Source: Phycisphaerae bacterium (GTDB lineage: Bacteria > Planctomycetota > Phycisphaerae > UBA1845). From it: a DNA stretch of 53,781 bases. Shown here in pieces: positions 1 to 53,781 of the stretch (its first letter is position 1; every line of letters starts with the position of its first letter). A model generated the notes under the pieces. It saw only the letters and a program-made list of their open reading frames with translations, made no database searches and was not told the origin of the DNA. Made by a program: the position numbers and the translations under genes. The stretch is taken from contig JABWBH010000029.1 of NCBI GenBank assembly GCA_013360585.1, forward strand, positions 1 through 53,781, read 5' to 3'.

Positions 1-771
1 ACGCGACCGCCCGGCCGCCGCGCTCCATCTGCGCGCTGCCACACCGGTGACACCAACGTGGCAACCTGGCACTATTTAACGCTTGATTTGGGCCTAGGCC
101 TTGTACCGAAGAAGCTCTGCGTCGGTTTTTATGGTGATGAGGATGATGATTGCATTGCCGACCAGCAAGCTCAGCATTTTGAGGAGGCGACGCGCATCGA
201 ATCCGCTCCGTTCGATGATTCCGTGTACGGATTCAATGGAATGCGCACGACGGCACACTTGTCTTATCCGCCTATGCTCCGGAGTGGATCCTGGTTCGGA
301 TCATTCCAGCCAGCATCCACCGACTGGGGCTATTCCCCAATTTCCTATGGCAGCTGCGGAAGTTCTGAGTATTTGTGCGGAGCGAACTACAGGGACGGCG
401 GTGAGCTCAACGGCTGCTGCGATGGGCTCGGCGCCTTTGGGTCTGAAGAATGGCGGTGTGACTGTTTTTACGGACTCAAGATTTCGATGCGCATCGAAGG
501 CATCCCCGCCGGCGATTGCGTGGGTACCGAGCGGGTGACCGCAGCGTGCAAGCCCGGCGACGGGGAGCGGCTGGGGAAGATCGTGGTCAAGGTGCGCGAC
601 GGTCAGCCGAACGGAATCGTGACGGCGCTGCTGGATCCCCCGGATCCGCGGTCGATGAGCATCGCGCTGGACGGCGCCGGTCGCGGCAAGGGGAAGTTCA
701 AAGGCGTTGCGCTCGGCGAGCATCGCGTCTTCGTCTGCGATTCGATCGTAAACGTGACTTGCGCGCCGTAG
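1..771 (+). CDS. Cys-rich secreted protein, 5' end outside window
   Basis: The frame is open to the window edge, so this is probably the 3' part of a longer gene; a GTG at 58 is the first possible start inside the window but no signal peptide follows it. The visible part has 12 cysteines, many in closely spaced pairs (GCC, CDC), which suggests a disulfide-bonded exported protein. The last 80 or so residues contain AACKPG, then LGKIVVKV, then a Cys and a terminal VTCAP. That pattern resembles the C-terminal module of the metzincin at 33653 (ARCRDNG, KGKVILF, ending VSCN). The first 500 bases are clearly more AT-rich than the last 250 and than neighbouring genes, so the N-terminal part may have a different history. 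Function is unknown. The next gene is convergent. Confidence 0.55.
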   Translation, partial: TRPPGRRAPSARCHTGDTNVATWHYLTLDLGLGLVPKKLCVGFYGDEDDDCIADQQAQHFEEATRIESAPFDDSVYGFNGMRTTAHLSYPPMLRSGSWFGSFQPASTDWGYSPISYGSCGSSEYLCGANYRDGGELNGCCDGLGAFGSEEWRCDCFYGLKISMRIEGIPAGDCVGTERVTAACKPGDGERLGKIVVKVRDGQPNGIVTALLDPPDPRSMSIALDGAGRGKGKFKGVALGEHRVFVCDSIVNVTCAP

Positions 772-853
772 GGAATCGCTGCTTCGGACGTGCCGACATG
801 TCGATGGGGCGAGCGGGGGCCGTTGGAGATCGCATCACTTCAGCGGTTGGGAG

Positions 854-885
854 AAACGCGCTTCCCTAACGGGCGCGGTACGGTT
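854..885 (+). repeat. Intergenic repeat family, copy A
   Basis: This lies in the convergent gap between the Cys-rich gene and the GT-C-like gene. It contains CGCTTCCCTAACGGGCGCGG followed by TACGG. Three more intergenic copies in this window share the core CGCTTCC-n-ACGGGCGCGG-nn-CGG, all in the same orientation. Confidence 0.5.
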
Positions 886-948
886 AAGGCGCGGGACGAA
901 CCCGCAGGAGGCGGACGATCGGGACGGGCCGGCGATGATCGAGCCGGG

Positions 949-2871
949 TCAAGGTTCGGTGATAACGGACGACGTCGTTCCGTCGGGGGTCGCCGGAAGA
1001 ATCTCGTAGACCCGGTAGAGCGCGCCTTTGCGGTCGTCCTCGGGGTAAATGCGCCGGGCGAGGGGCTTGGCGCGGTCCAGCTTGCGGGCGAAGGGGAGGT
1101 GGTCGTCGTCGATCACGACGAAGCGCGCCCCCCAGCGGTCGCGGATGTCCTCGAGCGGGACGGTGATCCGGGTTTCGACGAGCTTCGTGCCTCCGTCCTC
1201 CGTCGGTTGCGGCAGGGACACGGTGGTGGTCAGCGGCGCTTGTCCGCGGGTGATGAGCTTGTACCGCTCCCACAGCTCCGCGTCGCGGGAGTAGCTGAAC
1301 ATCGGATCCAGCCCGGCCATGTAGCGGTTCTTGTCGTTGTAGTAGAAGTACACGGGAAAAATGTCCCAGTCGTCGGTGAAGATGATGTCGCCGGGTTCGG
1401 ATCGTTCGGCGACGAACCGCATGACCCGCTGAATCTCGGGAAGATCGTAGTTGCCGCGGCACCACCCGCGCACGTGTCGATGCACGGGGAGCGCCGCGGC
1501 GGCGAGCACACCGACCACGCCCGCCCCCAGCCCCAGGGTCGTTGCGGCGCGAACGCTGAAGCGTGCGAAGCGCCGATCACGAGCCGCGCCAAAGAGATCC
1601 GGGAGCAGGTGAACCAGCAGCACGTAGGCGGCGACGAGGGGGATCGCAAAGCGCAGCCACGGCGAAAGCCCGGTCGCGCTCTTATGCGCCAGCAGGAAAT
1701 AAACCGCCCAGCCCGTCAGCGCGAGCGACAGGGCGCCGAGGATCAGGTCGTGGCGTTGTATCCGGGTTGCGCCGGGCGTCGTCGCCGGTCGCCAGCCGCG
1801 CAGGACCGGTTTGAGCAGCACGGCGCTGGAAAGGACGGCGAATAACGGCCAGTACTCGACGAAGCGGCGCGCCTTCAGCATGAGGGCGAAGAAGAACATC
1901 GAGCCGACCAGCAGCGTCCAGCCGGCGTCGGACAGCCGTCGCCCGCGGCGCAGCGCAAGAACGATCGCCGCCGCCCAGACCGAAAGCGGGATGCCGACAC
2001 GGTTGGCGAACTCCCAGACGTTTTCGTAGGAATTCCACTCCCGTCCGACCGAGACCTGCGGCGTCAGTCCGCTGCCGAAGATCTGTGTCCTAAGGAACGA
2101 GAACGCGTGTTCGCCGTAAGGGTGGGTCAGGTAGCCGAGCGCGGTTCCGACCAGCATCGCCAGCGGCAGGCGCAGCGGCTGCGGTGGAGGCGCTGAACGC
2201 AGCCACGCCCCGACATAGTGAATTCCGCAAAGGATGAGGAGAAAAAAGGATCCGAGGTAAACGTGCGTGTACACGGCGAGCGTCAGGGCCAGCAGCACGT
2301 GCCGCCGGTTGAAGAGGCACCAGCCTCCGGCCAGCAGGCACACAAGGGACAGGTCGATCGCGCGAACGTAGGCGTGGCGGACAAGAAAATCATCGGGCGC
2401 GAGCATGAAGAGCGTGAGAAACACCCAGCGGTGCGGGACGCCCTCCCCTCGCATCAGGAGCGTGGCGAGCACGAGGACGAGACCGAAAGAGACGGACATC
2501 GCCCAGCGTGCGCCGATGACGGGGTCGGTGAAGGCGTGCGCGAAAACCGAGAGGTAGACGTGAAACCCGTAATGATGGCTGACGAAGCGGTCGGCGAAGA
2601 TCGTGTGCTGAAGCCAGTCCAGCCGATCGGGTAGGCCGATCTTCGGGAGGAGGAGCGCCATCTTGAGGTGGTAGAAGTCGTCGTTGCCGGGCAGGGCGGC
2701 GGGGGCGCCCGTCGCCGGGTCGGGGGTCGCGCCGTAGAGATACTGCATCAGTCCTGCGCCGACGAGGAAGACGGCGAGCAGTTCCAGTTGGTTCCGGAAG
2801 GCGGATAACCTGCCTGCCGGCAGGAGCGCCGGTCCGTCAGGGTTTTTCAGGTTCGCCGTTTCGGGGTTCAT
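949..2871 (-). CDS. Polytopic membrane protein, GT-C glycosyltransferase-like
   Basis: A 640-residue integral membrane protein. There is one hydrophobic segment near residue 30, then a loop containing GNDDFYHLKMALL, then about ten more hydrophobic segments to near residue 490, then a soluble C-terminal domain of about 150 residues with FTDDWDIFPVYFYYNDKN. An acidic first large loop, many membrane helices and a terminal extracytoplasmic domain is the layout of GT-C enzymes (PMT, STT3 and relatives), which use polyprenyl-phosphate sugars. I cannot confirm the sugar or a catalytic Asp, so this is a fold-level call. I chose the ATG at 2871; a longer frame starts upstream but would overlap the preceding gene. 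It is the last gene of a minus-strand trio, 11 bases after the uracil-DNA glycosylase gene. It could instead be a membrane protein of unknown function. Confidence 0.6.
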   Translation of the reverse strand: MNPETANLKNPDGPALLPAGRLSAFRNQLELLAVFLVGAGLMQYLYGATPDPATGAPAALPGNDDFYHLKMALLLPKIGLPDRLDWLQHTIFADRFVSHHYGFHVYLSVFAHAFTDPVIGARWAMSVSFGLVLVLATLLMRGEGVPHRWVFLTLFMLAPDDFLVRHAYVRAIDLSLVCLLAGGWCLFNRRHVLLALTLAVYTHVYLGSFFLLILCGIHYVGAWLRSAPPPQPLRLPLAMLVGTALGYLTHPYGEHAFSFLRTQIFGSGLTPQVSVGREWNSYENVWEFANRVGIPLSVWAAAIVLALRRGRRLSDAGWTLLVGSMFFFALMLKARRFVEYWPLFAVLSSAVLLKPVLRGWRPATTPGATRIQRHDLILGALSLALTGWAVYFLLAHKSATGLSPWLRFAIPLVAAYVLLVHLLPDLFGAARDRRFARFSVRAATTLGLGAGVVGVLAAAALPVHRHVRGWCRGNYDLPEIQRVMRFVAERSEPGDIIFTDDWDIFPVYFYYNDKNRYMAGLDPMFSYSRDAELWERYKLITRGQAPLTTTVSLPQPTEDGGTKLVETRITVPLEDIRDRWGARFVVIDDDHLPFARKLDRAKPLARRIYPEDDRKGALYRVYEILPATPDGTTSSVITEP

Positions 2872-2881
2872 GCACCGTGCA

Positions 2882-3670
2882 TCATCCTGAGGACGGCGCG
2901 ACGACGCCACGTCCGGGACGTTTCAGGAGATCGAGATGCTCCAGGGCGGCGTCCGCGAGCGCCTCCCACCCGCGGTTGGCGGCGGGGCTGGCGGGACTGG
3001 GATGCGGCATGCGGCCGACGAGGACATCGAAGTCCATCAGCGCCTTGCGGGCGCGCGTCTCGGCGAAGGCTCCGACGCCGACAACGTGCCCCGGCTGAAG
3101 CGTTTCCACAACGCGGCGCAACGCTTCGTCGCAAAGATCCAGCATCGGACCTGCGGCGCCTGCGGGCAGCTTGTCCGGCGTGAGGTTCCTCCCCGCGGCG
3201 TCAAGAAACATCAGCGGGCAGTAATTGACGACGAAGAAACGACGGAAGAACCGCGCCGGCGTCCCGAACCTCGATTTCGCCCAGCCCCACAACCGTCGCC
3301 CGCTGACCTCGCTGCGCGGACAGGCGAACCCGGTGACGCGACGCTTCGGATGCTCCCGGGGGGGGGACTCGACCGGTTCCTTGATGCCCAGCCAGTCCCG
3401 CACCGTCTCGACCTCTCCGAAAGGCACACCAGTCTGCGCCATCCCCCACGGTCCCGGGTTCATGCCGACCAGAAGCACATCCGGGCGCCGGTCGGCGTGG
3501 GCGAGCAGGTAGGCCTCATGCGGTCGTCGGGCGTAGACCAGCGGGTTGTACACGTACGCCACCGGTGCGGCGAAGGTCAGCGCGTCCAGCGCCCGGGCGA
3601 GCCGGCGGGAGATTCCGGCCAGCGCTCGGCCAACGTTTGCGCTCGACACGTCGCCGGTGGGAGGTTTCAT
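2882..3670 (-). CDS. SMUG1-type uracil-DNA glycosylase
   Basis: A 262-residue protein that closely matches the SMUG1 branch of the uracil-DNA glycosylase superfamily, which removes uracil and oxidised pyrimidines from DNA as the first step of base excision repair. The catalytic-site motif GMNPGPWGMAQTGVPFGE is at residues 69-86 with the key Asn at 71. The motif with the catalytic His, MPHPSPASP, is near 221-229 (His223). NYCPLMFL (149-156) and GRNLTPDKLP (160-169) are also typical. The length is close to that of vertebrate SMUG1. The start codon overlaps the stop of the DUF2752 gene in an ATGA arrangement, which indicates translational coupling. A longer upstream reading frame exists but has no family resemblance. 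Confidence 0.93.
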   Translation of the reverse strand: MKPPTGDVSSANVGRALAGISRRLARALDALTFAAPVAYVYNPLVYARRPHEAYLLAHADRRPDVLLVGMNPGPWGMAQTGVPFGEVETVRDWLGIKEPVESPPREHPKRRVTGFACPRSEVSGRRLWGWAKSRFGTPARFFRRFFVVNYCPLMFLDAAGRNLTPDKLPAGAAGPMLDLCDEALRRVVETLQPGHVVGVGAFAETRARKALMDFDVLVGRMPHPSPASPAANRGWEALADAALEHLDLLKRPGRGVVAPSSG

Positions 3671-4059
3671 GTGCGGATCAGTTTGTATATCCACGCCGCG
3701 AGCAGCATCATCACGGCCGCGGCCGCCAGGCGATGAGGCGGCAGCAGCACCCAGTTGACGCGCCAGGTCTTGCCCGTCACGAGGGTCGAGAAGGCGGCGA
3801 GGATCGTGACGAACGTGCCGAGCGCCAGGAGCGCGCCTGCGGGCTGGACGACAAAGGCCCGGTCGATCCGCCCGCGGACGGTCCAGGCGAAGGCGGTGGT
3901 CATGCCGCAGGACGGGCAGGGGTGTCCCGTCAGCAGTATTGCCGTGCAAGGGGGGAAGCCGAGCTGCGTGTGCGTTCCGATCCGGTGCGGGCTGGGTTGC
4001 ACGAAGGCGGCGACGGCGAAGGCGGCGGTCCCGAGGGCGAAGATCGCGAGAGCGATCAT
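3667..4059 (-). CDS. DUF2752 family membrane protein
   Basis: A small membrane protein of about 130 residues with three predicted helices and the family signature HPCPSCGMTTAFAW. DUF2752 proteins are widespread in planctomycetes and have no established function; the CPxCGMTT motif suggests metal binding or a redox role at the membrane, which is inference. I used the ATG directly before the first hydrophobic segment. A GTG about 23 codons upstream, with a purine-rich stretch before it, is an alternative start. It is the first gene of the trio with the SMUG1-type glycosylase and GT-C-like genes and is divergent from the DUF4159 gene. Confidence 0.8.
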   Translation of the reverse strand: MIALAIFALGTAAFAVAAFVQPSPHRIGTHTQLGFPPCTAILLTGHPCPSCGMTTAFAWTVRGRIDRAFVVQPAGALLALGTFVTILAAFSTLVTGKTWRVNWVLLPPHRLAAAAVMMLLAAWIYKLIRT

Positions 4060-4237
4060 CCGGGCGCGGCGCGGGCGCTCAGGGTCAACCCGCCAGACCG
4101 CGGATCGGACAAAGCCCACAACGTTCACCACGTTTCCGTCCCCCTGCAACCCTGCGCGTCGGCGAACCACGGCGGAAGCGGCAGACAGGTTTACACGCCT
4201 GCCTGCATCGAGGGAAGTCTCGCGCCGTTTCCGGGGT

Positions 4238-4266
4238 TTTCCTGATCGCGCGGCACGCGATAGAAT
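4238..4266 (+). promoter_or_regulatory. Candidate promoter of the DUF4159 run
   Basis: TTTCCT and TAGAAT are separated by 17 bp, about 60 bp before the start at 4327. The -10 box is good and the -35 box is weak. The rest of the 267 bp divergent gap shows nothing else I can name. Confidence 0.3.
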
Positions 4267-4326
4267 AATCGCGGGAATCGGCGGCAGCCTCTCCGGGGAA
4301 AAGAACCGGGCGTCGGGAGACAAGAC

Positions 4327-7290
4327 ATGACGGGCAGGTCGATGCGACGGATTCGGACGTGGACGTGTGCGGGGTTGATCGCGTGCGCGGCGTTGCCAGC
4401 GAGAGGCGGGCCGAATCTCGTGGCGGTCGGGTTTTTTGATCTGGCGCCGAAGCTGGCGAACGTACGTTACAGCCTGACGGACCCGCAGACGGTGGTGCTG
4501 GAGTTCGACGGGGAGCACGATTTCGGGCGTATTCTCGTGAAGTCAGAGACGCCGCGGTCGGTGGCGCGGCGCGGGCTGGTGGCCGGGTACACGGGGTCGC
4601 GGGGCGGCGCGCCGGGATTCCTCCTTTTCGACATGTCCGAGGCGCAGATTCAGAACGCCCAGGTCGTGATGGAGTTCAACCTCAAGGGCGAGATCCGTCC
4701 CGGCAGGACTTACGAGTACGAAATCGAGATGTTCACCGAGAACGAGATTCAGGGGGGCATCCCGGCGATCATGCCCGCCTTCTGGGCGGACGGGAAGCCC
4801 TTCGGCGTCGAGGTCACGCTGACCAACCCGATCGAAACGAGCGACAAGATTTCGCGCACGCGGTTCATCCGGGGCACGGTGGTGGCGCCGGACTTCGAGC
4901 AGATGACGTCCTCGGCGAAGATCGTGCTGAAGCTGCCGCAGAACTTCGGACAGCGCTTTGCGGTGCAGCGCCTGACGTTCCGCGAGATCGACGACGAATT
5001 GAAGGCGGGGCTGGATCCGGAAATGCCCGCGCCGGTCCGGTACATCGAGATCAAGACGCCGGTCGAAGGACAGATTCTTGACGCTCTCAAAAAGCAGAAA
5101 GAAGGCTTCCTTCAGTATGTCGAGGGCAATCCGGACGGATACTGGATCGCGGGAAATCAGGAAGACTCGATCCTGCTGACGTGCTCCGTGGTGAGCGCGT
5201 TGGGCGAGCTGGGAGATCCGAAGCTGGAGGACCGCCTGCGCAAGGCGATGGACTGGCTGGCGGAGCAGACCCCCCCGGAGAACACGTTCTTCAGCACGAC
5301 GACCGTGGGCGCGCGGTTGTACACGCTGTCCCGCTTCGGCGGGGTCGAGCGATTCCGGAAGGAGATCACGCGCGACATGGACTACCTCGTCCGCGCGCAG
5401 TACGACAGCGGCGGCTGGTCGACGGTCAGCTACCTCGCGCAGTCCGCGGAGGCGGCGAACACGCAACCGACGCACGTGTCGACGTGGGCGGCGATGCTGG
5501 CGTTGCGGGAAGCGACCTTCGCCGGCGTCGAATGCCCCCGCAAGGTGTGGACGCAGGCGGCGAATTACTGGACCGCGGGTCAGTCCACCAAGTCCGGCGG
5601 GTTCCGGCAGAAGCTGGAGCAGTACGGCGGGCTGAGCGAGAACGTGTCGGACGAGTTCACGGCGCTGGGCGTGGTCGGGATGATGATTTCGATGGAGATG
5701 GCGTCCGGTCCGGGGGCGCGGGACTGCCGGCAGGTGCTGGCGTACAAGACGCTTCAGAAGGGGATCGACGCGGCGCTGGCGTTCCTGAACACGCGGTACG
5801 CGGCGGAGTACTCCGAGGAACTGCTCGGTCAGCTGGGGCGTGTCGAGAACATGCCCTTTTTCGTCCGATTGCAGGTGTTTCAATACCTGCGGACGGTCTC
5901 GGGCATTCCGCGCCTGAACGACCGGGATTATTTCCGCCTCGAAGCGGAGAAGCTCTTCGACCCGGCTCAGGGGCTTTACGATTTCAACTCCGGGGTTTTC
6001 GCCGGCGGGTTCGGGACGACGGCGGCCTGCATGTCGGCGTTCGCCCTCGGCGCATCGCCGACGGCGTATCAGCGCATCGTGGTCGGCGGCGGAGACGCGA
6101 AGGATTACGAACACAGTTGGGACGTGCAGCACCTGACGCGCTATGTGATGGCCCAGCGGAAGCGTCCGCTGAACTGGCGGCGCAGCAGTCTGGAAGATGA
6201 GGCGAGGCACCTGCTGGAAGTTCCGGTGATGTTCCTCAACGTCGCCGGTCCGCTGAACCTCGAGCCCGATCATCTCGAGAAGCTCCGCACCTACGTGTTC
6301 AACGGCGGAACCCTCCTGATCAACGTGGTTTCGGAGCAGGAGTCGCAGCGCGACGCGGTCGCCTCCGTCCTGCGGACCGCGTTCCCGGAATATGAGCTGC
6401 GCGACTTGCCGAAGGATCACCCGGTGCTGACGCTGCGCGAGAAGATCGAGCAGCCGGTGGTCGCGAAGGTGCTGGGCAACGGCGTGCGGGACTTTGTGTT
6501 TCTCGCGGTGAACGAGGGCGGCCGGGACTGGTCCTGCGACTTTCACACCTACCGGACCGGGAAGGACGGCGCGCCGCATCGCTTCGCATTCATGAACAAC
6601 CTGCTGGAGTACACGCTCGATTCCTCGCCGTTCCGATCCTCCTTCGACCCCTCGCCGCTGCCGCAGCGATCGACGCCGACGCGCGAGTTTCACGTGGCGA
6701 CGCTCGAGATCGGCGGGGATCAGCCGGTGTACCCCGACCTGCTGAAGACGCTCGATCTCGTGATGACCAGCAATTACCGCACGCGGATCGTGGACGCGAA
6801 GGACGGCGAGGCGCCGTTGTTGTGGGTGATGGTGACCGGTCCGAAAGCGCCGACCGAGGCGCAGACGAAGCGCATCCGCGACCACGTGGAGGGCGGCGGG
6901 TTCCTGATCGTCGATGTCGTGACCGGCAGCGAGGCCTGGGGCGAGGCGGCGCTGGCCGCGCTGCGGACGGCGCTTCCGGGCATGACGACGACGCAGATGC
7001 GCACCCTGCACCCGACGTACACGGGCAAGATTCCGGGGACGCAGGGGTTCGACGCCCGAGGCGGAGCGCTACGGAAGTCGATGACCAGCGAACTGGTGCA
7101 GAACGGGCGGAGCGAGTTCAGCGTGCTGAAGGGGAAGGACGGGGATTTCGGCGTGTTCAGCCACTACGATCTGTCGTCGGGGCTGACGTACAACCAGTTT
7201 CCGGGCTGTCGCGGGCTGACGCCGCCGACGGCGCGGCAACTGGCGGTGAACTGCGTGCTTCAGGCGATGTTCCATGACAAGCAGAACTGA
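4327..7290 (+). CDS. Exported alpha-toroid plus DUF4159 protein
   Basis: A 987-residue protein with an N-terminal export signal (basic MRRIR, hydrophobic stretch, ALPARG). Residues about 30-240 form a beta-rich region. Residues about 250-610 are helical repeats of the prenyltransferase/squalene-cyclase toroid type, with QYDSGGWS and STWAAMLALREA as typical turns. About 620-810 is a DUF4159 domain (EVPVMFLNVAGPLNLEPD, then YVFNGGTLLINV). About 815-985 looks like a second, diverged copy of the same domain (LWVMVTGPKAPTEAQ, then EGGGFLIVDVV). DUF4159 has a class I amidotransferase-like shape and no established reaction. GGGAG lies 8 bases before the ATG. It is the first of three exported-protein genes on one strand. 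The toroid need not be a terpene cyclase; no DxDD motif is evident. Confidence 0.8.
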   Translation: MTGRSMRRIRTWTCAGLIACAALPARGGPNLVAVGFFDLAPKLANVRYSLTDPQTVVLEFDGEHDFGRILVKSETPRSVARRGLVAGYTGSRGGAPGFLLFDMSEAQIQNAQVVMEFNLKGEIRPGRTYEYEIEMFTENEIQGGIPAIMPAFWADGKPFGVEVTLTNPIETSDKISRTRFIRGTVVAPDFEQMTSSAKIVLKLPQNFGQRFAVQRLTFREIDDELKAGLDPEMPAPVRYIEIKTPVEGQILDALKKQKEGFLQYVEGNPDGYWIAGNQEDSILLTCSVVSALGELGDPKLEDRLRKAMDWLAEQTPPENTFFSTTTVGARLYTLSRFGGVERFRKEITRDMDYLVRAQYDSGGWSTVSYLAQSAEAANTQPTHVSTWAAMLALREATFAGVECPRKVWTQAANYWTAGQSTKSGGFRQKLEQYGGLSENVSDEFTALGVVGMMISMEMASGPGARDCRQVLAYKTLQKGIDAALAFLNTRYAAEYSEELLGQLGRVENMPFFVRLQVFQYLRTVSGIPRLNDRDYFRLEAEKLFDPAQGLYDFNSGVFAGGFGTTAACMSAFALGASPTAYQRIVVGGGDAKDYEHSWDVQHLTRYVMAQRKRPLNWRRSSLEDEARHLLEVPVMFLNVAGPLNLEPDHLEKLRTYVFNGGTLLINVVSEQESQRDAVASVLRTAFPEYELRDLPKDHPVLTLREKIEQPVVAKVLGNGVRDFVFLAVNEGGRDWSCDFHTYRTGKDGAPHRFAFMNNLLEYTLDSSPFRSSFDPSPLPQRSTPTREFHVATLEIGGDQPVYPDLLKTLDLVMTSNYRTRIVDAKDGEAPLLWVMVTGPKAPTEAQTKRIRDHVEGGGFLIVDVVTGSEAWGEAALAALRTALPGMTTTQMRTLHPTYTGKIPGTQGFDARGGALRKSMTSELVQNGRSEFSVLKGKDGDFGVFSHYDLSSGLTYNQFPGCRGLTPPTARQLAVNCVLQAMFHDKQN

Positions 7291-7321
7291 CCGCCCTGGA
7301 GGCGGACCGGGAGAAAAGCGA

Positions 7322-8509
7322 ATGAAGCGAGCGAGGGGGATCCGACCTGCGGTGCTGGCGGCGGTGCTGGCGTTCTCGCCCGCGCTTCAGGGGGCGATCA
7401 TCCTCCTGAAGGACGGGTCGATGATCGAGGGGCGGATCATCGAGGCGCTTTCGACGGCGACGACGATCCGCGTCCGCACGCCCTTCGAGGAGCGTCTGAT
7501 CAACCGACGCGACATCGACCGGATCTTCGATGAGGAGGCGATCGATCAGACCGGGCTGGCGAAATTCGAGGAGCTTCCGGAGGCGATCCGAGCCGTCTAC
7601 AACGCCCGCGCCGACTACCGCCTCGGCAACTACGCCCGGGTGATCGAGCGGATCGAGCCCTTCCTCCAGAAGGAGCAGAACCCCGTCCTGAAGTCCGAGA
7701 TGACCTGGTTGATCATCGAGTCGAAGGAGCGCTTCGCGAAGTGGGACGAAGTCAAACCGATGCTCGAGGCGCTGGAGAAAGACGGTACGCCGCAGGACAA
7801 GCTGCGGGCGAAGGCGCACCGGGAAATCCTTGAGGACAACGCGGAGTGGGATTACAGCCTGCGCCGCGTGGACAAGGCGTGGTCGCGCAACTTCCTCCCG
7901 CAGGATCTGCGCGCGGCCGCGCAGGATCCGAACGCCCTGGCCGATCCGATGATGATGCGCAAGGCGCTGGAGGAGTATTGCAGCCAGCTCGTCCGCAATG
8001 AGAAGTACGGCGTGGAGACGCTGCGCGAGCGGATGAACCCGCGGAAGACGATCGAGGCCGTGCGCGAGCTGCCTCCGGCGATCCGGCCGGATGACGTGTT
8101 GAAGCGCATGCCCTACCTGGAGGAGCTGAAGCAGGCGGAGACGTCGGTGCTCAAGGCGCAGGCGGTGCTGCCCGGCTACGCGGACGCCTTTCAGCTCGAC
8201 CTCATCCGCGCCGAAGCGGAGCACCTGCTGTTTTATGTGCTGGGTGGCATGCTGGAGGAGGCGCTGATATCCAGTCCGCTGAATCTGCCGCTGCCGCAGA
8301 CGCTGGACGCGGCGACGCGGGAGCAGTGGCGGCGGGTGTGCGACGAGTGGCTGGCGCGGACGAAGCCGACGGAGATCGTCGGCGAATATCTGCTGAACAA
8401 ACTGATGGGGTATCCGGAGCAGATGCGCCAGGAGTATCACCTGCTGCGCGACGTCTACGAACGCCTTCAGGAGATGCGGGAGTCCGTGATGCGTCAGCGC
8501 AATCGCTGA
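7322..8509 (+). CDS. Exported helical-repeat protein
   Basis: A 395-residue protein with a signal peptide (MKRARGIRPAVLAAVL, cleavage near LQGA). The mature N-terminus carries IILLKDGSMIEGRI, a short beta-type motif seen at the N-terminus of many exported planctomycete proteins, followed by a mostly helical body with TPR-like spacing (YNARADYRLGNYARVIERIE). I start it at the ATG after GGGAGAAAAGCG rather than at an ATG 48 bases earlier that overlaps the preceding gene and would spoil the signal peptide. Sandwiched between the DUF4159 protein and the metallopeptidase, it probably acts with them in the periplasm. The molecular function is unknown. Confidence 0.75.
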   Translation: MKRARGIRPAVLAAVLAFSPALQGAIILLKDGSMIEGRIIEALSTATTIRVRTPFEERLINRRDIDRIFDEEAIDQTGLAKFEELPEAIRAVYNARADYRLGNYARVIERIEPFLQKEQNPVLKSEMTWLIIESKERFAKWDEVKPMLEALEKDGTPQDKLRAKAHREILEDNAEWDYSLRRVDKAWSRNFLPQDLRAAAQDPNALADPMMMRKALEEYCSQLVRNEKYGVETLRERMNPRKTIEAVRELPPAIRPDDVLKRMPYLEELKQAETSVLKAQAVLPGYADAFQLDLIRAEAEHLLFYVLGGMLEEALISSPLNLPLPQTLDAATREQWRRVCDEWLARTKPTEIVGEYLLNKLMGYPEQMRQEYHLLRDVYERLQEMRESVMRQRNR

Positions 8510-8541
8510 GGGCACGAGCGAGAGAGGCAAAGGAGATGACG

Positions 8542-10407
8542 ATGCGAACGCTGCTGACGCTGGCCTGCGCGGTTTTCCTGGTCGTAGCTGCGCCGAGCGC
8601 CTTGGCGCGACCGACGCTTCCCTCAGACCTGGAGCGGGCCCGGGAACTGATGGCGAAGGAGCTTTACGCCGAGGCGATTGCGCCGCTCGAAAAGGAGATC
8701 GAGAACAACCCCGGAAACGAACCCGCGTACCTTCTGCTCATTGAAGCCTGCGAGCGCGCCGGGAAAACGGAGCAGGCGGTCGAGATGTGCCGCCGGCTTC
8801 TGAAGGTCTCGCGCAATGAGGAGACGCTGCGCCAGGCGAGGATCACGCTGCTGAGGCTGACGCGCCGGGACGTCGAGGAGCGAACGCACGCCGTCCTCGG
8901 GAAGACGGACCTGAACGACCACCTTCGGATCAAGTTTCCGACGATCACGGATGAGCAGTGGCGGCGGCTCGAAGTGGTGGAGGACTCGCAATACGTCCCG
9001 AACGCCGAGCTGGGCATGAACGTCCCGCCGTTTGAGTGGACGACGCGGCATTTCCGGGTGTTCGCGTGCAACGAGGAGCTGGCGAAGCTCGTCGCCGAGA
9101 ACTCGGAGATTTATCTCGACTTCATGTCGAAGCGCCTCTTCGGCGGGCGGGAGTGGTCGTTCCGGCTTCCGATCCTCGTCTACAAGGACGAGGCGGACTA
9201 CATCGGCGTCGGCGGCGCGCCTCAGGGATCGCACGGCGTCACCTCCGCGCAGTTCTTCGGACGCTCGAACATCATCATGCTGTTTCAGCTCGTCGAGGTG
9301 CAGAACCCGGACCGCAGCCGCCGGACGGTCATGTACAAGTACGCGATCGACAGCATCCTTTATCATGAGCTGACGCACGCGATGCTCAACGAGTTCTTCG
9401 GGCTGGAGACGCCGCAGTGGCTGCATGAGGCCGTGGCGGGCCGGATGGAGCAGACGCGCGATCATTATCTCGAAGCGGCGCGCCTCGCCCGTGCGGTCGT
9501 CGCCGGTGAGTACTTCCGCCTGCGCGACCTCTTCGATCAGGAAGGGTATCCGGCGCGGGTGAGCCTGTTCTACGAGACGGCGGCGATCGTCGTCCTCTAC
9601 CTCTTCGAGGCCGGGGACGAGGCGATGTACACGTTCCTGAGCGAACTGGGCAAGTATCCGCGTAAAACGCGCCATGATCATGCGTGCGCCGCGGTATTCG
9701 GCATCCCGGTGGAAGGCGCCGTCGAGGAGTTCGAGAAACGCTGGGTGCAGTGGATGACGCGGCGCTACGTCAAGGATCTTGAGCCGGACCCCAGCGAACC
9801 CGCTCCGAAGACCCTGGCGGTGAGCACGGACGCGGTGTTGCAGCCGCGCGTGGACGAGATGGGCACGTTCCGATCGCTGTCCAACTGGCGCGACGTCGAC
9901 CTGAACACCCTCAAGGGATTCGCGGGCGTCGGCGGTTCGGTGCAGGACTGGCAGGCGTCCGGCGGGCGTCTGCGATGCGACGTGCCGAAGGGGCAGACGA
10001 GCTTCCTGGGCATCCGCATGAAGGAGGTCGCTCCCGTCGTCGTCGAATGCGAAGTGAAGTGGATCGGCGACCCGGCGGACGGTTCAGGCTGGATCGGCTT
10101 CAACCAGTTCGACGCGGACAAGCTCGACACCCAGGTCAACGTGATGGCCCGCTTCACGGACGGCAGCCCTCACGTGTTGCACTGCCTTCTCGCCGACGAG
10201 TTGGCGCTGTACATGGACGGGCAGCTCGTCGCACGGACCAACGCCTTCATCCCGTCGCAGGACAGCCGGGACATCGACTACCCGCTGGCGCTGGTAACGG
10301 CGTCCTCGCTTGAAGTGACGAAGCTCCGCGTCGCTCCGATCGAGCGCTTCGCCGGAACGCCGCCCCCGCCGCCGGAAGGGCAGGATCCGAATCAACCGCA
10401 ACCCTGA
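8542..10407 (+). CDS. Exported TPR-gluzincin-LamG-like protein
   Basis: A 621-residue protein with a signal peptide (MRTLLTLACAVFLVV, cleavage near ALARP). Residues about 28-110 are TPR-like. The middle is a metallopeptidase domain of the MA clan: HELTH with His275, Glu276 and His279, and a third ligand Glu296 in WLHEAVAG, the gluzincin pattern. The final 180 residues resemble a beta-sandwich of the LamG/DUF1080 type (GWIGFNQFDADKLD, ALYMDGQLVAR), probably binding carbohydrate or surface material. AGGAG abuts one ATG at 8536 and is 6 bases before the ATG at 8542; the spacing decides for the latter. It lies 32 bases after the helical-repeat gene and is probably cotranscribed with it. Substrate unknown. 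Confidence 0.82.
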   Translation: MRTLLTLACAVFLVVAAPSALARPTLPSDLERARELMAKELYAEAIAPLEKEIENNPGNEPAYLLLIEACERAGKTEQAVEMCRRLLKVSRNEETLRQARITLLRLTRRDVEERTHAVLGKTDLNDHLRIKFPTITDEQWRRLEVVEDSQYVPNAELGMNVPPFEWTTRHFRVFACNEELAKLVAENSEIYLDFMSKRLFGGREWSFRLPILVYKDEADYIGVGGAPQGSHGVTSAQFFGRSNIIMLFQLVEVQNPDRSRRTVMYKYAIDSILYHELTHAMLNEFFGLETPQWLHEAVAGRMEQTRDHYLEAARLARAVVAGEYFRLRDLFDQEGYPARVSLFYETAAIVVLYLFEAGDEAMYTFLSELGKYPRKTRHDHACAAVFGIPVEGAVEEFEKRWVQWMTRRYVKDLEPDPSEPAPKTLAVSTDAVLQPRVDEMGTFRSLSNWRDVDLNTLKGFAGVGGSVQDWQASGGRLRCDVPKGQTSFLGIRMKEVAPVVVECEVKWIGDPADGSGWIGFNQFDADKLDTQVNVMARFTDGSPHVLHCLLADELALYMDGQLVARTNAFIPSQDSRDIDYPLALVTASSLEVTKLRVAPIERFAGTPPPPPEGQDPNQPQP

Positions 10408-11019
10408 CGGCGGCGACCTCTGATGCGGTCGTGAAGTGAAGTCGTCGTTGGAACGTCTTCGGGGACGGACCTCGCTCGGATCGAGCATCGCTCGCGCGGA
10501 TCGAGCGCCGTTTGCGCGATCAGATGCGAGGCCGCTTCCGTGTGGCGCCGGACGTCGTTTCAAAGCCGAACCGCACCCGCAACGAAGCGTGCTTTTCAGG
10601 GCGTTCACGCGGGCTCTGAAACCGCGTGCTACCCCGACGTTTGCCGTTTTTGAAGGAAGGGCATCCCTCGAATGATCGCAGCCTTCAGAACCGCGGCTGG
10701 GGTTTCAAACACCCGGCATTGCGCGCGCGTGTTACGAAACCTCCATCCCTGGGTTTTTCACCGCAATTCACGGAATCCGTCCGCTGAAAAGCGGAAGAAG
10801 TCTGGTTAACAGCCCGTTGAAGAACCCGGGATCGGTCTTTGTGATGCCGGGTTTCCCGATGAACTTCGCCTCCCGGAGGGAGGCGCACCCTTTTTCAACG
10901 GGCTGGCAGGCGCGGGCCCGTCGTGCAGCGGCCCGGGCCTCGTTCCCGTGTTGAAGGGGAGAAGTCCGCCGCGCGGGGGACGCGGCTGCAAAGCCTCGCC
11001 GGCCAGGCCGGTCCGTGGT
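10408..11019. other. 612 bp gene-free stretch rich in hairpins
   Basis: No convincing coding frame. It holds several inverted repeats: CACGCGG/CCGCGTG at 10606-10628, CCGCT-GAAA-AGCGG with a GNRA-type loop at 10781-10794, and the 96 bp element at 10810-10905. It lies between a plus-strand gene end and a minus-strand gene end, so it is a place where inserted elements would be tolerated. Confidence 0.6.
10810..10905. mobile_element. MITE-like element with 12 bp inverted ends
   Basis: The ends are a perfect 12 bp inverted repeat (CAGCCCGTTGAA at the left, its complement at the right); counting the next bases it is 15 bp with one mismatch. Inside are two further hairpins: AACCCGG/CCGGGTT at 10823-10853 with a 17-base loop, and an 8 bp stem CGCCTCCC/GGGAGGCG with loop GGA at 10867-10885. 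Folded, this gives a three-way junction. Small size, no coding capacity and inverted ends suggest a miniature transposable element mobilised from elsewhere, or a structured RNA. I see no clear target-site duplication and no second copy here. Confidence 0.45.
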
Positions 11020-12327
11020 TCAAAGCAGGTTGGCCGCGAGTTCCGCGAGGGTGCTGCGCTCACCCTTGATGAGATTGACGTGGGCGGCGACGGGCTGGGC
11101 GCGGAAGCGGTTGACGAGGTAGGTGAACCCGTTGCTGTTGGCGTCCACGTAGGGATTGTCGATCTGGAAGGGGTCGCCGGTGAGGACGACTTTTGCGTCT
11201 TGTCCGAGGCGCGTAATGACCGTCTTGACTTCCAGCGGGGTGAGGTTCTGCGCCTCGTCGATGATGACGAAGCGTTTCGCGATGTTGCGGCCTCGAATGT
11301 ACGTCAGCGGCTGAATCTCGATCAGCCCGGTGCGCAGCAACTCCGCGGCGTCCGAGCAGCCGTGGATCGGTCCGCCCGCGTCGAGGAGGAACTCGACGGT
11401 GTCCAGTACGGGCTTCATCCACGGATCGAGCTTCTGCCCGATGTCGCCGGGGAGGAACCCCAGGTCGCGTCCGACGGGCACGACGGGGCGGGCGACGAGG
11501 ATGCCGCGGTACGCCTGCCGCCGCAGACTCTGCACCATCGCCGCCGCCAGCGCGAGCACGGTTTTGCCCGTCCCGGCCTTGCCCATCAGCGTCACCAGTT
11601 GCACGCTGTCGTCGAGGAGGGCGTCCACCGCGAAGAACTGGTCCTTGTTGCGCGGTTTGATACCGCACAATCCGGCCTGCGGCGCCTGATGCAGGGCGAC
11701 CAGTTTCTTCCCCTGCGCGTCCACCCGGGCCAAGGCGCTCTTCCGCTCGTCGCCTTCCCCGCGCAACAGGACGTACTCGTTCGGGTGAACCGACAGATTC
11801 CTGGGAACGTCGATCGACCCGGCGCTCCTGAACGTCTCGATCATTGAGGGGGCGATCGCGTGCTCGTGCTGCCCGGTGTACACGTCGGCGAGCAGCACCC
11901 GGTCGGATTCATAATCCTCGGCCTTCAACCCCGCGGCGTCCGCACGAATGCGCAGGTTGATGTCCTTTGTCACAATGACCGCCGGGGTCTGCGGGTCGGC
12001 TTCGTGGATCGTCCGCGCGACGCGCAGGATTTCGAGGTCCGCGGGCAGCCGCGATCCTTCGAACAACCGCTCGGTCTCGCAGTAAACCTTTACCACGCCG
12101 CCGCCGGGCGCCGGAACGCCTTCCGACAAGGATCGCCCGTTGCGCAGCGAATCCAGCAGGCGGACGACATGGCGGGCATTGTACCCGCGGGCCGTCATCT
12201 CCTTCTTGAAGGCGTCGATCTCGGAGAGCACGGCGATCGGGATGACGACCGTGTTATCCGCGAAGTGAAAGATCGACTGCGGATCGTGAATCAGGATGTT
12301 GGCGTCGAGGATGTAGTTCTTCCGCAT
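11020..12327 (-). CDS. PIN-PhoH family ATPase
   Basis: A 435-residue protein joining a PIN ribonuclease domain (residues 1-145; acidic residues Asp8, Glu36 and Asp122 in TKDINLR) to a PhoH P-loop ATPase (about 230-435). Walker A is GKAGTGKT at 249-256 and Walker B is FVIIDEAQ at 353-360, with RPVVPVGRDLGFLPGD between them, typical of PhoH2/YlaK. Members are thought to be RNA helicase-nucleases involved in RNA turnover or toxin-antitoxin-like control; the in vivo role is unsettled. The start at MRKNYILDAN fits the PIN domain start and sits 7 bases after a strong -10 box with no Shine-Dalgarno sequence, so the mRNA is probably leaderless. No antitoxin gene is adjacent. Confidence 0.9.
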   Translation of the reverse strand: MRKNYILDANILIHDPQSIFHFADNTVVIPIAVLSEIDAFKKEMTARGYNARHVVRLLDSLRNGRSLSEGVPAPGGGVVKVYCETERLFEGSRLPADLEILRVARTIHEADPQTPAVIVTKDINLRIRADAAGLKAEDYESDRVLLADVYTGQHEHAIAPSMIETFRSAGSIDVPRNLSVHPNEYVLLRGEGDERKSALARVDAQGKKLVALHQAPQAGLCGIKPRNKDQFFAVDALLDDSVQLVTLMGKAGTGKTVLALAAAMVQSLRRQAYRGILVARPVVPVGRDLGFLPGDIGQKLDPWMKPVLDTVEFLLDAGGPIHGCSDAAELLRTGLIEIQPLTYIRGRNIAKRFVIIDEAQNLTPLEVKTVITRLGQDAKVVLTGDPFQIDNPYVDANSNGFTYLVNRFRAQPVAAHVNLIKGERSTLAELAANLL

Positions 12328-12334
12328 GTCCGCG

Positions 12335-12363
12335 AGTATACGGATCGGCGGGGCGCGGACCAA
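12335..12363 (-). promoter_or_regulatory. Promoter of the PIN-PhoH gene, leaderless layout
   Basis: On the minus strand TTGGTC and TATACT are separated by 17 bp. The -10 box ends 7 bases before the ATG, so transcription should begin at or next to the start codon. Confidence 0.6.
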
Positions 12364-12388
12364 GACGAGGCATCCGCCGCGCCGAAGA

Positions 12389-14557
12389 TCATCCTCCGGC
12401 GCGATCCGCCTCGGCCTCCAGCAGTGCGTCCACGAGGAACTTCGTCGCCCAGTTCAACACTTCGAACGATCCGTATCCGCCGTGGATCGGCCAGGAACCG
12501 TAAAGCCCGCCGCGGATCGTCGGGTCGGCCGAGGCGATGTCGTGGCGGCGGAGCACGTATTCCGTCAACCGTTGCGCGGCGTTGCGGAACCGATCGTCAG
12601 TCTCTCGGCGATAAAGCTTCCAGAGCACGATCGCAAGCTGCATCGAGCCGGTCAGGCAGCACCAGCGGACTGCGGGACGCCAATGTTCGTCCAGCCTCCC
12701 CGGCAGGAATCCGTCCGGACGGATGCAGTCCGTCATCGCCCGCGCTGCGCGCGTGGCTGCGGCGATCGCTGCCCCGTCGTTCAGGAGGAGTCCGAACTCC
12801 AGCGCGCCGCGCGTTGCATACACCAGGGTGTGCGTCAGCGGTCTTCGCGCATCGGTCAGGCAGCACTGGTCGAACCAGCCGTTGTGCTTCTGCCGCGTCA
12901 GGGCGAAGCGTGCGTAACGCCGCGCCGCCTCGACGTGGCGATCGTCGCCGCAGAGCTGCCCGGTCTGCGCCAGGGGCCAGGCGACGCGCAGGTTGTACGT
13001 CGGCGCGGGGACGGCCGCGTGGGCGGAATGTCCGCGCACCCAGTTTCCGTCCGGCTCCTGAATCGACCCAAGCCAGTTTGCCGCGCGGATCGCCGCGTCC
13101 AGAAACACGCGATCCCCGGTCTCCTCAAAGAGACGGTTCCACCCGAGCATGACCTGTCCGGTGTTGAAGACGGCCGGACGCGGATGCCAGCGCCCCGTGC
13201 CCCCTCGCACGGCGCCCGACGGCATCTGAATCTCGATCTCCCAGCGCCCCATCCGGACGGCCCGCGCCGCGTACTCCGGGCGTCCGAGCCGCTTCGCCGC
13301 GTCGAACATCGTCGGAATGATGTACCCGGTCGTCTCGGGGTAGCTCAGGTCGAAACATCGTCGGCCGATCTTCGCCGACCGCGCCACGCCGTCATCGCTG
13401 CCGGCGTCCTGCGCGCGGCACAGCCAGTTCAGCGCTTCTTCAAGGTGCTTTCGTGGATCCACGTCGTCATGCGGCCGGGTGAAGACGCTAGCGAGCCGCG
13501 CAGGATGGGCGAAATCAAGAAACCGCCGGACGCGAGGCGCGATCACCGTCCGGCCCGGAATCGGCGCGCGGCGGAGGCGCCTGAGCGTTTTCGAGGCCCA
13601 CCGCTTTCCGCCGGACCTGACGAACCCGGCCATCACCTTCGGTGTCATCCGCCCGCGCGACGCTCGTTCGTATCCGAACGCGTGCAGGAAGCGCCCGGCG
13701 GCGGTCTCGATCATGCGCAACGGTTCCGGCGCCAGCTCCCCGCGCCACTTCTCGAGCTGGTCCTTCGCCGGGGGACGAGAGAGGTGCCGGTGAATCGGTT
13801 TTTCCTGCGGCGCGAGCAACGCTTCGGCCTGCCGGTGATACTCCAGCATCGCGGGATCAAAGGATTCTCCGAGGAAGTCGCAGATCCGCGTCAGCACCCG
13901 CGGCGGATCGGACACGAGGTCTTCGTACCGGATCCGCATCGAGCGCCGCGAGGTCATCCGCGAAAGCCCGCGTTCGATCGCCGCCACCGTCGCCCGCCAG
14001 GTGATCGCCGCCGACAGCAGATCCCGCTGGAATTCCGTCCGCACCAGCGAAAGCGCCACGTCCCGGGGGTCGCGCACCAGGTGAATGAAAAGCGCGTCAG
14101 GGAAAAGGCGCGCCAGCGTCGTTGTGTGCGGGCCGTGCGTCGTCGTCTTGTCCCCCCACCGCGCCTTGCCCTGCTGAGCGGCGTAGGCCTCGAAGCACGC
14201 CCGGCACAGATCCGCCGCTGTCGGGGCGGGAAGCGCGTCCAGCCGTCGGGCGAGATCGTCGCGCGGTACGCCGAACTCGATGACGCGCTCATGCTCCAGC
14301 AACCTTTCGATCGCGCTGCGCCGCCGTGAAACATCCGTCAGCGGCGCGTCGCCGAACTCCTCGTGCAGTTCGATGATGAAGTGCGACGCGCGGGGGACGG
14401 CGATGGCCCGGTGGCAGGTAAGCATCGAGCGCAGCAGCGTCGTCCCCGAGCGACCGCAGGCGAGAATGAAAAACGGCGGCCCGCCGACCGCTTGGGCGAC
14501 GCCGGACGGCTGGGTCATCGGCGCACGATCGGTACGAGCAGGTGTCGCGTTGTGCAT
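12389..14557 (-). CDS. Sulfotransferase fused to alpha/alpha toroid domain
   Basis: A 722-residue two-domain protein. Residues about 27-300 are a PAPS-dependent sulfotransferase: the 5'-phosphosulfate loop is CGRSGTTL at 34-41, and the 3'-phosphate segment is the later VRDPRDVALSL. Residues about 368-722 form an (alpha/alpha) repeat domain of the kind found in polysaccharide lyases, glycoside hydrolases and glucuronyl C5-epimerases (TTGYIIPTMFDAAKRLG, NTGQVMLGWNRLFEETGD, ILRPDGFLPG-like turn, GSWPIHGGYGSFEVLNWA near the end). This combination suggests modification and sulfation of a glycan in one chain, but the second domain's activity cannot be read from motifs. No signal peptide is seen, so it should act in the cytoplasm. 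APS kinase at 50067 could supply PAPS. Confidence 0.82.
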   Translation of the reverse strand: MHNATPARTDRAPMTQPSGVAQAVGGPPFFILACGRSGTTLLRSMLTCHRAIAVPRASHFIIELHEEFGDAPLTDVSRRRSAIERLLEHERVIEFGVPRDDLARRLDALPAPTAADLCRACFEAYAAQQGKARWGDKTTTHGPHTTTLARLFPDALFIHLVRDPRDVALSLVRTEFQRDLLSAAITWRATVAAIERGLSRMTSRRSMRIRYEDLVSDPPRVLTRICDFLGESFDPAMLEYHRQAEALLAPQEKPIHRHLSRPPAKDQLEKWRGELAPEPLRMIETAAGRFLHAFGYERASRGRMTPKVMAGFVRSGGKRWASKTLRRLRRAPIPGRTVIAPRVRRFLDFAHPARLASVFTRPHDDVDPRKHLEEALNWLCRAQDAGSDDGVARSAKIGRRCFDLSYPETTGYIIPTMFDAAKRLGRPEYAARAVRMGRWEIEIQMPSGAVRGGTGRWHPRPAVFNTGQVMLGWNRLFEETGDRVFLDAAIRAANWLGSIQEPDGNWVRGHSAHAAVPAPTYNLRVAWPLAQTGQLCGDDRHVEAARRYARFALTRQKHNGWFDQCCLTDARRPLTHTLVYATRGALEFGLLLNDGAAIAAATRAARAMTDCIRPDGFLPGRLDEHWRPAVRWCCLTGSMQLAIVLWKLYRRETDDRFRNAAQRLTEYVLRRHDIASADPTIRGGLYGSWPIHGGYGSFEVLNWATKFLVDALLEAEADRAGG

Positions 14558-14571
14558 CGTTTCTGTCGGGA

Positions 14572-14600
14572 ATCCTGCGGCAGGTCTGTTCCGTCGTCAA
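14572..14600 (-). promoter_or_regulatory. Candidate promoter of the sulfotransferase fusion
   Basis: On the minus strand TTGACG and CAGGAT are separated by 17 bp, with the -10 box 14 bases before the chosen ATG. The -35 box is near-consensus; the -10 box is weak. There is no Shine-Dalgarno sequence, which fits a very short leader. Confidence 0.4.
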
Positions 14601-14681
14601 CGAGGCGGCGGGGGGGGGGAGTCTGTAACTGCGGCGGAACGGAAAAGCATCGTCGTCGCGGTGCGAAGTTTTGCGTGCGGC

Positions 14682-15698
14682 TCACTCGGCGGGGGTGCGG
14701 ACGTGCATCATGTAATCCAGCTCGATCGAGCGTCCGGTGAGGTTTCGCAGCATGTTCACCGCCTGCGCCCGGTGATGGACGCCGTGCCCGCAGAGCTGGA
14801 GCATCGCTCCGCCGAGGTCGATCGACCGGACGACTCCCGGGCGCGGGCGTCCCTCGACGGGCGTGGCGAGGTCCGCCGCCCGCCGCGACTGAAGAAAGGC
14901 GTCGCGGGCGCTGATCGTTTCCCGGAAGGCGAGGCGAAGCGTGCCGATCGGCTGATCCGTGGGCAGCGCCGGAAACCCCTCGACCGGTCCGTGCATCCAG
15001 TTGGTCAGCCACCAGTGCTCAGCGGAGCGGATATGCTGGAGCGTCTTCCGGAGGGTTCCGACGCCCATCTCGAAGGTTCGATCGAGGTCTGCGTTCGTCA
15101 GCGCCTGCGCGGCGTCGAGCAAGACCTGGTTGGCCCAGTCTCCGTAGTGGAACCAGGTTTGCAGCGTGGCCGGATCGCAGGACGCCGGGGTTGTCCGACC
15201 GAGGTCGATCCGCATGAAGATGTAATCCAGCCCCGGTTTGATCGGTTCGGCGCCGCAGCGTCTGAGGAGATTCGAGAGCTGCGCCCGGTGATGCTGCGAG
15301 TGAACGCACACCTGAAGCAACATGTCGCCGAGCGTGGTTTCGAAGCGCGATCCTTTTGAATCCCGGTAAGCGACGCAGCGGCCAAGATCCTCGTCGATGC
15401 GGGCGGAGAGAAACGCCTGCTGCCCCCGTCGAACCTCGGTGAAGCGGGTTCTGATTTCGGAAATCGAAGCGCGCTCGGACTCGTCCGGCCACGCCGGCTC
15501 GCTTGCCGCGTGCCAGCGTTTCAGCCAGACCGACTCTCCCGCAAGGACGTGAAGCAGCGTCCGTCGAAGCGTGCCCATCCCGATCGGGAAATCGGCGTCG
15601 AGTTTGTCGTCGGAGAGGTTTGCCGCGGCGTCGAGCAGGCGCGAATTGACCCAGGCTCCGTATTCGAGAAACTCCTTGATTGTCGCGAGGCGGATCAT
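14682..15698 (-). CDS. Tandem DinB-fold protein
   Basis: A 338-residue protein made of two DinB/YfiT four-helix-bundle domains in a row (about 1-160 and 165-338). Each half has the metal-binding histidine pattern: an early LHVLAGE or QHIRSAEHWW and a late HSQHHRAQ or HGVHHRAQ. Each also starts with a similar helix (EYGAWVNSRLLDAAANLSD; HYGDWANQVLLDAAQALT) and a matching MGTLRRTL/VGTLRKTL. DinB proteins are damage-inducible or thiol-S-transferase-like; no specific reaction can be assigned. AAGGAG lies 7 bases before the ATG, which rules out the longer upstream frame. It is divergent from rpe. Confidence 0.85.
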   Translation of the reverse strand: MIRLATIKEFLEYGAWVNSRLLDAAANLSDDKLDADFPIGMGTLRRTLLHVLAGESVWLKRWHAASEPAWPDESERASISEIRTRFTEVRRGQQAFLSARIDEDLGRCVAYRDSKGSRFETTLGDMLLQVCVHSQHHRAQLSNLLRRCGAEPIKPGLDYIFMRIDLGRTTPASCDPATLQTWFHYGDWANQVLLDAAQALTNADLDRTFEMGVGTLRKTLQHIRSAEHWWLTNWMHGPVEGFPALPTDQPIGTLRLAFRETISARDAFLQSRRAADLATPVEGRPRPGVVRSIDLGGAMLQLCGHGVHHRAQAVNMLRNLTGRSIELDYMMHVRTPAE

Positions 15699-15835
15699 GC
15701 CTGACTCCTTGCGATCCACTTCACTCTCGCCGGGAAGCCGCGTCAAGAACGTCGTCAGCGCCTCGGCTTGCATTTTCGGGGAAACCGAGGGAAGAATCCG
15801 GTGTGACGAATCCGCGGGAGATTCAGACGCTTTCG

Positions 15836-16648
15836 ATGAAGGATTCCGGCGGCGGGGCGGCGGGGCGAGCTGCGCTTCCGCGTTCCCCGGGCATCCGGGT
15901 GGCGCCGTCGCTGCTGGCGGCGGATTTCTCAAAGCTGGCGGAAGAGATTGCGGTTGTAGAGCGGGCGGGAGCGGAGATTCTGCATCTCGACGTGATGGAC
16001 GGCCACTTTGTTCCGAACCTGAGTTTCGGGATTCCGGTGATCGCGTCGCTGCGGGCGCATTCGCGGATGTGCTTCGACGTTCACCTGATGATCGAGAACC
16101 CGCAGCGGTACGTCGAGGCGTTCGTCCGCGCCGGATGCGACCACGTGACGTTTCACCTCGAGGCGACGATTCCTCCGTCGGACGCCCCCGGCGGGTCCGG
16201 GCTTCCGGGGCGGATCCTTCCGGTCGTGTCCTTTCCCGAGGCGGCGCGGCGAGCGTCGGTCCTGATCGACCGGTTGCACGCACTGGGCGTCACGGCGGGC
16301 GTCTGCCTGAACCCCGCGACGCCGGCGGAAGCCGTCCTGCCGGTGCTTCCCGAAGCGGATATGATCCTGGTGATGAGTGTCTGGCCGGGCTTCGGGGGGC
16401 AGGCGTTCATGCCGGAGGTTCTGGCCACGGTTTCAGCGCTGAAATCCCGGCTTCGTCCGGATCAGCGGCTTGAGATCGACGGGGGGATTGCGTCGGCGAC
16501 CGTCGGTTTGGCCGTGCGTGCCGGTGCGGATACGCTGGTGGCGGGGTCGGCGGTGTTCAACGGGCGGGACGCTGGGGTTTCTTATGCCGACTTGCTAAGG
16601 CGGGCAGAAACGTCATTGTCGGGCGGACAGGCCGTCGAAAGAACGTAA
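15836..16648 (+). CDS. rpe: Ribulose-phosphate 3-epimerase
   Basis: This enzyme interconverts ribulose 5-phosphate and xylulose 5-phosphate in the pentose phosphate pathway. At 270 residues it is longer than the usual 220. It has VAPSLLAADFSKLAEE, HLDVMDGHFVPN with the catalytic/metal Asp and His, FDVHLMIENP, SVWPGFGGQ and EIDGGI. Two departures account for the length: about 20 extra residues at the N-terminus, and an insertion of about 25 Gly/Pro-rich residues after FHLEATIPP, where other members continue directly to the next helix. The ATG start is not backed by a clear ribosome-binding site; a GTG 33 bases upstream is possible. The small membrane protein gene follows with no gap. Confidence 0.92.
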   Translation: MKDSGGGAAGRAALPRSPGIRVAPSLLAADFSKLAEEIAVVERAGAEILHLDVMDGHFVPNLSFGIPVIASLRAHSRMCFDVHLMIENPQRYVEAFVRAGCDHVTFHLEATIPPSDAPGGSGLPGRILPVVSFPEAARRASVLIDRLHALGVTAGVCLNPATPAEAVLPVLPEADMILVMSVWPGFGGQAFMPEVLATVSALKSRLRPDQRLEIDGGIASATVGLAVRAGADTLVAGSAVFNGRDAGVSYADLLRRAETSLSGGQAVERT

Positions 16649-16858
16649 ATGAGCGCTGAAGAGGCCCAGCCTGGTACGACACCGAACCCGGAGCAGGACG
16701 GATTCCGGCTTGGCCCGATCGCCCCGAGACCGAGCCTTGTGTCCGACCGTGCGGCGGGGGTCATCATGTGGATCAGCGCTCTGATCCTGCTGACGCCGTT
16801 GCTGGTGTTTGTTTACGTCTATGTCATCCGGAACCGGTTGCTGGGCGATGCGCCTTAA
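16649..16858 (+). CDS. Small single-pass membrane protein
   Basis: A 69-residue protein whose ATG follows the rpe stop codon directly. The N-terminal 35 residues are polar and Pro-rich; then comes one hydrophobic helix (GVIMWISALILLTPLLVFVY), then a short basic tail VIRNRLLGDAP. It has no recognisable family. The tight packing between rpe and accD supports it as a real gene of one transcript. Confidence 0.6.
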   Translation: MSAEEAQPGTTPNPEQDGFRLGPIAPRPSLVSDRAAGVIMWISALILLTPLLVFVYVYVIRNRLLGDAP

Positions 16859-16901
16859 GACGGCGGCGCCTCGACGACACGCGCGAAGACAGGTGGAACA
16901 C

Positions 16902-17747
16902 GTGGCGGGCGAACCTACTGAAAAAGCGGAGATGTCCTCCGTCTCCGAGCGGCGTGCCGGCGTGCCGGCCGGATTGTGGACGCGCTGCCAGAAATGCGGG
17001 CAGATGGTCTACGAGAAGGAGGTGGCGGAGGCGCTGAACGTCTGCCCCTCGTGCGGTTTTCATCGCCGGGTGGATGCACGGACGCGGATCCGCCAGCTCG
17101 TCGATCCCGAGTCGTTCGAGGAGTTCGCGGCGGATCTTCAGACCGTCGATCCGCTCGAGTTCAAGGATCGCATTCCTTACAAGGAGCGCATCCGTGAGGA
17201 GCAGGAGAAAACCGGGGAGAAGGACGCGGTCATCGTCGGACGGGCGTTCATTCGGGGTCGAGCGGTGGTGCTTGCGGTGATGAACCCCGGCTTCATCATG
17301 GCGTCGATGGGCGCCGTTGTCGGCGAGAAGATCACTCGCGCCATCGAGAAGGGCGCGGATGAGAATCTCCCGGTCATCCTCGTTACGGCCTCCGGCGGGG
17401 CGCGGATGCAGGAAGGGATGGTCTCGCTCGTTCAGATGGCGAAGACCAGCGCGGCGCTGGCCCGCCTGCACGACGCCGGGGGGCTTTGCATCGTGGTGGC
17501 GACTGATCCGACGACGGCGGGCGTCGCGGCGAGCTTCGCCAGTCTCGGCGACGTGATCGTCGCGGAACCGGGCGCGATGATCGGGTTCGCCGGTCCGCGC
17601 GTCATAGCGAACACGATCAAGGCGGAGCTGCCCGAGGGTTTTCAAACTGCGGAGTTCATGCTCGAACACGGGTTCGTGGACCGGATCGTCGCTCGCGGCG
17701 AGCTGCGCAAGGAGCTTGCGCGGTTGATCGATTATTGCGGAAAGTAG
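16902..17747 (+). CDS. accD: Acetyl-CoA carboxylase carboxyltransferase beta
   Basis: This subunit transfers the carboxyl group from biotin to acetyl-CoA with AccA, giving malonyl-CoA for fatty acid synthesis. The N-terminal zinc ribbon has four cysteines (CQKC and CPSC, residues 29, 32, 48, 51 from this start). The crotonase-like core has SMGAVVGEKITRAIE, TASGGARMQEG, DPTTAGVAAS and GFAGPRVIANTI, all family hallmarks. The GTG chosen has AGGTGG six to eleven bases before it; the ATG at 16932 and one at 16848 that overlaps the membrane protein gene are alternatives. No accA is in the window. Confidence 0.94.
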   Translation: MAGEPTEKAEMSSVSERRAGVPAGLWTRCQKCGQMVYEKEVAEALNVCPSCGFHRRVDARTRIRQLVDPESFEEFAADLQTVDPLEFKDRIPYKERIREEQEKTGEKDAVIVGRAFIRGRAVVLAVMNPGFIMASMGAVVGEKITRAIEKGADENLPVILVTASGGARMQEGMVSLVQMAKTSAALARLHDAGGLCIVVATDPTTAGVAASFASLGDVIVAEPGAMIGFAGPRVIANTIKAELPEGFQTAEFMLEHGFVDRIVARGELRKELARLIDYCGK

Positions 17748-17864
17748 GTTCGGATTACAGAAGACGCGCGCCTGGGCGAGAGCATGGGCGCAGCCGTCGC
17801 CGACCGCGCCTGCGAACTCGCTCAACAGGAGGAGGGCTTTGCAACACGAGCGATGAGCGGAAAC

Positions 17865-17907
17865 AGGGACCGCATTCCAACGGGCGCGGTTCGGTCATGC
17901 GGCGGCG
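17865..17907 (+). repeat. Intergenic repeat family, copy C
   Basis: The core CGCATTCCAACGGGCGCGGT is followed by TCGG, and then by GCGGCGGCG as in copy B. It lies between accD and the following membrane protein gene. A long open frame runs through it, but repeat membership argues it is non-coding and supports the later start at 17916. Confidence 0.5.
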
Positions 17908-17915
17908 CTTGTTTC

Positions 17916-18296
17916 ATGCACACGTTTCTGGGGTTTCTGATCCTCGTGACCGGCGGTGTGTCGGGGTTGTACGCGTGGAACCCGCGTTGGTTCGGCGTGG
18001 ACGCGGAAAGCGCAGCGCAGCGGCCTTGGCGCCGGCTCGGTGCGGCGATCTGCACCGTGGTGGCGGTGATGTTTTTTCTCGGGGCGATCCTGCTGGATGA
18101 GGGGACGAAGCCGTCCGCGTACGTGGGATTCTGGAGCGTCCTGCTGGGGCTGGTGTTCTGGGTGCTCATGCTGGCGCTGAAGGACATGCGCTTTACAATA
18201 AAGCAGTACCACGAGGAGCGGGCCAGACTGCGGGAGGGCTTGCGCGGGCGTGATCGGGGGCGGGAGAACGAAGATGATGCGGACGGTTCGGGATAA
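17916..18296 (+). CDS. Three-helix membrane protein
   Basis: A 126-residue protein with three hydrophobic helices: TFLGFLILVTGGVSGLYAW, CTVVAVMFFLGAILL and VLLGLVFWVLMLAL. A charged cytoplasmic tail follows (KQYHEERARLREGLRGRD). It has no family I recognise. I start it at the ATG before the first helix; an upstream extension would include the intergenic repeat. It overlaps the DUF192 gene by 23 bases, so the two are probably cotranslated. Confidence 0.6.
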   Translation: MHTFLGFLILVTGGVSGLYAWNPRWFGVDAESAAQRPWRRLGAAICTVVAVMFFLGAILLDEGTKPSAYVGFWSVLLGLVFWVLMLALKDMRFTIKQYHEERARLREGLRGRDRGRENEDDADGSG

Positions 18297-18825
18297 GGGC
18301 TACGGCGTGCGGCGTGGGCACGTCATTCTGCACGTCGTCCTGACGCTCGCCCTGGGGCTGGCGCTGGGCGCGGGGTTGTCCGGCGGGTGCTCGCCGCAGA
18401 CGCATCAAGGCAACGATTTGAGCAGGATGGACAAGGCGAGAATCCGCATCAACGACGCGACCTTCGAGGTCTGGATCGCCCGCACACAGGAGCAGCGGGA
18501 GAAAGGTCTGATGTTCGTCACCGCCGAGCAGCTCGCCGACACGCCGGACGGGGCGCATCGCGGGATGCTCTTTGTCTTCGACGAGCAGGAACCGCGTTCG
18601 TTCTGGATGCGCAACACGATCACCGCGCTCGACATCGCCTACATCAACTCCGACCGCCGCATCGTCCGGACCCTCACGATGAAACCGCTGGATGAAAGCT
18701 CCTACCCTTCCGGACGCCCGGCCAAGTACGCGCTGGAGGTCCGGTCCCTTCTGCTGAAGCAGCTTAAGATTGGCGAGGGGGACACCGTGGTCTTTTCCGA
18801 TGAGGTGCTCAGGCCCCAACCCTGA
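18274..18825 (+). CDS. DUF192 family exported protein, probable lipoprotein
   Basis: A 183-residue protein. The N-terminus is a long hydrophobic signal with GLSGGCSP, which resembles a lipobox although the -3 position is Ser. The mature part is a DUF192 domain: FEVWIARTQEQREKGLM, RGMLFVFDEQEPRSFWMRNT, LDIAYINSD and ALEV. The motif QxxREKGLMF...FWMRNTxxxLD is diagnostic of the family, whose biochemical role is unknown. GGGAG lies 7 bases before the ATG. It follows and overlaps the three-helix membrane protein gene, and faces the convergent PPi-PFK gene. Confidence 0.85.
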   Translation: MMRTVRDKGYGVRRGHVILHVVLTLALGLALGAGLSGGCSPQTHQGNDLSRMDKARIRINDATFEVWIARTQEQREKGLMFVTAEQLADTPDGAHRGMLFVFDEQEPRSFWMRNTITALDIAYINSDRRIVRTLTMKPLDESSYPSGRPAKYALEVRSLLLKQLKIGEGDTVVFSDEVLRPQP

Positions 18826-18900
18826 AGGTTGCGGGTCCGCGATGACGTCGCCCCGCCAGGCGCCCGCTTGCCGCGCTCTTGATCCGGGGACGGCGCAGGC

Positions 18901-20250
18901 TCAGTTCCCCCCCGCCGCGTGGAGTGTGACCGGACCGGGCTGCTTCGAGCAGCCGAGGACGACCGGTTCGAAGGTCTTGCGGAACTGGAAGGGGCTGACC
19001 TTGGCCTCGTGGGCGAGAGCGTCAAGCATTTTGGGGGCGTCGAAGTCTTCGGGTTCGAGGCGGATCATGTAGGCGCGGGCGACCTCGTAGTAGTAGCTCC
19101 TGAGGTCCACCTGGCGGATGCGCGTGCGTTTCGTTCTCGGATCCACGAGGCTGTCGAAGGGGACCGGGTGCAGTTCGCCGTGGCGGATTGTGACCATCAC
19201 GCCGCCAGGCAGATCGCGCTGCCAGTCCAGGAGGAGCCGCACGCCGCCGTGCCCGAGGTCTCGGCAGTACGCCAGGTCGTACGACTGCGGTCTCGCGCAG
19301 CGCAATTCATACCCGAGCGTGTGTGAGACGATCGTCAGCTTGTCGCCGCGGGCCTTGAAGCGGCGGGTGAGCTCGTCCTTCAGCAGGTTGGCCAGCGGTA
19401 CCTCGGCGAGACGCGGATGTCCCGCCGCGTCCACCGGAACCTCCCGCCCGAGCATCTGTGACAGCTCCGCGGCGTCGCCCAGTTTGTACGCCAACCCCTC
19501 GGCGATGACCGCCACGCCGTCCTGCCGCCCCATCACGCGTCGCTTCAAAACCGCGCCCTCGATGATCGTCGCCAGGTCCGCCACCGTCGTGTCGCCGGGG
19601 AATTCCTCGGGAATCAACGTCAGCGTCGCCCCGGCGGCCTTGCCGATCCCCAGCGCGAGGAACCCTGCGTTGCGCCCCATCGTCTGCACGAGATACCAGC
19701 GCCCGGTGGTTCGCGAGTCCTCCATCAGGTTGGCGACCAGTTCCGTGCCGAGCGTGCGGGCGCTGGTGTAGCCGAACGTGGGGACATCGCCGTCGAGGGG
19801 CAGGTCGTTGTCAATCGTCTTCGGCACGTGGGCGACGCGGACGGCGCCCCTCGAGCCCTCGCAGACGAAGCGGGCGGACAGCGCGGTGTCGTCGCCGCCG
19901 ATCGTCAGCAGCATCGTCACGCCCAGCTCCTTGAACCGGGACAGGACGCGCTGCACCTTCTGCGGATCCGCCTCGACGACCGCGTTCTCGTCGATCTTGT
20001 TCGGAGCGATCAACGACGTACGCGACGTGCGCAGGATCGACCCGCCGTTGAGATGGACGCGACCGACGTCCGGGATGCTCAGGGGCCAGACATGTTCTTT
20101 CGGATTGAAATGCTCGGCGGTGAGATGCTTGAACCCATCGAAGAAGCCGAGCACTTCAATGTCGTTGTTGACCGCTTCGATGGCGGCGGCGCCGATGACG
20201 CCGTTAATGCCCGGCGCCGGTCCCCCGCCGACCAGAATCCCCATCTTCAT
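18901..20250 (-). CDS. pfp: PPi-type phosphofructokinase
   Basis: A 449-residue phosphofructokinase. The loop GGGPAPGINGVI is at 8-19. The phosphoryl-donor motif is GGDD (118-121), not the GGDG of ATP enzymes, and the catalytic motif is PKTIDND (143-149), where the Lys marks PPi-dependent enzymes. It should therefore convert fructose 6-phosphate and fructose 1,6-bisphosphate reversibly with pyrophosphate as donor. MGRNAGFLALG and PEEFPGD are also typical. AAGGA lies about 9 bases before the ATG. It is 45 bases downstream of the inorganic pyrophosphatase gene on the same strand, so two PPi-consuming enzymes are probably coexpressed. Donor specificity is inferred from the two motifs. Confidence 0.9.
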   Translation of the reverse strand: MKMGILVGGGPAPGINGVIGAAAIEAVNNDIEVLGFFDGFKHLTAEHFNPKEHVWPLSIPDVGRVHLNGGSILRTSRTSLIAPNKIDENAVVEADPQKVQRVLSRFKELGVTMLLTIGGDDTALSARFVCEGSRGAVRVAHVPKTIDNDLPLDGDVPTFGYTSARTLGTELVANLMEDSRTTGRWYLVQTMGRNAGFLALGIGKAAGATLTLIPEEFPGDTTVADLATIIEGAVLKRRVMGRQDGVAVIAEGLAYKLGDAAELSQMLGREVPVDAAGHPRLAEVPLANLLKDELTRRFKARGDKLTIVSHTLGYELRCARPQSYDLAYCRDLGHGGVRLLLDWQRDLPGGVMVTIRHGELHPVPFDSLVDPRTKRTRIRQVDLRSYYYEVARAYMIRLEPEDFDAPKMLDALAHEAKVSPFQFRKTFEPVVLGCSKQPGPVTLHAAGGN

Positions 20251-20295
20251 CGTCTGATTCCTTTCATGCCGGTTCCGCTCGCCTGTCGCACAGCG

Positions 20296-20838
20296 TCACA
20301 CGAGGCGGGCACGGCTTCTCACGTATCTATCGACCGAAGCCTGCACCTCCCGCATCGCGTCCTCGACGGCGCCCCAGCCCAGCGGTTCGGTCGTCGCCCC
20401 TTCGAGGTGCTTGTACGTGGCGAAAAAATGCTCCACTTCCTTCAGGTAATGCGAGGGCACGTCGGTCAGCGACCGGTACCCCTTGAAGAGCGGATCCGTG
20501 TCCGGAACCGCGAGGATCTTGTAATCATCCGCCTCCCGATCCTTCAGGCGGAACAACCCGAGCACGCGGGCCTCGATGAGGCAGCCCGTGAACGTCGGTT
20601 CGTTGACCATCACGAGGATGTCCAGCGCGTCACCGTCGTCGGCGAGCGTCTGAGGAATATAACCGTAATCGCCGGGGTAGTGGCTGGCGCAATACAGGTA
20701 GCGGTCGAGCTTGAAGAGTCCGGAAGCCTTGTCCAGCTCGAACTTACTGCGCCGCCCCTTCGGAATCTCGACGATGGCGTTGACGATCGTCGGCAGCCCC
20801 GTCCCGGGTGGCACGTGCATGAATCGATCCGCGTACAC
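20296..20838 (-). CDS. ppa: Soluble inorganic pyrophosphatase, family I
   Basis: A 180-residue enzyme that hydrolyses PPi to two phosphates. Family I motifs are present: IVEIPKGRRSKFELDK, YLYCASHYPGDYGYIPQT, the metal-binding DDGDALDILV, and later KILAVPDTDP and HFFATYKHLEG. I place the start at the GTG eight bases after AGGAG; the first in-frame GTG overlaps that AGGAG itself, and an ATG at 20820 is a further option. It is divergent from citrate synthase and upstream of pfp. Confidence 0.93.
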   Translation of the reverse strand: MYADRFMHVPPGTGLPTIVNAIVEIPKGRRSKFELDKASGLFKLDRYLYCASHYPGDYGYIPQTLADDGDALDILVMVNEPTFTGCLIEARVLGLFRLKDREADDYKILAVPDTDPLFKGYRSLTDVPSHYLKEVEHFFATYKHLEGATTEPLGWGAVEDAMREVQASVDRYVRSRARLV

Positions 20839-21165
20839 ACTCAACACTCCTGAAATTGCGGTTTCAATGCAGCCGCATCATCACCGACCTGCGAAGACGT
20901 CGGCGGTCCGCATTCTGGCGGGCGCGGCTGGTTTTTCTGATCACGCTTCGGCTATCCTGATCGAGGCCGGATTCTCGCCAAGACCGCCGGGGGGTGGCAA
21001 ATCCTCGGCAACGCCGGCGTCCCGGTGAGGTCGTGGGAGGTTGCTTTGACCCGCGCGGGCGGCAGTTGTAACCTTAGGGGTGACCGGGGGCTTCGGCGCC
21101 AACCGCACCGTCCCCCGTCCGGTCGCGGGGGGAGATTTTCCGAGGGTCGGGGAGCGGGGCAGGCG
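20839..21165. other. Divergent ppa/citrate synthase gap
   Basis: A 327 bp non-coding stretch between divergent genes. Apart from the plus-strand promoter candidate at 21046 I see GC-rich direct G runs before the citrate synthase start and nothing resembling a known riboswitch. Confidence 0.5.
21046..21074 (+). promoter_or_regulatory. Candidate promoter of citrate synthase
   Basis: TTGACC and TAACCT are separated by 17 bp, giving a leader of about 85 bases. The -35 box is near consensus; the -10 box matches at three positions. Confidence 0.35.
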
Positions 21166-22290
21166 ATGGCGAACGAGACGTTCAGTCCGGGGCTGGAAGG
21201 CGTGATCGCGGGGAAGACGGCGATCTGCTGCGTGGATCAGGGCAAGCTGCTGTACCGCGGTTATCCGATCTCGGAGCTGGCCGAAAAGGTCGTGTTCGCC
21301 GAGGTCGCGCACCTGCTGCTTTACGGCGAACTGCCGACGAAGACCCAGCTTGCGGCGTTCCGCGAGATGCTCGACGGGTTTCACGGCCTGCCGAAGGAAG
21401 TGATCAACGCGATCCGCCTGATTCCGAAACACGTGCCGATGATGGACGTGCTGCGCACCGGCGTTTCGATGGCCGGGCACTTCGACCCGGTGAAGGGGCA
21501 CACGCTGGAAGATGAGCGCCGGCGCGCGGTCTGGCTGATCGCGGTATGCTCCGACGTGGTGGCGGCGCGGTACCGCCTTCTCCAGGGGAAAGAACCGGTG
21601 GCGCCGAAGCCCGGGTTGCGGCACGCGGCGCAGATCCTCCTCATGTCGCACGGCGCGGAGCAGGACGAGACCTCGATCAAACTGTTGGACCTGACGCTGA
21701 TCCTTTATGCCGAGCATGAATTCAACGCCAGCACGTTCACCAACCGCGTGATCGCCTCGACGATGTCCGACATGGTGTCCGCCGTCACCGGCGCGATCGG
21801 GGCGCTGAAGGGACCGCTGCACGGCGGCGCGAACGAGGCCGCGATGGAGCTGATCCTCCGCTTCAAAACCGCGCAGGAGGCGGACGCCTGGGTCCGCGAC
21901 GCCCTGTCCCGCAAGGAGAAGGTGATGGGCTTCGGACACCGCGTGTACAAACACGGCGATCACCGGGCGCACATTCTCGAGCGGGAGATGCGCAAGCTTG
22001 CGGACGTGAAGGGGCGCCAGGATCTGGTGGCGATCTACGACGCGATCAAGAACCCGATTGTGAACAAGGACAAGCCGATCTATCCGAACGTGGATTACCC
22101 CTGCGCCCTGACGTATTACATGCTGGGGCTTCCGCTCGACTTGTACACACCGTTGTTCGTGTGCAGCCGAGTGACGGGCTGGTGCGCACACTTCATCGAG
22201 CAGCAGAGCGACAACCGCATCTACCGCCCGCTCAGCCAGTACGCCGGGCATCCGGAGCGCAGCGTTCCGCCGATCGAGGCGCGGGGATAG
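21166..22290 (+). CDS. Citrate synthase
   Basis: A 374-residue enzyme of the short bacterial citrate/2-methylcitrate synthase group, which condenses acetyl-CoA (or propionyl-CoA) with oxaloacetate. Visible active-site segments are PLHGGANEAA with the first catalytic His, GFGHRVYKHGD with the second, and NVDYPCAL with the catalytic Asp. RSVPP near the C-terminus is normal. The N-terminus FSPGLEGVIAGKTAIC is typical of this group, which fixes the start. No prpB or prpD genes are nearby, so a TCA-cycle role is more likely than the methylcitrate cycle, but specificity is not proven by the sequence. Confidence 0.92.
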   Translation: MANETFSPGLEGVIAGKTAICCVDQGKLLYRGYPISELAEKVVFAEVAHLLLYGELPTKTQLAAFREMLDGFHGLPKEVINAIRLIPKHVPMMDVLRTGVSMAGHFDPVKGHTLEDERRRAVWLIAVCSDVVAARYRLLQGKEPVAPKPGLRHAAQILLMSHGAEQDETSIKLLDLTLILYAEHEFNASTFTNRVIASTMSDMVSAVTGAIGALKGPLHGGANEAAMELILRFKTAQEADAWVRDALSRKEKVMGFGHRVYKHGDHRAHILEREMRKLADVKGRQDLVAIYDAIKNPIVNKDKPIYPNVDYPCALTYYMLGLPLDLYTPLFVCSRVTGWCAHFIEQQSDNRIYRPLSQYAGHPERSVPPIEARG

Positions 22291-22328
22291 GTCGCGTCGC
22301 GGAAGGTTCAAGCCGCCGAGGATCGCCC

Positions 22329-23153
22329 TCAACGACGCCGCCGACGCAGCAGCGCAATCGGAATCGCCGCCGCCAGCAGCACCAGCGTTGAGGGACTCGG
22401 CGTCAGCGCGGTCCGCCCCGAGGGCGCGCCGCCGGCCGCGCTTCCTGACAAGGCCGACGCCTGCGGAAACTCGATCGCTGCGAGTTGGCTTTCGATCTGC
22501 TTGATGCCGCTGAAAGGTTCGAAGAAGTTCTCCCGCCCGGCGCGGTCGAACACCGGACCGAACACCACCGCCGCCAGATCGACGAAGACGTTTCCGGAAA
22601 CGTTGATCGGTCCGAGGTCGGCATCAAAGGTGTCCGACTGAGGCCCGAAGGGACCGTCGCTCGTGTAATCCCCCCGCGACGAATACCGGAGGTTGAGGTC
22701 GTAGAACCCGAGCTGGTCAATCCGCAGGTCGCCGTCGACGAGCATCGATCCGGAAACCGTCGTGGTCTGGTTGGCGAGGCGCTGCGTCCAGTTGTACGTC
22801 AGCGGGGTCGCCGTCGAGTTCGAGGACAGCGCCGTGGTGAATCCGATGTCCACCGTGTGCAGCAGCCGCCGGCCGTAGGACACGTCGAACGACACCGGTC
22901 CCGAAAGCGCCAGTTGTGCGACGCCGAAGTTGACCGTGCTTCCCGGAAAGTTGGCCACCGCTGCGAAGTCGATCCCGTTGGTCAGCGGATTCTCGCGCCC
23001 GATCAGCTCGAACCCGACGAAATCCAGCGCGTACGCGACGTCGCCGAACGCAAAGTCCTCCAGATCAACCATGTCCGCGCGGGCGACAGAGGCCGTCGCC
23101 GAAAGAACCAGCGCCGCACTGACCCGCCTGAACCGCCGCGATGTGACTTTCAC
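22329..23153 (-). CDS. PEP-CTERM-like exported protein
   Basis: A 274-residue exported protein. The signal peptide is MKVTSRRFRRVSAALVLSA, cleaved near ARADM. The body is a beta-rich domain with many Ser/Thr/Asn residues. The C-terminus is a sorting tail: PSPST, a hydrophobic helix LVLLAAAIPIALL, then RRRRR. This is the PEP-CTERM layout processed by exosortase, with PSPS in place of PEP. The GTG start is backed by GGGAG at 8 bases, which excludes a much longer upstream frame. No exosortase gene is in the window. Function unknown; probably matrix or surface associated. Confidence 0.82.
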   Translation of the reverse strand: MKVTSRRFRRVSAALVLSATASVARADMVDLEDFAFGDVAYALDFVGFELIGRENPLTNGIDFAAVANFPGSTVNFGVAQLALSGPVSFDVSYGRRLLHTVDIGFTTALSSNSTATPLTYNWTQRLANQTTTVSGSMLVDGDLRIDQLGFYDLNLRYSSRGDYTSDGPFGPQSDTFDADLGPINVSGNVFVDLAAVVFGPVFDRAGRENFFEPFSGIKQIESQLAAIEFPQASALSGSAAGGAPSGRTALTPSPSTLVLLAAAIPIALLRRRRR

Positions 23154-23427
23154 GAGAGCACTCCCGATTCCCAACCTCCGCCGGGCGTACGACAGGGCGG
23201 CCACAAGACCGCATGATCCCTCAGACCTTATCCTGTCGCCGACGGTCCGGCAAGCAACATCATCCCCGATCCCCGGAAGGCACGTCATCGTGGTTATCGA
23301 CGGATTGGTGCGCCGCGCTCGACGGACCGAGGCCGCCGTGTCCGGATAATGAGGACGATCCCCGAACCGGGCGCAAAGCCTGCGCTTCCCCGCCGACAAG
23401 AACGGTGCGATCGCCCCGGCCCGTCAA

Positions 23428-23922
23428 TCAATACGGAATGCCGCTGCGCAGCAGCACGACCGCCGTGCAGGCGATCGCCTCCCCCCGTCCGACGGCGTCC
23501 AGACCCTCGTTCGTCTTCGCCTTGACGCTCACGCAGTTCGGCGGACACCGGGTCAGCTCGGCAACGCGCTCCGCGATCGGGCGCTTCCACGCCGAGAGCT
23601 TCGGACGCTCGGCGTGAACGATGAGGTCGAGGTTGCTGACCGCGTACCCCTCGCGGTCCACGCGCTCGACCACCTCCGAGAGCAACCGGGCGCTGTCGGC
23701 GCCGCGGAAAGCAGGATCAGTGTCGGGGAAGAGTTCGCCGATGTCGGGCAGCCCGGCGGCGCCGAGCAGCGCATCCGTCACCGCATGAAGCACAACATCG
23801 GCGTCGCTGTGCCCGGAAAGACCTCGCTCAAAGGGGATCGCCACGCCGCCCAGCACCAGCGGGCGCCCCTCGACGAGACGATGCACATCGGTCCCGATCC
23901 CGATTTTCAGCGACGGATTCAT
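23428..23922 (-). CDS. ispF: 2-C-methyl-D-erythritol 2,4-cyclodiphosphate synthase
   Basis: A 164-residue enzyme of the MEP isoprenoid pathway that cyclises CDP-ME 2-phosphate with release of CMP. It has the zinc ligands in GTDVHRL and HSDADVVLHA, then DIGELFPDTDP, and the C-terminal AKTNEGLDAVGRGEAIA. The length is normal and no IspD is fused to it. It is divergent from arsC across only 57 bp. IspH of the same pathway is at 30206. Confidence 0.96.
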   Translation of the reverse strand: MNPSLKIGIGTDVHRLVEGRPLVLGGVAIPFERGLSGHSDADVVLHAVTDALLGAAGLPDIGELFPDTDPAFRGADSARLLSEVVERVDREGYAVSNLDLIVHAERPKLSAWKRPIAERVAELTRCPPNCVSVKAKTNEGLDAVGRGEAIACTAVVLLRSGIPY

Positions 23923-23941
23923 AGGAGACGTTAAACCTACC

Positions 23942-23971
23942 TTGCCCGCACGCCGGGCGGCAAGTTACGAT
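23942..23971 (+). promoter_or_regulatory. Promoter of arsC, leaderless layout
   Basis: TTGCCC and TACGAT are separated by 18 bp, with the -10 box 8 bases before the ATG, so the transcript should be leaderless. The -35 box sits inside an inverted repeat (CTTGCC at 23941, GGCAAG at 23959) that could be an operator for this divergent pair. Confidence 0.45.
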
Positions 23972-23979
23972 CTCCCGAC

Positions 23980-24471
23980 ATGTCTTCGCAGCCGTCACAA
24001 CCGGTGCGCGTGCTCTTCCTCTGCACGGCCAACGCCTGCCGCTCACAGATGGCCGAGGCGATGCTGCATCATCTCGGCGGCGACCGCTTCGAGGCGCACA
24101 GCGCCGGCTCGCGTCCGGCGGGTTTCGTCCACCCTCTGGCGATCGAGTCCTTGCACGCCCTGGGGATCCCGATCCTTTTCGCCGAGTCGAAAAGCTGGGA
24201 CCGGTATGAGGGCGAGCGCTTCGACGCGGTGATTACGCTCTGCGACAGTGCGGCGGCGGAGAACTGTCCGGTGTTTCCGGGATCGCCGCTGACGGCGCAC
24301 TGGGGACTGCCCGACCCGGTCTTTCACGCCGGCAGCGATGAGGAGCGGCGCGTGTACGCCTTGAGCGTGGCGCGCAGGCTGCAAGCGAAGATCGAGGGGC
24401 TTATTGCGCTGGACTGGAGTGCGCCGCCCAAAGTTCTGAAACCCCAGCTCGACCGACTCGGTGAAATCTGA
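23980..24471 (+). CDS. arsC: Arsenate reductase, thioredoxin-coupled LMW-phosphatase type
   Basis: A 163-residue protein with the low-molecular-weight tyrosine phosphatase fold. The phosphate loop is CTANACR (15-21, CX5R) with catalytic Cys15. The redox cysteines of the thioredoxin-coupled ArsC class are present as Cys88 and Cys96 in TLCDSAAAENCPVFPG, and the general acid is in HWGLPDP (Asp112). It should reduce arsenate to arsenite. No arsR, acr3 or arsB gene is adjacent, so the gene stands alone; it may act with a distant efflux pump. A protein tyrosine phosphatase role is less likely because of the extra cysteine pair. Confidence 0.92.
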   Translation: MSSQPSQPVRVLFLCTANACRSQMAEAMLHHLGGDRFEAHSAGSRPAGFVHPLAIESLHALGIPILFAESKSWDRYEGERFDAVITLCDSAAAENCPVFPGSPLTAHWGLPDPVFHAGSDEERRVYALSVARRLQAKIEGLIALDWSAPPKVLKPQLDRLGEI

Positions 24472-24507
24472 TTCCGCAGCCGTCGCAAGCGAGCCTGACC
24501 CGACATC

Positions 24508-24942
24508 ATGAGCGATCCGACCCCGCGTACGACATCGTCGCACCTCCGCGACGCCCTCCTGGCGGACGGCCTGGGGTGCGGCGCGGGGGCGCGGGCGTGG
24601 GTCGCCGGACACGCGCGGCGGGTGAAGGCGACGGTCGAAGCGGCGCTCATCGGGCTGAACCGCCCGGCGGAAGGCTCGGTGGATATTGCCGTCCTGACGC
24701 CCGAGACGCTTGATGAGGCCGTGTACTTCGCGCAAAAGGTCGCCCCCCGACTGACCCCCTCCGGTGTGTTGATCGTGATCTGGGAGAACTCGGCAGACTC
24801 GCCTTCGGGCGGAAACCTCGACGAGACCGCGCTCGACCGCATGCTTCGTGATGGCGGATTCACAGGGTTCGACGCCTTCCGGATCGCCGGTCTTAGCGGC
24901 GTCCGCCTCCGCCCAGCTTCTCCCGATGCCGGTCGGGTTTGA
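24508..24942 (+). CDS. Hypothetical protein, weak DUF3052 resemblance
   Basis: A 144-residue soluble protein. The second half reads as a Rossmann-like strand-helix pattern (VDIAVLTPETLDEAVYFAQ, LTPSGVLIVIWENS, LDRMLRDGGFTGFDAFRI, LSGVRLRP), similar in order to the small DUF3052 family. The first half is basic and unassigned. The spacing to arsC is 36 bases and the promoter of the following aminotransferase gene overlaps its stop codon. No catalytic motif is visible. Confidence 0.5.
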   Translation: MSDPTPRTTSSHLRDALLADGLGCGAGARAWVAGHARRVKATVEAALIGLNRPAEGSVDIAVLTPETLDEAVYFAQKVAPRLTPSGVLIVIWENSADSPSGGNLDETALDRMLRDGGFTGFDAFRIAGLSGVRLRPASPDAGRV

Positions 24943-24967
24943 GCCTCCGCGCGGTCTCGCCTACATT
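24939..24967 (+). promoter_or_regulatory. Promoter of ornithine aminotransferase
   Basis: TTGAGC and TACATT are separated by 17 bp. The leader is short and carries GGGAGG 4 bases before the ATG. The -35 box overlaps the stop codon of the preceding gene. Confidence 0.5.
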
Positions 24968-24984
24968 CTCCGTCGGGAGGAATC

Positions 24985-26247
24985 ATGACGCTCGGGTTCG
25001 ACAAGTCGCAGCACCCCACCGTGCAGGTCGCCGCCGCGCTGGGCGAAGTCTCGCGCCGCCACGTCGAACTGAACGAGCGCTACGGCACGCACAATTACAA
25101 GCCCCTGCCCGTCGTGATCGCCGAGGGACGGGGGTGCTGGGTGACGGACGTCGAGGGACGCCGCTATCTCGACATGCTCAGCGCGTATTCCGCGCTGAAC
25201 TTCGGACACAATCACCCGGCGATCGTCGACGCCGTCCGGACCCAGCTCGATCGCGTGACGGTCACCTCGCGGGCCTTCTTCAACGATCAGCTCGGTCCCT
25301 TCTTCAAGGAGCTCGCGGAACTGACCGGGATGGACCGCGTTCTCCCGATGAACACCGGCGCCGAAGCCGTCGAAACCGCGATCAAAACCGCGCGGAAGTG
25401 GGCCTACCAGGTCAAGGGCGTCGCCCCCGATCGTGCGCGGATCATCGCCTTCGCAGGAAACTTCCACGGACGAACGACCACGATCGTCAGCTTCAGCACC
25501 GACCCGCTGGCGACGACGAACTTCGGACCGCTCACCCCCGGGTTTGACGTCGTCCCCTACGGCGACCTCGCCGCGGTGGAGAAGGCCGTCACCGGCGACA
25601 CCGCCGCCGTGCTCGTCGAACCGATCCAGGGCGAGGCGGGGGTCGTGCTGCCGCCGCCGGGGTTCCTGACCGGCTTGCGCAAGCTCTGCACGGACCGCAA
25701 CGTACTGCTGATCTGCGACGAGATTCAGACCGGGCTGGGACGCACAGGCCGGACGTTCGCGTTCGAGCATGAAGGAGTCCGCCCTGACGTCGTCACCCTG
25801 GGCAAAGCGCTCGGCGGCGGGCTGATCCCCGTCTCCGCCGTGGTCGGGATCGACGCCGCGATGGGCGTCTTCAAACCCGGCGAACACGGCAGCACCTTCG
25901 GCGGCAACCCGCTCGCCGCCGCCGTCGGACGCAAGGCGATCGAGCTGCTGCGCACCACCGACCTTGTCGAACGCGCCCGGTCGCTCGGCGACTACTTCCG
26001 CGGACAGCTTGAAGCGCTGCGCAGCCCGATCGTCCAGCAGGTCCGAGGCCGCGGGCTGCTCATCGGCGTGCAGATCAAACCCGAGGCCGGTCCCGCGCGG
26101 CCGATGTGCGAAACCCTCCTCCACGACGGACTGCTCTGCAAGGACACGCAGAAACAGGTCATCCGCTTCGCCCCGCCGCTCATCATCGAGCGCGCGGAGA
26201 TCGACTGGGCGATGGAGCGCATCGCCGTGGTCCTGAGCGGACGCTGA
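24985..26247 (+). CDS. rocD: Ornithine aminotransferase
   Basis: A 420-residue class III PLP aminotransferase. It matches ornithine-oxo-acid transaminase: RYGTHNYKPLPVVIAEG near the N-terminus, MLSAYSALNFGHNHP, MNTGAEAVETAIKTARKW, GNFHGRTTTIVS, the PLP-Asp motif LICDEIQTGLGRTG, and the Schiff-base Lys in LGKALGGGLIPVSA. It converts ornithine and 2-oxoglutarate to glutamate semialdehyde and glutamate, linking arginine/ornithine breakdown to proline. Prolyl-tRNA synthetase lies downstream, but a 595 bp gap makes cotranscription unlikely. Confidence 0.95.
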   Translation: MTLGFDKSQHPTVQVAAALGEVSRRHVELNERYGTHNYKPLPVVIAEGRGCWVTDVEGRRYLDMLSAYSALNFGHNHPAIVDAVRTQLDRVTVTSRAFFNDQLGPFFKELAELTGMDRVLPMNTGAEAVETAIKTARKWAYQVKGVAPDRARIIAFAGNFHGRTTTIVSFSTDPLATTNFGPLTPGFDVVPYGDLAAVEKAVTGDTAAVLVEPIQGEAGVVLPPPGFLTGLRKLCTDRNVLLICDEIQTGLGRTGRTFAFEHEGVRPDVVTLGKALGGGLIPVSAVVGIDAAMGVFKPGEHGSTFGGNPLAAAVGRKAIELLRTTDLVERARSLGDYFRGQLEALRSPIVQQVRGRGLLIGVQIKPEAGPARPMCETLLHDGLLCKDTQKQVIRFAPPLIIERAEIDWAMERIAVVLSGR

Positions 26248-26842
26248 TTCACGAGTCGCGCATTACCGCCCTCTCAGGTTGAGGTCGCGCCGGGACAGTG
26301 GGTCCGATGCAGACCGCTTCCGAACGCACCAGATGCCGACACCAGCAACACGTTGAGTGCCTCGGAACCGTCGACCGAGCGGTTCACCTCGCAGATTCCG
26401 TCGTCCTGTCTGCGGCGCACGCGGAGCCTCGATCCGCTCACTACGACGCTGTCTCAAAGCTAAGCTGCGCCGGTAAGGACATGGGTGCTTCGAGCCCGCC
26501 CAGACGGATCAGGAAGCGGCGTGTAAGCGCCGCAAGCCGGAAGTCGAACGCTGAAAATCGAGGGAAACGGACACGTTGATTCCGTAGCGGTATCCGGGCC
26601 GGACGATCGGAAGGAACTCGTCGCCGTCCTTTGACGCATTCGTCCGGCACGCCGGGTTGACCCTTCCCCTGTGCCCCGCCAACCCACGGGCGGCATGCGG
26701 ATACGAACCCCGCCGCGTACCGTCGTCCCCGGGTCCGCGCGGACATGAAGTCCACGATTTCCGGCGGGTTTGCGGATGCGGGGGGATCGTCCGGTTCGGG
26801 TGCGCCCTTGCCAGCGTCGCGCGGCGCCGGTAAGGGAACCGC
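26248..26842. other. 595 bp gene-free stretch
   Basis: No convincing gene on either strand. It contains GAACCG/CGGTTC at about 26360 and GCGGCG/CGCCGC at about 26531 as small hairpins. A short minus-strand segment (26520-26630) would encode DGDEFLPIVRPGYRYG, which looks protein-like, but no start or domain supports it; it may be a gene relic. No tRNA or known structured RNA is recognisable. Confidence 0.5.
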
Positions 26843-28558
26843 ATGAGATGGACGCAGTTTTTCATCGTGACGGCCAAGGAAACGCCGTCGGACGCGGTCG
26901 TGCCCTCGCACCAGCTTATGCTCCGCGCGGGACTGATCCGCCAGGTGGTCGCGGGGGCATACACTTATCTTCCGCTGGGGCTGCGGTCGCTGCGGAAGGT
27001 CGAGGCGATCGTCCGGGAGGAGATGAACCGCGCCGGAGCGATCGAGCTGCACATGCCGGCGATGCACCCGATCGAGCTGTGGGAGCAGACCGGGCGCGTC
27101 GCCGCGATGGGCGACGTCCTCCTGCGCCTGCACGGGCGCGGCGAGGACTGGCGCAGCCGGACGGTTCTCGGTCCGACGCACGAGGAGATCATCACCGAGC
27201 ATGCCCGGACGTACCTGAACAGTTACAAGCAGCTCCCCGTCAACTTCTACCAGATTCAGACGAAGTTCCGCGGCGAGGCGCGTCCGAAGAGCGGCGTCCT
27301 GCGCACCCGTGAATTTCTGATGAAGGATGCCTACTCCTTCCACACCTGCAAGGAAGGCCCCGGCGGACTCGACGAGGGCTACCAGGCGATGTACGACGCC
27401 TACTGTCGCATCTTCTCGCGCTGCGGGCTTCCCTACGTCGCGGTCGAGGCCGACTCCGGACCGATCGGCGGCGACGCCTCCCACGAATTCATGGTCGAGA
27501 CCGACGCGGGTGAGGATTTCCTCGTCAAAACGGACGACGGGTCGTACGCGGCGAATCTGGAGCGGGCGGAGGTCGCCCCCGTCGCGGACGTCGGCGACGG
27601 ACGGGACGAGCCTCTGAAGCTCGTCTCCACGCCCGGGCACACGACGATCGAGCAGGTCTCGACGCTTCTGGGGTGCGCCCCGTCGAAGATGATCAAGACG
27701 ATCCTTTACGTCGCGGACGGCGCGCCGCTGATCGCCCTCGTGCGCGGCGATCACAACGTCAACGAGGCGAAGCTGAAGCGCGTCGCCCGCGTCCTGACAC
27801 TCGAACCGGCGGACCCGGCGCTGATCAAGAACCTGACCGAAGCCGAGGTCGGCTACGCGGGCCCGGTGGGGTTGAGCAACGTGCGGATCATCGCGGATCA
27901 GGCCGTCACCGTCATGCACGACGCGGTCACCGGCGCGAACAAGACCGATCATCACCTGACCGGCGTGAACCCGGGGCGGGACTTCGAGATCCGCGAGGCC
28001 GCTGACATCCGCGACGCGGTCCCCGGCGATCGGGCGAAGAACGGCCGCCCGCTGACGTTCCGCAAGTGCATCGAGGTCGGGCACGTCTTCAAGCTGGGGA
28101 CGAAATACAGCGTGGCGATGGGCGCGGAGTTCCTCGACGAGAAAGGCGCGTCCCACCCGATGATCATGGGATGCTACGGCATCGGCCTGAATCGCATCGT
28201 CGCCGCGGCGATCGAGGCGTCGCACGACGCCAACGGGATCATCTGGCCGGCGAGCATCGCCCCGTTCCGGGTGATCGTCTGCTCGCTGGACGTGCGCGAG
28301 GCGGAAGTCATGAACGTCTCGCAGAAGCTGCACGACGAACTGGAGTCCGCCGGCCTCGACGTCCTCTGGGACGACCGCGACCAGCGCCCCGGCGTCAAGT
28401 TCAAGGACGCAGACCTGGTCGGCGTCCCCGTGCGCCTCACGGTCGGCAAAAAGGGCCTCGCCGAAGGCGTCGTCGAAGTCACAACCCGCAAGGACGGTCA
28501 GGTCCGCAAGGTCGCGCCGGAGCAGGCGCGAGCGGAAATCCTCCGGCTTGTTTCCTGA
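26843..28558 (+). CDS. proS: Prolyl-tRNA synthetase, bacterial YbaK-containing type
   Basis: A 571-residue class II synthetase that charges tRNA-Pro. Motif 1 is near IVREEMNRAGAIELHMP; motif 2 is in FRGEARPKSGVLRTREFLMKD (split here as FRGEARPKSG and RTREFLMKD); motif 3 is GCYGIGLNRIVAAA. Between motifs 2 and 3 lies the YbaK-like editing domain that removes mischarged alanine (CAPSKMIKTILY, ALVRGDHNVNEAKL). The C-terminal anticodon-binding domain includes WDDRDQRPGVKFKDADL. Length and order are standard. AAGG lies about 8 bases before the ATG. Confidence 0.97.
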   Translation: MRWTQFFIVTAKETPSDAVVPSHQLMLRAGLIRQVVAGAYTYLPLGLRSLRKVEAIVREEMNRAGAIELHMPAMHPIELWEQTGRVAAMGDVLLRLHGRGEDWRSRTVLGPTHEEIITEHARTYLNSYKQLPVNFYQIQTKFRGEARPKSGVLRTREFLMKDAYSFHTCKEGPGGLDEGYQAMYDAYCRIFSRCGLPYVAVEADSGPIGGDASHEFMVETDAGEDFLVKTDDGSYAANLERAEVAPVADVGDGRDEPLKLVSTPGHTTIEQVSTLLGCAPSKMIKTILYVADGAPLIALVRGDHNVNEAKLKRVARVLTLEPADPALIKNLTEAEVGYAGPVGLSNVRIIADQAVTVMHDAVTGANKTDHHLTGVNPGRDFEIREAADIRDAVPGDRAKNGRPLTFRKCIEVGHVFKLGTKYSVAMGAEFLDEKGASHPMIMGCYGIGLNRIVAAAIEASHDANGIIWPASIAPFRVIVCSLDVREAEVMNVSQKLHDELESAGLDVLWDDRDQRPGVKFKDADLVGVPVRLTVGKKGLAEGVVEVTTRKDGQVRKVAPEQARAEILRLVS

Positions 28559-28692
28559 AACGTACTTTCACGCAACGTGCGCACGGAATGCTTGTCACGC
28601 AAACCCCGGCATGTTGCCGACTGCGAGAACGGCCTGCACTGAACTGTAGTACACGGCAATGCTCCGCAATGCAGAGTTCGGTTGCGCTCGCT

Positions 28693-28709
28693 GCGGACCG
28701 GAGGTCCGC
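28693..28709. other. Small perfect hairpin
   Basis: GCGGACC-GGA-GGTCCGC, a 7 bp stem with a 3-base loop, lies in the 172 bp convergent gap between proS and the FecR-domain gene. It has no T run, so a terminator role is only possible. The rest of this gap shows nothing. Confidence 0.3.
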
Positions 28710-28730
28710 GATCCGCAAAGATATGCCCGG

Positions 28731-29684
28731 TTACTCTGATGACCCCGGTTGGGCGATGCCGAAGTTGCCTTCGGGGCGGTTGCGGAGGATGGCGGTGACG
28801 GCGGTGGGGCGGTCGGCGCGAGCGGTTCCGGGAGCGGTGTCGCGGAGGGCGATGGCGCGGGTCTCGGTCCCGCCGCCGGGGGCGACCGGCGACGCGCCGG
28901 AGGGATGCGCGATGACGAACCCGAGGTCGGCTTCGGAAAGCCCGCGGGCGTCGTAGAAGGAGAAGGTGCGGTCGAAGGTCGCCTGGCGCATCCACATGCG
29001 GGCGATGTTGTCCTGCGTCGCGTATTCGCCGGGGAGGACGAGGCGCTCCTGTGTCCGTCCGCTGCGCAGGCGCTGGATCGCGTTGACCAGGCCCTCGGTT
29101 GCCAGCGAAATGGTGAAGCGTCCGGTGTGCGGTTCGACGCGGATTTCCCAGTCCCGCGTTCCCTCCTTCGCCAGCGTGGCGACCGGGGAGGTCACGGTCA
29201 GTTCGCTGCGCAGCGTGCCCGTGCTCGACGCCCCGCGGACCGCGCCGTAGCCCAGTCCGACGTCGATGCGCTCGACGTTTCCGCTCCGGCGGAACTCGTT
29301 CACACAGGCGAGCGTCGCCCGCTCGATCGAGACGTAGTGCGCCTCGCCGAACCGCAGCACGAGTCGCGAGCGCAGCCCGGTGCGGATCAGCGTGCCGCCG
29401 GGAAGGAGATCCCCCTGCACCAGCGGCGTCCAGCCCTCATCAGCGGCGGCGCGCGTCCCGAGGGCGGCGCGATCGGCCCGACCCTCGACGTCCACCACTT
29501 CCGCGAGACATTCCTCGCCGACCGGAGACGACGGGTCGCTCACGGCGGGCGCGACGCGCGGTGGAGACATGTTCGCCGGAGGGGCGGCGTCGGCAGACGC
29601 GACTCCCGCCGCGCACCACGCGGCGAATCCGAAGGCCCGTGTGACCTGTGCGGCAAATATCGCTGAGCGCCGTCGCGCGATCAT
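28731..29684 (-). CDS. Exported FecR-domain protein
   Basis: A 317-residue exported protein. The signal peptide is MIARRRSAIFAAQVTRAFG..., cleaved around ASADAAP. A FecR-like beta domain (about 60-220) contains LVQGDLLPGGTLIRTGLRSRL and LRFGEAHYVSIERAT, the usual pattern of glycine-turn strands, then LTVTSPVATLAKEGT. The rest is low-complexity Ala/Gly/Pro rich. In planctomycetes such proteins are often periplasmic parts of signalling or surface systems, but there is no sigma factor or TonB receptor gene beside it. The start is the ATG 10 bases after GGGAG. It is divergent from ispH. Confidence 0.75.
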   Translation of the reverse strand: MIARRRSAIFAAQVTRAFGFAAWCAAGVASADAAPPANMSPPRVAPAVSDPSSPVGEECLAEVVDVEGRADRAALGTRAAADEGWTPLVQGDLLPGGTLIRTGLRSRLVLRFGEAHYVSIERATLACVNEFRRSGNVERIDVGLGYGAVRGASSTGTLRSELTVTSPVATLAKEGTRDWEIRVEPHTGRFTISLATEGLVNAIQRLRSGRTQERLVLPGEYATQDNIARMWMRQATFDRTFSFYDARGLSEADLGFVIAHPSGASPVAPGGGTETRAIALRDTAPGTARADRPTAVTAILRNRPEGNFGIAQPGSSE

Positions 29685-29885
29685 GTTTCGCCGTCTCCCG
29701 TGCGGCGGACGCAAAAGACATCCGCAAAAACCCAACGTTCGCAGGAATGCCGCTCTTATGATAGCCGCATCGACGGCATTCGTCATCACCCGATGCCGGT
29801 TCTTCGGCGCCCGGCGCGGCATGAGGGGCACGCGGAAACCGGGTAATACCGGAAAAACGGGGCCTGGAAGGTGAACGTGAGCAGC

Positions 29886-29914
29886 TTGGCTGCCCAGCGA
29901 AACTGGGGTATGAT
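29886..29914 (+). promoter_or_regulatory. Promoter of ispH
   Basis: TTGGCT and TATGAT are separated by 17 bp. The -10 box matches consensus at five of six positions. It would give a leader of about 285 bases. Confidence 0.55.
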
Positions 29915-30006
29915 TCGCCGAAGCGCTGTTGGGGAACTCGCATAAACGGCTCGAAACCCCGCTTGCCTACCCTTGACCTTGCTTCGCAGCATCAAGGACC
30001 GGCGGT

Positions 30007-30029
30007 CGCGGTTTGGTTTTGAAACCGCG
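30007..30029 (+). other. Leader hairpin upstream of ispH
   Basis: CGCGGTTT and AAACCGCG form an 8 bp stem around a 7-base loop. No T run follows, so it is not a classic terminator; it could be a stability or regulatory hairpin in the ispH leader. Confidence 0.4.
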
Positions 30030-30061
30030 CGTTTAAAGGGTCTTCGTAAGAGAGGCGACTC

Positions 30062-30104
30062 AGGAACGCTTCCTTACCGGGCGCGGCTCGGTTTTGCGGC
30101 GGCG
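30062..30104 (+). repeat. Intergenic repeat family, copy B
   Basis: The core is ACGCTTCCTTACCGGGCGCG, then GCTCGG and GCGGCGGCG. It lies in the ispH leader, and shares its right-hand extension with copy C. Confidence 0.5.
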
Positions 30105-30205
30105 ATCCGCGGTGGCTTCGCACCCGGAGCGTTTTTCGCCGGCCCCCGTGAGAGGCGCTGATTCTGCGGGGCGTGGGCGTTAGCGGAAGGGAGAAGGCGG
30201 TTCGG

Positions 30206-31102
30206 GTGGAAGTCAGGCTGGCGAAATCGCGGGGGTTCTGTTTCGGGGTCGAGGACGCCGTGGAAATCGCGGAGCGCGCCCTGGCGGATCACGGGGCGGG
30301 AAACGTCATCGCTCTCGGTCCGGTCATTCATAATCCGCAGGTGGTGTCGCGGCTGGAGGAGCGGGGGCTGAGCCAGACCGGCGTGCTGGAGCGGATCGAG
30401 GCGGGCAAGTCGGTGCTGATCCGGTCGCACGGCGCGCGTCCGGAGACGTATGAGGAGGCGCGGGGGCTGGGTCTGAACATCGTGGACGCGACGTGCGTGC
30501 TGGTGAAGCACGCGCAGGACGCGGTGCGGCGGTTGCACGAAGAAGGTTATCACGTCGTGATGATCGGCGATCCGAACCACCCGGAGGTGCGCGGGGTCAT
30601 CGGATACGCCCCGGTCGTAACGGTGATCGACGAGGGGTCGGACCTGGAGGACGCGCTGCCGTACCGCGAGCGCCTGGGCATCGTGGCGCAGACGACGCAT
30701 TCGCCGGAGCACGTGGCGCAGATGATCGCGAAGATCCTCGTGCGTCCGTACAAGGAGGTGAAGATCATCAACACGCTCTGCCTGGAGGTGACGCGGCGGC
30801 AGGAGTCGGCGCTGGCGTTGTGCGACGAGGTGGAGGTGATGTTCGTGCTGGGCGGGCTGAAGTCGGCGAACACGCGCGAGATGGTGCGCCTCTGCCGGGA
30901 GAAGGGGCGGGAGACGCATCACCTCGAGACGCACGAGCAACTCACCGCCGACATGACGGCGGGCAAGCGCGTCGCCGGCGTGACGGCGGGGGCGTCGACG
31001 CCGGAGTGGGTCATCGCCGAATTTGTCGAGAAGCTCCGGGCCATCCCGGTCGGCCCTTCCGATCCTGAAGCGCCTTCGGGCGCCCTCCTCCGCACGGACT
31101 GA
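30206..31102 (+). CDS. ispH: HMBPP reductase
   Basis: A 298-residue iron-sulfur enzyme that performs the last MEP-pathway step, giving IPP and DMAPP. The three cluster cysteines are visible: Cys12 in SRGFCFGV, Cys97 in VDATCVLV and Cys192 in INTLCLEVTRRQ. GDPNHPEVRGVIGY and TAGASTPEWVI are also typical. The second cysteine is usually followed by Pro and here by Val, a small oddity. I start it at the GTG 8 bases after GGAGAAGG rather than at a GTG 33 bases earlier. It forms a convergent pair with the pseudopilin gene. Confidence 0.95.
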   Translation: MEVRLAKSRGFCFGVEDAVEIAERALADHGAGNVIALGPVIHNPQVVSRLEERGLSQTGVLERIEAGKSVLIRSHGARPETYEEARGLGLNIVDATCVLVKHAQDAVRRLHEEGYHVVMIGDPNHPEVRGVIGYAPVVTVIDEGSDLEDALPYRERLGIVAQTTHSPEHVAQMIAKILVRPYKEVKIINTLCLEVTRRQESALALCDEVEVMFVLGGLKSANTREMVRLCREKGRETHHLETHEQLTADMTAGKRVAGVTAGASTPEWVIAEFVEKLRAIPVGPSDPEAPSGALLRTD

Positions 31103-31122
31103 AGCCCTCAGTTCGCCGTGCG

Positions 31123-31917
31123 TCAGTAACCGGGGAAGTACCAGTCGGACTCGACCATCACCCTCGGATGGCGCACCTCGGCATGACCGTCGTAGAACGA
31201 TTGCGCAATGCCGCCGGGGTGTCGCATGTCAGCCGCGACGCGCGGAAACGCACCCCTGGCGAGCTGTGACCCGCGGAAGACGTCGTGGTAAACGAAGATG
31301 CGATGTCCCCGGTCGCTGGAGAAGCCCGACGGCATGTACTTGTGTGCTTCGGTGTTGTAGATGATGCCCGCGGGATTCTTGATCTCCGACAGGAGTTCGG
31401 GCGGATCATCCGGCGAGCGGTCGGCGCGCCAGTGTCCGTCTTCGTTCGGTTCGGAACGCTGAGTGTCCATCGATCCGCTGATGTACACTTTGGGGAACCC
31501 GTTGACCACGTAATCCAGCGTCTGCTCGCCGATGCGCGTCTGCGTCTGCGGATCGGTGAGGTCCTCCGGATACTCAGGGCATTGCAGTTTCGGAACCTTG
31601 CCGAATTGCGGCGCATAAAGCTGCAGCCGATCAATCTCGTAGCCGATCATCTCGACGATCATGACCGCCCAGGGGAACTCGTCCTGTCCGCCGTCGATGT
31701 CCTTTGGAAGGAAGTCGTTGAATTCGTTGCCGTACATTCCGAGCGCGTGCCCCAGATCGCGCAGATTTGACGTGCAGACGATGGCCCGCGCCTGACGACG
31801 GGACCGGTGCAGCGAGGGTAGAAGGATCGAGATCAACAGGGCGATGATCGCGATCACGACGAGCAATTCGATCAGCGTGAACGCACGCGCGCGTCGAGCG
31901 TCCGGCAGCAGCGTCAT
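31123..31917 (-). CDS. Type II secretion-like pseudopilin
   Basis: A 264-residue protein with a prepilin leader ([10 protein letters not shown]), followed by [20 protein letters not shown], the N-methylation helix processed by prepilin peptidase. The C-terminal half has [18 protein letters not shown] and [13 protein letters not shown], close to the H-x9-DG tail of the planctomycete pseudopilin family (DUF1559 and relatives), which occurs in dozens of copies per genome. It probably forms part of a pseudopilus or a substrate of one. The ATG at 31917 has GGAGG 8 bases before it; the preceding in-frame ATG is less well placed. Confidence 0.88.
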
Positions 31918-32058
31918 GGCAAGATCCTCCATCTCCGGCGAGGCCGCGGTTCCCCGATCCTTCGCTTGTACGGGAACCCCTCGGAAGATTCAAGCTTTTT
32001 TCGCCGGGATTTCATTCCGGCGGTTCCTTTGCCGCTCTGGAAAGGTTCGTTCCGGCGT

Positions 32059-33099
32059 TCAACGGATGGCGTGCACCCAGAGGATTCCGGTGCTTCCGCC
32101 GGAGGGGTCCGCGTAAGGGAGGATCCGGCCTCCGGCGACCTCGAGAGGCTCCCCGTCCCGGGCGATCGAGTGCCCGACGACCAGCCCGAGCACGCCGCCC
32201 ATCACCACGTCGCTGAAATAATGCTCCTCATCTTCCAGTCGCGTGTACCCGACCAGCGCGCCAAGCCCGTAAAGCGGAACCCCCACCCAGGGTCCGTACT
32301 CCTCGTGCAGGACGGAGGCGAAAGCGAAGGTGCTCGCCGTGTGCCCGCTGGGGAACGAGCCGAACTCTCCGTTGGGGACGTCGTCCCACGTCGCGGCCTT
32401 GCCGAGGATGACGGTCGCCCCGGTCAGCGCCAAGGCCCGGAAGAGTTTTGTGCTCACTTCGTAGGTGCGGTCGTCCTCTTGCTGGTGTCCGACGAGGTAG
32501 AAGATTCCCGCGACGCCGAAGTGCAGACCGGGATTTCCGAGAGCGCCGAAGGCGTCGCGCCAGTCATCTTTGAACGTCCGGTGGGTTCTGAAAGAGTTTT
32601 CGACCGTGTCGTCCACATCGGTGGCTTGCAGCGTCAGCGACGCGCCGTAGGTCAGCCCCAGGATGACAAGGTTGGCGCGGTCGGTGTAGACCTGCTTCGT
32701 GTCTTCCCAGAAAACGCCGGGGAATTCCTGAATATCGCGAACGATCGTCTCCCCCAGCCCCGGCAGGGGCCGGCGCGCCGGCGTGGACGGCGGGAGGGTC
32801 GGATCGCCTGCGTCGCCCTGTGAGTCGCCCAGATCGCTGATCGTGAGGTCATGCGATCGCTCGACGCCGGAACCCGCCGGAACGGACGTGCGGTTCGCCC
32901 GGACCCGCATCCCTGCGACGTGTTCAACGCGCGCGGCGTCCGGACGGCCCGCCCCCGCGACGGGAAAAGAGACCTGAGCCAACATCGAGATCGAACGCGC
33001 CGGTTCAGCGTTTCGGTCCGGGGTGTTGGAGCACCCTCCGATCCCCAGGATCGAGATTGCCGACACCATCCCCGCGCGATTGAAATTGAAATTGAACAT
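32059..33099 (-). CDS. PAP2 superfamily phosphatase, probable lipoprotein
   Basis: A 346-residue protein. The N-terminus ends its hydrophobic stretch with ILGIGGCSN, a lipobox-like site near residue 23. About 120 low-complexity residues follow, then a PAP2 domain with its three motifs: K-x6-P-like KAATWDDVPNG, then FGSFPSGHTAS, then YTRLEDEEHYFSDVVMG with the catalytic His. PAP2 enzymes dephosphorylate phosphatidic acid, polyprenyl pyrophosphates or similar substrates; the substrate cannot be told. A lipoprotein anchor on a PAP2 enzyme is uncommon, since many are integral membrane proteins. It is divergent from the metzincin gene. Confidence 0.82.
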   Translation of the reverse strand: MFNFNFNRAGMVSAISILGIGGCSNTPDRNAEPARSISMLAQVSFPVAGAGRPDAARVEHVAGMRVRANRTSVPAGSGVERSHDLTISDLGDSQGDAGDPTLPPSTPARRPLPGLGETIVRDIQEFPGVFWEDTKQVYTDRANLVILGLTYGASLTLQATDVDDTVENSFRTHRTFKDDWRDAFGALGNPGLHFGVAGIFYLVGHQQEDDRTYEVSTKLFRALALTGATVILGKAATWDDVPNGEFGSFPSGHTASTFAFASVLHEEYGPWVGVPLYGLGALVGYTRLEDEEHYFSDVVMGGVLGLVVGHSIARDGEPLEVAGGRILPYADPSGGSTGILWVHAIR

Positions 33100-33333
33100 A
33101 CTCGCGGACGAGCCTCCTTCCGTGATGGCGATGTTGTGACTTTGCCTATCGCTTCGGCTTTACCTGCGCGGGAATATTGACGTAGCCCGCGGGGATGTGC
33201 CACGCCCGACGGGTGGGGCGTGCTGAGCCGGAGTCGCATCACGCGCCAAATTGTGAACCCGCGTCGCATTATCATTGTTGACTGACGCGAACGCAGAAAA
33301 AAAGGCGTTCGTAGAGCGTTTTTCGAGTTCTTC

Positions 33334-33349
33334 TTTTGCGATCGCAAAA
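33334..33349. promoter_or_regulatory. 16 bp perfect palindrome, operator candidate
   Basis: TTTTGCGATCGCAAAA is perfectly self-complementary. It ends 23 bp before the -35 box of the metzincin promoter, a position suited to an activator or repressor dimer. No regulator gene is nearby. Confidence 0.45.
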
Positions 33350-33372
33350 ATCAGGCGGTGTCAATATTTGTC

Positions 33373-33401
33373 TTGCCTCTCCGGAGGAAGCGGCGCATAA
33401 T
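33373..33401 (+). promoter_or_regulatory. Promoter of the metzincin gene
   Basis: TTGCCT and CATAAT are separated by exactly 17 bp. The expected leader is about 245 bases. Confidence 0.6.
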
Positions 33402-33541
33402 AAATCCTGTGAATGCTTGCCGCGCGTTGGCTTGTTCGTCCTCCCCCTGAAAAGAACCGGTGACCGGAACTGCGATGCGGTGATCGCCGCTTCGGTGAGC
33501 TGCGCCCGTGCATGACGAATGCGAGTCTTCAGGAGTTTTTA

Positions 33542-33580
33542 ATGATCCCCGCAGCGAACTGCGCGAGTGACCGGAGATAG
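33542..33580 (+). CDS. Possible 12-residue leader peptide
   Basis: ATG with AGGAG 6 bases upstream opens a 12-codon frame, MIPAANCASDRR, then TAG. It lies in the long leader of the metzincin gene, 72 bases before that start. The strong ribosome-binding site on such a short frame suggests a regulatory upstream peptide; chance cannot be excluded. Confidence 0.3.
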   Translation: MIPAANCASDRR

Positions 33581-33652
33581 GCGTTGCTCGGGTCGGTTCT
33601 GCGAGGGAATCAAGGGGTCGTGGTGGTCATTTTATATCGGAGGAACATCGAG

Positions 33653-35128
33653 ATGGTTGGTTTGCTGGGGATTGCGGTTTGTATTTCGATGGCGGCGCCG
33701 CCGCCGGGCGGTCCGGTGCTGGCGGGGGGCGCGGTCAAGCTGACGCCGACCGTCGAAGGGGTGGACCTGTCTGAGTTCTTTACGGCGTGGTCCACGCAGA
33801 TCCCCGATCTGCCTGGGGATTCGGGAATGCCTTTCGCCGTCGAGTTGGAGCTGGGCGGCGGGAGGTACACGCTGGTGCTGGATCCGTTCTCGGTGCGCGC
33901 CGAGGGTTTCCAGGCGCTGGTGGTCCGCGACGGAGAACTGGTCGAGGTTCCGGTCGAGGCGCCGAAGACCTACCGCGGGTACGTGGAGGGTCTGCCCGGC
34001 AGCATCGCCGGCGGTTCGTACTATGACGGGCAGTTGCGTCTCGTGATCGAGATGGGCGATCTCGGCAGCTACGGCGTTCAGCCGGTCGCGGATTTTGTGC
34101 CGGGCGTGAATGCTTCGCTGCACGTGGCGTATGCGGCGACGGATTCGTTTACGGACGACTCGTGGACCTGCGGAACCGATGAACTGCGTCACTCCTTTGG
34201 CGGAATGCAGCATCATCTTGATCAATCCGAGGCCAACGGTCCCAACCCCGCCGGCGGCGATCGCACGGCGGAGGTGGCGTTTGACACGGACTTCGAGTTC
34301 TTCACGCGCCGCGGCAGCGTGCAGGCGTGCATTGATGACATCGAGGCGATTCAGGCGGGCGTCGACGTGATTTACGAGCGCGACGTGAACATCTGCCACG
34401 TGATCTCGCGGATCATCGTCCGCGACACGTCCAACGATCCGTATTCCGGGACTGACGCCGAGACGATCCTGACCCAGTTCCAGAATCACTGGAACAGTCA
34501 GCAGGGCGGCGTGCAGCGCGACCTGGCGCATCTGATGGCCGGACGGTCGCGGGACGGCGGCATCCTGGGCATCGCATACCTGAGCGTGGTGTGCAACCGC
34601 AGCTCGGCTTACGGCGTGTCGTGGACGCTGTTCTCCAGCAACATGACGCAGCGCGTGGCGCTGACCGCGCATGAGGAAGGGCACAACTGGGGCGCCGGGC
34701 ACTGCTGCAGCGGGTGCAGCGGGTGCAGCACGTGCCGGATCATGTGTCCGTGCCTGGGGGGATGCTCCGGGAACATCACGAGCTTCGGCACGTCGGAGAT
34801 CAATCAGATCACCAACCACCGTAATTCTCGCAACTGCCTCACGGACGGATGCGGCGGCGGCGGTGGCGGCGGTGGTGTTCAGTGCGGGGACGTCAAGAAT
34901 CTCAAGGCCCGGTGCCGCGACAACGGCGCGATCAAGGGCAAGGTCATCCTTTTCGACGAGACTCACGACGGCGAAGAAGTGATCATCAGCATTGACGGAC
35001 GCAACTTCACGCTGACGATCGCGAACGGTCGCGCGCCGTTCAATGTCTGCTGCTACACCGGACCGGGACACAGCGTGTCACTGGTCGATCCGGGTAACTG
35101 CATCACGATCCAGGTGAGCTGCAACTAG
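33653..35128 (+). CDS. Secreted metzincin metalloprotease
   Basis: A 491-residue exported protease. The signal peptide is MVGLLGIAVCISMAAPP. Residues about 30-190 look like a reprolysin-type propeptide, then comes a catalytic domain with the zinc motif HEEGHNWGAGH (His340, Glu341, His344, His350), the metzincin HExxHxxGxxH pattern. A Cys-rich segment (CCSGCSGCSTCRIMC) follows the third His. A Gly-only linker near 400-408 leads to a beta-rich C-terminal module with ARCRDNG, KGKVILFDETHDGEEV and a final VSCN; a related tail is seen in the truncated gene at the window start. GGAGG lies 9 bases before the ATG. It is transcribed alone and followed by a strong terminator. Confidence 0.88.
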   Translation: MVGLLGIAVCISMAAPPPGGPVLAGGAVKLTPTVEGVDLSEFFTAWSTQIPDLPGDSGMPFAVELELGGGRYTLVLDPFSVRAEGFQALVVRDGELVEVPVEAPKTYRGYVEGLPGSIAGGSYYDGQLRLVIEMGDLGSYGVQPVADFVPGVNASLHVAYAATDSFTDDSWTCGTDELRHSFGGMQHHLDQSEANGPNPAGGDRTAEVAFDTDFEFFTRRGSVQACIDDIEAIQAGVDVIYERDVNICHVISRIIVRDTSNDPYSGTDAETILTQFQNHWNSQQGGVQRDLAHLMAGRSRDGGILGIAYLSVVCNRSSAYGVSWTLFSSNMTQRVALTAHEEGHNWGAGHCCSGCSGCSTCRIMCPCLGGCSGNITSFGTSEINQITNHRNSRNCLTDGCGGGGGGGGVQCGDVKNLKARCRDNGAIKGKVILFDETHDGEEVIISIDGRNFTLTIANGRAPFNVCCYTGPGHSVSLVDPGNCITIQVSCN

Positions 35129-35198
35129 TTCGACTTGGAGGAGGAGGGGTCGGGCGGCCGATGGGAGCTGGGCTCCGACGGCGGGTCCGGCGTCTAAG

Positions 35199-35242
35199 GC
35201 GCGGGCAGGCGACATTGGGGCGCCTGCCCGCGCTTGTGTTTT
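35199..35242 (+). terminator. Intrinsic terminator of the metzincin gene
   Basis: A perfect 13 bp stem, GCGCGGGCAGGCG with its complement, surrounds a 9-base loop and is followed by TTGTGTTTT. It begins 70 bases after the stop codon. Confidence 0.85.
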
Positions 35243-35298
35243 CCATCACGCTTCCGGTCAGGCGGCGGCGTCCGGGGTTCCACGGTCCGATGGAAGGC

Positions 35299-36249
35299 TT
35301 ACGTCGGTGCGAACCGCCGCTTGAGCGCAAGATAAGGCAGCAGAAACCCCGCCGTCGCCAGCCACCCCGCCACGCCCGCGCCGAGGCTCGCCAGCGCGGC
35401 GTCGATCAACACGATCAGCGCGATCAACCCGCCCACCGCGCCTCGAGTCGCTTCCGCGCTCGATCTCGTGATCGACGTGACTCCGATGGCGACCATCACC
35501 GTCATCAGAAGAACCGCCGAAACGATGACGCCCAGCCCGTGTTGCGCATCTCCCGGCGACGAAGGCGATATCTCGACGACGATCGGCATCAGCGCCAGAC
35601 CCGCAAGCATCCCCAGCCAGCCGGGCAGCAGGGCGAGCCGCTTCGAGGTTCCGACCTCATGCCGCGCGAACACGGTCAGGCCGGCGACGTACACCGCAAG
35701 ACACCCGGCCGCGAGCGGCCACGCCACGTGATGCCGCACCAGCGCCTCGATCGAGAACGCCGGATGCAGCGATGCTCCCAGCAGAAAGTTGATCCCTCGG
35801 CACAGCCCCATCAACGCGGGACCGAGCACGCTGCGCTTGAACACGTTGTACGCGACGATCGTGGTCGCCAGCACCGCCGCGACGCATCCCGGACGAACGC
35901 CCGCGCCCGGCGACAGCAACCCGACGCACGCCGCAAGCAGCAGCCCGGCCGCAAAATGTTCGACGGTCACGTGCGCCGCCGCCCCGCGCGCGATCCGGCC
36001 CGAGGGGATCGGCCGCTCGGGTCGTTCGTGAGCGTCCTGCGCCGCGTCAATCACGTCATTCAGCGCCACTCCCCCGGCGTACAACGACATCGACGCCGCA
36101 CACGCCAACCCCAGCGGCAGCGCCCCGTCGATCGACTCAATTCCGGAGAAGACCCCGCTGATCGCCGCGCCCGCGATCACGTCCGGCGGCGCCGTGAAAA
36201 GATTCGGCACGCGCACCAGCTCGAAATACGCCCGCGCCCGCGGACTCAC
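35299..36249 (-). CDS. UbiA family prenyltransferase, EboC-like
   Basis: A 316-residue integral membrane prenyltransferase with about nine helices. The first Asp-rich motif is NDVIDAAQD followed by RPERPIPSG, diagnostic of UbiA enzymes that attach isoprenoid chains to aromatic or other acceptors. The N-terminal RAYFELVRVPNLFTAPPDV resembles the EboC subgroup, so transfer to a non-quinone acceptor is possible. The GTG start overlaps the stop of the isomerase gene (GTGA), implying translational coupling. No other ubiquinone or menaquinone genes are near. The acceptor is unknown. Confidence 0.85.
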   Translation of the reverse strand: MSPRARAYFELVRVPNLFTAPPDVIAGAAISGVFSGIESIDGALPLGLACAASMSLYAGGVALNDVIDAAQDAHERPERPIPSGRIARGAAAHVTVEHFAAGLLLAACVGLLSPGAGVRPGCVAAVLATTIVAYNVFKRSVLGPALMGLCRGINFLLGASLHPAFSIEALVRHHVAWPLAAGCLAVYVAGLTVFARHEVGTSKRLALLPGWLGMLAGLALMPIVVEISPSSPGDAQHGLGVIVSAVLLMTVMVAIGVTSITRSSAEATRGAVGGLIALIVLIDAALASLGAGVAGWLATAGFLLPYLALKRRFAPT

Positions 36250-37094
36250 TCCCGCCCCCCCAGCAGCGGCGACAAGACCCGCCGCGCCTCGGTCCCGGCT
36301 GCGTCCGGGTCGTCCACGTAAGGATAAAGCTCGACCGTGACCCAGCCGTCGTATCCGGTCCGCCGGATCGCCTCGAACACCGGCGCGAAGTCGATCGCCC
36401 CGCGACCCGGAACCAGATGCGCATGCACCCGCGTCGCGGCGATGTCCTCGACGTGATAGTGGCGCACAAAGGGCGCCAGCCGGGCGACCGCGCCGGGCAG
36501 ATCCTCTCCCACGCAGTACATGTGCCCGATGTCGAAGTTGATTCCGAACGCCGGAGACGTGACCCGCTCGCAAAGATCGAGCGTCTGCGCGACGTTCTCG
36601 ATCAGAAGCTGCGGTTCCGGCTCGACGAGCAAGGACACCCCGACGTCCTCCGCAACCCGAAGCGCCTCATGCAGACCGGCCACGAAAAGGTCCGTCGCCT
36701 CCTCGCGCGTCATGCCGGATTCCAGCGGGCCGCCCGGTTCCGTCGAGATCGACGGCGCTCCGAACCGCGCCGCCAGGCGCAGCGCCGCGATCGTGTGCTC
36801 GATCCGCACCCGCCGCAACGCGGCGTCACGCTCGATCCACGAGGGATGCCAGTATACGTGCCGCGCGTCGCCCACCGCCTGCATCATGAACGCATTGACG
36901 TTCGAGATCGAAAGCCCGACCTCGGCGACGCAACGCCGGATCGCCTCCGCCCGCGTCGCCGAGGTTGCCGCGGGCCACGCGTGCGGCGCGTCCGCCATCA
37001 ACTCCACCCCCGCATACCCCAGCGCCGCCACCCGCCGCACCGCCTCCTCGACCGGGAAACGCAGGTAGGCATTCGTGCTGTATGCAAGCCTCAT
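36246..37094 (-). CDS. TIM-barrel sugar phosphate isomerase/epimerase
   Basis: A 282-residue protein of the xylose isomerase-like TIM barrel family (AP endonuclease 2 fold). Metal-site segments are visible: GYAGVELMADAPHAW, SISTEPGGPL, SLLVEPEPQLLIENV, NFDIGHMYCVGEDL, RHYHVEDIAATRVHAHLVPG and WVTVELYPY. The barrel and metal ligands (Glu, Asp, His, Glu) are complete, but this family is too broad to name a substrate. Pairing with an overlapping UbiA gene recalls the ebo clusters, where a UbiA protein (EboC) and a TIM-barrel protein (EboE) cooperate in metabolite transport; this is only an analogy. It lies 92 bases downstream of the GAP1-like gene on the same strand. Confidence 0.8.
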   Translation of the reverse strand: MRLAYSTNAYLRFPVEEAVRRVAALGYAGVELMADAPHAWPAATSATRAEAIRRCVAEVGLSISNVNAFMMQAVGDARHVYWHPSWIERDAALRRVRIEHTIAALRLAARFGAPSISTEPGGPLESGMTREEATDLFVAGLHEALRVAEDVGVSLLVEPEPQLLIENVAQTLDLCERVTSPAFGINFDIGHMYCVGEDLPGAVARLAPFVRHYHVEDIAATRVHAHLVPGRGAIDFAPVFEAIRRTGYDGWVTVELYPYVDDPDAAGTEARRVLSPLLGGRE

Positions 37095-37186
37095 GTTCGG
37101 ATAAGCGCCTGACCGAGCCGCGCGCGTCCGCAAGCGGTCCACCTACGTCACGCCGCGCGTGAACTCTAGCCTAAGCCGCACCCGGT

Positions 37187-38716
37187 TTACACGCCACTGC
37201 TGGGAGGACAGAGGAGGATCGCGTCCGCGGTCGTCGGAGGCGGCGACGCCTCGGCGGCAGGCGGAGCAAAGGAGAGGATCGGCGCAAGATCGGGACGCTG
37301 ATGGCGCCACATGCCGACCACCGTCTCGATGTCGGGGTTCGGATCGCCTTCCTGAAGGCGGGTCCACGCATCGAACCGTCGCAGCACACCGACCAGCACC
37401 AGGTCATGATCCGCCGGGCGCCCTCCGTGATCCGGCGCCTTCGCGATCGACAACGCCAGCCGCGCCGCCGAAAGTGGCGACAGATCCGCCAGCCGCAGAA
37501 TGCATGTCCGCGCCACCGGCCAGGTGAACGCCTCGCACGATCGCGACCGCTTCCACAACCCCGACAGCGACGACCAGTGCCGCTCGATCTCCTCCAGCGA
37601 CCCCGCGCCCAGCGTCGTTATCAGCCGCTGTTGCAGGTTTTGCGTCAGCCGCGCATGAATGTCGCGCTCGATCCCCCCCGCCGGCGCCAGGTCCACGAAT
37701 TCCGCCGACATCGCCAGCAACCGCGGAACGTCCGCCTGCTCCACCTCATCCGCCGCAAGGTACCACTTCCCGACCTGATCGAGGCTTCGCAGCGCCGGAT
37801 TCGAAAACGCCAGCGACGTGCGCCTTGAAAGTTCGCCGATCCGGTCCCGGCGCCACTGCCGCTCGACGAAGTCCAGCCACTCGCTGCGCACCGGCGCGGT
37901 TTCGACGCTCCGCGCCGCGTCAATGAACGTCGTCTCCTGCCCCTCGCACAATTCCCGCGACCGCGCGTCATCCCCCGACACCACGACGAGATGATGCGCG
38001 CGGGTGTTTGAATACCGCAGTCCCGCCGACATCGACATCGTCAAGCGCAGCGGCCCCGGCAGCGCCATCCAGAGCAACTCCGCCTCCTCGGTGGGCAGCC
38101 CCGCCACCTGAAGTACGACGGCCTTGCGCTGCATGAGCAGATGCGCCACGTGACGCCGGACCGCGATCCCCGCCGCGCCTCCCGGAAACGCCCCGTCTTC
38201 TCCGACGCACATGCCGTCGCAGGTCAGCGCCGCGGGAGGCAGCGGATCCTTCGGTTTGAGTTGCGGCTCGGTCAGGTCGCGGTCCATCGCTGCGCGCAGC
38301 ACCGCAAAAGGATTGTATCCGAAACGTTCGTAATCCTCGCGCTCGAGCACCAGGTTGTACGTGTACACGCGCTGTCCCCGGCGTCCGGTGTGCTCCGCGC
38401 CCGCGGTTCGCGTGTACGCCACGCACATCCGCCCCGTCGCAAGCGGGTACGCCGCCAACCCGATCGCGTCCGGCGCGGGGCTGCAAAGCGCCTCGTGCGA
38501 GGGAGAAAACCGCGTGATGATCTGCTTCTCCTCGACCCGCAGCGACCGCGACGACGCAACGATCCGGTACCCCTCGCCCGTGGGCGTCCGGATCGACGTG
38601 AAGATCGCCGGGTGCGCGACGATCTCCGCCTTCGCGGGGGATGAGGCGCGCGCCACACACGCCGACCCGCCCCCAAGACGCGGATCGTCCGTTATGACAG
38701 GTGCGCCAGAACCCAC
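37187..38716 (-). CDS. GAP1-like GTPase-associated protein
   Basis: A 509-residue soluble protein with no transmembrane segment. The N-terminal region (about 35-165) reads IFTSIRTPTGEGYRIVASS, then SLRVEEKQIITRFSPSHE, then RRGQRVYTYNLVL. This resembles the N-terminal domain of GAP1 proteins, which occur next to double-GTPases in putative conflict systems. The middle (about 180-290) and helical C-terminus show no motif I can name. It ends in a short hydrophobic tail after a Pro-rich stretch. The chosen GTG overlaps the end of the GTPase gene by 25 bases, so translation is probably coupled; a GTG 60 bases later is an alternative. The family call rests on pattern memory and needs a profile search. 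Confidence 0.55.
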   Translation of the reverse strand: MGSGAPVITDDPRLGGGSACVARASSPAKAEIVAHPAIFTSIRTPTGEGYRIVASSRSLRVEEKQIITRFSPSHEALCSPAPDAIGLAAYPLATGRMCVAYTRTAGAEHTGRRGQRVYTYNLVLEREDYERFGYNPFAVLRAAMDRDLTEPQLKPKDPLPPAALTCDGMCVGEDGAFPGGAAGIAVRRHVAHLLMQRKAVVLQVAGLPTEEAELLWMALPGPLRLTMSMSAGLRYSNTRAHHLVVVSGDDARSRELCEGQETTFIDAARSVETAPVRSEWLDFVERQWRRDRIGELSRRTSLAFSNPALRSLDQVGKWYLAADEVEQADVPRLLAMSAEFVDLAPAGGIERDIHARLTQNLQQRLITTLGAGSLEEIERHWSSLSGLWKRSRSCEAFTWPVARTCILRLADLSPLSAARLALSIAKAPDHGGRPADHDLVLVGVLRRFDAWTRLQEGDPNPDIETVVGMWRHQRPDLAPILSFAPPAAEASPPPTTADAILLCPPSSGV

Positions 38717-39576
38717 TCAAACGGCTCCAGGATGCCCCGCGGCGAGCAGTGCAGCGGGTAGGGGATAACGTTGCCCTCCGCGTCGTGCGCATACCCCAGC
38801 GACCCCACGACGCTCGCCGCGAAAAAGTCATACTTCTCGAACCGGCTCTCGCAGAGGTTCCACGTCCGGTTCAGGTTCGTCTTCGCAAAAATCCGCGGAT
38901 CGTCGAAGCACTCGGGGCAGTAATCCCCCTTGCACAGCACGATCGCCACCGGCGTGTCGATCTTCTCCCCGCGCTTTTTCGCGAAGATGCCGTCCAGATA
39001 CGACAGCAGCTTCAACGCGAAAAAGTCCGGCTGCGGAGATCCCGCCGCCGCCACCCCCGCGTCCACCAGTAGCAGCGACCCCGCGCTTTTCTCCAGCAGG
39101 CTGCGGATCACGGTGTACGTCTTCGGCGACGACACCTCCGCCGCCAGCGCCTCGCCGGCCATGTCGGGCATGACCAGATCGTAGATCATGTCGCCGTGTC
39201 GGTGATGCGCCACCTGATAGTACGCCCAGTGCCACTGATCGACTTCCGTCGGGGTCTTCGGAGGGAATTGTCGCGTCCCGAGGTGGCTGACTACGTTGTG
39301 CTGAAGGTTGACCGAGTACGCGCCCTTCGGGACCGCCTCGAAATCCCCGGCGCGCTTGCTGAGCATGTCCAGCAGCGTCCCGAGGTACACCGTCTTGCCC
39401 GTGTTGCTCTCGCCGATGACGCTGACGATGCACGGGTCGCGGTCCTGCGCCGCGGCCTCGTGTATCAGCGCCATCGGCGCGTAGCACCGCGAGCAGACCA
39501 GCGCGTCCGGCTTGTTCTCCGCCTCGCAGATCAGGCACGGCGTCGACGCCGTCGTCATCATCGTCGTCGTCAGCAT
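38692..39576 (-). CDS. Zinc-ribbon P-loop GTPase, DO-GTPase2-like
   Basis: A 294-residue protein. Residues 14-31 form a zinc ribbon (CLIC and CSRC). The P-loop is GESNTGKT at 55-62, followed by VYLGTLLDML. The switch-II-like DxxG is DMAG at 138-141 in MPDMAGEAL, and the base-recognition strand is AIVLCKGDYC (211-220), with KGD in the place of the usual NKxD/TKxD. This order fits the TRAFAC-type GTPases named DO-GTPase2 that accompany GAP1 proteins. The likely role is a nucleotide-driven switch. No membrane anchor is seen. It lies between the FGE-fold protein gene and the GAP1-like gene in one minus-strand block. Confidence 0.7.
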   Translation of the reverse strand: MLTTTMMTTASTPCLICEAENKPDALVCSRCYAPMALIHEAAAQDRDPCIVSVIGESNTGKTVYLGTLLDMLSKRAGDFEAVPKGAYSVNLQHNVVSHLGTRQFPPKTPTEVDQWHWAYYQVAHHRHGDMIYDLVMPDMAGEALAAEVSSPKTYTVIRSLLEKSAGSLLLVDAGVAAAGSPQPDFFALKLLSYLDGIFAKKRGEKIDTPVAIVLCKGDYCPECFDDPRIFAKTNLNRTWNLCESRFEKYDFFAASVVGSLGYAHDAEGNVIPYPLHCSPRGILEPFEWVLAHLS

Positions 39577-39631
39577 GAATGCGCTCTTTCAATCAAATTC
39601 GGCAGCTCTCGATGACGCGCCCGCCGCCCGT

Positions 39632-40663
39632 CTACGCGTTCATCCACGGGGCGTCCTCCAGATTCATCGCAAGACGGAAGCCCAGATTGTGAGTCCGACC
39701 CAGCGCGATCTGCCCCGTGCGGAACTGGCTCGTCGCCTGCGCCTCGAAATACGCGTCGAACGCCGCTCCGCGCACCGCGTACATCGGCATCTCCCCGACG
39801 ATCGGCTGACCTTCCGGATCGAGAATCTCGAACCGCGACGACGTCCACTCCCAGACGTTGCCCACCAGTTGCCGCACGCCGTTCGGCGCCGCCCCTTCCG
39901 GGTACGCGTCCACCGGGACCGTCGTCCCCAACCCCGTCAACCAGACGTTGCATCGCTGCGTGTTCATCGCGTCGCCCCACGGAAAGCGCCGCAGGACGTC
40001 CGCGTCGCTCTTCACGTGCCAGCTCGCCGCCATCTGCCACTCCGCCTCCGTCGGCAGACGCTTCCCCGCCCACGCCGCATACGCCATCGCCTCGTACCAG
40101 CACACCCCCACCACCGGATGATCCGACAACCGTCGGTCATGACGGCCCTCACGCCAGTAACGCGGCGCCGTCGTCCCCGTCCGGTCCTTCATCTCGATGA
40201 TGTGCGGCCAGATATCCTCCGGCCACAGCGACAGCTCGTCGTACCCCCCGGCGTCCACGAAGTGCTGAAACTGCGCGTTGGTCACGCAGTAGACGTCCAG
40301 CAGAAACGGCGCGACCGATAGCGCCTCCTCGCCGTCGTCGCCGTCCGTGTCGATCCGCCGTACCAGGGTGATCTCGCCCGCCGGAACCAGCGCCAGGCTT
40401 TCCTCGAGGCGCCTTTCCGCCTCTTGAAGCAGCGGGGGCGCCGACGGATGCGTCTTCCACCGGTCCGCCTGACGCAGCGCCGCCGCGTGCCGTTGCTGCC
40501 GCAGCATCTCACGCAGCGGGTCGTCGTCCGGGAACTCGCGCGGGGCAGGCTCGTACGTCGTCATCAGGTGGGGCGGTTCGCTCACCGTGGCGCGCGCCCG
40601 AACCCCGGACGGACGACCCCCGTTGCCCCCTTTCTTCAGCCGGTCAAAAAGTCTCAGACCCAT
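39632..40663 (-). CDS. FGE-sulfatase-fold protein lacking catalytic cysteines
   Basis: A 343-residue protein. Residues 1-75 are a basic and then charged helical lead (MGLRLFDRLKKGG). The rest is a formylglycine-generating-enzyme (SUMF1) domain: ALVPAGEITL, DVYCVTNAQFQHFVDAGGY, HPVVGVCWYEAMAYAAWAGK, RLPTEAEWQMAA, FPWGD, LVGNVWEWTSS and NLGFRLAM. Genuine sulfatase-activating enzymes carry two active-site cysteines in the last third; here that stretch (DAYFEAQATSQFRTGQ) has none. It is therefore probably a binding or effector domain of the C-type lectin fold, not a sulfatase activator. AAGG lies about 8 bases before the ATG. It belongs to the GTPase block. Confidence 0.8.
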   Translation of the reverse strand: MGLRLFDRLKKGGNGGRPSGVRARATVSEPPHLMTTYEPAPREFPDDDPLREMLRQQRHAAALRQADRWKTHPSAPPLLQEAERRLEESLALVPAGEITLVRRIDTDGDDGEEALSVAPFLLDVYCVTNAQFQHFVDAGGYDELSLWPEDIWPHIIEMKDRTGTTAPRYWREGRHDRRLSDHPVVGVCWYEAMAYAAWAGKRLPTEAEWQMAASWHVKSDADVLRRFPWGDAMNTQRCNVWLTGLGTTVPVDAYPEGAAPNGVRQLVGNVWEWTSSRFEILDPEGQPIVGEMPMYAVRGAAFDAYFEAQATSQFRTGQIALGRTHNLGFRLAMNLEDAPWMNA

Positions 40664-40697
40664 CACGCTGACCTTCCTCGCCGATCCCGCGGCGTCG

Positions 40698-41765
40698 CTA
40701 CGCCCCGATCGCCTTCCGCTTCGCGTCACGACGCAGCTTCTTGAACTGGTCCGCCTGTCCCGGTTTCTCCGCCGGCGCGGCCGGGGCGGACGTGGACGGC
40801 GTCGGAACCGGGGGCATGACCCGCGGTGGAGGCGGCGTGAACCCCGCGCCCCCCGTCGCTCCCAACCGGCGCATCAACTCCTCCCGCTGCGCTGCGACTT
40901 CCGACAGATCATGCTGAAGCTGTGTCTGAAGCGCCTGAATCGTCTCCTGCGCCGCCGACATTTCCGCGGCTCGCAGCTCGCACTGTTTCCACTGCACGGT
41001 GATCTGCTGCTCCCGCTCGTCCAGCATGCGCCGCTGCTGCTCCAACTGGCCCGCCACCTGCCGAACGTACGCCTCCTGTTGCGCGACTTGCGCCCGCAGC
41101 GCCTCAACCTCCCGATGTTGCGCGTCCGCTCGCGCCAGCGCCTCCGACGCCTCCGACTCCCGCGCCGAAAGCTCCGCCTCGACCGCTTCCACCCGCGCCC
41201 GCTCCGCCTCGACCGCCTTGCGCTCCCGCGCCAGCTCCGCCGCGTCCCGCGCCCGCTGATTCTCGATCTCGGACGTGGACCGCGCCAGCGCCGATTGAAG
41301 CGCCTCGAACGTCGCCCGCTCCTCCGCCAGCTTCGCCTCCTGCGCCTTCAACACCTCCTCACGCTTCGTCAGCGCCGCCAGCAACGTCTTCAGCTCGGAC
41401 TGCTTCGACTGCGCCTCTCCCGACTGCCGCTGGGCGTCCGCGAACGTCGCCGCCAGCGCGGACTCGCGCTCCGAAAGCGCCGCCGCCTTCTCGTTGAGTT
41501 CCGTCCGAATCCGCTCCAGATCCTGCCGCGCCCGCTGTTGCTGCGCCTCCCACGCCTCGCGATCCTTCGCCGTCTTCTGCTGGTCGATCGACAGCGCGTC
41601 CGCGCGCAGCTCCGCGTCGGCGACTCTCGCCTGAAGCGCCTCAATCTGCTCGCGCAACCCCGTGCGCACCGCCTCCACCGCGGCGAGAAGCGCCTGTCCG
41701 GCGGCGTGAAGCCCTTCCGCTTCGCGGCCTGTCTGCGACTCGGATCGGTCAGTCCGTTCTTGCAT
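40698..41765 (-). CDS. Coiled-coil protein with Pro-rich and basic tail
   Basis: A 355-residue protein, soluble, with almost continuous coiled coil from about residue 20 to 295 (LREQIEALQARVADAELRAD, KREEVLKAQEAKLAEERATF, QLEQQRRMLDEREQQITVQW and similar). A Pro-rich linker follows (PPPPRVMPPVPTPST), then a basic end (FKKLRRDAKRKAIGA). No enzymatic motif. It is the first gene of the minus-strand GTPase block, 34 bases before the FGE-fold gene, and is divergent from a far larger coiled-coil gene with the same overall plan. The start is the first ATG; a GTG 84 bases upstream is possible. Confidence 0.75.
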   Translation of the reverse strand: MQERTDRSESQTGREAEGLHAAGQALLAAVEAVRTGLREQIEALQARVADAELRADALSIDQQKTAKDREAWEAQQQRARQDLERIRTELNEKAAALSERESALAATFADAQRQSGEAQSKQSELKTLLAALTKREEVLKAQEAKLAEERATFEALQSALARSTSEIENQRARDAAELARERKAVEAERARVEAVEAELSARESEASEALARADAQHREVEALRAQVAQQEAYVRQVAGQLEQQRRMLDEREQQITVQWKQCELRAAEMSAAQETIQALQTQLQHDLSEVAAQREELMRRLGATGGAGFTPPPPRVMPPVPTPSTSAPAAPAEKPGQADQFKKLRRDAKRKAIGA

Positions 41766-42068
41766 GAGATCGTCGCTTCGTGCCTCACCCGCGCCCGACG
41801 CGCGGCACCCGGCTCCGGTACCTCCACTATAAGATCGTCGGCGAAGCACTCCGCCGTCGTTAGGCGCGGGCGCCTCTCCGGCGCGTCTCGCCCAATAACG
41901 CCACCGCCGCCCGGCATCCCCCCTGATTCCCCCGCTGAATCACCGCACACGCCGATCTCCTATCGGACTCGCCCGTCGCGAACGCTTACCGCCGTCCCCG
42001 TTTTTGCCGATGCCCCGGGTACGCAACGCCGCGCGGAATCCACCGGGCGGGAAGGAGTTCAGACGCGC
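41766..42068. other. Divergent control region between the two coiled-coil genes
   Basis: 303 bp with no gene. A minus-strand TATAGT at 41831-41826 is a candidate -10 box without a convincing -35 box. On the plus strand GGAAGGAG lies 11 bases before the large gene's ATG. Otherwise nothing recognisable. Confidence 0.45.
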
Positions 42069-45000
42069 ATGCCGACCACTCAACCCCTTGCCGAACTGCT
42101 TGAATCCGTGGACCACGCCGTCGCGCCCTTCGAGTCCGCGCTCGTCGATTTCTTCAGCCGCGTCGAAACCTGGGAGACCTCCGCCGAACAATCCTTCCGT
42201 CAGCAACACTCCGCTCGCACGGCCCTCGATCGGCGGCAGTCCGAACTCGACGCCCGCGAAAAGGAGCTTGACGAAGAAGCCCGCCGCGTCGCCGACGCCG
42301 TCAACGCCCTTGTCGTTCAGAAGGAAGGTCTCGAGCAACTCCGCCACGACGTCGAGCGCGGCCGCAAGGACTGCGAACGCCGGCAGAACGATCTGAAGAA
42401 CCAGATCGCCGAGCTGGAGAAAATCCGCGACCAGATCACGCAGTCGCGCGAGCGCCTCGACCTCGACCGCGAGACGCTCCAGCGAGACGCCGATCGCCTT
42501 GCGCACGAGCAGCGCCTCCTCCGGGAGCAGCAGAATTCCCTGACCTCCCGCGAGTCCGCGCTGAAGGAGCGCCTCGCCGCCCTCGACGCCCGCTCCGGGG
42601 AACTCGACGCCCGCGAGACCGCCATCCAGCAGCGCGCCCTCGAAACCGAGGAACGTGACGTCGCTTTCCACGGTCGGGAGAAGGAACTGACCGCACGCGC
42701 CGCAGCCCTGGAACGCGATCAACTCGCCGCCACGCGCGAGCGCGAACTGCTTGACGCCCGACGCCGCGAACTGCAAGCCGACGCCGCCGAACTGGAAACC
42801 GCCCGTCGCGCCCTCGAGGAGCAGACCCGGGCCGCCGCGACCGCCGCCGCAGAGCAGGCCCGCGACGCGGAGGCACGCGCTCGCGACGTGGAAAAACGAC
42901 TCCGCGCCCTCGACGCCCGCGAAAAACGACTCGATGCCCGACAGGAGGCCCTCGACGCCGCGCTCAAGGAACTCGAATCCGCCCGCGCCCGCTTCGAGAG
43001 CGAGACCGCGGCGAAGGAGGAAGCTCTCGCCGAACGTCTCCGCGAACTCACCGAACTGAAGGAAGGCTCGCAGGCCGATCAGGATCGCCTCCGAAACGGC
43101 TTCGCCGAAATCGAAAAGGTCCGCGCCGAACTCAAGGAACGTGACGCCGCGCTCAAGACGGAGCAGCGCAGGCTCGAAGAGGAACGCCGCGCGTTTGAAA
43201 CTCAGGTCCGTAAGCAGCAGGAGTTCGTCGACAATCTCGGGTCTGCCGAGAAGGATCTGCTCGCCCGCGAGGCTCGCCTTCAGGAGCAGTCTGCACAGCT
43301 CGCCGCCCGAGAAGCCGAATGCGCCTCCCGCGCCGACGACCTCGCCGCGCAGGAGAAATCCCTCGCCGCCCGCCTCGCCGAACTCAACCCGCGCGCCGCC
43401 GAACTCGACGCCGCCGAGGCCCGCCTCGCCGATCGCGCCGCCGCGATCGAAGCTCAAACCGCCGCCCTCGTCGAGCGCGAGCAGAAGTCCGCCGCCGCCG
43501 CCCGCGAACTTGAGGCCCGCGAACGCGAACTGGTCCGCGCTCGTCAGCAGTTCGAGCAGACCGCCCGTCAGGACGCCGCAAACGTGGAAGCCCAGCGCGC
43601 CGATCTCGCCGAGCGCCTCGCCCACCTCGAACGCCGCGAAGCCGACCTGCTCGACGTGCAGGGACAGATCGACGCCGCCCAGCGACGACTTGCCGATGTC
43701 GAACGCGCCGCGGAGACGAAGACCCGCGCCCTCAAGGCCGACCGCGACGCCTTCGAGCAGACCCGCGCCGCTTTCGAGCAGACCCTCCGCTCCGACCGCG
43801 CCGCCCTCGCCGCACGCCACGCCGAACTCGACGAGCAGACGCGCCTCCTCGACGACCGGGAGGCCCGCCTCGCCGCACGGCAGGAGGACGCCGCCCGTGC
43901 CGAAGCCGAGCTGCGGGAACGCGAGACCCACGCCCGCGCACGGCTCGACGAACTCGCCGCAAAGGACCGCGACGTCCGCGCCGCTCAGGAGCGCCTCAAC
44001 CACGAGCAGGCCCAGCTCGAACAACGCGCCGCACAACTGGACCAGCGCCGGCAGGAACTCGACGAACTCGCCGACCAGATCGACCGCCTCAAGGCGCAGT
44101 CCAGCGCCAAAGAGGAGTCCCTCGCCTCCAACGCCTCCTCAATCCAGAAAACGCAGCGCGAGCTGCAGAAGGCGCTTAAGGAAGCCGGCGCCCGTGCGCG
44201 CGAACTCGACGATCGCAAGCAGGCCCTGGAAAACCGCGAACGCCAGATCGCCGACGCCGACGCCGAACTTGCCAGCCGGAAGCGCCAACTCGAAGAACTT
44301 GAAGCCTCCTTCAACAGCGCTCGCCGCACCGCTGAAGAGACCGAGGCTCGACTCCAGCAGCAGTGGGTGGCCTTGGATCGCGCCCGCCAAGAATTCGAGG
44401 ACCGTCAGAAACACGTCCAGTCCGAAAGCGAGAAGCACCGCCTTGAACTCGACGCCCTCCGCGAGCAGATCTACGCCACCCGGGAGGAACTCGAAGCCCA
44501 GCGCTCCGCCCTCGGCGCCTCGTCCGGAGAACTCCGCGAACGCGCCGCCCTCGTCGATCAGCAGCAGCGAGAGCTCGCCGAGCATCAGCGCCAGCTCGAC
44601 GCCCAGCGACAGCGCCTTGAAGCCTACAAAGCTGAACTCGACGCCCGCCAGTCCGCCCTCGACGGCGCCGGCGCGCAAGCCGACCAGACCCGCGCCGAAG
44701 CCGAGCAGCAACTCCGCGCCCTCCGCGAGGAACTCGAAACCCGCCAGCGCGCCCTCGACGAGCAGCTCGAAACGTCACGCGCCGAACTCGACGCGCTTCG
44801 CGACGAGCTTCAGGCCGAACGCGCCGCATTCCTCGCCGAGCGCGAGCAGACCTTCGCATCCCCCGCGAAGACGGCGGCCCCCGCGACCGCCGCCGACGAC
44901 GCGGAGGCCAGCCTCCTGTGCGGGCTGGCGATCGCCGAATTCTGGCGCAACTTTGTTGTCCCGGAAGACACCCCCGCCGTTGCGAACCCGGCCTCGACGG

Positions 45001-45485
45001 ACAACCTCGACGCTGAAGACTCCGCCGGCGACCTCGCGGAAAGCTCCGCCGTGACGGACCCTCTCGCCGAATTCGACGCGCCGGCTGCCGAGTCCGGAGA
45101 CGCCGCCCGGGAGGACGAAGCCCTTGAACAGGACGACGACCAGATCGCAGCCCTGCGCCGCGCCGCCGCCGCCGCTCGCGCGGAAATCGAGGCCACGCGC
45201 AACGGGGAGGACGTGCTGCCCACCACGCCCCTGAACCTCCAGCCGACGCCGACGATCGACAACGCCGCGCCCGCCGCGGAGGAGACCGCCCCCGCCGCGC
45301 CGCGCCGCCCGGAGGACGAGAACCCGGCGCTCATTGAAAGCCTCGATCAGGACGCCCGCGAACGCCTCAAAGCCCTGCGCCGCATCAACCCCCACCGCAC
45401 CCTCTCCGAACTCATCGAGCTTGTGAAACAGGAATCGCGCGCCAAGGGCGACTCATCGAGAAAGAAATCCTGGTGGAAGCGATGA
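42069..45485 (+). CDS. Giant coiled-coil protein
   Basis: A 1138-residue soluble protein with no signal peptide. Residues 1-45 are a short non-coil start (LAELLESVDHAVAPFESALV). About 45-925 is one of the longest coils in the window, built on repeating heptads with a recurring LDARE-type unit (ELDAREKELDEE, RALDAREKRLDARQEALDA, LLDDREARLAARQ, ELDDRKQALENRERQ). A break near 925-965 contains SLLCGLAIAEFWRNFVV. Then comes an acidic, Pro/Ala-rich linker to about 1085, and a basic terminus (LKALRRINPHRTLSELIELV, then KKSWWKR). It is expected to form a long rod or filament. It converges with the large exported protein gene 21 bases away. Confidence 0.8.
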   Translation: MPTTQPLAELLESVDHAVAPFESALVDFFSRVETWETSAEQSFRQQHSARTALDRRQSELDAREKELDEEARRVADAVNALVVQKEGLEQLRHDVERGRKDCERRQNDLKNQIAELEKIRDQITQSRERLDLDRETLQRDADRLAHEQRLLREQQNSLTSRESALKERLAALDARSGELDARETAIQQRALETEERDVAFHGREKELTARAAALERDQLAATRERELLDARRRELQADAAELETARRALEEQTRAAATAAAEQARDAEARARDVEKRLRALDAREKRLDARQEALDAALKELESARARFESETAAKEEALAERLRELTELKEGSQADQDRLRNGFAEIEKVRAELKERDAALKTEQRRLEEERRAFETQVRKQQEFVDNLGSAEKDLLAREARLQEQSAQLAAREAECASRADDLAAQEKSLAARLAELNPRAAELDAAEARLADRAAAIEAQTAALVEREQKSAAAARELEARERELVRARQQFEQTARQDAANVEAQRADLAERLAHLERREADLLDVQGQIDAAQRRLADVERAAETKTRALKADRDAFEQTRAAFEQTLRSDRAALAARHAELDEQTRLLDDREARLAARQEDAARAEAELRERETHARARLDELAAKDRDVRAAQERLNHEQAQLEQRAAQLDQRRQELDELADQIDRLKAQSSAKEESLASNASSIQKTQRELQKALKEAGARARELDDRKQALENRERQIADADAELASRKRQLEELEASFNSARRTAEETEARLQQQWVALDRARQEFEDRQKHVQSESEKHRLELDALREQIYATREELEAQRSALGASSGELRERAALVDQQQRELAEHQRQLDAQRQRLEAYKAELDARQSALDGAGAQADQTRAEAEQQLRALREELETRQRALDEQLETSRAELDALRDELQAERAAFLAEREQTFASPAKTAAPATAADDAEASLLCGLAIAEFWRNFVVPEDTPAVANPASTDNLDAEDSAGDLAESSAVTDPLAEFDAPAAESGDAAREDEALEQDDDQIAALRRAAAAARAEIEATRNGEDVLPTTPLNLQPTPTIDNAAPAAEETAPAAPRRPEDENPALIESLDQDARERLKALRRINPHRTLSELIELVKQESRAKGDSSRKKSWWKR

Positions 45486-45506
45486 CGCACAGCCCCTCGG
45501 GACCGC

Positions 45507-48500
45507 TCAGGGCTTCTTCGCCATCGCCGCCTCGACCGAAGTGGCCAACCACTCCCCGAAAACGTTGTTGCCCTCGATCATCCCGTCGCGACCGATCACG
45601 ACCAGATGCGGGATCCCGCGGATGCCGTAGTTCTTTTTGATCGCCTCGCCGCTTTCGCCTTCCAGCAGCGCCTGCCGCCACGTCAGCTTGTGCTCGTCCA
45701 CGCCGCGCTTCAGTTCGTCGATGGATCGGTCCAGGCTCAACCCCAGCATCACAAAGTCCGCCTGTGCGCCGAACCGCGACTGCACTTCGGTCAGAAACGG
45801 AACCTGCCGCAAGCACGGACCGCACCACGTCGCCCAGAAATCCAACACCACGACCTTTCCGCGGAGGTCCGACAACCGCACGCTTCGCCCATCCAGCGTC
45901 GTCACCGTGAAGTCCGGCGCGAGCTGACCGACCGTCGTCCCCTTGCCCGCCGTTTCGCTTTCGGAAGGCGGCAGCAAGGCGATGTCGCCGAGATCCACCG
46001 GCGAAGCATCCCCCACCTCCGGGATGGTGTATACGCGTTCTCGATCCGAACGCGCCGCATCTCGGCTCGGTTCCTCAATGTCGATGAGCGCGCCCGACAG
46101 AAAATAATCGCCGGGCGTCACGCCCTCGACCTGAAACCGTCCGGTCGCATCCGGCGAGACATGATACTGATTCTGCTTCTTAAGGTGCTCCTGCACCTCT
46201 GCCGATTCATACCACTCCGCAAGAACCTCTTTGTTGTAGCTCCCGTCCGCGTTCTGCGCGTTCGTCGGATGCTTCGGAAAGACGCGGACCAGACTGAACG
46301 ACGACGGGCGAAGCGCCTCATTGCCGCCGTATCCGAGGATGCGCCCTGTGACCGTGCGCCCCCCCAGCCCGAACTCGACGCCGGCGCTTTCTCCAGGTTG
46401 TACCTGCACGCGCGCGGTCCACGCCGGCCGGAATCCTCCGGGTGTCGTATAACGCCCGTGTCGGACCTCCTCGTGCCAGGTCAATGCGGAAACCAGATTC
46501 TCTCCCGGCAGCGCCCGCAGGCGAAAGCGGCCTTCAGAGTCGCACTCCGTGTCGAAGGCAAAACTGACCTGCACACTGCGCTCCGCTTGCGGCGCAGTCG
46601 CCCAGGTCGTCATTCTTCGGTTCGCGTCAGGGACGCTCCCTTTGTACATACGCCCCTCGATCCGTCCCCAGGGCGAAAGCATCAGGTCGCCCGCCTCGAC
46701 CGCGGGGCGATGCACCACCGACCACCCGGCATGATGCACCGCAATCAGTACACCCAGATCGTCTTCGTGCGGCAGCTCAAACGTCCCGCCGTCGTCGGTC
46801 CGCGCCGTATGCACGCGGGCTCCGCGGGAAAGATGTCCCTTCTGAATCTCGAAGTCCCGAATGAACACGCTGTCGCTGAGGTCGCCGACCCACCCGTAGA
46901 TCGTCACTTCCGGCACCGCCGCTCCGCTCGAGTCCACAACACGCCCCACGTAGCGACCCAGCGGTTCGAGTTCCACATCCCACCGGACGGTCTGCGGACC
47001 GGATCTCATGACCGGTGACTCGACGGGACGCAGACCCTCCGCGACGATCCGCAACCGGAAGGCGTCGTTGTTCGAACTCGGAACCGGCATCTCGATCCGG
47101 TAGACGCCATCTCGGAATACCGGTTGGCCGGTACTCCCCCGCGCGTCCGGCCAGTACACGGCGCCCTGTGCGGACACTTGACCCGTCATCACGCGGAACG
47201 CCGGAACCGCCGACCCGTCCGACCTCTGCGTGACCCGTCCTTCAACGTAAGCCTTCGGCCCCAGCATCACGCGGATCAGTTCGCCGCGCACCGGCGACAA
47301 TGACCGGTACACTTGCAGACCCGTCTTCGATACCGTCAGATTCACGCCCTCAGCCGGAAACGCGCACTCGAACGTCCCGTCCGCCCCCGTCGTGGCCGAC
47401 CAGTGCCAACCCGTCGGCGACATCTGACCCATCCGATTCAGACCGACGCGCGCTCCCTCGATCGGGCGGGATTCCGCATCCAACACCACCCCGCGAATCG
47501 GCGACGTCGGGGTCAGCGATATCCTCAAATCGCCCGCCGTAGCCAGCCTGGCGACCTCAACCTGCGCCGCGTATCCGGGTTTTTCGACGACGACCCGCGC
47601 CTTGTCGGAGACTTCCGCCTCGCGAGCTGGCATGAACTCCACCGAAAACGTCCCCTCCGCATCCGTTTCGGTCTCGACGGCGCCCGCGGTCGTCGAACCT
47701 CCGGACGCGACGCGAACCCGCGCCCCGGCCACCGCCTGCCCCCCCGCGTCCGTCACGCGACCGGCGACGCGCACCGGCGTACGACGATCCGGTTCGATCC
47801 GGAACTCGCCGTACCCCGCGAGAAGATCCGTCAAAAACACCTTCTGACGCTGCGACCGAAGAGACTGGGGATCAAGCTCGCGCGACCAACCAAGGCGCTC
47901 CGGAAGATGCGCGGGGTGATCCAGGGTCATCGTGAAACTCTCGACTCCGTCCAGCCCCGTCGTCGGCCAGCAGGCAAGCTCGAACACGCCGTCCGCATCC
48001 GTCGAGGCGGAAAACTCATCAAAGATCCACGGCGATCCGTCCGCAGACATTGAGCCGCGACAGTGGATCGTAATCTTCACATCGGGAACCGGTTGGCCCG
48101 ATGCGTCCGCGACTTTGCCGCGCAGCGTCTCCGCCCGATGAAGTCGCAAGGTGAGGGACGAGGGGGGCGGCACGGGCGTTTGCTCGGGACCGAAGCCCGC
48201 CGCCGACTGTTTCCCTACATATCCGGGAAACGTCGCCTGAATCCCCCACGAACTCGTCGCGCTCTCCGGAAGATGCGCGACATACCGTCCTTCACCGTCC
48301 GCCTCCGCCGTGCTGCGTTCACGCATCGCGCGGATCGACAGGCGCGCCCCGGGAATCGGACGCTCCGTCGCGGCATCCAGCACAATCACCGTGATCCGAT
48401 GCCCCTCCGATGCGTTCGTCGCGGCCGGTGGATCGGCGGTCTGTCCCGCGACACGGCTCGGCAGGAAAAGGCAACCGACGCAAACCAGTGCGCACACGCC

Positions 48501-48536
48501 CCTCTTCGTCAGGAACCTCGGCCTCAGGTTCAACAT
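45507..48536 (-). CDS. Exported carboxypeptidase-regulatory plus thioredoxin protein
   Basis: A 1009-residue exported protein. The signal peptide is MLNLRPRFLTKRGVCALVCVG, cleaved near RVAGQT. Then come about six beta-sandwich repeats of the carboxypeptidase-regulatory/Big type (ITVIVLDAATERPIPGARLS, GKVADASGQPVPDVKITIH, VAGRVTDAGGQAVAGARVRV, GVVLDAESRPIEGARVGLN, YVGRVVDSSGAAVPEVTIYG). The C-terminal 140 residues are a TlpA-like thioredoxin domain with LAPDFTVTTLDGRSVRLSDL, the redox site WCGPC (904-908) and a cis-Pro in RGIPHLVV. It probably acts as an extracytoplasmic thiol-disulfide protein with long binding arms. TlpA modules on such repeats are common in planctomycetes. Confidence 0.9.
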   Translation of the reverse strand: MLNLRPRFLTKRGVCALVCVGCLFLPSRVAGQTADPPAATNASEGHRITVIVLDAATERPIPGARLSIRAMRERSTAEADGEGRYVAHLPESATSSWGIQATFPGYVGKQSAAGFGPEQTPVPPPSSLTLRLHRAETLRGKVADASGQPVPDVKITIHCRGSMSADGSPWIFDEFSASTDADGVFELACWPTTGLDGVESFTMTLDHPAHLPERLGWSRELDPQSLRSQRQKVFLTDLLAGYGEFRIEPDRRTPVRVAGRVTDAGGQAVAGARVRVASGGSTTAGAVETETDAEGTFSVEFMPAREAEVSDKARVVVEKPGYAAQVEVARLATAGDLRISLTPTSPIRGVVLDAESRPIEGARVGLNRMGQMSPTGWHWSATTGADGTFECAFPAEGVNLTVSKTGLQVYRSLSPVRGELIRVMLGPKAYVEGRVTQRSDGSAVPAFRVMTGQVSAQGAVYWPDARGSTGQPVFRDGVYRIEMPVPSSNNDAFRLRIVAEGLRPVESPVMRSGPQTVRWDVELEPLGRYVGRVVDSSGAAVPEVTIYGWVGDLSDSVFIRDFEIQKGHLSRGARVHTARTDDGGTFELPHEDDLGVLIAVHHAGWSVVHRPAVEAGDLMLSPWGRIEGRMYKGSVPDANRRMTTWATAPQAERSVQVSFAFDTECDSEGRFRLRALPGENLVSALTWHEEVRHGRYTTPGGFRPAWTARVQVQPGESAGVEFGLGGRTVTGRILGYGGNEALRPSSFSLVRVFPKHPTNAQNADGSYNKEVLAEWYESAEVQEHLKKQNQYHVSPDATGRFQVEGVTPGDYFLSGALIDIEEPSRDAARSDRERVYTIPEVGDASPVDLGDIALLPPSESETAGKGTTVGQLAPDFTVTTLDGRSVRLSDLRGKVVVLDFWATWCGPCLRQVPFLTEVQSRFGAQADFVMLGLSLDRSIDELKRGVDEHKLTWRQALLEGESGEAIKKNYGIRGIPHLVVIGRDGMIEGNNVFGEWLATSVEAAMAKKP

Positions 48537-48614
48537 GTCACGAACTCCCGGTGGTGTCAGTCTCTTAGGGCATATACCTCCGTCACCGGAATCCGGTCGC
48601 AGATCCGCCGCGAC

Positions 48615-49073
48615 TCACGCCGTATCCTCGCGCAATTGCTTCTCGAAAATCACCAGGTTCCCCAGCGTCCGCGAGTCATACCGGATCCCGACGATCGAAA
48701 ACCCGTGCGACAGCGCAACGTGCAGCACCGGGCGGTGGTGGTTGTAACACTCGAAGCGCACCATCTCGTAGTCATTCTCCCGGCACCACGCCTCCTGCGC
48801 CTCCAGCAGTTGCGACGCCACCCCCATCCGACGCGCGTCCGGCAGCACCCCGATCAGCCAGGCGTAGTAAGTCGTGTAACGCAGCTCGTATCCCACGAGG
48901 AACCCCACCGGTCGGCGCTCCAGCTCCGCCACCATCATCAGCGACACCCGATGCGCCTCCAGGCGGCGGCGGAAGTAGGCGTGGTCCTGCGGCGGTTGAA
49001 AGATCTGACCGTAAAGGTTTACGATCAGGTCCAGTTCGTCCATCCCCACTATGTCGATCTTGACGCTCGCCAT
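48615..49073 (-). CDS. GNAT family acetyltransferase
   Basis: A 152-residue N-acetyltransferase. The acetyl-CoA loop is PDARRMGVASQLLEAQEAW, and the core strands are LMMVAELERRPVGFLVGY and YYAWLIGVLP. The usual signature Q/R-x-x-G-x-G/A is met as RRMGVA. The acceptor is unknown. It lies between the exported thioredoxin protein and the divergent HIT gene. Confidence 0.85.
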   Translation of the reverse strand: MASVKIDIVGMDELDLIVNLYGQIFQPPQDHAYFRRRLEAHRVSLMMVAELERRPVGFLVGYELRYTTYYAWLIGVLPDARRMGVASQLLEAQEAWCRENDYEMVRFECYNHHRPVLHVALSHGFSIVGIRYDSRTLGNLVIFEKQLREDTA

Positions 49074-49297
49074 CCGCGTGTTCTCCGGTCCTTATACCGC
49101 GCCACGACGCACCGCGTTCCCGGCTTCGGCGTCCACCCGGCGCCCGCAGCGGTTTCGTCTTATCCGCAGGACTGCGGCAGGGGCATCATAAGTTCAACCC
49201 GTCACCGCGGCACGCTCCGGTGGCGAATCCCGCGTTCCGCCTCTAGAATCCGCCCGCGGTGGGACCGAACGAGCGTTGCAGCCCGGGAGACCGATCC

Positions 49298-49825
49298 TTG
49301 TCGGAGTTTCACGCCAACCTCTGGGCGCCTTGGCGGATGCAGTACATCCGGTCCCTCGCCGAGGACACCCGCGACGACGTCTGCTTCCTCTGCCGTTACG
49401 CCGCGGATCCGGCATCGGATCGCGCGCATCACGTCCTGTGGCGCACCCCCGCCTGCCTCGTCGTGATGAACCGCTTCCCCTACACCAACGGCCACCTGAT
49501 GATCGCGCCCCGCCGACACGTCGGCGAGTTCGAGGAACTGGACGACCCGACTCTGTGCGACCTGATTCGATCGACGCGCGACGCCGTCCGAGTCCTCCGC
49601 GCCGTCGTCCGGGCTCAGGGGTTCAACGTCGGGTTCAATCTCGGCGTCTGCGCCGGCGCGGGGCTTCCGGGGCACGTCCACGCCCACGTCGTCCCGCGCT
49701 GGGCGGGAGACACGAATTACATGGCGGTTCTCGGCCAGGTCCGCGTCATCCCCGACGCCCTCGACGCGCTTTATGAAGAATTGCGGACCGAAGCCCACCG
49801 CCAGGGATACGTCCCAGACAAGTGA
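49298..49825 (+). CDS. HIT family hydrolase/phosphorylase
   Basis: A 175-residue histidine-triad protein with HVHAHVVPRW, and CFLC upstream, which together with a later His forms the zinc site of the Ap4A phosphorylase-like HIT subgroup. FANLWAPWRMQYI-like N-terminal residues (HANLWAPWRMQYIR) and MNRFPYTNGHLMIAP are typical of this group. It probably hydrolyses or phosphorolyses diadenosine polyphosphates or AMP conjugates. The TTG start has GGGAG 8 bases before it. An alternative GTG at 49259 lies where a TAGAAT -10 box (49244-49249) would give a leaderless message. Confidence 0.88.
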   Translation: MSEFHANLWAPWRMQYIRSLAEDTRDDVCFLCRYAADPASDRAHHVLWRTPACLVVMNRFPYTNGHLMIAPRRHVGEFEELDDPTLCDLIRSTRDAVRVLRAVVRAQGFNVGFNLGVCAGAGLPGHVHAHVVPRWAGDTNYMAVLGQVRVIPDALDALYEELRTEAHRQGYVPDK

Positions 49826-50066
49826 AAGCACCGAACAACCCCGGTTTTCACCCGTCGCAGACGCGATCCGCGGCGCTTTATCGGGCTTGTCCGGGCGAGA
49901 GGGGCGACGGTCGCTTGTGATGCCCTGTCCCTTTCCTTATATTCTCCTCCTTCCTGGAGCGGCGCACAGCAGAACGTCAGGGCGTTCATCCTCGATCCGG
50001 CGCAAGGGGCGCGGAGCAGGCGGAGGCGGCACGCCGCGGGGCATCATCGAAAACGGAGCGAAATCA

Positions 50067-50687
50067 GTGTCAACCGTCAAGGCAACGAACATCACCTGGC
50101 ATGAGGGTCACGTCAGCCGCGCCGAGCGCGAAGCGCTGCTCAAGCAGAAGGGCGTCCTGCTCTGGTTCACCGGGCTGAGCGGATCCGGCAAGAGCACCAT
50201 CGCGTACACCCTTGAACATGCCCTCGTGCAGCGCGGGCGACTCGCCTACGTCCTGGACGGAGACAACATCCGCCACGGCCTGAACAAGAACCTCGGCTTC
50301 TCCGCCGAGGACCGGGCGGAGAACATCCGCCGCATCGGCGAAGTGGGCAAGCTCTTCGTCGACGCGGGCGTCATCACGATGACGTCATTCATCAGCCCCT
50401 ACCGGTCGGACCGCGACGCGGCGCGCAAGACCGTCGGCGAGGGCAATTTCTTCGAGATCTTCTGCGACACCCCGATCGAAGTCTGCGAGCAGCGCGACCC
50501 GAAGGGCCTGTACAAAAAGGCTCGCGCCGGCGAGATCAAGGGCTTCACCGGCATCGACGACCCTTACGAAGCGCCGCTGAACCCGGAACTCGTGATCGAC
50601 AACTCGAAGTGTACGCCGCAGGAGGCCGCCGTCCGCCTCATCGAACTGCTCGAAAAACACGGAAAAATCTCCGGCCTGAAGGATTGA
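50067..50687 (+). CDS. cysC: Adenylylsulfate kinase
   Basis: A 206-residue APS kinase that phosphorylates adenosine 5'-phosphosulfate to PAPS. The P-loop is GLSGSGKS at 36-43, with LDGDNIRHGLNKNLGFS, then ENIRRIGEVGKLFVDAGVI, FISPYRSDRDAAR, CDTPIEVCEQRDPKGLYKKA and the final substrate-binding IDDPYEAPLNPEL. The start is the GTG with GGAG about 9 bases upstream; the frame runs further upstream but without family resemblance. No cysD, cysN or cysH gene is adjacent, so it may supply PAPS for sulfation instead of cysteine synthesis. A gap of 29 bases separates it from the next gene. Confidence 0.95.
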   Translation: MSTVKATNITWHEGHVSRAEREALLKQKGVLLWFTGLSGSGKSTIAYTLEHALVQRGRLAYVLDGDNIRHGLNKNLGFSAEDRAENIRRIGEVGKLFVDAGVITMTSFISPYRSDRDAARKTVGEGNFFEIFCDTPIEVCEQRDPKGLYKKARAGEIKGFTGIDDPYEAPLNPELVIDNSKCTPQEAAVRLIELLEKHGKISGLKD

Positions 50688-50716
50688 CGAGGGCGAAGCG
50701 CCCGGGCGACACGCGC

Positions 50717-51664
50717 ATGCCGGCTGAACGCATCGCATCGCTGCTCGCCGCTGGAACCGAGATCGTCGCCGAACTCGGCCTTCTCGACCGCCTCGTCGCG
50801 ATCAGTCACGAGTGCGATCGTCCCGCTGGCGCGCTGTCGCGCCCCCGCGTCACGCGCACGCGCATCGATCCGTCGCGCGACAGTGCCGATGTGGACCGGC
50901 AGGTTCGCGCCGCCCTCGCCGCCGGGCTTCCGCTTTACGACATCGACCTTGACGCCCTCACCCGGCTCGCCCCGGACCTCCTCCTCACGCAGGCGCATTG
51001 CGAGGTCTGCGCGGTCGATGTTCGCGCCGTGCAGACCGCCGTCGCAGCCGCCCCGGCGTTGAAAGGCGCGACGGTCGTCTCGCTGAATCCGGTCTCGCTC
51101 GGCGACATGCTCGTCGATCTTCAGCGCGTCGCCGACGCGGCAGGCGTGACCGAAGCGGGACGCGCGGCGGTGGACCGCCTTCAAACCCGCATCAACGCCG
51201 TCGCAGGCCGCACCGCGTCACGAACCAACGCCGATCGACCTCGCGTCGCCTGCATTGAGTGGGTCGAACCCCTGATGATCGCCGCCAACTGGATGCCCGA
51301 ACTCGTGCATCGGGCCGGCGGGCGGTGCGACCTGACCCGTCCCGGCGAGCGAAGCCGCGTCACTCGGTGGGACGACGTGATCGCCTTCGATCCCGAGATC
51401 ATCGTCGTCATGCCCTGCGGGTTCGACCTCGACCGCGCCGTGCGAGAAGCGGCGACGCTTTCCCGCCTTCCGGGATGGCGTCGCACCTCGGCCGTCAGGT
51501 CCGGCCGGGTGTACGCCGCCGACGGCAATGTTTACTTCAACCGGTCCGGTCCCGGCCTCGTGGACAGTCTCGAACTGCTGACCGCCCTGCTGAACCACGA
51601 AGCGGCGACGGACGTTCGTTTCGCCGGCGCCATCGCCCCGCTGTCGGACGCCTTTGCGGGTTAA
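50717..51664 (+). CDS. BtuF-like corrinoid-binding protein without signal peptide
   Basis: A 315-residue protein of the helical-backbone metal-receptor/periplasmic-binding family. The first lobe starts ERIASLLAAGTEIVAELGLL and has the HECDRP signature of cobalamin-binding relatives; LAPDLLLTQAHCEVCAVDV and VVMPCGFDLDRAV are further family marks. Unlike transport-linked BtuF it has no signal peptide, so it should be cytoplasmic, a known variant whose role is uncertain. It lies close behind cysC. No btuC or btuD permease genes are in the window. Confidence 0.82.
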   Translation: MPAERIASLLAAGTEIVAELGLLDRLVAISHECDRPAGALSRPRVTRTRIDPSRDSADVDRQVRAALAAGLPLYDIDLDALTRLAPDLLLTQAHCEVCAVDVRAVQTAVAAAPALKGATVVSLNPVSLGDMLVDLQRVADAAGVTEAGRAAVDRLQTRINAVAGRTASRTNADRPRVACIEWVEPLMIAANWMPELVHRAGGRCDLTRPGERSRVTRWDDVIAFDPEIIVVMPCGFDLDRAVREAATLSRLPGWRRTSAVRSGRVYAADGNVYFNRSGPGLVDSLELLTALLNHEAATDVRFAGAIAPLSDAFAG

Positions 51665-51810
51665 CGCGTGATCCGAGGGTTCGCCACCGACGCCGCATTT
51701 GTGAAACGCGGCGCCCCGTGACAGACTTGCCGAACCGCGACCCCGAGGACGTCATGCCGAGGAGCGTTCGCGGAAACCGCGCGGAAACGTGTTTATCACC
51801 GGAAACCGCA

Positions 51811-51840
51811 GAACCCCGCTTCCTCACGGGCGCGGCTCGG
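51811..51840 (+). repeat. Intergenic repeat family, copy D
   Basis: CCCCGCTTCCTCACGGGCGC is followed by GGCTCGG. It lies 44 bp before the next gene and in the same orientation as the other copies. Confidence 0.5.
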
Positions 51841-51883
51841 CGGAGCGTCGGTCAACGAGGGCTGAGGCGGTAGACTGCCGGAC

Positions 51884-52453
51884 ATGAGTTCACTGTTGTT
51901 CGAGAACCCGGTGCGATGGGGGATGCTGTCCGTCGGGGCGATCGTCGTTGCGGCGGCGATCGCCCGCGTTCGTCCATCAAAGCGAACCGGACGCGCGGTC
52001 CTCGCCGTCGCCGCCGCGGGACTGGCGGGACTCGTGCTTCAACTGACGGTGCAGACCGCGCGCGAGCGCCTGATCGCCACCTGCGTCGCGATGGCCGGCG
52101 ACGTCGAACGTGGAGACCTGGATCGGCTGGCCGATCGCCTCGACCTCTCGCTGAACGCCGAAGGGATGGACCGCGAGCGCTTCCTCGACGCCGCCCGCCG
52201 CACCCTGACGCACTATCATCCGGAGGAGCCCCGGTTGGCGCGGTTTGAGGTGACGCTCGAAGCCGAGGACCGCGCCGTCGTCGTGTTTGACGCCACCTGC
52301 CGCGTCGTGACGAGTACGCAGGTGCTGGATCGGATTCTGACGCGCTGGAGACTGAATTTCCTGCGAGAGGGCGACGAGTGGCGCGTTCGGCGCATCGAGA
52401 TGCTGCCGGCGCCCAACTCGCCTCTGTCGAAGCTGTCGGACGTGCTTCCCTGA
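51884..52453 (+). CDS. Small membrane protein with NTF2-like domain
   Basis: A 189-residue protein with two hydrophobic helices near the N-terminus (WGMLSVGAIVVAAAIA; AVLAVAAAGLAGLVLQL) and a soluble domain of about 130 residues. The domain has a helix-rich start (ARERLIATCVAMAGDVERGD) followed by strands (LARFEVTLEAEDRAVVVFDAT, WRLNFLREGDEWRVRRIEML), similar in order to SnoaL/NTF2-like folds. TAGACT at 51871-51876 lies 7 bases before the ATG, another possible leaderless start with a weak -35 box. It has no family name. Confidence 0.6.
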   Translation: MSSLLFENPVRWGMLSVGAIVVAAAIARVRPSKRTGRAVLAVAAAGLAGLVLQLTVQTARERLIATCVAMAGDVERGDLDRLADRLDLSLNAEGMDRERFLDAARRTLTHYHPEEPRLARFEVTLEAEDRAVVVFDATCRVVTSTQVLDRILTRWRLNFLREGDEWRVRRIEMLPAPNSPLSKLSDVLP

Positions 52454-52464
52454 TCGTGCCGCCG

Positions 52465-53199
52465 ATGTCACGACTTCATCGAAAAATGTCCGTCATCGTT
52501 CCGACGTACCGCGAGGCCGCCAACCTCGAGGAACTGACCCGCCGTCTCTTCGCTGCGATCCGCGGCTCGGGCTGGGAGGCGGAGCTGATTTTCGTGGACG
52601 ACGACTCTCGCGACGGCACGGCGGAACTTGTCGAGCGATTCCACCGCGAGTTCGAGGTGCGCTGCATCACGCGCGTCGGCCGGCGCGGCCTCTCGACCGC
52701 GGTGATCGAGGGGCTGGACGCCGCCCGGCATGATGTGCTCGTCGTGATGGATGCGGACCTTCAGCACCCGCCCGAGCTCGTGCCGATCCTGGCGGCGGCG
52801 GTCGAGGAAGGCGGTGCGGAATTCGTCCTCGCCTCCCGTTACACCGAGGGCGGCGGCATCGCGGAAAACTGGTCATGGATCCGCCGGTTGGCAAGCCGCA
52901 CGGCCTGTCTTCTGGCCCGCGGACTGACCCGCGTTTCCGATCCGATGTCCGGTTTCTTCGCCCTTCCTCGCAAGACCTACGCCCGCGCCGCTGCGCTTTC
53001 TCCCGTCGGGTACAAGATCGCCCTGGAACTCATCGTCAAGTGCGGCAGTCCCCCGGTCGCGGAGATTCCCTTCCGCTTCGATCTGCGCCGCCACGGCGAA
53101 AGCAAGTTCTCGCTTAACGAGCAGGTCAACTACGTGCGCCACCTGCTGAGGTTGTACGCTTTCCGGTACGGAAGCCGGCGCCGACCCTCGCCGCCTTGA
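52465..53199 (+). CDS. Family 2 glycosyltransferase, DPM1-like
   Basis: A 244-residue GT-A glycosyltransferase close to dolichol/polyprenyl-phosphate mannose or glucose synthases. MSVIVPTYREAANLEELTRR opens the fold, the nucleotide-sugar site has VDDDSRDGT, and the DxD is in VVMDADLQHPPEL; ASRYTEGG, SDPMSGFFALPR and FRFDLRRHGESKFSL are further marks. It lacks C-terminal membrane helices, as do soluble DPM1 proteins. It would make polyprenyl-phosphate sugars, the donors used by GT-C enzymes such as the one proposed at 949. The ATG chosen leaves 11 bases after the preceding gene; a later ATG at 52486 is possible. Confidence 0.9.
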   Translation: MSRLHRKMSVIVPTYREAANLEELTRRLFAAIRGSGWEAELIFVDDDSRDGTAELVERFHREFEVRCITRVGRRGLSTAVIEGLDAARHDVLVVMDADLQHPPELVPILAAAVEEGGAEFVLASRYTEGGGIAENWSWIRRLASRTACLLARGLTRVSDPMSGFFALPRKTYARAAALSPVGYKIALELIVKCGSPPVAEIPFRFDLRRHGESKFSLNEQVNYVRHLLRLYAFRYGSRRRPSPP

Positions 53200-53260
53200 T
53201 TCTTCTTACCGTCGCCCTGGCGGCAATCCTCTAGGTAGAACCGAAAAGAGGCTTACCCGA

Positions 53261-53285
53261 GTCGCGCGGCTTCAGCCCGCGCGAC
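53261..53285 (+). terminator. Hairpin downstream of the glycosyltransferase
   Basis: GTCGCGCGG and its complement form a 9 bp stem around a 7-base loop, 61 bases after the stop codon. No T run follows, so termination is uncertain. Confidence 0.35.
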
Positions 53286-53522
53286 GGGTCGCGCGGCGAC
53301 AACCACGCTCAAAAAAAGGCTCATCTTGCCGCGATTCACCGGGTCGGGTCCGGTCAGGCGACGATGCATGATCGGCATCAGACAAGCGGAGACTCACGAG
53401 TGGGGAAACAAGAGAGCGGTCGCCTCGTCGGCGCGCCAACAGCGCCTTTCCGGCATCGTAAAAACGAACCGACCGACGCCTGATTCAGGCGCCGGCCGGA
53501 TCATCTTCGCTTCTCGGATCGC

Positions 53523-53624
53523 TCAGTTCCGCACGGGGATCCGCACGACCCTCTCGGTGCTGTTCAGATCGGTGTCGGTTTCTTCAAACTCGTCACTCGA
53601 ACCAGACTCGAAAACCCGCCGCAC
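53523..53624 (-). CDS. Possible 33-residue minus-strand frame
   Basis: From a GTG directly beyond the hairpin the frame reads MRRVFESGSSDEFEETDTDL and ends RVVRIPVRN. The acidic stretch and codon use look protein-like, as if it were the tail of a secreted protein, but there is no ribosome-binding site and it starts right after a terminator. It may be a relic. Confidence 0.2.
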   Translation of the reverse strand: MRRVFESGSSDEFEETDTDLNSTERVVRIPVRN

Positions 53625-53651
53625 GGGAGGGCGTCGCGTGGACGCCCTCCC
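53625..53651 (-). terminator. Strong hairpin behind the Cys-rich gene
   Basis: A perfect 11 bp stem (GGGAGGGCGTC and complement) with a 5-base loop lies 31 bases after the stop codon of the minus-strand partial gene. TTTT follows 10 bases later on that strand. Confidence 0.65.
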
Positions 53652-53682
53652 GGCGACGAAAACTTCACAACGCTACGTCAGA

Positions 53683-53781
53683 CTACCGGCAACGCTTGCA
53701 GTTGCGCGGCGGAGCGTCGCAGCCGACCAGATCAGCGCTGACCTTGCAGGCCGCGCCGTTCGGGCAGGCGTTGAAACCACG
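53683..53781 (-). CDS. Cys-rich protein, 3' end only
   Basis: The last 32 codons of a minus-strand gene that begins outside the window: FNACPNGAACKVSADLVGCD and then PPRNCKRCR. Five cysteines in 32 residues suggest an exported disulfide-rich end. A strong hairpin follows. Nothing about the rest of the protein can be said. Confidence 0.5.
   Translation of the reverse strand, partial: RGFNACPNGAACKVSADLVGCDAPPRNCKRCR

Follow-up and report, generated by a model that had tools for sequence, protein, structure and literature searches.

A sulfotransferase fused to an alpha/alpha toroid of an unnamed family in uncultured planctomycetes

What might a bacterial protein do that carries a sulfotransferase in its N-terminal half and, in its C-terminal half, a ring of helices resembling sugar-active enzymes? 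The question is raised by a gene from a Phycisphaerae bacterium (contig JABWBH010000029.1), located in the window analysed here, a stretch of DNA of 53,781 nucleotides. A sequence-only reading of this window had described a PAPS sulfotransferase joined to a domain akin to polysaccharide-active toroids, including glucuronyl C5-epimerases, and had considered it conceivable that one chain both epimerises and sulfates a bacterial glycan.

The fused gene (12389..14557, minus strand) encodes 722 amino acids, and its codon-position GC follows the pattern of a gene. The same in-frame fusion is complete and 90% identical in Phycisphaerae Bin_14R (L033), and it is 95% identical in Planctomycetota BroJett003 (L034), where it ends at the contig end. 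Values of dN/dS are below 0.25 in both halves (0.14-0.17 for the sulfotransferase and 0.14-0.22 for the toroid), indicating purifying selection on both domains. Constraint is weaker on the basic linker that joins them (dN/dS 0.26-0.27; residues 301-367, 13457..13657, minus strand) than on either domain; alignment with standalone proteins places the former N-terminal region of a standalone toroid within this linker. The sulfotransferase-toroid fusion is confirmed as real, and it is narrow in spread, being confined to one genus of uncultured planctomycetes. Its distribution, which the sequence-only reading had proposed to examine, was followed through 114 order-level and 392 phylum-level genomes, and no further fusion of this kind was found. 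Of the four genomes that represent the genus in the order-level search, three have the toroid (G055 and G057 correspond to L034 and L033, respectively) and the fourth, G056, does not. No second toroid was found in the bacterium's own genome.

By family and motifs, the N-terminal half is assigned to the PAPS sulfotransferases. The domain (residues 28-235; 13853..14476, minus strand) covers the full PF13469 (Sulfotransfer_3) profile, with E 2.4e-37 to 3.4e-38 and 129.8 bits against a curated cut-off of 27, and PF00685 matches the same half with E 1.5e-11. Two stretches align with donor-binding motifs of solved sulfotransferases, namely the predicted 5'-phosphosulfate loop GRSGTT (residues 35-40; 14438..14455) and the predicted 3'-phosphate binding motif RDPRDVALS (residues 162-170; 14048..14074), both on the minus strand. 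The closest PDB sequences are CurM and another polyketide-synthase sulfotransferase, followed by tyrosylprotein sulfotransferases. NoeE/NodH-type and CurM-type bacterial sulfotransferases belong to the same superfamily, but the NoeE model scores far under its curated cut-off on this domain. An AF2 model of the full-length protein (pTM 0.46) is too poor to read the domain packing or the sulfotransferase fold, because its alignment holds only three near-identical sequences. The genome has three Sulfotransfer_3 genes in total. As the earlier reading had stated, the window also carries cysC, whose product, an APS kinase, is a source of PAPS (about 49773..50687, plus strand; PF01583, E 9.7e-73); this is the only APS kinase gene found in the genome.

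The C-terminal half, residues 368-722 (12392..13456, minus strand), is predicted to be an (alpha/alpha)6 toroid, a closed ring of helical hairpins. The AF2 model of residues 340-722 (pLDDT 66, pTM 0.74), built from the protein and its two near-identical orthologues, forms a ring of helix pairs with about twelve main helices and has low-confidence loops, one of them just before the PETTGY motif described below. Fold comparison, which had been suggested as a check, gives Z scores of 21-26 to (alpha/alpha)6 enzymes. The best solved match is 3wiw, a heparin-specific unsaturated glucuronyl hydrolase (Z 26.2 over 297 residues, 3.4 A), alongside 1vd5, another unsaturated glucuronyl hydrolase (Z 25.6), and 3vw5, a cellobiose 2-epimerase (Z 25.4). 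Solved glucuronyl C5-epimerases are absent among the best 50 fold matches, an absence that does not amount to exclusion. The claimed resemblance to sugar-active toroids is therefore upheld at the level of fold, and a common fold with such enzymes is no proof of function.

Profile scores give the toroid no name, and no Pfam or NCBIfam model designates its family. Weak Pfam matches in the C-terminal half are to GH127, SQHop_cyclase_C and pectate lyase. GH127 reaches 26.1-26.6 bits for the isolated domain against a cut-off of 24.9, and 23.7 bits for the whole protein, whereas GH88 reaches 12 bits against a cut-off of 26.6. C5-epim_C scores 11.3 bits in the window protein against a cut-off of 23.3 (E 0.24); it falls below E 0.01 in 7 of 25 family members (best 1.9e-6), and the matches to Glce in the PDB are generic repeat matches. 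The beta-hairpin and beta-sandwich domains of Glce were not found in the 722 residues, which comprise only sulfotransferase, linker and toroid. The squalene-cyclase C-terminal domain scores under its cut-off, and a squalene cyclase identity was rejected because the matches lie at the repeat level only.

Standalone relatives of the toroid, about 400 amino acids long, cytosolic in appearance and 30-49% identical to it, are spread through the phylum. Two further relatives (L074 and L075) lie on haloarchaeal plasmids and are 37% and 32% identical to the window toroid; no relative was found in viral contigs or phages. The haloarchaeal proteins are annotated as 'prenyltransferase/squalene oxidase repeat-containing protein', a name that is probably misleading.

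An alignment of 42 members, haloarchaeal toroids included, reveals a strongly conserved set of residues. Its main elements, all on the minus strand, are PETTGY (residues 407-412; 13322..13339), with P, G and Y in 42 of 42 members and E, T and T in 40-41; FNTGQ (residues 464-468; 13154..13168), conserved in 39-42 of the 42; and H576 (12830..12832) and C634 (12656..12658), the sole invariant histidine and cysteine of the family (42/42 each). The invariant or near-invariant positions are W378, P407, E408, T409, T410, G411, Y412, F464, N465, T466, G467 and Q468 in the first part; Y521, W527, H576, T577, Y580, E587 and C634 in the middle; and G637, Q640, S688, P690, Y695, N702, W703, K706 and D710 in the last. 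The fused copy retains every one of them, including both motifs, H576-T577, Y580, C634 and K706, and differs at one further position, with F402 in place of the Trp of most members. This degree of conservation argues that the toroid is no plain structural repeat. The sequence-only reading had named a toroid without a conserved pocket, or one matching a plain repeat family, as findings that would overturn it; the residue set kept in the 42 members and in the fused copy points to neither.

The putative active-site residues do not appear to match those of any known toroid enzyme. GH88/GH105 enzymes (3wiw, 1vd5) share the (alpha/alpha)6 toroid, at Z about 26 over 290-300 residues, but they are only about 16% identical to the window toroid, and Pfam GH88 is far under its cut-off. 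Their catalytic Asp pair is not suggested by the conserved acids of the family, of which only E408, E587 and D710 are near-invariant, with D384, D482 and D503 conserved to a lower degree. GH127 enzymes have several conserved Cys that bind zinc, in contrast to the single conserved Cys, C634, of this family. N-acylglucosamine/cellobiose 2-epimerases (AGE) use three catalytic histidines (H184, H243 and H374 in 3vw5), whereas H576 is the only His conserved at 80% or more here. The catalytic set of human Glce comprises E499, Y500, N510, Y560 and Y578; the toroid family has invariant Tyr, Glu and Asn of its own.

Maximum-likelihood phylogeny pairs the fused toroid with L123, a standalone toroid of a different planctomycete family (support 97/99), and places the two within a clade of 16 (99/99). 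A standalone clade of eight from the bacterium's own taxonomic family is set apart (100/100). This placement indicates that the fused toroid is not simply the vertically inherited copy of its own taxonomic family.

Across its members, the toroid family tracks with cell-surface glycan gene clusters. In the standalone clade of the bacterium's own family, an ABC2 (Wzm-like) gene is followed by an ABC ATPase (Wzt-like) and a GT4, then by the toroid, a carbamoyltransferase and a GT2. Another group has a Zn-dehydrogenase/MocA fusion before the toroid and, after it, a formyltransferase, heparinase II/III and GT4, in that order. Toroids that share a clade with the fused copy have among their neighbours an aminoglycoside-3-N-acetyltransferase-like protein (L152, and by sequence likeness L158), a FemAB/GNAT acyltransferase (L157), a GNAT acetyltransferase (L047), a formyltransferase (L155), and an asparagine synthase with an AMP-ligase (L159). 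By sequence likeness, the toroid is also fused to a C-terminal formyltransferase-like domain at L135 and to an N-terminal Trm112/methyltransferase-like domain at L133. Altogether, a small-group transferase adjoins the toroid or shares its chain at at least 20 loci, counted by cluster among immediate neighbours and fusions. Several loci have a Wzm/Wzt transporter in the cluster, with a sub-threshold Wzt_C match in Wzt. The toroid of Halobellus limi is the first gene after an annotated sulfatase and that of Haladaptatus the second; aglF or glycosyltransferases are in the vicinity. With a GT4 profile whose source genes do not adjoin toroids, GT4 was detected at 17 of 33 toroid loci, as against 2 of 20 control regions taken from the same genomes (Fisher p 0.003); the test is less independent than this p value suggests because loci within families share synteny. 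Long open frames upstream of the toroid at L125-L127, L129 and L136 gave the semblance of further fusions; judged from composition and start sites, they are apparently neighbouring genes read in another frame.

The fused gene itself sits between DinB and PhoH genes, outside any glycan cluster. The PhoH/PIN gene (11020..12363, minus strand) follows it after a 25 bp gap, an order maintained in L033 and L034. The GT4 profile found no GT4 gene in the window. The genome encodes two UDP-sugar dehydrogenases, and on another contig (L112; G000:C70:12000-31999) it has a candidate locus for a sulfated glycan, a polysaccharide export cluster in which a second Sulfotransfer_3 gene is accompanied by three GT4 genes, a sulfatase gene and a gene for a flippase-like protein. 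In other genomes, sulfotransferase genes are not linked to the toroid. Two genomes (L104 and L105, in G087 and G088) have Sulfotransfer_3 in a conserved glycan-like cluster with GT4, separate from their toroid.

On balance, the evidence favours a cytosolic bifunctional enzyme that decorates a cell-surface glycan. The protein probably sulfates such a glycan, since the toroid is elsewhere a separate protein encoded among cell-surface sugar genes. The N-terminal domain would transfer sulfate from PAPS, for which it has the donor motifs, to a presumed glycan acceptor, and the toroid, to judge from its fold, conserved residues and the genomic association of its family, would act as a sugar-binding enzyme on the same glycan precursor before export. 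A cytosolic site of action is suggested because hydropathy gives no export-type hydrophobic N-terminal segment and PAPS is cytosolic. The fusion would thus unite on one chain two steps that elsewhere appear to be shared between the same toroid and carbamoyl-, formyl-, acetyl- or methyltransferases, a list of partners suggesting that the toroid operates alongside whatever small-group transferase the glycan is decorated by. Three observations count against this interpretation: the fused gene lies outside a glycan cluster, sulfotransferases elsewhere are unlinked to the toroid, and about half of the toroid loci have no GT4 gene.

For the chemistry of the toroid, the leading candidate, although a tentative one, is C5-epimerisation of a uronate or a related step of lyase type; hydrolytic trimming, deacylation and chain-end recognition are each less likely. 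A GlcA-type C5-epimerase would allow one chain to epimerise and sulfate, as in heparan or dermatan synthesis. The top fold match to a heparin-type unsaturated glucuronyl hydrolase is consistent with this, as are the conserved Tyr, His, Asn, Gln and Arg with few acids, which would suit proton abstraction at C5. Parallels may exist in other systems. The archaeal C5-epimerase Agl32 of Halobacterium salinarum is likewise a single helical domain with a fold near cellobiose 2-epimerase (PMC13308652), standing alone in a glycosylation cluster that, with Agl30 and Agl31, also sulfates (PMC11980604). The latter two are sulfatase-like proteins outside the PAPS sulfotransferase family, unlike the window sulfotransferase, and are proven sulfotransferases; by analogy, the sulfatase-like genes adjoining the haloarchaeal toroids may be of a type whose products were found to add sulfate to IdoA in Halobacterium (PMC11980604). 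Human DSEL (DS-epimerase 2) similarly has, on one chain, a uronate epimerase part that includes a toroid together with a sulfotransferase-like domain, but in the reverse order, at a much larger size and with further domains in the epimerase; its sulfotransferase activity was not detected (PMC9957132). Against epimerisation stand the C5-epim_C score of the window protein and the many toroid loci where formyl- or carbamoyltransferases occur but no step involving a uronate is apparent. The earlier proposal of one chain epimerising and sulfating thus divides: the fusion and the surface-glycan link of the family hold, and the identification as a glucuronyl C5-epimerase is not supported, as no C5-epimerase family passes its threshold, the conserved residues do not appear to correspond to those of any known epimerase, and the genes that accompany the toroid family encode mostly carbamoyl-, formyl- and acetyltransferases instead of sulfation enzymes.

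Somewhat less plausible, though in the same low range, is a preparatory role in which the toroid, as a hydrolase, lyase or deacylase, readies the sugar for the new group that the partner transferase then adds. NDST (N-deacetylase/N-sulfotransferase), which acts in heparan synthesis, likewise fuses a sulfotransferase to a glycan-preparing enzyme; its partner domain is a deacetylase, so far as is known of another fold. Removal of an N-acyl group by the invariant C634 and H576 would be one such preparation. Every partner of the family attaches a small group (carbamoyl, formyl, acetyl, methyl or sulfate), and the isolated domain just exceeds the GH127 gathering score, but the two-carboxylate pattern of glycosidases appears to be absent, and deacylases are not known to adopt a toroid fold. 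Less likely again is a non-catalytic domain that binds the glycan or recognises its chain end and brings the sulfotransferase to its acceptor. Pairing with different transferases and the presence of Wzm/Wzt in the same cluster would fit such a role, whereas more than 40 near-invariant positions, some of them occupied by His, Cys, Glu, Tyr and Lys that could be reactive, exceed the usual needs of binding, and the toroid also occurs free-standing. An accidental fusion or assembly artefact devoid of joint function, as restriction to one genus and the lack of an adjoining glycan cluster might suggest, is very improbable given three separate intact assemblies, purifying selection on both halves and retained motifs.

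A sulfotransferase joined to a glycan-acting domain is of a kind already known; what is new is a toroid family that lacks a profile of its own. Returning to the preferred bifunctional enzyme, its most far-reaching form would be that this undescribed family of planctomycetes and haloarchaea epimerises glycan uronates at C5, or carries out an equivalent new reaction on sugars, at a site unlike those of known toroid enzymes, and is fused here to the sulfotransferase acting next, as a bacterial one-chain analogue of the heparan and dermatan steps; this remains a doubtful proposition. If the toroid were an epimerase, a single compact cytosolic enzyme would both epimerise and sulfate glycans in bacteria; it would be useful in the production of heparin-like polymers, and the coupling found in animals would have arisen a second time. 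If it is not, the toroid still belongs to a conserved unnamed enzyme family that tracks surface-glycan decoration in bacteria and archaea. Elsewhere in the window, adjacent genes at 37187-39576 (minus strand) encode GAP1-N2 and double-GTPase (DO-GTPase1/2) domains, forming a GTPase-associated module.
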